Assembly: GCA_015063285.1 (NCBI GenBank)
Contig: SUST01000014.1
Coordinates: 1-33,059, forward strand
Direction: 5' to 3'
Length of the DNA: 33,059 nt
DNA from: Thermoplasmata archaeon
GTDB lineage: Archaea > Thermoplasmatota > Thermoplasmata > Methanomassiliicoccales > Methanomethylophilaceae
In this document: in pieces, positions 1-33,059 of the stretch
Layout: every line of letters begins with the position of its first letter
Position numbering within the stretch: the stretch's first letter is position 1
The notes under the pieces: model-generated
What the model was told of the DNA's origin: nothing
The model's database searches: none
Seen by the model: the letters and a program-made list of their open reading frames with translations, nothing else
Position numbers and translations under genes: made by a program

Positions 1-19
1 AGATGCTGGATAAGGATGG

Positions 20-128
20 TCCCCACTCCCTGATTTGAACAGGGGACCTGCTGATTTCAGCGGCTGTATCGGGTTTTACCGAAAACACTCTACAGTCAGC
101 CGCTCTAGCCAGTCTGAGCTAAGTGGGG
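20..128 (-). tRNA. tRNA-Tyr (anticodon GTA) with a 34-nt intron
   Basis: Folded by hand on the minus strand. The acceptor CCCCACT (122-128) pairs with AGTGGGG (21-27), with A73 at 20. The D stem is GCTC/GAGC (116-119 with 102-105), the anticodon stem GCTGA/TCAGC (96-100 with 50-54), and the T stem CCCTG/CAGGG (40-44 with 28-32) closes a TTCAAAT loop. The loop CTGTAG-A holds anticodon GTA. C1-G72 and A73 are the usual archaeal tyrosine identity elements. Between positions 37 and 38 lies an insert at 56-89, the canonical archaeal intron site; its CTGTA complement segment (64-68 on the plus strand) can pair with the anticodon loop, as pre-tRNA introns often do. CCA is not encoded. The matching tyrosyl-tRNA synthetase is also in this window. 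Confidence 0.95.
56..89 (-). other. tRNA-Tyr intron
   Basis: These 34 nt interrupt the tRNA between nucleotides 37 and 38 of the anticodon loop. The exons on both sides join into a complete cloverleaf once it is removed. Because an A stands on both sides of the junction the exact cut could shift by one base. Removal would be by the archaeal bulge-helix-bulge splicing endonuclease (known biology). Confidence 0.88.
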
Positions 129-152
129 ACTTAGATTTGGGGATGCGTACCC

Positions 153-163
153 ATTATAAAAAG
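153..163 (-). promoter_or_regulatory. TATA box of tRNA-Tyr
   Basis: The minus strand reads CTTTTTATAAT about 29 bases ahead of the first tRNA nucleotide, the normal archaeal TATA-to-start distance. Confidence 0.6.
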
Positions 164-175
164 CCGTTGGTGATA

Positions 176-919
176 TCAGCGGAAGTAGGATAAATCCTCA
201 GGATTGGTCTCAGCCAGAGCCTGTACCTCATTGTTGATCTGCTCTACCTGCTGGATGTCATCCTGCATCTCGGCCGTGTCCAGTTCTATTCCAAGAACTT
301 TGCACAGCACATCTACCACACATTTGGCGCTCTTGTGATCCAGAAGGAAGCCCGACGTTTCTCCCATAAGGCATGCTGCATCGATATCGTATTCGTTGGC
401 GAGGAGCAGGAACATCGCTGCCGCTCCCACGATGCCGCCCTGAGGTTCGTTGGGACGGAATTGGGCACCCTTCTTCTCAAGCATCGACTTGATCTTCGAA
501 TCGTTGCTCACTGCAAGCACGCGGGGTTCCTTCACGACCTCTCCCAATCCGTATCCGCCCAGAGTGATGATCAGTTTGGGATCGTATCCGATGATCTTGT
601 CGAAGATGAACTTGCATAGTTCGAACTGTCCCTGAGGTGTCGATGCCTGATAGTCTCCCTGCAGGAAGAGGATGTCGTGGCCGTTGACGTCCTTCACGTA
701 CCAAAGCTCGTTGCATGCAGAATAGAAATAGCTGTCAGAATCCACGAAGACCTGCGGGGGCAGTTCGCTGCTGAGGATGGTGGCCATCCTCTTCGCATCC
801 AATTTGTAGCTGATGAAGTCCGCTGCGATCTTACCGACGTTCCCGACCCCGGGCAGCCCCTCTATGAAGATGAGATTCTTGAATTCGGGTCTGCACTCAT
901 ACGTTATGATGCTTTCCAT
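176..919 (-). CDS. PAC2-family protein (proteasome assembly chaperone-like)
   Basis: About 247 residues, the usual length of archaeal PAC2 (DUF75/COG2047) proteins. The N-terminal IFIEGLPGVGNVGKIAADF segment is the family hallmark, followed by a GGYGLGE stretch near residue 125 and PNEPQGGIVGAAAMFL near 160. Eukaryotic relatives chaperone proteasome alpha-ring assembly. The archaeal role is not proven, but the proteasome alpha gene sits elsewhere in this window. It is last in the rpl44e-rps27e-aif2a-nop10 operon, and its start overlaps the end of nop10. Two ATGs compete, at 928 and 919. I chose 919 because GAGGAG lies about 10 bases ahead of it but only 1 base ahead of the other. Function beyond the family is inference. 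Confidence 0.85.
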   Translation of the reverse strand: MESIITYECRPEFKNLIFIEGLPGVGNVGKIAADFISYKLDAKRMATILSSELPPQVFVDSDSYFYSACNELWYVKDVNGHDILFLQGDYQASTPQGQFELCKFIFDKIIGYDPKLIITLGGYGLGEVVKEPRVLAVSNDSKIKSMLEKKGAQFRPNEPQGGIVGAAAMFLLLANEYDIDAACLMGETSGFLLDHKSAKCVVDVLCKVLGIELDTAEMQDDIQQVEQINNEVQALAETNPEDLSYFR

Positions 920-1085
920 TCTCTCCATACTCCTCGAGTATCGCCTTGCGGCGGTATTCCCCCATGCGATCCTCCGGGGAATATCTCGGAGGTATCGGGT
1001 TCACAGTAGCTTTACCGCAGATCGGACATACCATAGAAAGTGTATATCTGGCACAGTCGTTGCATTTGCGGATTTCGCTTTTCAT
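897..1085 (-). CDS. nop10: H/ACA RNP protein Nop10
   Basis: A 62-residue protein starting MKSEIRKC, with the zinc ribbon of archaeal Nop10 (CNDC and CPIC) and the conserved tail PPRYSPEDRMGEYRR. Nop10 binds Cbf5 in H/ACA ribonucleoproteins that make pseudouridine in rRNA and tRNA. An upstream in-frame Met at 1100 would overlap aIF2-alpha by 14 bases and add residues the family lacks, so I take 1085. That start lies one base past the aif2a stop. The aif2a-nop10 pairing is a common archaeal arrangement and supports the call. Confidence 0.95.
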   Translation of the reverse strand: MKSEIRKCNDCARYTLSMVCPICGKATVNPIPPRYSPEDRMGEYRRKAILEEYGENGKHHNV

Positions 1086-1086
1086 C

Positions 1087-1869
1087 TCACTTGCTCTCAC
1101 GTTTGAGCACCGCAGTGCCGTCGTTCGATGTAAGGGATTCGATGGCCGTGTTGCTAACGGTCTTCATGATGTCCTCTGCCTCTTTGTAATCGGCAGCTGT
1201 GACGAGGATCCTGTATCTGGGGCATCCCACACAGGTGATCTCCACTGAGGATCCGTCGGCGGCTGCGAGGCCGGCCATGAGTGCGGTCTTGATGAGCTCC
1301 ATTCCGTCAGGTGCTGAAGAGCTCATCTCGAGGATTCCGTCGATCTGCACCATGGGTGCTGCGACGTTCTCCTTCGCGACTTCCATAAAAGTATCGGTCC
1401 ACTTCCCCTTGAATTCCGAAAGGAAATCATCGGGGTAAGCGACCGCTGATTCGAAGGCACTGTACAGTGTCTCGTAGGCATCCAGGAGTTCGTCCCCGAA
1501 CTGCTTGTATGCCTTGTCTATGTCAATTCCCATCCTTTCAGCGACGATCTCGAGAAGTTTCTCTGCCTTCTTCTCGTTCTTCCATTGCTGGATCTTCTCG
1601 CGCTTCTGGTGTTCGTTGACGGATTTTAAAGAAAGGTCGATGTGACCTTTGGTTGAATCCACGCCCAGAACTTTGCAGACGATTTTTTGTCCTTCTCTGA
1701 CGAAGTCCCTGATGTACTTAACCCAGCCAGTGGCGACATCCCTTACGTGAATGAATCCTTCCTTGTCATCGTACTCGTCCAGAGTGACGAATGCTCCGAA
1801 GTTCTTCACGCTCTTGACGGTGCAGACTACGAGCTCACCGTTCTCGGGAAGTCCCCTGACCCTTGACAT
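1087..1869 (-). CDS. eif2a: Translation initiation factor aIF2 subunit alpha
   Basis: A 260-residue protein of the usual family length. Residues about 10-85 form the S1/OB RNA-binding domain (GELVVCTVKSVKNFGAFVTL, then GFIHVRDVA and KVLGVD). A helical middle domain follows, then an alpha/beta C-terminal domain that in the heterotrimer contacts the gamma subunit. aIF2 delivers initiator Met-tRNA to the small ribosomal subunit. The ATG shares one base with the TGA of rps27e and the stop is one base from nop10, so the four small genes are translated from one message. I saw nothing unusual. Confidence 0.96.
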   Translation of the reverse strand: MSRVRGLPENGELVVCTVKSVKNFGAFVTLDEYDDKEGFIHVRDVATGWVKYIRDFVREGQKIVCKVLGVDSTKGHIDLSLKSVNEHQKREKIQQWKNEKKAEKLLEIVAERMGIDIDKAYKQFGDELLDAYETLYSAFESAVAYPDDFLSEFKGKWTDTFMEVAKENVAAPMVQIDGILEMSSSAPDGMELIKTALMAGLAAADGSSVEITCVGCPRYRILVTAADYKEAEDIMKTVSNTAIESLTSNDGTAVLKRESK

Positions 1870-2036
1870 CAGTTGACTACCTCAATGACTTCGCCCTTGA
1901 TGTCTCCGACACCGCCCTTGGGGACGATGAGGGTTGCACCGCAGACGTGGCAGGTGACCTTGGTCGCTGCCTTCTTGAAAGCGATCTGCTCGTTTTCGCA
2001 GTCGGGGCATTTGATCTTGATGAAATCTCCGGTCAT
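1869..2036 (-). CDS. rps27e: Small ribosomal subunit protein eS27
   Basis: 55 residues from MTGDFIKIKCPDCENEQ, a zinc ribbon with CPDC and CHVC pairs and the archaeal S27e ending GVGDIKGEVIEVVN. The frame is open further upstream to 2111, but that stretch lies inside rpl44e and the family begins here. It is encoded between rpl44e and aif2a, the order seen in many archaea, with only 5 bases to rpl44e. Confidence 0.95.
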   Translation of the reverse strand: MTGDFIKIKCPDCENEQIAFKKAATKVTCHVCGATLIVPKGGVGDIKGEVIEVVN

Positions 2037-2041
2037 GATAA

Positions 2042-2320
2042 TCACTCCACGAGTTCGAATTTCTTGGCACGGATGCAGGGGGAGATGTTGGCCTTCTTGC
2101 ACTGGGTGCATCTGTACCTGAGGTTGATCCTCTTGGTGGGCTTCTCTCTTCCTTCGGGTTTAGGCCTGGGGAAACCTCCGTAACCAGCGGTCACTTTTCT
2201 GAATCTCCTCTGACCCCATTTGAGTTCACTTGCCTTCTTCTTCTTGACCCTCTCCACCTCTTGCTCGGTGTGGGCCTTGCAGGTCGGGCAGTATCTTTTG
2301 ATTGTTCTGGGCATTTTCAT
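2042..2320 (-). CDS. rpl44e: Large ribosomal subunit protein eL42 (L44e)
   Basis: 92 residues starting MKMPRTIKRYCPTCKAHTEQ, with the zinc-binding CPTC and CTQC pairs and the basic KKKKASELKWGQRRF and PKPEGREKPTKRINLRYRC segments typical of L44e, which sits near the ribosomal E site. The start at 2320 follows a GGTGA ribosome binding site with 5-base spacing (2326-2330). Longer in-frame starts up to 2386 read through the promoter and are rejected. It heads the operon with rps27e, aif2a, nop10 and the PAC2 gene. Confidence 0.95.
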   Translation of the reverse strand: MKMPRTIKRYCPTCKAHTEQEVERVKKKKASELKWGQRRFRKVTAGYGGFPRPKPEGREKPTKRINLRYRCTQCKKANISPCIRAKKFELVE

Positions 2321-2361
2321 GGTATTCACCTTGAATTGAATCGGGCGTGCTATTATCGAAG

Positions 2362-2372
2362 TTATATAAAAA
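2362..2372 (-). promoter_or_regulatory. TATA box of the rpl44e operon
   Basis: The minus strand reads TTTTTATATAA about 45 bases ahead of the rpl44e ATG. The predicted transcript start near 2341 leaves a leader of about 20 bases that contains the GGTGA site. Confidence 0.6.
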
Positions 2373-2396
2373 CTTGATACCATCACTCACGCGCGA

Positions 2397-3125
2397 TTAC
2401 ATTATATTGATATCGTCTGGTCTCTTCTTGATCATGGCATCGGACATGCTCTCGATCCCTCCGTCGGGTTTCGATATGAGCACATCGTAGGCCGTGTTCA
2501 GGAACAGGCCGTTCTCGACCACTCCGGGGATGACGTCGATCCTCGATTCCAGGAAGAACGGTTTCTCGATCGCCTCGAACTTGCAGTCGTAGATGTAGTT
2601 GCCGCTGTCGGTCACGATGGGTTCTCCGTCCCTTATCCTCAGCTCTGCCTTGCAGCCCTGTTGCTCCAGCGCGAATTTGGTATGCTTGTGGCCGAATCTG
2701 AGGACTTCCACCGGAAGTGGTGCCTTTGTACCGAGCTTCTCCACGAGTTTGGATTCGTCGGCGATGATGATCTCCTTCTCGGTGGCCGCAGCCACGATCT
2801 TCTCCCTGAGGAGTGCTCCTCCGAGTCCCTTGATAAGCTGCATGTTGGGGTCGACCTCGTCCGCACCGTCGATGGTGACGTTTAGGGTACCGATCTCGTC
2901 GAGTTCCACAATCTTGATGCCGAGGCTCCTTGCTAGTTCCTCGCTCTGGAAGGATGTGGCCGTGCATGTGAGGTCCCAGCCTTCTGCGACGAGTTCGCCG
3001 ATCCTCTCGATCATGAACTTCGCGGTGGATCCGGTCCCGAGTCCGACTGCCATACCGTCCTTGACGTACCTGTCAACAGCTTCCCTGGCGACCAGTTTCT
3101 TCATCGCGTTCGCATCAAGACTCAT
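2397..3125 (-). CDS. rpiA: Ribose-5-phosphate isomerase A
   Basis: 242 residues, the usual RpiA length. Visible family motifs are VGLGTGSTA near residue 28 (phosphate-binding loop), DGADEVDP near 86 (catalytic Asp region) and KGLGGALLREKI near 100 (catalytic Glu/Lys region). The enzyme interconverts ribose 5-phosphate and ribulose 5-phosphate; in methanogens it links the reverse ribulose-monophosphate route to nucleotide synthesis. It is a single gene, divergent from dph6, and ends 77 bases before the rpl44e start, so the two are probably separate transcripts. Confidence 0.96.
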   Translation of the reverse strand: MSLDANAMKKLVAREAVDRYVKDGMAVGLGTGSTAKFMIERIGELVAEGWDLTCTATSFQSEELARSLGIKIVELDEIGTLNVTIDGADEVDPNMQLIKGLGGALLREKIVAAATEKEIIIADESKLVEKLGTKAPLPVEVLRFGHKHTKFALEQQGCKAELRIRDGEPIVTDSGNYIYDCKFEAIEKPFFLESRIDVIPGVVENGLFLNTAYDVLISKPDGGIESMSDAMIKKRPDDINIM

Positions 3126-3153
3126 TGTGTCCCTCGGTATTCCCCAGAATGCA

Positions 3154-3166
3154 CCATAATAAAAAA
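3154..3166. promoter_or_regulatory. Shared AT-rich core between the rpiA and dph6 promoters
   Basis: CCATAATAAAAAA lies centrally in the 75-base divergent gap. It can serve as a TATA box leftward, giving a start near 3131 for rpiA, and rightward, giving a start near 3182 for dph6. This is inference from spacing only. Confidence 0.45.
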
Positions 3167-3200
3167 CATTCTTTTACCGCGGGAGCGTGCATGTGTGCAT

Positions 3201-3869
3201 ATGAGGCTAGCATCCCTGTATTCCGGCGGAAAGGACTCCACTTTCTCGCTGTACATCATGGAGCAGATGGGACACGACGTACCTTACTTGGTCAATGTGA
3301 AGCCGGAGGACAAGGCATCATGGATCTTCCATACGCCGAACCTCTCGGTGGTCCCTCTCATGGCCGAGTCCATGGGAAAGGAACTTGTCACGGCTCCGAG
3401 CACCGGTACCGAGGAGGGGGACATGGAAGGGCTCAGGAAGGCATTGGAGGGATTGGATGTCGAAGGTGTCATAACCGGTGCCGTCTGGTCCGATTACCAA
3501 TGGGACAGGATGAACCTGGTCTGCAACGATCTCGGCCTCAAGGTGTTCTCCCCTCTGTGGAGGAAGGATCAGGACCTTCTGATGGATGCGTTCCTCCAGT
3601 CGGGCATCAGGGCGATAATCGTGGGATGCTTTGCAGAAGGCCTCGGCGAGGAATGGCTGGGACGCGAGATCGATGCGGATGCCGTTAAGGATCTGAAGAA
3701 GCTCCGTGAGAAGTACGGCATCAGCATCATGGGCGAGGGAGGGGAATACGAGTCGATGACCCTCGATTCCCCTATGCATTCCCACCCTCTGGAGATAGTA
3801 GATTCCAATAAGGTTTGGAAGAGGGACAACGGGACCCTTGACGTCACATCGGCCAGATTAGTTCAGTGA
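3201..3869 (+). CDS. dph6: Diphthine--ammonia ligase (Dph6, ATP pyrophosphatase family)
   Basis: 222 residues with the N-terminal PP-loop [11 protein letters not shown], which binds ATP. The rest matches the archaeal Dph6/COG2102 family: [16 protein letters not shown] in the middle, then [29 protein letters not shown] and [15 protein letters not shown]. It carries out the last step in making diphthamide on elongation factor 2. A GTG two codons upstream (3195) is possible, but ATG at 3201 gives the family start [13 protein letters not shown]. The 3' end overlaps the convergent copA by 12 bases. Confidence 0.93.
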
Positions 3870-6062
3870 TTTGGGTTCGAACCTTCTCATCCTAAGTGCA
3901 TTCGATACGACAGAGATCGATGAGAGCGACATAGCTGCCGCCGCCAATATAGGCATCAGCATCACGAGATCGGTGTATCCGAAAAGGACAGGGAGTCCTG
4001 CGGCGATCGGTATGCAGACCGCATTGTACCCAAGTGCGAAGAACAGGTTCTGCTTGATGTTCTTGAGGGTGGCTCTTCCAATCTCGAGAGCGGCGGGGAC
4101 CGTCCTCAGGTCGTCGTTCATCATCACGATGTCGGCCGATTCGATCGCGATATCGGTCCCGGATCCCACTGCAAGACCGACATCGGCCTGCGTGAGTGCA
4201 GGGGCATCGTTGATGCCGTCGCCCGTCATGGCCACATGCTTCTGGCGGACCTGCAGCTTCTTGACAGTATCCAGTTTGTCCTGGGGTTTGGTCTCTGCTA
4301 TCACTTTGTCAATTCCAGCCTGTGCCGCTATGGTCTCTGCCGTCTCCTTACGGTCCCCAGTGACCATCATGACATCGACCCCCATGGATTTCAGCGAGGA
4401 TATCGCAGCCGGGCTCTCGTCCCTCATCGGGTCCGATACGACGATAGAGCCTGAGGGTACACCGTCGATGGCGACCAGGATTCCTGGGGCTTCATGGAAG
4501 GATATCCCGTTCTCCTCCATGAGTGCGCGGTTCCCGACCAACACGGTCTGGCCATCCACATTGCAGCGTATCCCCTGTCCGGTTATCGCTTCGAAATCCG
4601 AATGAGGAGGCAGATTGATCCCATTTTCCTTAGCATAATTGACAACAGCCTCTGCCAGGGGGTGTTCCGAATCGGTTTCCGCGGCTGCGACGATGGATAT
4701 GAACTTCTTCTCATCAAGTCCAGTGATGATGCTGGTGATGGTAGGATGTCCTTTGGTGATCGTACCGGTTTTGTCCAGTATCACGGTGTCTATGTGTGCG
4801 GCAGCCTCTATGGAGGATGCTGTCTTGAATAATACCCCATGCTTCGAACCGTTGCCGGTACCTATGACGATCGCCAGAGGTGTGGCCAGCCCCAGTGCGC
4901 ATGGACAGGAGATCACGAGCACCGATATGGCGATGGTGACGCAGAACTCTAGGTCGTATCCGCTGTCAGGGAAGAACTGTCCTGCGACGAACCACGCGAT
5001 ACCTGATGCGATGGCGATCAGTATGACTGCAGGCACGAATTTGGCTGCAATCTTATCAGCGAGATGAGCGACAGGTGCCTTCGTTCCCTGGGCCATCTCG
5101 ATCATCCTAGCAATCTGGTAGAGGACAGTCTCTTCGCCGGTCTTCTCGATCCTGACTTTGAGGCTTCCGTTACCGTTGACCGTAGCGCCGTACACGACCG
5201 AATCTACATTCTTCGAGACGGGTATGGATTCCCCGGTGAGCATTGACTCGTTGACGGCCGAGCTCCCTTCTATGACCATCCCATCCGCAGGTATGGATTC
5301 CCCCGGACGGATCAATACGACGTCCCCGACGATCAATGATGACGCATCGACCTCATACTCCTTGCCGTCCACTATGATCGTAGCCTTGCTGGGGGCCAGG
5401 GATAGCAGCTTCCTGAGGGAATCGTTGGTGTTGTGCTTCGAACGGGCTTCCATGTATTTCCCGACGCTCACAAGTGCGATGATCATTCCTGCGGAGTCGA
5501 AGCTCAGCATTATGTGCATGTGCTCGTCAGTAGAGAAAGCGAGCATGGTGTAATAGAGTCCCATGGCAAGGGAAGCCAGGGTGCTGATGGAGACCAGTGA
5601 GTCCATGGTGGGGCTCTTGGTCTTCAGTGCAGGGATGCCCTTCTTGTAGAAGCGTCTTCCCGAGTACATTATCGGTAAGAACAGAACGAGCTGTATGATA
5701 CAATCCGTTCTGGTATCCCAGGGCATATCCAGGCCCAGCATCGGTCCCATGGCTATGATGCTGAGCGGGATAGCGAACAATATGGCGACTATCAGGTCCC
5801 GCTTCTGTATCTTGAGGGCTTCCAGTTCCTGCTGTTCGGCCTTCTCGCGGTCATCGCTGATCATCTGGTATCCGGCGGAGGTGACAGCCCTGCCGATCAT
5901 CTCCTCCGTGACCTTCGATTCGTCATAGGTGACCGTGGCGGTGTTGTTTCCGAAATTGGCCACGACGCTCTCGATGCCGTCGATCTCTCCGATCGCTCCC
6001 TCGATCCTGCTGGAGCAGGCGGCGCATGTCATTCCGCCTATGCGAAAAACGTGCGTCTTCAT
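3858..6062 (-). CDS. copA: Copper-exporting P1B-type ATPase
   Basis: 734 residues. One N-terminal heavy-metal domain (GMTCAAC at 10-16) is followed by eight predicted membrane segments. Visible motifs are TGES 276-279 (actuator), CPC 386-388 (transmembrane metal site), DKTGT 430-434 (phosphorylated Asp), SEHPLAEA 465-472, and TGDGIND 613-619. The YN near 679 and MSLSS at 711-715 with CPC define the Cu(I) subclass (P1B-1). It pumps Cu(I) out of the cytoplasm. Its ATG overlaps the copZ stop by 4 bases, so it is translationally coupled to the chaperone that would hand it copper. No copper-responsive repressor gene lies next to it. Confidence 0.95.
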
Positions 6063-6277
6063 GAGAAGAGTCCGTGCTTCACAGATGCTCTGAACCCGGC
6101 ATCGACGACGGCCGAGATCAGTTCCTCGTCGGTGGCCCCGTCGTGTTCGACGACGGCCTTACCCGACTTGAGGTTCACATCGACCTTCTTCACCTTGCCC
6201 AGAGCGTTCAGCTTCTCGTTGACCTTGCTAACGCATCCTTCGCACATCATGCCTTCGATTTTCAATGTCGTCTTCAT
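6059..6277 (-). CDS. copZ: CopZ-like copper chaperone (HMA domain)
   Basis: 72 residues forming one complete heavy-metal-associated domain. The metal-binding loop is GMMCEGC at 9-15 (C12, C15), then the standard beta-alpha-beta repeat ending in AGF. It would carry Cu(I) to CopA, which follows with a 4-base ATGA overlap. It starts one base after the helicase-nuclease stop, so all three genes probably share a transcript. The loop has MMC rather than MTC, a common variant. Confidence 0.93.
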
Positions 6278-6278
6278 C

Positions 6279-9200
6279 TCAAACCCTCTCTATTGCATCA
6301 ATTATTCCCGCGATCTCCTTGTCGGGATTCTTCCAGAATCCGGGCGTCCAGACCCTGTGGATTTTCCATCCTCTGGACTCTAGGTACTTCTGCCTGTGGT
6401 AGTCCCTCTCCCTCGTCGATTCGGAGATCTCGTAAAGACGGCTGTCGCATTCTATTCCCAGGATGTAACGGTCGTTCTGTTTCACTGCAAGGTCTATCTG
6501 GTATCCTCCGATACCGACGTTCCTCTCCACGGAGTAACCCTTCCTGAGGAGGGCGTTGTAGACCTTGTCGGCTATGTGGCCTGAATTGAATTCCTCTGTG
6601 CGTACCCAGCGGTCGTCACCGAACGAGTGCAGGATGGAATCGGCCAGATCCCTGTTCCCGCTGCTGATAGCATCGGCGTACTGCAGGTATTTCTTCAGTA
6701 TGCGGGGGCCGTCGTTCTTGTTGTCCTCCACCTGGAGTTCCCTGGGTTCGAATGAGGATACGATGTAGATCTTCTTCTTCGCCCTGGATACGGCGACGTT
6801 AAGACGGTTCTCACCACCGCGGTTGTTCAGCCATCCGAATCTCTGCATCAGCCTTCCGTCAGAGTTCTTGGCGTATCCTATGGAGAACACGATGACATCA
6901 CGCTCATCTCCCTGAACGCTCTCGATGTTCTTGATGAACAGACCGACATCCTCTCCGTTGTCGAACCTCTTCATCTCGTTGGCGACGAGCTTTCCGAACT
7001 CCCCGTCCTTGGCGCATTCCTCATCCAGGACATCGTTGATCAGGTCCCTCTGGGATGCGTTGAATGTGATGATACCTATGGTCTCGTTGTTCTTCCTGGA
7101 GGTGAATATGCCCCTGAGGAGTTCGATGACCTTCTTGGCCTCGGCCATGTTGGACTTGTTCTCCCACAGTCCGTCCACCTTGATGGTCTCGATGGGCGGT
7201 TTGGGCGGGTCTATCACATTGGGGGACACATATAGGCGTCCTCCGTAGAACGCGTAGTTGGAGAACGCTATGAGCTCCTCGTACTTCGACCTGTAGTGGA
7301 AGTTCAGCAGGATGGAGTCATACCTTGCCCTTGCCAGGTCCAGCAGTGACTCCTCCTCCAGTGCGGCGGATACGTCGTCGTCGAGGTCCTCCTCATCGGA
7401 ATCGTACTCGATCCTTCCGACTCCCAGGCTGGAGGGACGAAGCTGCTTGTGATCCCCTGCGACGACGACCTTCTTCGCACGGTAGATCGACGGGATACCC
7501 TTCTCCACATACATCTGGGAGGCCTCGTCGAATATGAGCAGGTCGAATACTCCCATCTCCAGCGGGAGTATCTCGGAAACCACCTCGGGGGTCAGCAGCC
7601 ATACGCGGACTCCCTGGAAGAGCTCGTACCCGTAGCGGTTGATGAACTTGTTCAGGTTCCATTTCCTCTTGGATTCGATGATCCTGTTGATGTCGCCGCG
7701 CCTCTTGGACTCGGAGATGTATCTCAGGTTGTTCTGGAGGATCTCCTCGACCTTGTCCTTGCACAGGATGCGCTTGTGCTCCATCTTCCTGTCCATGTCG
7801 CGGATGATGCTGTCGAAGTCCCAAATCTGCTGCATGATGTCCTTGTGCTCGGCATCGAACTTCATCAGATGCTCGTTGAGGATCCAGTTGAACATCCTGT
7901 CGTTGCTGTCCGAGAACTTCATCTTGGTGGATTCGGAGATCGACAGGATATCGTCCCCGTACAGCTTCTCGTCCGAGCTGAGCTTGGAATAGACGGTGGA
8001 CAGCGATGCGAACCTCTCGTAGTCGTCCAGGCCATCGATGATCTTCTTGGGGTCGTCCATCATCAGGGTGAGGGTGTGTTGGTTGTAGTTGTCGAAATAC
8101 TTCGAGGCCATCAGGGTGGTCTCCCTGTTGACCTTCCCTTTCGAGAACAGCCTTCCCATGAATCCCTTGGAGTTGAACTCCTTCATCTGCATCTCCAGGT
8201 CCATGAGGTCCGCCTTCATCTCACCGATGTTGAACTCTGAGAGGTTCATCTTCATCTGGGTGAGCCACGGGTTGGAGCCTGACAGCGTCTTGTAATCGTT
8301 GAAGTTCTTCATCAGGCTCTCGTTGTCGTACATCCTGTGGAGCTCGGATACCGTGGGGTACTGGAGCGCCAGGAGGCGCGGGTCTATGTGGGATTTGAGG
8401 ATCTTGTATTCGCTGAACTGGCGTTCATCGTTCAGATTGGTCTTCTCCATGCCGTACAGCTTGTAGGGTGCGATACCGAAGTCGCCCGGTGTATACATCA
8501 CATCGGCGATGCGGGTTAGCATCGAGACATCGTCGTCGATGCTGTCAGAGATGGTCTCCAGATCGGTACCCTTCTTGGGGGCTCCTGAGGCCAGCATGGT
8601 CTCTAGCTGCTTGTAGAACAGGTCCTTGTTTCCGACGTCGTCGATGAGAAGGCAGTATTTCGCCAGTGTCCCGAGACGGGAGTATACGACGTCCAGGGCG
8701 GTCTTCTTCTCGGAGACCATCAGGACGGTCTTTCCTTTCACGACCGCCGACGTTATCAGTCCTGTGATGACCTGTGATTTACCTGTCCCCGGAGGTCCCT
8801 GGACGACGATCTCGTCATCCCTGTCGATGGCAGTCAGGATGTTCTCCTGGGCGCTGTTGAGCGAGTTGATGTAGAACAGATCCTTCTCGGAGGCCTCCAT
8901 GCCCTTCTTCTTCAGGTCGTCCAGCGACAGGGGCTCCGGTTTGTCCGAGTAGAAATCGGTCTTGTCGAGGTTCTCCACAAGGTCTGTGAGGATACCGTTG
9001 ATCTCCTTTCCGGACAGGATGGCGTCGAAGTCCCTCTGGATAGAACTGGAGTACGTCGGGAACTTACCGACGATGATGTTCGGTACGAGTTCCATGTCCC
9101 CGGGAAGATAGTCGGGGAACTCCCCTGCCCTGTACTCGATGAATTCCATGGGCTCGGTGTTCTCGCATTTGATCTCGATTCCGTTCATGTGGAAGAAGTT

Positions 9201-9995
9201 GAGCGTGTTCTCGATGAACGATTCCTCTTCGAAGTCCTCCAGGATGTTGTTGGGGAGCGGCTTGTTCTGTCCCGTGGCCTTGATGTACGCCAGGATGAGG
9301 GTGTTGTTGTACATGGCATCGCGGGAGGAGTCATATGTGAGCGTTATGGAACGGGCATCCTTCTCAAGCGTCACCGGGAAGAGCGCCAGCGGTGCGCGGA
9401 TGTCGAAATCGTCGTTGGGCATCTTTCCCTGGACGTAGGGGTACCCTACATACAGGTCGTACTGTCCCTTGTCCCTCAGTTCCCTGTTGACCTCACGGAT
9501 CACCTGGTTCAGATGCCTGTAGACCTTCTCGTCCTCTTTGCTGTTGGTGATGTCGCAGAGCCTCAGTATCCTCTTGGTACCGAACAGCAGCCCGAGTATG
9601 TCCAGATCGGGGATCTTCATAAGATCGAAGGTGTTTTTGACGGAGATCCTTCCCTGATACAGGAGACGGTTCCCCCTGCTGATATTGATGAGCTTCTTTT
9701 CCAACTCTCTGAGGGTCTTTGCGGTCTCGCCCTCCAGATTGGAACCCTTGGCGGCGGTGACGGTATATTTCCTCGTAACTGCGAGGAAGCTCTCACCGTA
9801 TACCTCTATGAATCTCTGGCCGACACCCACGATGGCGATGAAGTCCTCGATCTTCGTAGGTTTGCGCTGGGCCATTTCCTGGAGCGCCTCATCGGAGCAG
9901 ACGTTGGGCACTCTTCCCGTGGCCCTTCTGCCCTCATCTCTGAGACGTTCCCTCAGTTGGTATAGTTCTTCGTAAAGCTGCTCTTCCAATCCCAT
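6279..9995 (-). CDS. HRDC-DUF4011-SF1 helicase with C-terminal Vsr-like nuclease (REase_MTES_1575)
   Basis: 1238 residues. Residues about 1-80 look like an HRDC domain (LYQLRERLRDEG, CSDEALQEMAQRKPT, IVGVGQRFIEVYGESFL). A DUF4011-like start follows at about 94-115 (LRELEKKLINISRGNRLLY). The superfamily 1 helicase core is split by a long helical insert: Walker A GPPGTGKS 400-407, Walker B DEAS 823-826, GDHKQLRPS 847-855, NFHYRSKYEEL 898-908, VQGDERDVIVFS 1027-1038, VAVSRAKK 1067-1074. Residues 1145-1225 match the Vsr-like nuclease fold (YQIDLAV, LGIECD, RERDYHRQKYLESRGWKIHRVW). Such proteins are associated with anti-phage defence (DUF4011-helicase-Vsr group). The protein looks intact. It is first in an operon with copZ and copA. 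The molecular target is unknown. Confidence 0.88.
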   Translation of the reverse strand: MGLEEQLYEELYQLRERLRDEGRRATGRVPNVCSDEALQEMAQRKPTKIEDFIAIVGVGQRFIEVYGESFLAVTRKYTVTAAKGSNLEGETAKTLRELEKKLINISRGNRLLYQGRISVKNTFDLMKIPDLDILGLLFGTKRILRLCDITNSKEDEKVYRHLNQVIREVNRELRDKGQYDLYVGYPYVQGKMPNDDFDIRAPLALFPVTLEKDARSITLTYDSSRDAMYNNTLILAYIKATGQNKPLPNNILEDFEEESFIENTLNFFHMNGIEIKCENTEPMEFIEYRAGEFPDYLPGDMELVPNIIVGKFPTYSSSIQRDFDAILSGKEINGILTDLVENLDKTDFYSDKPEPLSLDDLKKKGMEASEKDLFYINSLNSAQENILTAIDRDDEIVVQGPPGTGKSQVITGLITSAVVKGKTVLMVSEKKTALDVVYSRLGTLAKYCLLIDDVGNKDLFYKQLETMLASGAPKKGTDLETISDSIDDDVSMLTRIADVMYTPGDFGIAPYKLYGMEKTNLNDERQFSEYKILKSHIDPRLLALQYPTVSELHRMYDNESLMKNFNDYKTLSGSNPWLTQMKMNLSEFNIGEMKADLMDLEMQMKEFNSKGFMGRLFSKGKVNRETTLMASKYFDNYNQHTLTLMMDDPKKIIDGLDDYERFASLSTVYSKLSSDEKLYGDDILSISESTKMKFSDSNDRMFNWILNEHLMKFDAEHKDIMQQIWDFDSIIRDMDRKMEHKRILCKDKVEEILQNNLRYISESKRRGDINRIIESKRKWNLNKFINRYGYELFQGVRVWLLTPEVVSEILPLEMGVFDLLIFDEASQMYVEKGIPSIYRAKKVVVAGDHKQLRPSSLGVGRIEYDSDEEDLDDDVSAALEEESLLDLARARYDSILLNFHYRSKYEELIAFSNYAFYGGRLYVSPNVIDPPKPPIETIKVDGLWENKSNMAEAKKVIELLRGIFTSRKNNETIGIITFNASQRDLINDVLDEECAKDGEFGKLVANEMKRFDNGEDVGLFIKNIESVQGDERDVIVFSIGYAKNSDGRLMQRFGWLNNRGGENRLNVAVSRAKKKIYIVSSFEPRELQVEDNKNDGPRILKKYLQYADAISSGNRDLADSILHSFGDDRWVRTEEFNSGHIADKVYNALLRKGYSVERNVGIGGYQIDLAVKQNDRYILGIECDSRLYEISESTRERDYHRQKYLESRGWKIHRVWTPGFWKNPDKEIAGIIDAIERV

Positions 9996-10010
9996 GTTCC
10001 CCCTATCTAC

Positions 10011-10026
10011 GTTTTAATTAGTAAAA
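10011..10026. promoter_or_regulatory. Back-to-back promoter core, helicase-nuclease and thioesterase
   Basis: Only 48 bases separate the two divergent starts. GTTTTAATTAGTAAAA in the middle is the sole AT-rich block and lies about 25 bases from both ATGs, which would make both messages nearly leaderless. The helicase start also has AGGGGGAAC just ahead of it. Confidence 0.4.
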
Positions 10027-10043
10027 GCATCGTTCGTAAGCGT

Positions 10044-10430
10044 ATGTTGAACACGGGTATCAAAGGCGCTCAGTCGGTCACGGTGACGGAGGAGAATCTA
10101 GCTTCCACGGTAGGCAGCGGGGATCTTCCTGTATTCGCCACGCCTGCTATGATAGCGCTGATAGAGAAGACCGCGTCTCTGAGCGTCCAGCCTTATCTGG
10201 ATCTCGGGACTTCCACAGTGGGCACCCATCTGGACATCGCCCACAGCTCCGCTACGCCGATCGGCATGACGGTGGTATGCGAGACGGAGCTCGTGGAGAT
10301 AGACAGGAGAAGGCTGGTCTTCAAGGTCCGTGTTTACGATTCTAAATCGGAGGTCGGTTCCGGGACTCATGAGAGGTTCATTGTCGATTCCCAAAGGTTC
10401 CTGGAGAAAGCTGAGCTCAAGAATGCGTGA
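10044..10430 (+). CDS. FlK-like hotdog-fold thioesterase
   Basis: 128 residues of the fluoroacetyl-CoA-specific thioesterase-like (FlK/COG5496) family. The segment FATPAMIALIEKTA is the family hallmark. T33, E41 and H67 have exactly the spacing (8 and 26 residues) of the FlK catalytic Thr42, Glu50 and His76. The final strand, HERFIVDSQRF, is also typical. Most members are not fluoroacetyl-CoA hydrolases, and the substrate here cannot be told from sequence; an acyl-CoA is the family expectation. The 3' end overlaps the convergent DHA2 exporter by 14 bases. Confidence 0.85.
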   Translation: MLNTGIKGAQSVTVTEENLASTVGSGDLPVFATPAMIALIEKTASLSVQPYLDLGTSTVGTHLDIAHSSATPIGMTVVCETELVEIDRRRLVFKVRVYDSKSEVGSGTHERFIVDSQRFLEKAELKNA

Positions 10431-11811
10431 CAGCATCGTCCTTGACGATCACTGCGGACAGCAGTGTGGCCACCCCAAGGATGATGGCAGGTATCATCGA
10501 GAATGTGAATCCGAGGAGGAAGTCCTCCGGAGGTATAAGGTCTAGCGGTATGCCGATGGAGTCTGATCCCACAGTGGCTAGGGATGCGAACAGCGCGGTA
10601 CCTATTGATCCGCCTCCGTAGTAGAGGAAGTTGGAGAGCGTTGATGCCATCCCCTTCTCCTCAGCCGGTGCATGGTCTATGATGCGGCTGGCGACTGAAG
10701 CTCCGCAGAGCCCCCACATCACACCTCCCATTATTCCGATGGGGATGAACGGCAGCCAGCCCATTTCGGGTCTGATCAGCCAATAACCTATGCAGAATAC
10801 GATCAGCGCCATACAGCTGAATATCGACATGGTCCTCCGTCCGTGCTCATCCGCGTATCTTCCCGCAGGGATGCTGACGCATATTGTGACTATGCTGGGC
10901 ACTAGGATCAGAAGACCGGTGAAGGTGTAGCTGACATCGAGTTCCTTGACGATGTAGAACGGTATCAGGTATGATACGCCCACATAGCAGATGTTCATCA
11001 GGAGATAGGTCATGGAGACCGAGGTGAACGTCCATTTCTTGAAGATGCCCAGATTGAGCATGGGGTTCGTTGTCCTCTTCTCCGTACGAATGAACAGTAT
11101 TATGGAGATCACCATCAGGGCGGCCAGGACAGCACATATTATCCCCTGCCCTTCGCGGGAGAACATCTCCAGGATGTAAACGCCGCAAACGACGGAGAAG
11201 AACAGCAGAGCACTTCCCCTGAGGTCCAGTTTCGCATCCTTGAAGTCGTGGTCCTTGGGCATCGCACGCAATGCGAACAGAATCGCGATTATGCCGATGG
11301 GCACGTTTATGAAGAATGTCCAGTGCCATGAAGCGACATCCATGATCAGTCCGCCTATGGCGGGACCGGAACCGAACCCGACCGCACCCGACAGCATCAA
11401 TACGCTCATGCTGAGGCCGAGTTTGGTTGGCGGGAGGAATTTGACGCACATCATGGGCGCCACGGCTCCCAGCATGGCAGCCCCGATTCCCTGTACGATC
11501 CTGGCACCTACAAGGGTCCAGAGATCCTGAGAAAGACCGCAGACCAACGATGAGGCCCCGAATATGGCGAATCCGAGGATGTAGATCTTCCTGATATGTC
11601 CGGAATCGGCAAGGCGCCCGAAGGAGAGCATCAGACCGGCGATCATCATGAAGTACGTGATCGTGACCCAAGCGACGGCGTTGGCATCTACCCCGAAGGA
11701 TTCCGCTATGGCAGGCAGGGCAATATTCACGATACTGGAGTCCAGTCCATCCATGAATACCCCGAACGCCATTGCGAGTAGAGCCAACAATTCGGTGCGC
11801 TTTAGGTCCAT
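10417..11811 (-). CDS. MFS exporter of the DHA2 (EmrB/QacA, 14-TMS) family
   Basis: 464 residues with about 14 hydrophobic segments. The first membrane helix carries FMDGLDSSIVNIALP, the DHA2 family signature. GRLADSGHIRKIYILG (loop 2-3) is motif A, and GARIVQGIGAAMLGAVAP is motif B. PAIGGLIMDVASWHWTFFINVPIG is the typical motif C region, with the W-R/H-W-F-INVP feature of EmrB proteins. It probably exports drugs or amphiphiles by proton antiport; the substrate is unknown. It lies 27 bases downstream of the frameshifted permease gene in the same direction. Confidence 0.92.
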   Translation of the reverse strand: MDLKRTELLALLAMAFGVFMDGLDSSIVNIALPAIAESFGVDANAVAWVTITYFMMIAGLMLSFGRLADSGHIRKIYILGFAIFGASSLVCGLSQDLWTLVGARIVQGIGAAMLGAVAPMMCVKFLPPTKLGLSMSVLMLSGAVGFGSGPAIGGLIMDVASWHWTFFINVPIGIIAILFALRAMPKDHDFKDAKLDLRGSALLFFSVVCGVYILEMFSREGQGIICAVLAALMVISIILFIRTEKRTTNPMLNLGIFKKWTFTSVSMTYLLMNICYVGVSYLIPFYIVKELDVSYTFTGLLILVPSIVTICVSIPAGRYADEHGRRTMSIFSCMALIVFCIGYWLIRPEMGWLPFIPIGIMGGVMWGLCGASVASRIIDHAPAEEKGMASTLSNFLYYGGGSIGTALFASLATVGSDSIGIPLDLIPPEDFLLGFTFSMIPAIILGVATLLSAVIVKDDAVTHS

Positions 11812-11838
11812 GCCAGTCCATCCATGCGCTCCTATTTA

Positions 11839-13097
11839 TTACATCATTATTGAAGGAATTATGAGACATCCGCACAGGACCGTCTTTCCGGTCCCGCCAG
11901 TGACCGGGATGTAGCCAACCATAAGCGAAAGGATCAGAATGACGATCCCCCAGAAGCCTGTGGATAACGGGACCATGATCACCAGGAAGACGATCACTAC
12001 CTTGTTCAGGAGTCCTTGGTTCACTCTGCTTATGAGCTTCGATGCGACTTTCCCGCACTGAATGGTGAAGAGATATCCTGCCAAAGAACCGATCGCACAG
12101 GCAAGGAGCATCGCCAAGAAAGCCTCCGAAGCAATTCCGCTCACGGAGTCGCCGAGGATCGAACCGATGACGATTACCGTCCCGACCTACCGCCCCCAGA
12201 AATGGAGAGTGTCACGAGCGACAGTATCGTGGTGACCGAACCGATCGATGCCACGGTGGCTATGAAGCGTTCCGGTGTCCTGTCAGGCATGATCGTGGAA
12301 GATACCGTTGCCCCGACCGTTGAGGTGATTCCTGGGAACCATCCTGCGACAGTACCCATAATTACCCCCTTCAAGCCAGGTATCGGTCCAACCGGATCGA
12401 CACCATCATCAATCTGCTTTGGGAACGGGTGTCCGCTGTCGGACTCCAGCATCACCGGGAGTCCGAACAGACCTGTAAGCATGGGCATCAGCAGAGTCCC
12501 TTCCCCGAAGATCCCTTCACATGGTATCGGCAGTTCCATGACGGCATACCCCAGGATCCCTGAAAGGAGGAAGGCAGCTATCCCGAACAGTACGTTCCCC
12601 TTCTGGTATTCGTTGAATATCAGAACACCAGACACAGCGACCAGGATTATCTTCGTTATCCTGTCCAGGTAGTGTGTCATGTTATCGGTGATGATAAACT
12701 GCAGCGGTACGGCGATGGCTATCGCCACAGAGCATCCTATTATGCTCCCTATTGCGGCAGCGCGTACCGCTCTCATCCCCTTTCCCGAGAGCAGCAGTCT
12801 GTGGCCAGGCAGGATGGAGATCGCATCCTCGGCGTCAGGTGCACCAATGAACACGGAAGGGACGAAATCCACGTAAGAGTGGACGACGGATGCGGACATG
12901 ATTATCGAGCAGATGGCGATGGGCACGTATTCCGTCGGGATGGCCTCAGACAATACAGATTCCCAAACCGGATAGGACAGCAGCAGAATCGATGCCAATG
13001 TGTTCACGTGGATGCCCGGGACCAGTCCTGTGAAGAGGCCGAAGGCTCCTCCTAGAAGGGAGGACAGCGAAACTATGATCATCAGCGAAGGGTCCAT
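11839..13097 (-). pseudogene. TctA-like (COG1784) membrane permease, frameshifted
   Basis: The 5' part (13097 to the stop at 12174) encodes MDPSLMIIVSLSSLLGG and the family stretch GLFTGLVPGIHVNTLA, FVPSVFIGAPDAEDAISILPGH and GTVAGWFPGITS. It stops at TAA after SISGGGRSGR. The 3' part continues in another frame (GTVIVIGSILGDSVSGIASEAFLAMLL, from about 12180 to 11839). The whole gene is 1259 nt, one short of a multiple of three. Adding one G to the GGG run near 12181-12183 would restore a product of about 419 residues, the family length. Either this is a recent inactivation or a base-calling error in the assembly. The TctA superfamily includes the permease subunit of tripartite tricarboxylate transporters; substrate unknown here. 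Confidence 0.82.
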
Positions 13098-13120
13098 CGA
13101 GATACCTTGTCTTCTGCTAG

Positions 13121-13129
13121 GATATAAAG
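13121..13129 (-). promoter_or_regulatory. TATA box of the TctA-like gene
   Basis: The minus strand reads CTTTATATC about 28 bases ahead of the ATG at 13097, predicting a very short leader. Confidence 0.5.
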
Positions 13130-13190
13130 TGTGCATGCTGCGGTCAATATGCTGATTCATGACCAGGACAAACTGTGTTCCGCCAACGAT

Positions 13191-13198
13191 TAATATAT
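13191..13198 (+). promoter_or_regulatory. TATA box of tyrS
   Basis: TAATATAT is centred about 26 bases before 13221, so transcription should begin between the two candidate ATGs (13216 and 13225). The message would be leaderless or nearly so, and no Shine-Dalgarno sequence is visible. Confidence 0.55.
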
Positions 13199-13224
13199 GT
13201 GGGCCATTGACACGAATGATACAT

Positions 13225-14304
13225 ATGAATGTAGACGAAAAGCTGGCCTTGGTCACAAGGAACGCCGAAGAGCTCGTAACCGAAGAGGAACTCCGTGCTC
13301 TCCTCACGGAGAAAGAGGAGCCCACGGCATATATCGGATTCGAGCCCTCAGGCACCGTGCACCTCGGTTGGGTGCTAGTCGCACAGAAGATCAGGGATCT
13401 CTGCGATGCAGGATTCAAGGTCACCATCTTTTGGGCGGATTGGCACGCCTACATCAACGACAAGCTCGGAGGCAACCTTGAGAACATCAGGACCTGCGCC
13501 AGATACATGCAGGATTGCTTCATCGCTCTGGGCGTCCCTCAGGACAAGGTCGTCTTCAAGTACGCCAGCGAGCTATGCTCGGAGATCGAGTACTGGGAGA
13601 AGGTCATCAAAGTCGCGAAGGTCACATCCCTTTCAAGGGTCAAGAGGGCCATGACCATCATGGGAAGGTCCGAGGATGAGGCCGAGGTCGACGCTTCCAA
13701 GGTATTGTATCCCATCCTCCAGGCAACGGACATATTCTTCCTCAACTGCGATGTCGCGTACGCCGGTATCGACCAGAGGAGGGCACACATGCTCGCAAGG
13801 GACGCGGCCGATAAGCTGGGATGGAAGAAACCCATCGCACTTCACACGCCTCTGCTCCCAGGTCTTAAGGGCGGCAACAGAATGGATCCCATCGAGAACA
13901 AGATGTCGAAGTCCAAGCCCGAGGGCAACATCACGATCCATGATACCAAAGAGGACATCGCCAAGAAGATGAAGAAGGCCTACTGTCCGATGGATAAGCT
14001 GGATGCAGAGGGCAACGAAGAGGTGAACCCCGTCCTCATGCTGTGCAAGTACATTATCATCCCCAGGAACGGATGTCTCTTCGTGGACCGTCCCGAGCAG
14101 TACGGCGGACCGGTCACCTACAACACCTACGAGGAATTGGAGCAGGCATACTTCGACAAGAAGCTCTCGCCATTCGATCTCAAGACGGGTGTCACTGACG
14201 GAATGGCCAAGACACTGGCTCCCGTCGCAGAATACTTCGAGGCACACCCTGAGAACCGTGCGGCTCTCCAGAAGGTCCTCGAGGGACTCACCAAGCTCAG
14301 GTGA
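13225..14304 (+). CDS. tyrS: Tyrosyl-tRNA synthetase, archaeal type
   Basis: 359 residues of a class I synthetase. The HIGH-type motif is GFEPSGTVHLG and the KMSKS loop is KMSKSKPEGN. YAGIDQRRAHMLARD and LHTPLLPGLKGG are conserved in archaeal/eukaryotic TyrRS. It charges the tRNA-Tyr whose intron-bearing gene is also in this window. I prefer MNVDEKLALVTRNAEE at 13225 to the Met at 13216 because the TATA box places the transcript start between them; the 9-base difference is not decisive. The frame is open to 13159, but that stretch includes the promoter. Confidence 0.95.
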   Translation: MNVDEKLALVTRNAEELVTEEELRALLTEKEEPTAYIGFEPSGTVHLGWVLVAQKIRDLCDAGFKVTIFWADWHAYINDKLGGNLENIRTCARYMQDCFIALGVPQDKVVFKYASELCSEIEYWEKVIKVAKVTSLSRVKRAMTIMGRSEDEAEVDASKVLYPILQATDIFFLNCDVAYAGIDQRRAHMLARDAADKLGWKKPIALHTPLLPGLKGGNRMDPIENKMSKSKPEGNITIHDTKEDIAKKMKKAYCPMDKLDAEGNEEVNPVLMLCKYIIIPRNGCLFVDRPEQYGGPVTYNTYEELEQAYFDKKLSPFDLKTGVTDGMAKTLAPVAEYFEAHPENRAALQKVLEGLTKLR

Positions 14305-14306
14305 GT

Positions 14307-15278
14307 TCACAAATCCTTTTTCAGGAGGTCTTCAGACTTCAATTCCCTGAAGATCTCCATCGTTCTTTTCATACAGATGAACAGCATAGCTTCGACGTCG
14401 CCCGTGCCTGATAGTCCGGCCGCTCCTCCGTGTCCTCCGCCGTCGCTCATGGTCTCGGTACCGATGCCTTTCATTATGTCCCCGAGGTTCACGCCTCTCC
14501 GGACTATCTCCTGGGTCGCTCTAGCGCTCAGTCTGAACTCATCATCCCTCTGAGAACCTACGAACACGACATCCGCCCCGGATGCCATTATTGCCCTGCA
14601 TGAGGAGGCCTCGAAGCTCCCCCCGTACGATGTGGCGACTATGTAGTTGCCGACACGGTCGAACTTGGTCCTTTCCATGGCCTTGAGCATGGCGATCTTC
14701 TCCGACATGCTGACCGGGGCCACGGTCAGGTTGTATGCCTCGTCCATGTTGATGTCGCACCTCTTCATGATGTCTGCGAACGCTTCAAGCAGGGCAGGTT
14801 TGGCGAATTGGAAGTGGCCGCTGTCCGTTATCATCCCGCCTATGAGCATGAGGCCGACATCCCTCTCTATCGGTATGCAGTTCTCGTCCAGGATATCCTT
14901 GACGATCTCGCAGCAGGACGTCCTGGTGGGATCGCAGTAGAATTCGTATCCGTTCCATCTGCCTGTGGGCTGGTGGTGGTCGATGATGATGGTGTCCTTC
15001 GGGAGGTCAGTAACATTCTCCAATTGGTCCGGTGAGGAGGTATCCACGACGATGGCCTGCTCATAATCTGAGAAGTCGCAGCTCTCGAGAACGGCTACGT
15101 CCAGTTTTTCGCAGACTATCTTGCTGACGCGGTCGATGCCGTTAGGTGCGAAGATGTCCGCATTCGGGAAGGCACGCTTCAGCGCATAAGCGGAGCCCAT
15201 GGCATCCATGTCCGCATTACCGTGGACCAGGATGACCTTGTTCTTGCCTTTCAGTTTGTCCGCAATGTTCCCGAACAT
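14307..15278 (-). CDS. DHH-family phosphoesterase (RecJ/nanoRNase-like)
   Basis: 323 residues. The DHH domain shows HGNADMDAMGSA (19-30), VVDTSSPDQ (about 77-85) and the DHH triad at 100-102 (IIIDHHQP), plus GGMITDSGHF. The C-terminal DHHA1 domain has the substrate-binding GGGHGGAAG. The family includes manganese-dependent oligoribonucleases, pAp/cyclic-dinucleotide phosphodiesterases and archaeal RecJ-like exonucleases; which applies here cannot be decided by eye. It is convergent with tyrS, with only 2 bases between stops. A TTTTTTATC box at 15299-15307 lies about 25 bases ahead of its ATG, so the message is probably leaderless. Confidence 0.9.
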   Translation of the reverse strand: MFGNIADKLKGKNKVILVHGNADMDAMGSAYALKRAFPNADIFAPNGIDRVSKIVCEKLDVAVLESCDFSDYEQAIVVDTSSPDQLENVTDLPKDTIIIDHHQPTGRWNGYEFYCDPTRTSCCEIVKDILDENCIPIERDVGLMLIGGMITDSGHFQFAKPALLEAFADIMKRCDINMDEAYNLTVAPVSMSEKIAMLKAMERTKFDRVGNYIVATSYGGSFEASSCRAIMASGADVVFVGSQRDDEFRLSARATQEIVRRGVNLGDIMKGIGTETMSDGGGHGGAAGLSGTGDVEAMLFICMKRTMEIFRELKSEDLLKKDL

Positions 15279-15317
15279 GTTCGGTCATACAGGTAGCAGA
15301 TAAAAAACCAGGGTTCG

Positions 15318-15767
15318 TCACTGTTCAGCTTTCACTATCGACAGGGACATCGCCATGCAATAGTGCATCTTCGTCAGATCCATAGCGAGCCGGCCGTCTT
15401 CGAGCTCCGCGTCCGTGATCTTGGCCCCGTTCGTCCAAAGGGTGAATTTGTATTCCGATCCCTTGTAGATGCATTGGCAATCCACTGCACTGGAGTTCGG
15501 GTCTACCCATACATTGCCCACCCATACGAAGTCGTCCGATTCGCATCTGATGGTGGCACCTTCCTTGATGTACGCGCCCTTAGCAAGAGGGTGGATCTCC
15601 CCGGTGCTGTTGTCCTCGATCACGAATGCGTAAGCAATGTTGTCGCGATCCGAGAGGAATGTGACCTTGTGGTCGTTACTGCTGAGTAGGAGTCCGCATG
15701 CCGCCAGGGACAGCCCTATGGCGACCGCTCCGATGATCAGTATCACGGCAGTTCTGTTATCCGACAT
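15318..15767 (-). CDS. Membrane-anchored protein of unknown function
   Basis: 149 residues; I do not recognise a family. Residues about 6-29 are strongly hydrophobic (AVILIIGAVAIGLSLAACGLLL), giving one N-terminal membrane anchor. LAAC at 21-24 fits a lipobox, so it could instead be a lipoprotein. The remainder looks like a small extracellular beta-rich domain with two Cys (C97 and C99 region, DCQCIY) and acidic patches. The start is supported by GAGG about 9 bases upstream. It lies between the DHH gene and the ABC exporter on the same strand, with gaps of about 40-50 bases. No function is proposed. Confidence 0.72.
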   Translation of the reverse strand: MSDNRTAVILIIGAVAIGLSLAACGLLLSSNDHKVTFLSDRDNIAYAFVIEDNSTGEIHPLAKGAYIKEGATIRCESDDFVWVGNVWVDPNSSAVDCQCIYKGSEYKFTLWTNGAKITDAELEDGRLAMDLTKMHYCMAMSLSIVKAEQ

Positions 15768-15795
15768 GATCTCATTCCTCTTGGATGTACTATTT

Positions 15796-15814
15796 ACAGG
15801 TAGATTAAACCTGT
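15796..15814 (-). terminator. Weak hairpin after the ABC exporter permease
   Basis: ACAGGT (15796-15801) and ACCTGT (15809-15814) form a 6-bp perfect stem with a 7-base loop immediately past the permease stop. There is no long T run after it, so termination is a guess. Confidence 0.35.
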
Positions 15815-15815
15815 T

Positions 15816-17210
15816 TCACCCGCGCCTGGGCTTCTTTCCCGTTCCCCTCAGTTTCTCCACGTATTTGTTCTGACTCAATCCTGTCACGAGTATATCGGAG
15901 TTGTAGAGCCTGACGGTGATATAGATAGATACCACGGCGAATGCGGCCATGTATGCCAATCCTGCAAGCACGAGGGCGAGGTCGCCGTTCAGCAATGCCT
16001 GTGTGGCCATCATGGGGTGGCTGAAAGGTATGACGAAGAGGACGGCTTGGATGAGCATGTTGGAGCCGTACCATCCGGAGAACATGGTGATGAACATCGG
16101 GATAATGGCCAGTATGCTCAGAGGCATAGTCATGGTCTGAGCGGACTTGTAGTTCTTTGCGAAGGCACCGAGGATCATACAGATTCCTAATGCACAGGCG
16201 ATGGAGAGGAACATGGACACTGCTATCAGGGCATAATCCACGATTCCAAGGCTCAGACCTACCTGCGACAGGTCGATGCTGGCCCCTCCTATGGATGCAA
16301 CGGTCATCGACGAGATGTAGAATGCCATTCCGAACATGTAGGCCACACCGAACAGAAGACCGACCATTGCAGCGGCGATGATCTTTCCGGTGACTATGAC
16401 GGTCCTGCTGATGGGCAGGGTGAGCAGGGTCTCCAGCGTCTTGTTCTCCTTCTCGGAACCCATCGAGCTGATGACGATGCTTCCGACCATCATTATGATG
16501 ATCATGATGATCATGGGGATGAACATGGTCTGACCGGTCAGAGCCTCGCTTATCTGGGAGGGTGTGATATCCTCCTCCTTCTCGCCGTTGATGTATGTGT
16601 AGGTCTTCGAGCCGTCTATCGGCGTCTTTATGAAGTCGACGTATTCCTCCTCATCCTCGCCTATGAGGAACCTGGAGAGGTCCTTGTTCATGTTGGTGAT
16701 GATGGACGTGGTGATCACGGACGAAACCGTACCGCTGATCATCCCTGCAGGCTTGTAGACGTAATACTGGTCGATCTCTCCCTTCTCGTACGTCTTATCC
16801 TCGGATCCCAGCGAAGGTATGGAATTCTCGATGTTCTTCTTAAAATCATCCGACAGGACAAGTGCAACGCTGGCGTTGCTTTCGGTCATTTGGTCCAGTA
16901 TCGAGTCCTTGTCCATGCTTATGACGAAGTCCTTCACTGTAGCAGGTGTGATGCGCTCGTCGCCGCTGTTTATGTATATGTCGATGAGGAAATCGTAGGC
17001 ATTCCATTCATTGCCCTCTCCGTCGGAGATCTTCTGATCCTCCCAGTTGGCGATACCGATAACAGGCATGACAGTGTTCTTGTGAACCTCGTCGCCTATG
17101 AGTCCGCCGAGTGCTGCGAACAGGACTACCATTACCATGACAGATGCTATGGATCCCGGGGTGAGGAGTTCCTTGACCTCCTTCTTTATGATGATTGAAA
17201 GACTGCTCAT
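15816..17210 (-). CDS. ABC-2 type exporter permease (NatB-like)
   Basis: 464 residues beginning MSSLSIIIKKEVKELLTPGS, the typical N-terminus of NatB/ABC-2 permeases. One membrane segment follows the start, then a soluble extracellular region of about 170 residues (to about 225). Five or six further segments follow, with the family signature SEKENKTLETLLTLPISRTVIVTGKI near 280. The ATG overlaps the ATPase stop by 4 bases (ATGA), with GGAG just before it. An in-frame extension to 17333 lies inside the ATPase gene and is rejected. Together the pair forms an exporter, perhaps of Na+, a peptide or a drug; the substrate is unknown. Confidence 0.9.
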   Translation of the reverse strand: MSSLSIIIKKEVKELLTPGSIASVMVMVVLFAALGGLIGDEVHKNTVMPVIGIANWEDQKISDGEGNEWNAYDFLIDIYINSGDERITPATVKDFVISMDKDSILDQMTESNASVALVLSDDFKKNIENSIPSLGSEDKTYEKGEIDQYYVYKPAGMISGTVSSVITTSIITNMNKDLSRFLIGEDEEEYVDFIKTPIDGSKTYTYINGEKEEDITPSQISEALTGQTMFIPMIIMIIIMMVGSIVISSMGSEKENKTLETLLTLPISRTVIVTGKIIAAAMVGLLFGVAYMFGMAFYISSMTVASIGGASIDLSQVGLSLGIVDYALIAVSMFLSIACALGICMILGAFAKNYKSAQTMTMPLSILAIIPMFITMFSGWYGSNMLIQAVLFVIPFSHPMMATQALLNGDLALVLAGLAYMAAFAVVSIYITVRLYNSDILVTGLSQNKYVEKLRGTGKKPRRG

Positions 17211-17932
17211 GCTCCTTTCACCGCCGTCACGAAGACCTCTTCGAGGGTCTCCTTTCCGTATTTCTCCTTCAGTTCGGCAGGCGTTCCCACATCGATCAGG
17301 TTGCCCTGGTCGATCATACCTATCCTGTCGCACAGCATATCGACCTCGAACATGTTGTGCGAAGACATGACCACAGTCACGCCGTTCTTGGCGATGTCGC
17401 GTATGACCTCCCTTATCTCGTAGGCGTTGATGACATCCAGGCCGGAGGTCACCTCATCCATGATTGCCAATTTGGGTGCGGTCATGATGGCCCTTGCGAT
17501 GAGTAGTCTGCGCATCATACCCTTGCTGTACGTATCGATCCTGAAGTCTATCTTGTCGCCGAGGTCGGCAAGGGCGATCCCCCTCTCGACCATGGCGTCC
17601 TTGTCCTGGCCTGACCCAGCAAGGTTTGCGATGAACGTGAGGTATCTCCTTCCGGTCATATCCTTGTAGGCTCCCGCATCCTCGGGCAGATAGCTGATGA
17701 GCTTCCTTACCTCGTCAGCTTCCTTCGCCACATCTTTGCCGTAGACCTCGATTGTGCCCGATGATATCTTGAGTATGGTCGATATCATCCTGAGAATGGT
17801 GGTCTTACCGGCACCGTTATGTCCTATGAGTCCGAAGATTTCACCTTCATGTACGGTCAGGGATACGCCGTGGACGGCCTCCCTCTGACCATATGTCTTG
17901 CGTACGTCCTTCAGGACGAGTGCATCTGTCAT
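17207..17932 (-). CDS. ABC-2 type exporter ATP-binding protein (NatA-like)
   Basis: 241 residues from MTDALVLKDVRKTYG. Walker A is GHNGAGKTT, the Q-loop region LPEDAGAYKDMT has E/D in place of the usual Gln neighbourhood, the signature region is YSKGMMRRLLIARA (a degenerate LSGGQ, common in NatA-like proteins), Walker B is LAIMDEVTSGLD, and the switch His is in MSSHN. It powers the adjacent permease. A reading-frame extension back to 18106 covers the terminator and prefoldin gene and is rejected. Confidence 0.93.
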   Translation of the reverse strand: MTDALVLKDVRKTYGQREAVHGVSLTVHEGEIFGLIGHNGAGKTTILRMISTILKISSGTIEVYGKDVAKEADEVRKLISYLPEDAGAYKDMTGRRYLTFIANLAGSGQDKDAMVERGIALADLGDKIDFRIDTYSKGMMRRLLIARAIMTAPKLAIMDEVTSGLDVINAYEIREVIRDIAKNGVTVVMSSHNMFEVDMLCDRIGMIDQGNLIDVGTPAELKEKYGKETLEEVFVTAVKGA

Positions 17933-17968
17933 GTCGGCAGTGATTGACAAAAGAAGTAAAAAGAATAT

Positions 17969-17991
17969 GCCCGGAATCCGATGTTCCGGGC
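17969..17991 (-). terminator. Hairpin terminator of the exosome supraoperon
   Basis: GCCCGGAA (17969-17976) and TTCCGGGC (17984-17991) make a perfect 8-bp stem with a 7-base loop. On the minus strand it is followed by ATATTCTTTTTACTTCTTTT, a T-rich tail suited to archaeal termination. It lies 17 bases past the pfdB stop. Confidence 0.65.
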
Positions 17992-18008
17992 TGTTGATTA
18001 TTAGGGTT

Positions 18009-18359
18009 TCACTCTTCCTGAGCGTTTCCCATGGCCTTGTTGATTGTCTCCTGGAGCGAGGTGTACTTCTCCTTGAGGGAGTTCTCCTGACGCTCGAGGC
18101 TACCAATCCTGACTTCCATCGTCTCGATGGATTCGTCGAGGTCGGCCTTGAGGGAATCCAGGTCTTCGACCTTGATCATGAAGGCACCGGAGGTCTTGAA
18201 GACGGTTCCGGTGGACTTGTCCAATTCCTCCTTGGTCTTGACGAGCTCGCGCCTGTTGGCGTCCATCTGCATCTTCTGGGATGTGACGGCCTGGAGCTGC
18301 TGCTGGACCTGCTGGAACTGGGTTATCTGGTTCTGGAGCTGTGGGCTGATTCCGTTCAT
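18009..18359 (-). CDS. pfdB: Prefoldin subunit beta
   Basis: 116 residues starting MNGISPQLQNQITQFQQVQQQL. It has two long Gln/Glu-rich coiled coils joined by a central beta region (GTVFKTSGAFMI), the beta-prefoldin layout, and an acidic end AQEE. Prefoldin captures unfolded proteins and hands them to the thermosome. The ATG overlaps the pcc1 stop by 4 bases. It is the last gene of the supraoperon, the position it holds in many archaea. The frame continues to 18407 inside pcc1, which is rejected. Confidence 0.94.
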   Translation of the reverse strand: MNGISPQLQNQITQFQQVQQQLQAVTSQKMQMDANRRELVKTKEELDKSTGTVFKTSGAFMIKVEDLDSLKADLDESIETMEVRIGSLERQENSLKEKYTSLQETINKAMGNAQEE

Positions 18360-18595
18360 TGGTTCACCTTGGTTAGATTTCCTATGTCCTCTACTACGCG
18401 TATGCATTCCAGATACGAGTTCACGGCCGCCCTCATGGCTGTGGTGTCCGTTGCCCTGATGTGTATGAGGGCATCGTCACCGTCCCATTCGATGCTCGTC
18501 TCGGTACGCGGCAGTTCCCTGCCAGCTTCGGGCGAGATGGCGGGCACCGCGACCTTTGCCGCGGCACCCTTGATCCTGAGTTCGGCCTCGATCAT
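18356..18595 (-). CDS. pcc1: KEOPS complex subunit Pcc1
   Basis: 79 residues of the Pcc1 family: an N-terminal strand IEAELRIKGA, a variable middle (AISPEAGRELPRTETSIEWDG), and the conserved ALIHIRATDTTAMRAAVNSYLECIRVVEDI. KEOPS installs t6A37 in ANN-decoding tRNAs, and Pcc1 bridges the Kae1 subunits. It is found between rpo12 and pfdB in many archaeal exosome operons. Coupled to pfdB by ATGA and one base from the rpo12 stop. Confidence 0.92.
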   Translation of the reverse strand: MIEAELRIKGAAAKVAVPAISPEAGRELPRTETSIEWDGDDALIHIRATDTTAMRAAVNSYLECIRVVEDIGNLTKVNQ

Positions 18596-18596
18596 A

Positions 18597-18737
18597 TCAG
18601 TCGGACTTGTAGACCTTCTTGTCGACGGGTCTGTCCTTCAGGAAGATCTTGTATCCGCACTTCTCGCACTGGAGTCCGAGTGAGTTGATGCTGTGGGGCT
18701 CGTTACACTTTGCACATCTGTATTCTTCCGTGCTCAT
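18597..18737 (-). CDS. rpo12: DNA-directed RNA polymerase subunit Rpo12 (RpoP)
   Basis: A 46-residue gene read directly from the sequence: it begins MSTEEYRCAKCNEPHSI, has CEKCGYKIFLKDRP in the middle and ends KKVYKSD. The CxxC...CxxC zinc ribbon and the RP motif are diagnostic of the archaeal RNA polymerase P subunit, which helps assemble the large subunits. It has AAAGGTGAT just upstream. Its place between rpl37ae and pcc1 matches other archaea. Confidence 0.94.
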   Translation of the reverse strand: MSTEEYRCAKCNEPHSINSLGLQCEKCGYKIFLKDRPVDKKVYKSD

Positions 18738-18759
18738 TGTAATCACCTTTCAGTCTCTC

Positions 18760-19011
18760 TCACTGCTCTGAAACCTTGGACAGTTCCTTCTTGGTGTCGG
18801 GGCTGTAAGCGGTTGCTGCGAACTTGGTGTCGCAGTGCTTGCAGTACCAGATACCGGAGCTGACCCTCTTCACTGCCATGTGGTGGCAGACGGGGCACTC
18901 GTGCTTCCCCTTCTGGTGGGCCTCGATTGTCTTGATCCTGTTGCGGACGATAACTCCGTACCTTGCTCCGAACCTTCCGGAACTTCCTGCTTTCTCTGTT
19001 CTCTTTGACAT
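18760..19011 (-). CDS. rpl37ae: Large ribosomal subunit protein eL43 (L37Ae)
   Basis: 83 residues starting MSKRTEKAGSSGRFGARYGV, with zinc-binding CPVCHH and CKHCD pairs and the family segment GIWYCKHCDTKFAATAYSP. The start at 19011 has GGTGA with 5-base spacing; a GTG three codons earlier is less likely. It follows rrp42, overlapping only by upstream signals, and precedes rpo12. Confidence 0.95.
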   Translation of the reverse strand: MSKRTEKAGSSGRFGARYGVIVRNRIKTIEAHQKGKHECPVCHHMAVKRVSSGIWYCKHCDTKFAATAYSPDTKKELSKVSEQ

Positions 19012-19016
19012 GGATT

Positions 19017-19787
19017 TCACCCGATGATTTTTCTGATCTCGGCACCCTTCTCTACAGCTCTGTCGAGACAGAGGCTGAGTTCATCAAGTGTGATCGAACC
19101 GCGGCCACCTTTCTGCATGGCCCTGAAGTTTCCGACATCGTCGGTCGTAACCGTCAGACGTGCGGTCGAAATCTGCTCTTCGTCGAAATTAGGGTCTACT
19201 ATTAAAGTATTACCTATTTTGACCTCCGTGATGGAGATGGGAGTGCATGTGATGGGCAGGGGCTTGTTCTCTCCCTTTCCGTACTGCTCTCCGGGGATGG
19301 TTGCGCTCTTCAGTGCACATACAGCTGCGAGGTTGGCCGCATCGAAGAGGTTACCGTCGTAGTCGAGGGCGTAGATGTCAACGAAGCACATCCAGACCTC
19401 CTCTCCGGGAACGATGCACAGAGCCTCGACGTCGACCATTCCGGACTCACGGATACCGCGGTCCACGACACGTGCGAGCTCGATGGCGTCCTCTCCGGGT
19501 GGTCCGGATTCAAAGGTGGGGTGTGCCATGGGGATGAGCTCGGCTCCTGTGGTGAGCACTCCGATGTTGGGTGTGTCGGGGAAGGGTGTTCCGGGGATGA
19601 TCTTGACTCCCGCGATGACTTCTGTCTTTCCCATCTTGATTATGGCGGATCCGTCTGCACTCTCGATGACGTTGGTGACGACCTGGATGTCGCGGACGTC
19701 GGTGACGGAACGGCCGTCGAGCCTCTTTCCCTCGGCGATGAGCTTCATCATGTGGTCGCGCTTGATCTCTGACATTATCTCGGTCAT
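19017..19787 (-). CDS. rrp42: Exosome complex subunit Rrp42
   Basis: 256 residues of the RNase PH fold. [54 protein letters not shown] and [20 protein letters not shown] are the archaeal Rrp42 landmarks. Rrp42 forms the hexameric ring with Rrp41 and contributes to RNA binding rather than catalysis. AGGAGGGATCCGA stands 7 bases before the ATG at 19787, a strong site that decides the start over the Met at 19775. The ATG overlaps the rrp41 stop (ATGA). Confidence 0.96.
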
Positions 19788-20524
19788 TCGGATCCCTCCT
19801 GTGCCTTCCTGTCGTAGCGCCTCTTGAGCGCATCCTTCTGGAGCTCGTGGAGCTCGTGACAGCCTGCGACGGCCATCTTGATTCCGTAGTCGAACTCCTC
19901 GCGGGTCATGTTTCCGTCCATCTGGAGAAGTACGATCTCGTCGGTGGAGGGGATGATGGCGATGGGGACGTCGGCCTGTCCGTAGTTGTCCTCTTCCTTG
20001 TTCAGGTCAAGGAGGACGTGTCCGTCGGCCTTTCCGCATGCGAGTGCGGGGACGATGTCCCTCATGGGGATTCCTGCATCAGCGAGTGCGACGGAGGCCG
20101 CTGTGAGTCCAGCGCACCTGGTTCCGGCGTTCGCCTGGAGGATCTCGATGTAGACATCGATGGATGCACGGGGGTAGAGTTCGGTCAGGACGACCTTCTC
20201 CAGAGCCTCGGAGATGATCTTGGAGATCTCGATGGACCTTCTGTCCGGTCCGGGCCTCTTCCTGTCGCTGACAGAGAAGGACTGCATGTTGTACTTGCAC
20301 TGCACGATGGCCTTTGTGGGGTCCTGAAGGTGCCTGGGGTGGCACTCCCTGGGTCCGTAGACTGCTGCCAGGACCTTGTTCTTTCCGATCTCTACGTATG
20401 CGGATCCGTCCGCGTTGTTGAGGACTCCTGCCTCAATCTTGAAGGGCCTGTGCTGCTCGGCGGTCCTGCCGTCGATCCTGAGGCCGTTCTCGTCAACCAA
20501 TACCATATCTGTGTGTCCGCTCAT
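19784..20524 (-). CDS. rrp41: Exosome complex exonuclease subunit Rrp41
   Basis: 246 residues of the catalytic RNase PH-type subunit. Landmarks are [34 protein letters not shown], the Arg-rich phosphate/RNA site [15 protein letters not shown], and [15 protein letters not shown], which holds the catalytic Asp. It degrades RNA 3'-to-5' with phosphate. A GTG at 20530 would overlap rrp4 by 4 bases; ATG at 20524 lies 2 bases past the rrp4 stop and about 10 bases from GGGGGA. Either is possible. Confidence 0.96.
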
Positions 20525-20526
20525 GG

Positions 20527-21243
20527 TCACTCATCCCCCTCATCGTAATCTTCGTCTTCATCCTGAGGGATTCTTTTCTCGATAAACTCTTTAACCCTGT
20601 CTGTCAGGTTGCTGCTCTGGGCGTATTCCTCGATCATCTTGATCGCTTCTACCGCGACATCCGCAGCCTCGTCGTCTCCGTCGACCCATATCCATCCGTT
20701 CTGTCCGACCGTTATGCGGCAGTCGGTCATGTTCTTCAGCATGGAGATCATGGATCCGCTCTTTCCGATGACCCTGGAGACCTTGGTGTGGGAGATCTTT
20801 ACGAGCCTTCCTCCATCGATCTTCCTGAGTCCGGAGTCCTTCATGGTGACGGAGATCTTCTTGCTCTCGTCAACTGCCAGGACCTTGATCAGTACGACGT
20901 TTCCAATCGTCAGGAACCTGGATGTGTCTCCGAATTCGACCTTCCAGGGTACCTCGCTCACATGTAGGGGCGCAGGATAGGGCGCTCCTATGTCAATCAG
21001 CCAATTTGAGGGTCCGATGTCCACGATTACTCCGAAGACGGTATCTCCCGATGTTGGCATGTATCCTCCCCTGAGGGGGATGACTCCGACCGTGTTCTGG
21101 AAGACATTCCTTACTCCCATCACACTGGCGCGGACCTTGCCGTCCAGCACGTATGCGTTCTCTCCGGGCCTCATCCCCGTTCCGTCGAGGATGTCGCCGG
21201 GCACAACGATCTCGCGTGTCTGTCTGGCGTTTCTTTTTTCCAT
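20527..21243 (-). CDS. rrp4: Exosome complex RNA-binding cap protein Rrp4
   Basis: 238 residues: an N-terminal domain ([21 protein letters not shown]), a central S1 domain ([28 protein letters not shown]) and a KH domain ([18 protein letters not shown], with the GxxG loop as GKSG). It caps the Rrp41/Rrp42 ring and recruits substrates. The C-terminus is a highly acidic tail ([14 protein letters not shown]), longer than needed for the fold. It sits directly upstream of rrp41. Confidence 0.96.
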
Positions 21244-21262
21244 TTTATCACTCTCGCGAATG

Positions 21263-21958
21263 TCAATTTATCAGTTTCACGGATGCCGAGCCCTTTGTCT
21301 TGTGCTTCAGCTTGTCCGTGAGGTCGTTGATGAGGCCGGCAGGGATCTCCATCACACCGATCCAGGAACCATCGGCGGTCCACTCCTCCTTCTCGACTAT
21401 CCCGTATGAGATAAGGTCGTCGAAGCAGCGTCCGTAGTCGGCTCCGTTCAGTTTTATGGCGATGTGGGATTTCTCGAACCTTATCGGAAGCAGGGGCCTG
21501 AGCAGTTTCATGGCCTCGTCGATCTCCTTGTCCAAGGGTTTGAACGGGTCGACGTGGAATTTCGCCTCCTCAAGCGCCAGCTGAATCCTCATTGGCGGAT
21601 GGGGGGTGTGCGTCTGCGGATTGATCGCGTTTGCGGCAATGTATGTGATGATCTGCTGTTTCTTCGACTCGAGCATCTCCTTGCGCTGCTCGGCCGTGAT
21701 TTGAATCTCGCCCTTTTCGACGATCTTCCTAGCGATCTCCGCTATGTCCTCTGTTCCGAATGCCTCTTTCAGTTTGTCCTCTGCCTGCTTGGTCCCCTTG
21801 CTTGCGTTCTTGAAGACCTCCTCTACCGCCATGTATTCGACGATATCGAATGTCTTCCCCTGCTTGATCAGGTCGAACACCTTCGGATCCAGAAGGATCT
21901 CGAATGTCTCTCCGTGAGTCTCCAGTTTCGCTGTTATCGCGTCGTCAAGGCTGACCAT
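21263..21958 (-). CDS. sdo1: Ribosome maturation factor, SBDS/Sdo1 family
   Basis: 231 residues in three domains. The N-terminal FYSH domain includes GETFEILLDPKVFDLIKQGK and YMAVEEVFKNASKG. The helical middle has GEIQITAEQRKEMLESKKQQII and INPQTHTPHPPMRIQLALEEAKFHVDP, and a ferredoxin-like third domain follows. Archaeal SBDS acts with EF-2 in late large-subunit maturation (known for the eukaryotic relative). Its placement between psmA and rrp4 is the classic archaeal order. Confidence 0.96.
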   Translation of the reverse strand: MVSLDDAITAKLETHGETFEILLDPKVFDLIKQGKTFDIVEYMAVEEVFKNASKGTKQAEDKLKEAFGTEDIAEIARKIVEKGEIQITAEQRKEMLESKKQQIITYIAANAINPQTHTPHPPMRIQLALEEAKFHVDPFKPLDKEIDEAMKLLRPLLPIRFEKSHIAIKLNGADYGRCFDDLISYGIVEKEEWTADGSWIGVMEIPAGLINDLTDKLKHKTKGSASVKLIN

Positions 21959-21967
21959 GTCTTCGCC

Positions 21968-22693
21968 TCAGGCTTTGGGTTTCTTCGTCTCTTTGAGGAA
22001 GGACTCGATCTCAGCCTCGCTCAGTCTCCTGAACTTCTTGCCGACGTCAGCCACTCCGATCTCGACGGTCTCTGCGTTGGGCTTCTCTTCGATAGCTGCT
22101 TCGAGAGCCTTGAGTCCGAGCTTGATGGCTGCGTTGTAGGACATGTCCTCCTTGTACTCTTTCTCGAAGAGGTCCATGACCGCTGGGCGTCCGCTTCCGA
22201 TTCCTGTCGCTTTGTATGCGACGAGGGCTCCGGAGGGATCCGTCTCAAAGAGGTGGACTCCGAGGTCGTCGGTTCCTGCCACGAGAAGGGCGGTACCGAA
22301 GGGCCTGGCCCCACCGTACTGTGTGAACTGCTGCTTGTAATCGCATACCTTCTTGACGAGCATCTCGACAGAGATGTTCTCGCCGTAGTTGACCCTGTGG
22401 ATCTGAGCCTGTTTCCTGGCCTCGTCGACCAGTACTCTGGCGTCAGCAACAAGTCCGGAGGTTGCACATCCGATGTAATCGTCAACATCGTGGATCTTCT
22501 CGGTTGATTTGGGTTCGAGAAGTTTGCTCATCGATCTCTTATCGACGATGAGTGCTACTCCGCCTTTGTACTTGAGCCCGATCGTGGTTGAACCTTTTTT
22601 CACAGCCTCACGGGCGTACTCTACTTGGAAAAGTCTTCCGTCAGGGGAGAAAACTGTAATCCCCCTGTCATAAGCCATTTGTCCGGGTTGCAT
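21968..22693 (-). CDS. psmA: Proteasome subunit alpha
   Basis: 241 residues. The A-type proteasome signature YDRGITVFSPDGRLFQVEYA begins at residue 8. The N-terminal extension that gates the pore and recruits the ATPase is complete, although the C-terminus ends KETKKPKA rather than in a family-specific motif. AAGGAG stands 8 bases before the ATG. It forms the outer rings of the 20S core; the beta subunit is not in this window. Confidence 0.97.
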   Translation of the reverse strand: MQPGQMAYDRGITVFSPDGRLFQVEYAREAVKKGSTTIGLKYKGGVALIVDKRSMSKLLEPKSTEKIHDVDDYIGCATSGLVADARVLVDEARKQAQIHRVNYGENISVEMLVKKVCDYKQQFTQYGGARPFGTALLVAGTDDLGVHLFETDPSGALVAYKATGIGSGRPAVMDLFEKEYKEDMSYNAAIKLGLKALEAAIEEKPNAETVEIGVADVGKKFRRLSEAEIESFLKETKKPKA

Positions 22694-22735
22694 AATTGCC
22701 GCTCCTTATTACTTTACGCGAGTGCATTCTAAAGG

Positions 22736-22746
22736 ATGTATAAAAG
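22736..22746 (-). promoter_or_regulatory. TATA box ahead of psmA
   Basis: The minus strand reads CCTTTTATACA about 48 bases before the psmA ATG, in the 79-base gap after rnp2. It predicts an internal promoter from which psmA and the following genes can be transcribed apart from rnp2. Confidence 0.5.
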
Positions 22747-22772
22747 GAAGACGTGGGGTGATTCGGAGAATG

Positions 22773-23075
22773 TCAGCGTTTTTTCTTCTGAGCGACCTTC
22801 AGTTCCGGGTAGATCTCGCGGACCTTCCTCAGCGTACCCGAGGTAATCAGCGATTCTGAATCGGGGAAGGCGGACCTCATGGCTTCTGATACCGACTCTA
22901 TTTCGGAAGGGCTGCAGCGCACTATCGCTTTGCCTTCGAAGCTTGTGATAACACGGATGTCGGGCATGGTTTCTGTAAGTTTTTCGAGAGCCGACAGAAC
23001 CTCTGTTCTACCCGCTTCTTGAGGAACTTTGTAGACGATGTAGCGCCTTCTGCCACGGACCGCTTTCACGACCAT
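22773..23075 (-). CDS. rnp2: Ribonuclease P protein component 2 (Pop5)
   Basis: 100 residues. RRRYIVYKVPQEAG at the start and the end segment ITSGTLRKVREIYPE match archaeal Pop5/Rpp14, and a basic tail KKKR follows. Pop5 pairs with Rpp30 and activates the RNase P catalytic RNA for tRNA 5' maturation. It sits upstream of psmA as in many archaea. The usual partner rnp3 is not next to it here. The family match is weaker than for neighbouring genes and rests partly on context. Confidence 0.85.
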   Translation of the reverse strand: MVVKAVRGRRRYIVYKVPQEAGRTEVLSALEKLTETMPDIRVITSFEGKAIVRCSPSEIESVSEAMRSAFPDSESLITSGTLRKVREIYPELKVAQKKKR

Positions 23076-23127
23076 GGATTGCGGTAAAGTGTTCCTTATC
23101 TTAACTTCTTTCCCTACGTTCGGGGAC

Positions 23128-23142
23128 GTCGGCCATGCCGAC
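23128..23142 (-). promoter_or_regulatory. Perfect hairpin in the rnp2 leader
   Basis: GTCGGC-CAT-GCCGAC is a perfect 6-bp GC-rich stem with a 3-base loop, 53 bases ahead of rnp2. It lies near the predicted transcript start (TATA at 23154-23162). Role unknown. Confidence 0.4.
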
Positions 23143-23153
23143 TTCTAATCAGC

Positions 23154-23162
23154 TATATTTTA
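23154..23162 (-). promoter_or_regulatory. TATA box of rnp2
   Basis: The minus strand reads TAAAATATA. A transcript starting about 25 bases further would begin near 23132-23136 and carry a leader of about 55-60 bases. Confidence 0.5.
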
Positions 23163-23237
23163 AGGTTTGCCTAAATTATTTTAGTTTTAGCGATGGATGA
23201 TTCACACATCCAACTGTTAAAATGAGCCAGATAAAAA

Positions 23238-23252
23238 ATTAACGCTGTTAAT
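23238..23252. promoter_or_regulatory. Operator-like dyad 1 (ATTAAC-GCT-GTTAAT)
   Basis: This is a perfect 6+6 inverted repeat around GCT. An almost identical dyad lies 43 bases downstream. The half site GTTAA also occurs at 23216-23220. The repetition suggests a binding site for a dimeric regulator; none is identified. Confidence 0.45.
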
Positions 23253-23281
23253 ACCAATTCAGTCATTATTTAAATCCTACC

Positions 23282-23294
23282 TTAACGGTGTTAA
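23282..23294. promoter_or_regulatory. Operator-like dyad 2 (TTAAC-GGT-GTTAA)
   Basis: A perfect 5+5 inverted repeat with the same arms as dyad 1. The centre-to-centre distance of 43 bases is close to four DNA turns, so both would face the same side of the helix. Confidence 0.45.
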
Positions 23295-23463
23295 TTATAA
23301 AAGTTAAATTTTCCTTCGCCTAATTACGAAATAATTTTAAAAAATCTACTAAAATAATTGTAGCATTACCCTAAAGGATGAGATAAATCGGTATACTCAA
23401 TATTCTGTCTGGTACAGGTCAAGATGGTGAAAAATTAAACGAATATTGATTTAAACAAAAATC

Positions 23464-23511
23464 GTAAACTGTTTGCCTTTATAATATGTAAAACACAAAT
23501 TTAAAGTTTAC
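23464..23511 (+). promoter_or_regulatory. Inverted repeat flanking the hdrA TATA box
   Basis: GTAAACT (23464-23470) and AGTTTAC (23505-23511) are perfect inverted 7-mers on either side of the TATA box TTTATAATA (23478-23486). The right arm falls where transcription should start (near 23509). This may be a repressor-type site or chance in AT-rich DNA. Confidence 0.35.
23478..23486 (+). promoter_or_regulatory. TATA box of the hdrA-mvh operon
   Basis: TTTATAATA predicts a transcript start near 23509 and a leader of about 67 bases to the TTG start. It is the best TATA match close to the gene, but the region is AT-rich, so others are possible. Confidence 0.5.
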
Positions 23512-23575
23512 TTATATGGCCTTAATATACAATGATTCCATCCTATATTACATTCCAAAATACGGAGGCAATGAT

Positions 23576-26500
23576 TTGAGTAAATCGGCATTGGTTATCG
23601 GAGGAGGAATTGCGGGAATTCAGGCATCGCTTGATCTCGCAGACAGGGACATTCATGTCTACCTTGTGGAGAAAGACCCCACAATCGGAGGTATAATGTG
23701 CCGTCTGGACAAGACATTCCCTACGAATGATTGTTCAGCATGTATCCTCTCGCCTAAAATGGCGGATTGTAACGGACACCCGAACATTGACGTTCTGACC
23801 TACCATGAGGTCCAGAAAGTCGAGGGTGAAGCAGGTAACTTTAAGGTCACAGTTCTGAAGAAGGCCAGGTACGTCAACCCCAGTGAGTGTACCGGCTGCG
23901 GTGACTGTATCGCAAAGTGTCCTGTAAAGAACATCCCGGACAAATACGAGTTCGGGCTTACAACAAGGAAAGCGATCTACATCCCCCACGCACAGGCCGT
24001 CCCCCGTGTCGCGGTCATCGACTCGTCTGTGTGCATGAAGATCAACAAGGACAAGTGCGGAAACTGTCAGAAAGTCTGCGGTAAGGGAGCAATCCACTAC
24101 GACGACAAGGACGAGCTCATCACCCTTGATGTCGGATCCATCATCGCAGCTACCGGATTCAAGGTTTGGGACGCAAACGTCGCAACCGAGTACGGATACG
24201 GCAGATTCCAGAACGTCGTCACTGCAATCGAGTACGAGAGGATCATGTGCGCATCCGGACCTCACAGGGGACACATCGTCGTTCCCTCTTCTGGTGAGAC
24301 ACCCAAGAAGATCGCATACATCCAGTGCTGCGGTTCCAGGTCCCAGAAGAAGGGCTGGAAGAAGTACTGCTCGTCCGTTTGCTGTATGTACGCGACCAAG
24401 CAGGCAATGATCACAAAGGAGCACGGAGACCTTCAGGAGGACATCTTCTTCATGGACATCAGGTCCTACGGAAAGGAGTTCGAGGCCTACATCGAGAGAG
24501 GCCAGAAGGAGTACGGAATCAACATGCACCGCGGTGCACGTGTCTCCAACATCGAGGAAGACCCCGTCACAAAGAAGCTCATCATCAACTACACCGATGA
24601 CAACAACGACGGAGTCTCCGAGGAGTTCGACATGGCAGTTCTGTCCATCGGACTCACACCCCCCGAGGGAGCAGAGGAATTCGCACAGACACTCGGAATC
24701 GAGCTCAACGAGTACGGATTCTGTAAGACCACCGTCTTCCACCCCCTCGAGACAACCAGGCCCGGTATCTTCGTGACCGGAGCCTTCGCAGCACCCAAGG
24801 ACATCCCCACATCCGTTGCAGAGGCATGCGGAGCCGCAGCCAAGGCCGGAGCATGGATCGTCGGAAAGGACTTCGAGCCCTGCGCTCCCAAAGTCTACCC
24901 CGAGGAGAAGGATGTCATCGGCGCAGAGCCCAGGGTCGGAGTATGGGTCTGCCACTGCGGTATCAACATCGGATCAGTCGTCGATGTCCCCGCCGTTGCA
25001 GAGTACGCAAAGACACTGCCCAACGTCGTATACGCGACAGAGTCTCAGTACGCATGCGCACAGGACTGTCTGGATGCAATCTCGAACGCAATCGGAGAGA
25101 TGGGTCTGAACAGGGTCGTCGTCGCATCCTGTACACCCAGGACACACGAGCCCCTCTTCAGGGAGGCATGCAGGAACGGAGGACTGAACAAGTACCTGTT
25201 CAACATGGCCAACATCCGTGACCAGTGCTCTTGGATTCACATGCACGCCCACGAGGAGGCAACCGCAAAGGCAAAGGACCTTATCAGAATGGCAATCGCC
25301 AAGGCCTGCCTGCTTGAGCCTCTCGAGGGATCCGAGATCCCCGTCACCCAGGCCGCAGCAGTCATCGGAGGAGGAATCACCGGTATGAACGCTGCACTCG
25401 ACATCGCCGCACAGGGATACCCTGTACACATCGTCGAGAGGGAGAAGGAGCTCGGAGGATTCGCGCGTAACTTCAACTTTAAAGAAGATGGAGTAGAGGT
25501 CAAGGACTACCTCGCAGACCTGATCAAGAAGATCAACCACAACAAGCTGATCACAGTCCACACCGGAGTCACAGTCAAGGACATCCCCGGATTCAAGGGT
25601 AACTTCGAACTCCAGCTCAGCGACGGTTCCAGCTACCCTGTCGGAGGAGTTCTCTTCGCAGTCGGAGCCGCTCAGTATCAGCCCAACGAGTACAACTTCG
25701 GAACCGACCCCAAGGTCACAACCCAGATCGCTCTCGAGAAGAAGATCGAGGCTGGCGAGTTCACCGGAAAGGATGTCGCGTTCATCAGCTGTATCGGTTC
25801 GAGGAACGAGAAGGTCCACTACTGCTCTCGTGTCTGCTGCGCATCCATGCTCAGGAACGCAATCAAGATCAAGATGAAGGATCCCACCGCAAACGTCACT
25901 GTCATCCACAAGGACATCAGGACATACGGATTCCGCGAGGAGCTCTACCTCAAGGCATGCCAGCTCGGTGTCAGGTTCTTAAGGTACCCTGTAGAGAACG
26001 AGCTCCCCGCCTACGACGGAAAGACCGTCAAGGCATTCGATGCAACACTCGGAGAGGAACTCGAGATCCCCGTCGACACACTCGTGCTCGCAACCGGAAT
26101 CGCACCCCTCAGGGAGGAGAAAGAGGAGCTCGCCAAGATGGTCAAGGTCCCCATCTCCAAGGACGGATACTACTTCGAGGCACACCAGAAGCTCAGGCCC
26201 GTCGACTTCGCAACAGAAGGAGTCTACGTAGCTGGAGCGGCACACTGGCCCAAGTTCATGGACGAGTGTATCGCACAGGCTTCCGGAGCAGCATCCAGGA
26301 TGCTGACCGTCATCTCGAAGTCCAAGTACATCTCTGAAGGTATCGTTGCAACCTCCAACCCCGACCGCTGTGACGGTTGCGGTGTCTGCGTAGGATGCTG
26401 CGACTACAACGCAATCTCCCTCGTACAGCAGCCCAACGGAGCATTCAAGAGCTTCGTCAACGCAGGTCTCTGTAAGGGATGCGGAAGCTGTGTAGCTTCC

Positions 26501-26596
26501 TGTCCTGCAGGTGCGATGGAGCAGAGAGGATTCAGGAACAAGCAGATCTGCGCCGAGATCGACGCATGTCTCGACTACCCTGTCGGAGGTGAGTGA
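23576..26596 (+). CDS. hdrA: Heterodisulfide reductase subunit A, tandem-fused form
   Basis: 1006 residues from a TTG start preceded by GGAGG (23565-23569); an ATG at 23516 adds 20 residues and has no such site. Numbers count from TTG. Module 1 (1-430) has the FAD site GGGIAG at 9-14, the HdrA motif TFPTNDCSACILSPKM at 48-63 and CTGCGDCIAKCP at 105-116. Module 2 (about 450-1006) begins with the true HdrA N-terminal domain (VCHCGINIG, VVASCTPRTHEP), then a second FAD site GGGITG at 598-603, and ends in a two-cluster ferredoxin (CDGCGVCVGCC, CKGCGSCVASCP). HdrA does flavin-based electron bifurcation from H2 to ferredoxin and CoM-S-S-CoB. HdrB and HdrC are not here. mvhD follows after one base. 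Confidence 0.93.
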   Translation: MSKSALVIGGGIAGIQASLDLADRDIHVYLVEKDPTIGGIMCRLDKTFPTNDCSACILSPKMADCNGHPNIDVLTYHEVQKVEGEAGNFKVTVLKKARYVNPSECTGCGDCIAKCPVKNIPDKYEFGLTTRKAIYIPHAQAVPRVAVIDSSVCMKINKDKCGNCQKVCGKGAIHYDDKDELITLDVGSIIAATGFKVWDANVATEYGYGRFQNVVTAIEYERIMCASGPHRGHIVVPSSGETPKKIAYIQCCGSRSQKKGWKKYCSSVCCMYATKQAMITKEHGDLQEDIFFMDIRSYGKEFEAYIERGQKEYGINMHRGARVSNIEEDPVTKKLIINYTDDNNDGVSEEFDMAVLSIGLTPPEGAEEFAQTLGIELNEYGFCKTTVFHPLETTRPGIFVTGAFAAPKDIPTSVAEACGAAAKAGAWIVGKDFEPCAPKVYPEEKDVIGAEPRVGVWVCHCGINIGSVVDVPAVAEYAKTLPNVVYATESQYACAQDCLDAISNAIGEMGLNRVVVASCTPRTHEPLFREACRNGGLNKYLFNMANIRDQCSWIHMHAHEEATAKAKDLIRMAIAKACLLEPLEGSEIPVTQAAAVIGGGITGMNAALDIAAQGYPVHIVEREKELGGFARNFNFKEDGVEVKDYLADLIKKINHNKLITVHTGVTVKDIPGFKGNFELQLSDGSSYPVGGVLFAVGAAQYQPNEYNFGTDPKVTTQIALEKKIEAGEFTGKDVAFISCIGSRNEKVHYCSRVCCASMLRNAIKIKMKDPTANVTVIHKDIRTYGFREELYLKACQLGVRFLRYPVENELPAYDGKTVKAFDATLGEELEIPVDTLVLATGIAPLREEKEELAKMVKVPISKDGYYFEAHQKLRPVDFATEGVYVAGAAHWPKFMDECIAQASGAASRMLTVISKSKYISEGIVATSNPDRCDGCGVCVGCCDYNAISLVQQPNGAFKSFVNAGLCKGCGSCVASCPAGAMEQRGFRNKQICAEIDACLDYPVGGE

Positions 26597-26597
26597 T

Positions 26598-27017
26598 TTG
26601 GCAGACTTCGAGCCCAGAATCGTCACATTCTGCTGCAACTGGTGTTCTTACGCCGGAGCAGACGGAGCCGGTGTCGCAAGGCTTCAGATGCCTACCAACT
26701 TCCGTATCATCAGGACAATGTGCTCCGCACGTGTCGACCCCGAGTTCGTCCTTAGGGCATTCTCCAAGGGAGCCGACGGAGTCATGGTCCTCGGATGCCA
26801 CCCCGCAGACTGCCACTACATCGGCGGTAACTACAGGGCAAGGAGAAGAATCGCTCTGCTGAGGATGGTCCTCGAGCAGTACGGATTCGACCCCAAGAGA
26901 CTCAAGCTCGAGTGGGTTTCCGCTTCAGAGGGAGAGAAATTCCAGACCACGATCGTCGGATTCGTCGACACAATCAAGGAACTCGGACCCACCCCGCTCA
27001 AGAAGGAGGCGAACTGA
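26598..27017 (+). CDS. mvhD: Mvh hydrogenase iron-sulfur subunit MvhD
   Basis: 139 residues, the usual MvhD length, from a TTG start with GGAGGTGA just upstream, the same arrangement as hdrA. FCCNWCSYAGADGAG, MCSARVDPEFVLRAF and GCHPADCHYIGGN hold the Cys ligands of its [2Fe-2S] centre. MvhD passes electrons from the hydrogenase to HdrA. An in-frame ATG at 26511 lies inside hdrA and is rejected. One base separates it from hdrA and one from mvhG. Confidence 0.96.
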   Translation: MADFEPRIVTFCCNWCSYAGADGAGVARLQMPTNFRIIRTMCSARVDPEFVLRAFSKGADGVMVLGCHPADCHYIGGNYRARRRIALLRMVLEQYGFDPKRLKLEWVSASEGEKFQTTIVGFVDTIKELGPTPLKKEAN

Positions 27018-27018
27018 T

Positions 27019-28218
27019 ATGGGATTCTTTGACAAATTATTCAAGAAGGACGCAAAGAAGGAGCAGAAGGCTGCTGAGAAGGAGGCCGCAAAGGCCGCAC
27101 CCGCACCTGCAGCCGCAGCCGGAGGAGAAGTCGAGACAATCGGACTCCCCGCAGCGGACCTCGGAGAGCTGCTCCCCGGAGCACCCCCAGGAGGAAAGTT
27201 CAAGCTCGCCATCTATTGGGCAGCAGCTTGCGGAGGATGCGATGTGTCCCTCCTCGATACAAACGAGAGGATCCTGACCATCGGTGACATGGCAGACATC
27301 GTCATGTGGCCTGTCGCAGCCGACGGAAAGGAGAAGGACATCGAGGCAATGGAAGACGGAGCAATCCTCGTCTCCATCATCTCTGGAGCAGTCAGGAACT
27401 CCGAGAACGAACACATGGTCAAGCTGCTCAGGCAGAAGTCCAAGGTCGTCGTTTCATACGGAACCTGCGCATGCTTCGGTGGAAGCCCCGCTCTGGCGAA
27501 CCTCGTTCCCGGAGAGGCAAAGGAGATTCTGGAGTACGTCTACCAGAAGACCCCCTCGACAGCCAACTTCCAGGCCGACTACCACGCAGATGCACCTGTC
27601 GTCCCCCAGACCTCATTCCAGGCCCCTGAGGGAGAGCTCACACTGCCTGTCCTCTACGACACAGTCAAAACTCTCGACCAGGTCATCGATGTGGACTACT
27701 ACGTCCCCGGATGCCCTCCCCTCCAGGAGTCCATCAGTTACTTGCTGAAGGCAGTTGCTGACTTCGCATACAACGGAGTACCTCTCCCGCCCAAGGGAAC
27801 CGAGATCGGAATCACATCCAAGACTCTGTGCGAGGAGTGCCCCAGGAAGAAGGAGAACCTCAGAATCGAGCACATCTACGAGCCCCACGAGATCGATGTC
27901 AAGCCTGACGTCTGCCTCATGGACCAGGGTATCCTGTGCCTCGGACCCGCCACAGTCGGCGGATGCGGCGCAAGGTGCACCAAGGTAGGCCAGCCCTGCC
28001 GTGGATGCTACGGACCCACCTCGGATGTTCAGGAGCACGGAGCCAGTGTGTTCACCGCAATCGCTTCCATGTTCCCGATCCGTGAGGACGATGGAATCAT
28101 CGGAGAGGATGAAATCGTGAAGATCATGTCAGAGGTCAAGGACCCGCTCGGATACTTCTACGCATTCACCCTCGGTAAATCATTGATTAAGAAAGCAGTT
28201 GTAGAAGGAGGTCAGTAA
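27019..28218 (+). CDS. mvhG: F420-non-reducing [NiFe] hydrogenase small subunit MvhG
   Basis: 399 residues against about 290-310 in most methanogens. Residues about 1-60 are an extra low-complexity tail (KKDAKKEQKAAEKEAAKAAPAPAAAAGG, then Pro/Gly/Leu-rich). The standard subunit starts at KFKLAIYWAAACGGCDVSLLD. Cys ligands for three [4Fe-4S] clusters are visible: CGGC, GTCACFGG, PGCPP, then CEECPRKK, CLGPATVGGCGARC and CRGCYGP. It transfers electrons from the NiFe site to MvhD. GGAGG precedes the ATG by 9 bases. The TAA abuts the mvhA ATG. Confidence 0.94.
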   Translation: MGFFDKLFKKDAKKEQKAAEKEAAKAAPAPAAAAGGEVETIGLPAADLGELLPGAPPGGKFKLAIYWAAACGGCDVSLLDTNERILTIGDMADIVMWPVAADGKEKDIEAMEDGAILVSIISGAVRNSENEHMVKLLRQKSKVVVSYGTCACFGGSPALANLVPGEAKEILEYVYQKTPSTANFQADYHADAPVVPQTSFQAPEGELTLPVLYDTVKTLDQVIDVDYYVPGCPPLQESISYLLKAVADFAYNGVPLPPKGTEIGITSKTLCEECPRKKENLRIEHIYEPHEIDVKPDVCLMDQGILCLGPATVGGCGARCTKVGQPCRGCYGPTSDVQEHGASVFTAIASMFPIREDDGIIGEDEIVKIMSEVKDPLGYFYAFTLGKSLIKKAVVEGGQ

Positions 28219-29736
28219 ATGGCAGGACCAATCATTTGGGACGACAAGCAGAAGGTCACCGGAAACAGGGTGACCGTTGACCCCATCACGCGTCTCGAGG
28301 GACACGGAAAGATCGAGATCTTCCTTGATGACAAGGGAGATGTGACGAACGCTTACTGGCAGGTCCCTGAGGTGAGGGGATTCGAGAGATTCTGTATCGG
28401 AAGGAAGGTTACAGAGCTCAACCAGATAACAGCAAGGCTTTGTGGTGTGTGCCCCGGTGCCCACCACTTGGCATCCACAAAGGCGATCGACGGATGTTAC
28501 AACACGAAGCCCACCGATGTAGCGTACCTGCTCAGGGACACGTTCTACAACGCACACTTCGTGCACAGCCACATTGCGCACTTCTATGCGCTGGCAGCAC
28601 CCGACTTCGTCTGCGGACCCGCAGCACCTGCAGCGGAGAGGAACGTTCTCGGAGTCGTTGCCCGTGTCGGACTCGAGCTCGGAAGCGCGGTCCTCAAGAC
28701 CCGTGCAGAGGCTCAGAAGGTTCAGGCTATCATCGGAGGAAAGCCCACTCACCCTGTGATGGGAGTTCCCGGTGGAGTCACAACCTCGATCACAAAGGAG
28801 CAGCAGCAGGAGATCATCGGATACGCAAAGGACATGGTCGAGTTCGCAAAGACCTCATACCAGGTCTTCAGCGATGTCGTTCTTGCAAACAAGGACTACA
28901 TGGACATCGTCCTCAACCCCGACCTCTACTACAACGAGACCTACCACATGGGACTCGTTAACGACAAGGGACAGTTCGAGATCCACGACGGAAAGGTCAA
29001 AGTCGTCGACACCAAGGGAGACGACCACGACCTGTACGACCCCTATGACTACCTCGACCACATCGGAGAGGCAGTCGAGCCCTGGTCCTACGAGAAGTTC
29101 CCCTACCTGAGGAACCCCGGATACAAGGGACTCGTAGCAGGACAGAACAGCGGTCTGTACAGAGCATCACCCCTTTCCAGGCTCAACGTCGCAAAGGAGA
29201 TGCCCACACCCCTCGCTCAGGAGAAGTTCCTCGAGTACAAGGGAATCCTCAAGGACAAGGGAATCACCGGACCTTGCCAGCACACACTGGTCACCCACTG
29301 GGCAAGGATCATCGAGTTGCTCTGCTGCGCTGAGAAGTGTCTCAAGGATGCAGAGTGCCCCGACCTGACCAACAGCGACATCAAGCAGAAGGACATCCAG
29401 GCCGGCGGACGCGGAGTAGGATGTGTCGAGGCTCCCAGAGGAACCCTGACCCACGACTACACCTGCGACGAGAACGGAATCGTTACAGCATGTAACCTCG
29501 TTGTCGGAACCACCAACAACAACGGACCCATCTGTATGGATGTTGCAAAGGTCGCAAAGGCCCTCATCCACAACTATGAGGTCTCACCCGGTCTGCTGAA
29601 CATGGTTGAGATGGCGTTCAGGGCATACGACCCCTGCAACTCCTGTGCAACCCACAGCCTGCCCGGACAGATGCCCCTGACCGCAGTGATCAGGAACTCT
29701 GATGGATCGGTCTACGACACCGTAACTCGCAACTGA
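28219..29736 (+). CDS. mvhA: F420-non-reducing [NiFe] hydrogenase large subunit MvhA
   Basis: 505 residues. The L1 motif RLCGVCPGAHH (C75, C78) and the L2 motif DPCNSCATH (C473, C476) supply four Cys ligands of the NiFe site; none is replaced by an in-frame TGA, so this is not the selenium form. 26 residues follow H479 and should be clipped by a maturation protease that is not encoded in this window. It oxidises H2 in the Mvh-Hdr complex. AGGAGG lies just ahead of the ATG, and two hairpins follow the gene. Confidence 0.96.
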   Translation: MAGPIIWDDKQKVTGNRVTVDPITRLEGHGKIEIFLDDKGDVTNAYWQVPEVRGFERFCIGRKVTELNQITARLCGVCPGAHHLASTKAIDGCYNTKPTDVAYLLRDTFYNAHFVHSHIAHFYALAAPDFVCGPAAPAAERNVLGVVARVGLELGSAVLKTRAEAQKVQAIIGGKPTHPVMGVPGGVTTSITKEQQQEIIGYAKDMVEFAKTSYQVFSDVVLANKDYMDIVLNPDLYYNETYHMGLVNDKGQFEIHDGKVKVVDTKGDDHDLYDPYDYLDHIGEAVEPWSYEKFPYLRNPGYKGLVAGQNSGLYRASPLSRLNVAKEMPTPLAQEKFLEYKGILKDKGITGPCQHTLVTHWARIIELLCCAEKCLKDAECPDLTNSDIKQKDIQAGGRGVGCVEAPRGTLTHDYTCDENGIVTACNLVVGTTNNNGPICMDVAKVAKALIHNYEVSPGLLNMVEMAFRAYDPCNSCATHSLPGQMPLTAVIRNSDGSVYDTVTRN

Positions 29737-29749
29737 GTGACAAAACCCT

Positions 29750-29767
29750 GGGAGGGGAAACCCTCCC
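29750..29767 (+). terminator. First terminator hairpin of the hdrA-mvh operon
   Basis: GGGAGGG (29750-29756) and CCCTCCC (29761-29767) form a perfect 7-bp stem closed by a GAAA tetraloop, followed by TCTTTGCCTTTGTATTTTG. It begins 13 bases past the mvhA stop. Confidence 0.7.
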
Positions 29768-29790
29768 TCTTTGCCTTTGTATTTTGAACA

Positions 29791-29835
29791 ACCGGGAGGG
29801 GAGGAAACTCCCCGACCGGTCCATTTTCTTTTTTC
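29791..29835 (+). terminator. Second terminator hairpin of the hdrA-mvh operon
   Basis: ACCGG (29791-29795) pairs with CCGGT (29816-29820) and GGGGAG with CTCCCC, again with a GAAA loop. Between the stems are GA opposite GA, as in tandem sheared G-A pairs. CCATTTTCTTTTTTC follows. It backs up the first hairpin. Confidence 0.65.
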
Positions 29836-29886
29836 ACATCAGATCTGAAGGCTTTCTTACAGCAGGACAAGAATCACATTGAACAA

Positions 29887-30681
29887 TCAACTGTATTTCG
29901 CGCGGGTCGTAGGTCCCTGCTTGAAACGGTTGTTCTCTCTGCCAGTAATCATAAGATTCGATCTCCTACCGAGATATACGCCGTCAAGAAGGTAGATATG
30001 TGCATTATCTAGGTCCAGGAGGTCACTGGTGAGGATGGGTCCCAGCAGTTCCTCTCCGATCACATTAACCGGCGATCCACCAAGCATCCTGTTGAATGCG
30101 GGTATGACTATGAAGTTCTCAGGCAGTTTGGGATACTTCTCATCCTCGGTCTTACAGAATTTCCCTCTGAACCAACAAGGCTCGGTCATCTGTCTCCCAA
30201 CGCCGTCTCTGAACATCACAGCAGGGTGATTGTGTGCGAGGACCAGTGTCTCACAGTTCATCACCATTTCTGCGGGCCACGTATGTCCGTGCACGAAACC
30301 GACATCATCGATCTTGATGCCTGTGGATGGCCGGATATGCACCCTGCTAGGCAGGAACTCCTCGATCATGGTGTCATGGTTCCCTCTCACGACTTCGATG
30401 GAGTCGAAACGTTCCATAAGGCTTTCGAAGAAATCGGGTATCTCCCTGTATTCCTGTTTGGAGGAACCGGGAACCGAATCCTTCACATCCCCTATGACGA
30501 TAAGTCTGTTGATGTCCTCATCGGCAGCGTCCAGTATGACCTGCCTCATATCGTTCGTATGGGATTGAAGATGGAATCCCTTGGATCTCAGATGTGATTC
30601 AACACCTATGTGGAGATCGCCTATGACAAGCGAGTTACCAGCCTTCAGGGCGGGCGTCCCGTAGACTGGCTGCAGATCCAT
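29887..30681 (-). CDS. Metallophosphoesterase (COG1407, ICC-like)
   Basis: 264 residues with the calcineurin-type metal motifs: GDLHIGVE near 21, GDVKDS, RGNHDTM near 119, and a HGHTWP / LAHNHP pair. The family is an uncharacterised archaeal/bacterial group of phosphoesterases found near helicase and repair genes; the substrate is unknown. The C-terminus is basic (NNRFKQGPTTRAKYS). The ATG is 2 bases from the stop of the NAD(P)HX repair gene, so the two are co-transcribed. Confidence 0.85.
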   Translation of the reverse strand: MDLQPVYGTPALKAGNSLVIGDLHIGVESHLRSKGFHLQSHTNDMRQVILDAADEDINRLIVIGDVKDSVPGSSKQEYREIPDFFESLMERFDSIEVVRGNHDTMIEEFLPSRVHIRPSTGIKIDDVGFVHGHTWPAEMVMNCETLVLAHNHPAVMFRDGVGRQMTEPCWFRGKFCKTEDEKYPKLPENFIVIPAFNRMLGGSPVNVIGEELLGPILTSDLLDLDNAHIYLLDGVYLGRRSNLMITGRENNRFKQGPTTRAKYS

Positions 30682-30683
30682 TC

Positions 30684-32069
30684 TTACCTCAGATTGTCCC
30701 TGAGGACATGGGGTATCTCTTCTATGACATCGGTAGCGATGAGTCCATAGGATTTGTCCCTGAATGCGTACTCCCCTGCCTTTCCGGAGAGGAAGGCACC
30801 GAGTGAAGCGGCTTCCATGGTCGTAAGGCCTTTGGAGAGCAATGCTGCGACCGTACCTGAGAGCACATCCCCTGTACCTGCACCGGTCATGGCGGGGGTT
30901 CCCGCCCTGTTGTACCTGGTGGCGTTTCCGTCAGTGATGGTGTCGACATGTCCCTTGAGGAGCAATGTCACATTCATCAACTGCGCCAGAGGTTCAGGTC
31001 CTCCGTATTTGGAATCCAGTTTCCTGAATTCTCCCTTGTGTGGTGTGATGATGGTGGGGGTGAGGATCTCCATTCCGATGATGGCCGAAAGGGCATCAGC
31101 ATCGATGACCATAGGAGTCTTGCATTTCCTTACGAACTCCTTCACCGCAAGCATCGTGTCGGGGTCCTTTCCGATACCGGGTCCGATCAGGACAGCATCG
31201 TAGTTCATGGACTCTGCCAGGAGCATGTCGACCGAATCCGTGTTCAGGCGGTCTCCGGGAAGAGGGGTGATCATGAGAACGGGGCAGTAGGTCGATATGG
31301 CCTGTGCTACGTTGGAAGGGGTGAACAATCTGACGATGTCCGCACCGGTGCGGAGGGCCGCCATGGAACACATCGCGGGTGCACCGAAGTAGGGGCCGCC
31401 GGCGATGATCATGAGCCTTCCGTTCTCTCCCTTGTGACTGTTCTCATCAGGGAGCGGATATCTCAGCACGTCTCCGGGTCCGATGTACTTCATTGCATCC
31501 ACGGGGATGCCGACATCAGCCACGAGGATGTTGCCGCAGTTATCGTCGTTCATTCCGACTTTAACGTCGTGGAAAGTGATAGTGGTCTGGGGTACGATGG
31601 TGATGTCAGAACCGAGTCCGGAAGGTGTGTCTACGGACACTATAGGAAGTCCTGAAGCATTCGCATCGAGGATGAACTGTCTGTAGGGGTCCTTGACCTT
31701 TCCTCTTCTGATACCGGTTCCGAGTGCACAGTCCACTATAACATCAGCGTCTTTGAAGAGCTCGGGGCTGTACTCCTCGACCCTGCATTTGAGCTGAGAG
31801 TACCTCTGTTTGGCAATTTCAGAACGAATGAGGTTGGATTTCTTCAACAGTGCGACTGTTACCCTCTCGGGATCCATCAGAAGAGCCGAGGCGAAACCGT
31901 CGCCTCCGTTGTTCCCTGTACCGCACACGAACAGGATATTGCCCTGAGGATAGTGGTCCCCCAGGAATTTGGAAACGATCTTCCCGGCATTGTCCATCAA
32001 TGTGGATACGGGAATACCGAGTGCTTCCGAGTTCGCATCTATGACCCTGGAATCCAAACCGCTGATCAT
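30684..32069 (-). CDS. nnrDE: Bifunctional NAD(P)H-hydrate epimerase / ADP-dependent dehydratase
   Basis: 461 residues joining both repair activities. The N-terminal YjeF_N epimerase half (about 1-200) has MDNAGKIVSKFL, GTGNNGGDGFASALL and DCALGTGIRRGK. The C-terminal ribokinase-like dehydratase half has GPGIGKDPDTM, VIDADAL, IITPHKGEF and the AGTGDVLSG anion hole. The enzyme repairs hydrated NAD(P)H. The start MISGLDSRVIDANSEALG is typical for archaeal members. It lies 10 bases after SRP19 and 2 bases before the phosphoesterase. Confidence 0.95.
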   Translation of the reverse strand: MISGLDSRVIDANSEALGIPVSTLMDNAGKIVSKFLGDHYPQGNILFVCGTGNNGGDGFASALLMDPERVTVALLKKSNLIRSEIAKQRYSQLKCRVEEYSPELFKDADVIVDCALGTGIRRGKVKDPYRQFILDANASGLPIVSVDTPSGLGSDITIVPQTTITFHDVKVGMNDDNCGNILVADVGIPVDAMKYIGPGDVLRYPLPDENSHKGENGRLMIIAGGPYFGAPAMCSMAALRTGADIVRLFTPSNVAQAISTYCPVLMITPLPGDRLNTDSVDMLLAESMNYDAVLIGPGIGKDPDTMLAVKEFVRKCKTPMVIDADALSAIIGMEILTPTIITPHKGEFRKLDSKYGGPEPLAQLMNVTLLLKGHVDTITDGNATRYNRAGTPAMTGAGTGDVLSGTVAALLSKGLTTMEAASLGAFLSGKAGEYAFRDKSYGLIATDVIEEIPHVLRDNLR

Positions 32070-32079
32070 CGAATCACCT

Positions 32080-32370
32080 TCATTGGTTCTTGACTAGGAC
32101 TTCAGCGATCTTGGGCAGGAGTTCGGTCTTGGACATGTCGGTCCTCTCCACGCGAACGCATCCGTGCTTCTCGCGGGGGAACTTGGGGTAAGACATATCC
32201 TCGAGGATCTCGTATTCGAGGTCCAGGATCATTGCACCTTTCGCGATGATGTCCAAATCCGGATTATCTACGCAGAGCTCCTTGGGGAGTCTTCTGCCTT
32301 GAGACCTGGTCAGATTCTTGTCAAAATACTCTGGCCATAGGGTGATTGCTACATCCGGATCGTATGTCAT
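32080..32370 (-). CDS. srp19: Signal recognition particle protein SRP19
   Basis: 96 residues, typical for archaea. LWPEYFDKNLTRSQGRRLPKELCV near residue 11 is the family's RNA-binding core, and a loop with YPKFPREKHGCVRV follows. SRP19 binds helices 6 and 8 of 7S RNA and prepares the site for SRP54. A GAGGG site lies about 14 bases before the ATG. It shares a message with the nnrDE and phosphoesterase genes. Confidence 0.95.
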   Translation of the reverse strand: MTYDPDVAITLWPEYFDKNLTRSQGRRLPKELCVDNPDLDIIAKGAMILDLEYEILEDMSYPKFPREKHGCVRVERTDMSKTELLPKIAEVLVKNQ

Positions 32371-32430
32371 GATTGTGCATAGCCCTCACGGTAATAAGCG
32401 TTTCCGAGAATATGTAGAGAAAAAAGTAAT

Positions 32431-32450
32431 CTTACCCCTTAAGGGGTAAG
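32431..32450 (-). terminator. Terminator hairpin of rps8e
   Basis: CTTACCCC-TTAA-GGGGTAAG is a perfect 20-base palindrome whose arms can form an 8-bp stem. On the minus strand ATTACTTTTTTCTC follows, as expected for termination. It lies 23 bases past the rps8e stop, in the 102-base gap to srp19. Confidence 0.7.
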
Positions 32451-32472
32451 GAAAAGGTTTGTGTCAATGTGA

Positions 32473-32853
32473 TTACTCAATGAGCACTGCGTTAATTGCT
32501 CCATCCTGGCCAGGCCTGGATGTGATGATGGCATCTCCGATCTCTGTGGAGATGGTGGCTCCCTTGTTCATGATGTTACGCTGAACATAGTTGGGATCCG
32601 AGGGGTTAGACTTAACGGTCAGGATCTTTGCCTTGGTGACCTTGTTAGTCTTCTTGTCCATTACATTTGCGTACTCTGTGCTGAGCATACCAACCTTGAC
32701 ACTTCCGCCCATTCCGCGATACTGCTTGAGGTTCGTCGCACCGATTCTGGTGAACTGCTTCTCTCTGCTGATCTCGAATTTCCTCTTTCCCTGACTGGGG
32801 ACGAGTCTGCCGCCAGTGGGCTTTCTGTTGGATTTACCCTGCCAAAGTGCCAT
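32473..32853 (-). CDS. rps8e: Small ribosomal subunit protein eS8
   Basis: 126 residues. MALWQGKSNRKPTGGRLVPSQGKRKFEISRE is the family N-terminus, and YVQRNIMNKGATISTEIGDAIITSRPGQDGAINAVLIE the usual C-terminus. It has its own promoter: minus-strand TTTATATAG (TATA at 32882-32890) about 32 bases ahead of the ATG, and it is terminated by the palindrome at 32431-32450, so it is a single-gene transcript. Confidence 0.96.
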   Translation of the reverse strand: MALWQGKSNRKPTGGRLVPSQGKRKFEISREKQFTRIGATNLKQYRGMGGSVKVGMLSTEYANVMDKKTNKVTKAKILTVKSNPSDPNYVQRNIMNKGATISTEIGDAIITSRPGQDGAINAVLIE

Positions 32854-32881
32854 AGTAATCGAGCCCTCTAATTATAGTGCT

Positions 32882-32890
32882 CTATATAAA
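32882..32890 (-). promoter_or_regulatory. TATA box of rps8e
   Basis: CTTTATATA on the minus strand, 29-37 bases ahead of the ATG, predicts a leader of about 5-12 bases. Confidence 0.6.
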
Positions 32891-33007
32891 GATTATCAAT
32901 TTTCCGATTAATAAAAACGGTGTGTATGGCCATGATTAGAATAATCGCCTGTATTAATGTTCTGACAGATAAGCATTGAGGAAACCCTCGGTCTAGCGTC
33001 AGAATTG

Positions 33008-33059
33008 ATGATTCAACAGAATTATCTAGGAACCTTAGACACCGAACCGAAAGTGGAAA
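33008..33059 (+). CDS. Possible gene start running off the window end
   Basis: From ATG at 33008 the frame stays open to the last base, reading MIQQNYLGTLDTEPKVE. It has an ordinary amino-acid mix, and the frame is also open for about 12 codons upstream (ISIEETLGLASEL) after a TGA at 32972. A TTG at 33005 is an alternative start. Only 17 codons are visible, no family is recognised, and there is no good ribosome binding site. It could be chance. Confidence 0.2.
   Translation, partial: MIQQNYLGTLDTEPKVE

What the first reader, a model, noticed from the sequence alone, without database searches (positions are those of the whole stretch)
6279..9995. HRDC domain fused to a DUF4011-type helicase and a Vsr-like nuclease
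The sequence shows an HRDC-like segment at residues 1-80 ahead of the DUF4011 / SF1 helicase / MTES_1575-type nuclease chain. Proteins with the last three parts are linked to anti-phage defence. HRDC is normally a C-terminal module of RecQ and RNase D; at the N-terminus here it would give a new DNA-junction or RNA recognition end to a defence nuclease. All motor motifs and nuclease core residues (D in YQID, E and D in GIECD) seem intact.
Basis: partly seen in the sequence, partly recalled or inferred. Interest (0 to 1): 0.6.

Follow-up and report, generated by a model that had tools for sequence, protein, structure and literature searches.

The report
HRDC-tipped archaeal helicase-nuclease, chromosomally resident
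A large helicase-nuclease in a family of gut methanogens really does carry, at its front end, a small DNA-gripping domain normally found at the back of RecQ repair helicases; the gene is inherited like a housekeeping gene at one fixed place in the chromosome, which makes a mobile anti-virus system an unlikely description of it.

Summary
The minus-strand ORF 6279-9995 (1238 aa) has an HRDC domain at residues 5-73 (Pfam E 3.7e-12; predicted fold superposes on E. coli RecQ HRDC, TM 0.88, 1.0 A). It continues with DUF4011, a UPF1/Dna2-type SF1 helicase and a MTES_1575 nuclease with D1168, E1182 and D1184 intact. The fusion is no one-off: all 84 HRDC hits in the 147 genomes searched of its order lie at the N-terminus of this protein, in 79 genomes, all from one family (39 of its 45 near-complete genomes). 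RecQ passes its cut-off in only 1 of the 147. The defence reading is weaker. The protein falls far below the curated cut-offs of its anti-phage relatives (Hhe 384 of 2000 bits; ProA 536 of 1500). It sits between tyrS and the L44e-S27e-eIF2a cluster, within 17 kb of eIF2a in 46 of 46 same-contig cases, and mostly follows vertical descent under purifying selection. Best reading: a resident DNA-processing helicase-nuclease in which a flexibly tethered HRDC steers or throttles the motor. Genome maintenance or built-in defence remains open. Complications: a subclade with a 43%-identical version at the same locus, extra unlinked copies, and several genera without the gene.

The parts
6279..9995 (-). 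HRDC-DUF4011-SF1 helicase-MTES_1575 nuclease gene, 1238 aa
   Evidence: ORF; Pfam; dN/dS 0.05-0.16 between close orthologs
9777..9983 (-). HRDC domain, residues 5-73
   Evidence: Pfam E 3.7e-12; PDB phmmer 1wud 8.4e-6; Foldseek 1wud TM 0.88 rmsd 1.0; 42/42 family members
9729..9758 (-). low-confidence, probably flexible linker, residues 80-89, between HRDC and the rest
   Evidence: pLDDT below 50 at 80-89 in the AlphaFold2 model
9297..9554 (-). DUF4011 domain match, residues 148-233
   Evidence: Pfam E 1.2e-9
8667..8861 (-). RecA-like domain 1 (AAA_11), residues 379-443; Walker A GPPGTGKS at 400-407
   Evidence: Pfam; Walker A invariant in all 57 family sequences
7518..7529 (-). motif II DEAS, residues 823-826
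   Evidence: D823/E824 invariant in 61 of 61
6753..7346 (-). RecA-like domain 2 (AAA_12), residues 884-1081, with motifs IV-VI
   Evidence: Pfam E 7.8e-22; VQGDERD and RLNVA motifs
6291..6569 (-). MTES_1575 (Vsr-like) nuclease, residues 1143-1235
   Evidence: Pfam E 8.4e-29
6444..6494 (-). nuclease core residues D1168, E1182, D1184
   Evidence: alignment of 61 sequences
6059..6277 (-). HMA metal-binding gene directly downstream, same strand, start 1 nt after the helicase stop codon (neighbour, probably co-transcribed, not part of the machine)
   Evidence: Pfam E 3e-14; junction sequence
3858..6062 (-). copper-type P-ATPase with HMA domain (neighbour)
   Evidence: Pfam; linked in most relatives, missing next to the gene in genus g9
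1087..1869 (-). eIF2alpha gene used as syntenic and vertical yardstick (neighbour)
   Evidence: Pfam E 6.1e-26

Best explanation
The gene encodes a single-chain DNA-processing helicase-nuclease. An N-terminal HRDC module, of the RecQ type, hangs on a low-confidence and probably flexible linker in front of DUF4011 and a UPF1/Dna2-type SF1B motor, and a Vsr-like nuclease sits at the far end. Most likely the motor runs 5'->3' on single strands, the HRDC docks on ssDNA or a branched junction or on the motor itself and so sets substrate choice and speed, and the nuclease cuts what the motor delivers. It acts as a resident chromosomal function (repair or clearing of aberrant DNA) rather than as a mobile defence cassette. 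Shown: the architecture, intact motifs, restriction of the fusion to one family and near-fixation there, synteny, purifying selection. Inferred: single origin, polarity, DNA (not RNA) as substrate, HRDC role, physiological role.
For: HRDC fold and all enzyme motifs. The motor matches UPF1, Sen1/senataxin, IGHMBP2, Aquarius and Dna2. HRDC present in 39 of 45 near-complete family genomes, always in this protein. Within 17 kb of eIF2alpha in 46 of 46 same-contig genomes, 43 downstream on the same strand, with gene order conserved across genera g1, g3, g7, g9 and g14. Its identity tracks eIF2alpha identity (Spearman 0.67 over 64 genomes; 0.90 once four outlier genomes are removed post hoc) and most genera form clades. 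dN/dS 0.05-0.16 overall and 0.03-0.15 in HRDC where measurable, between close orthologs. GC is like the window (0.545 vs 0.540). RecQ is over its cut-off in 1 of 147 and NurA in 2 of 147 genomes of the order, so these two parts are largely missing. In E. coli RecQ, HRDC slows ATPase, translocation and unwinding and may switch between ssDNA and the motor core (PMC4464074).
Against: Homologues with curated names are anti-phage (Hhe, ProA models). The gene is missing from genera g8, g10, g11 and most of g5, so it is dispensable, and those lineages lack RecQ and NurA too, so no replacement of either is shown. One subclade carries a 43%-identical version at the same locus although eIF2alpha is about 80% identical, and two of those lost a nuclease residue. 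Extra unlinked copies exist in G061, G093 and G094. Position among housekeeping genes does not prove a housekeeping role. The Tyr needed for ssDNA binding by E. coli RecQ HRDC (Y555, PMC4464074) has no obvious counterpart (read off the alignment from memory of the numbering, not tested separately). UPF1-like motors often act on RNA.
Confidence: 0.45

Rival explanations
1. A fixed, built-in anti-virus or anti-plasmid effector: a short Hhe/ProA-like single-gene defence protein whose HRDC recognises replication or recombination intermediates of invading DNA and which cuts them.
For: PADLOC PDC-S37 E 1.9e-156 and Hhe 1.6e-85; NCBIfam ProA 1.9e-160 and Hhe 1.6e-114; divergent version at the same locus in a subclade, and copies off the usual locus, one of them (G094, L099) beside a transposase gene; longer DUF4011-helicase-MTES_1575 proteins occur patchily in the same order, one beside a PDC-M12A/AbiLi-like ATPase and a transposase.
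Against: Hhe and ProA cut-offs not reached (384/2000, 536/1500); no DUF3320, 1238 vs about 1800-1900 aa; no defence gene among the neighbours scanned; near-core, syntenic, mostly vertical inheritance. In P. aeruginosa a DUF4011 gene is likewise a core gene present in every isolate that merely borders a defence hotspot (PMC10250203).
Confidence: 0.38
2. An RNA or R-loop helicase-nuclease: a UPF1/Sen1-like motor using HRDC as in RNase D for RNA recognition, with the nuclease acting on RNA-DNA hybrids or their DNA strand.
For: Closest solved motors are mostly RNA or RNA-DNA enzymes (Aquarius, senataxin, Sen1, UPF1, IGHMBP2); the E. coli RNase D structure is also a hit, though its superposition is poor; the gene lies beside a translation gene cluster.
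Against: The HRDC fits RecQ HRDC best by sequence and fold; MTES_1575/Vsr-like nucleases are expected to cut DNA (established knowledge); Dna2, a DNA enzyme, is also among the hits.
Confidence: 0.12
3. A copper-stress accessory: part of an operon with the HMA protein and copper P-ATPase, repairing metal-induced DNA damage.
For: Helicase stop and HMA start are 1 nt apart in the window; same-strand adjacency in most genera.
Against: Genus g9 keeps the helicase without the HMA/copper ATPase next to it, G001 likewise, and spacing grows to 0.6-1.5 kb in several g1 species.
Confidence: 0.05

Closest known systems
Hhe (DUF4011 domain-containing anti-phage protein; NCBIfam NF042953, PADLOC Hhe)
   Same: DUF4011, SF1 helicase and MTES_1575/Vsr-like nuclease in the same order in one chain
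   Different: Here about 1240 aa rather than about 1800-1900, an HRDC in front, no DUF3320, score 384 against cut-off 2000; syntenic near-core gene
Anti-phage protein ProA (NCBIfam NF058533) and PADLOC candidate PDC-S37
   Same: Best scoring named models, chiefly over the C-terminal motor and nuclease
   Different: Below the ProA cut-off (536 of 1500); model 1903 aa; best matched stretch excludes the HRDC; PDC-S37 is a candidate, not a demonstrated system
HRDC-less DUF4011-helicase-MTES_1575 proteins of other Methanomassiliicoccales (L064, L065, L067)
   Same: Same core and similar length in L064 (1254 aa); 42-45% identity over motor and nuclease
   Different: No HRDC; none of the window's neighbours found beside L064 and L065
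RecQ helicase HRDC domain (1wud, 2rhf)
   Same: Same domain fold
   Different: C-terminal on an SF2 helicase there; N-terminal on an SF1 helicase-nuclease here
Dna2 nuclease-helicase
   Same: UPF1-like SF1B motor with a nuclease in one chain (Foldseek E 2e-11)
   Different: Dna2 nuclease is RecB-like and N-terminal to the motor (established knowledge); here Vsr-like and C-terminal, plus HRDC
DpdF (HRDC-bearing part of the Dpd defence system; PADLOC)
   Same: HRDC segment matches at 8.2e-10
   Different: Match is to the last 72 residues of DpdF only; no Dpd gene among the neighbours scanned

Membership tests
HRDC domain (PF00570) | score above Pfam gathering cut-off 23.8 bits | tested here: met
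   46.5 bits; 42/42 family members matched
HRDC domain (PF00570) | compact helical bundle superposable on solved HRDC domains | tested here: met
   1wud TM 0.88, rmsd 1.0 A
HRDC domain (PF00570) | binding to ssDNA or junctions | not testable with these tools
   needs protein; affinity is known to vary between HRDC domains (PMC4464074)
MTES_1575 nuclease (PF18741) | score above cut-off and D..E.D core present | tested here: met
   99.9 bits vs 38.2; D1168, E1182, D1184
UPF1-like SF1 helicase | motifs I, II, III, V, VI and UPF1-like fold | tested here: met
Hhe anti-phage system | NCBIfam NF042953 curated cut-off 2000 bits | tested here: not met
   383.9 bits
Hhe anti-phage system | DUF3320 present (seen in many bacterial relatives; that it defines Hhe is from memory) | tested here: not met
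   absent at E up to 1; found in the long relative L090
Anti-phage protein ProA | NCBIfam NF058533 curated cut-off 1500 bits | tested here: not met
   536.2 bits
PADLOC PDC-S37 (candidate defence) | match to the profile over its length | tested here: inconclusive
   E 1.9e-156, best stretch 746-1237 on 866-1340 of 1550, two stretches; PADLOC's own coverage rule was not available
mobile defence system in general | patchy distribution and defence-island or mobile context | tested here: not met
   HRDC form in 39/45 near-complete family genomes, syntenic with eIF2alpha 46/46; unlinked extra copies are exceptions
RecQ helicase | SF2 RecQ motor | tested here: not met
   only the HRDC part of RecQ models matches, residues 3-77; motor is SF1

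The most novel reading that the evidence does not exclude
A family of gut methanogens lacking RecQ and NurA uses a vertically inherited HRDC-SF1B-Vsr-like chain as its own type of end-processing or junction-processing helicase-nuclease, so that the DUF4011 helicase-nuclease family, known from phage defence, also has resident genome-maintenance members.
Probability: 0.25. Interest if true: 0.7.

Novelty: new variant of a known kind. Interest (0 to 1): 0.42.

Why it matters
Defence-finding models would count this protein as a candidate defence gene, yet its inheritance is that of a chromosomal resident. It gives a clean test case for how often DUF4011 helicase-nucleases are housekeeping rather than immunity, and for what an HRDC domain does on a motor of a different superfamily. 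It also points at a concrete gap: RecQ and NurA models find almost nothing in this archaeal order.

Tried and rejected
Chance or start-site artefact for HRDC: rejected (42/42 relatives, fold match, conserved start). Recent insertion into the window: rejected (GC like neighbours, synteny across genera). Architecture elsewhere: among 72,556 plasmid records none aligned over HRDC and DUF4011 together, nor did any phage record or viral contig, nor any Thermoplasmatota genome searched outside the family; chromosomes of most bacteria could not be surveyed (the 'of' option needs a genome handle), and the one genome-contig scan used patterns that reach close relatives only. Rad50 zinc-hook search was uninformative (it rang in only 3 of 14 control genomes). 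Literature: no held paper combines DUF4011 with HRDC or with Vsr. The correlation with eIF2alpha was computed with and without four outliers; the exclusion was made after seeing the data.

Full report
What is there. The minus-strand ORF 6279-9995 encodes 1238 aa. Pfam places HRDC at 5-73 (E 3.7e-12), DUF4011 at 148-233, the two RecA-like halves at 379-443 and 884-1081, and MTES_1575 at 1143-1235 (E 8.4e-29), each above its cut-off. The HRDC is supported three more ways: phmmer against solved structures gives the HRDC of E. coli and Deinococcus RecQ; the AlphaFold2 model of residues 1-375 shows five helices at 3-82 followed by a low-confidence linker at 80-89; and Foldseek puts E. coli RecQ HRDC first with TM 0.88 and 1.0 A (the Foldseek E-values are weak, 0.03, probably because the domain is small within a longer query, but the probability is 1.00 and many other HRDC structures follow).

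Motor and nuclease. Residues K406, D823, E824, R1064 and R1071 are invariant in 61 of 61 sequences. D1168, E1182 and D1184 are intact in the window's protein; across the alignment D1168 is lost in G060 and in an outgroup, and E1182 in G061. The model of residues 96-1238 (pLDDT 86) matches UPF1-like SF1B enzymes: Aquarius, senataxin/Sen1, UPF1, IGHMBP2 and Dna2. A 5'->3' direction is therefore inferred from the family, not shown.

How special is the HRDC. Of 147 genomes searched of the order, 79 have a Pfam HRDC hit, all in the window's family (f1), and all 84 hits lie at the N-terminus of this protein (compared with the positions). The own genome has exactly one HRDC hit. In the wider phylum HRDC appears in 13 further genomes; the one read (G225, L114) looks like an ordinary RecQ with a C-terminal HRDC (judged by reading the sequence). 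Relatives in sister families carry the same helicase-nuclease core without HRDC. So the fusion is most simply a single gain at the base of the family. Which family this is was not told; record titles of near relatives say Methanomethylophilaceae or Methanomassiliicoccaceae.

Inheritance and place. Full-length or fragmentary orthologs occur in most genomes of the family; the HRDC form is in 39 of 45 near-complete ones, and is missing from the near-complete genomes of g8, g10, g11 and from G005. In 46 of 46 genomes where both lie on one contig, the gene is within 17 kb of eIF2alpha, in 43 downstream on the same strand. The order tyrS, TctA, thioesterase, helicase, HMA, copper ATPase, rpiA, L44e, S27e, eIF2alpha, PAC2 is largely kept in genera g1, g3, g7 and g14, and in g9 without the metal genes (the names thioesterase, rpiA, L44e and S27e are from reading the sequences). 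The L44e-S27e-eIF2alpha block is the archaeal 'LSIN' cluster, which in many archaea adjoins replication genes (PMC2643942); that link is literature context, not shown here. Where the helicase is missing, the rpiA-to-PAC2 genes remain together (L101-L104). The gene tree groups g6, g7, g9, g14 and most of g1 by genus. dN/dS is 0.05-0.16 between close orthologs, with HRDC itself at 0.03-0.15 where dS could be computed.

What does not fit simple vertical descent. Seven g1 genomes (G057, G060, G061, G067-G070) carry a version only about 43% identical at the same locus, though eIF2alpha in three of them is 80-82% identical. In the tree (which holds six of the seven) it groups with g2, outside g1, on long branches, which could be in-place replacement or fast evolution with branch attraction. 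G061, G093 and G094 have second copies elsewhere, and the g12 copies read are not at the eIF2alpha locus. These are features a defence gene would also show.

Defence or not. PADLOC matches PDC-S37 (1.9e-156) and Hhe; NCBIfam names ProA and Hhe, but the protein reaches 536 of 1500 and 384 of 2000 bits, and DUF3320 is absent. Of the neighbouring proteins scanned none looks like a defence gene; the one PADLOC hit is a 40-residue stretch of the 1026-aa redox protein to a desaturase-named model. Longer DUF4011-helicase-MTES_1575 proteins (about 1.9-2.2 thousand aa) occur patchily in the same order; one in G012 sits beside a transposase and a PDC-M12A/AbiLi-like ATPase. A published parallel: the large DUF4011 gene of P. 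aeruginosa is a core gene in every isolate that flanks a defence hotspot (PMC10250203). Hence membership in Hhe or ProA is not claimed, while a similar way of working remains possible.

Mechanism. In E. coli RecQ the HRDC lowers ATPase, translocation and unwinding rates irrespective of its ssDNA binding and is thought to switch between DNA and the motor core (PMC4464074). A flexible tether in front of DUF4011 would allow the same here. RecQ is over its cut-off in 1 of 147 and NurA in 2 of 147 genomes of the order, which makes a resident helicase-nuclease plausible, but lineages without this gene lack them too, so a replacement is not shown. I put resident DNA processing at 0.45, fixed defence at 0.38, RNA/R-loop work at 0.12, copper-linked repair at 0.05.

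Noticed in passing
L055 (G068), helicase gene, complement of about 4994-8659: One in-frame TAG splits the helicase ORF near query residue 745, in an order known to use TAG for pyrrolysine; could be a read-through codon, a pseudogene or an assembly error.
   Followed up: partly
window 6040-6300: Helicase, HMA protein and copper P-ATPase are packed head to tail (1 nt gap, then a 4-base overlap), suggesting co-transcription.
   Followed up: partly
order-wide (147 genomes): NurA (PF09376) passes its cut-off in only 2 genomes and RecQ (TIGR00614) in 1, so the order seems to lack both; the HerA side and Mre11/Rad50 were not resolved.
   Followed up: partly
L061 2625-4940 and 11467-13332: The second, unlinked HRDC-helicase copy of G061 is flanked by protein kinases with leucine-rich BspA-type repeats, one also with Sel1 repeats; they match PD-T4-6/MADS kinase models, probably through the kinase fold alone.
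   Followed up: partly
L119 (Spiroplasma citri plasmid CP047444.1): A plasmid-borne DUF4011 protein and an adjoining ORF match the motor at 41% identity and lie near an annotated NgoFVII-family restriction endonuclease, a defence-like setting.
   Followed up: no
L063 and L113 (G094 second copy, G092): In genus g12 HRDC-helicase copies lie next to a class II tRNA synthetase gene (ThrRS-like domains) in two genomes, hinting at a second recurrent site.
   Followed up: partly
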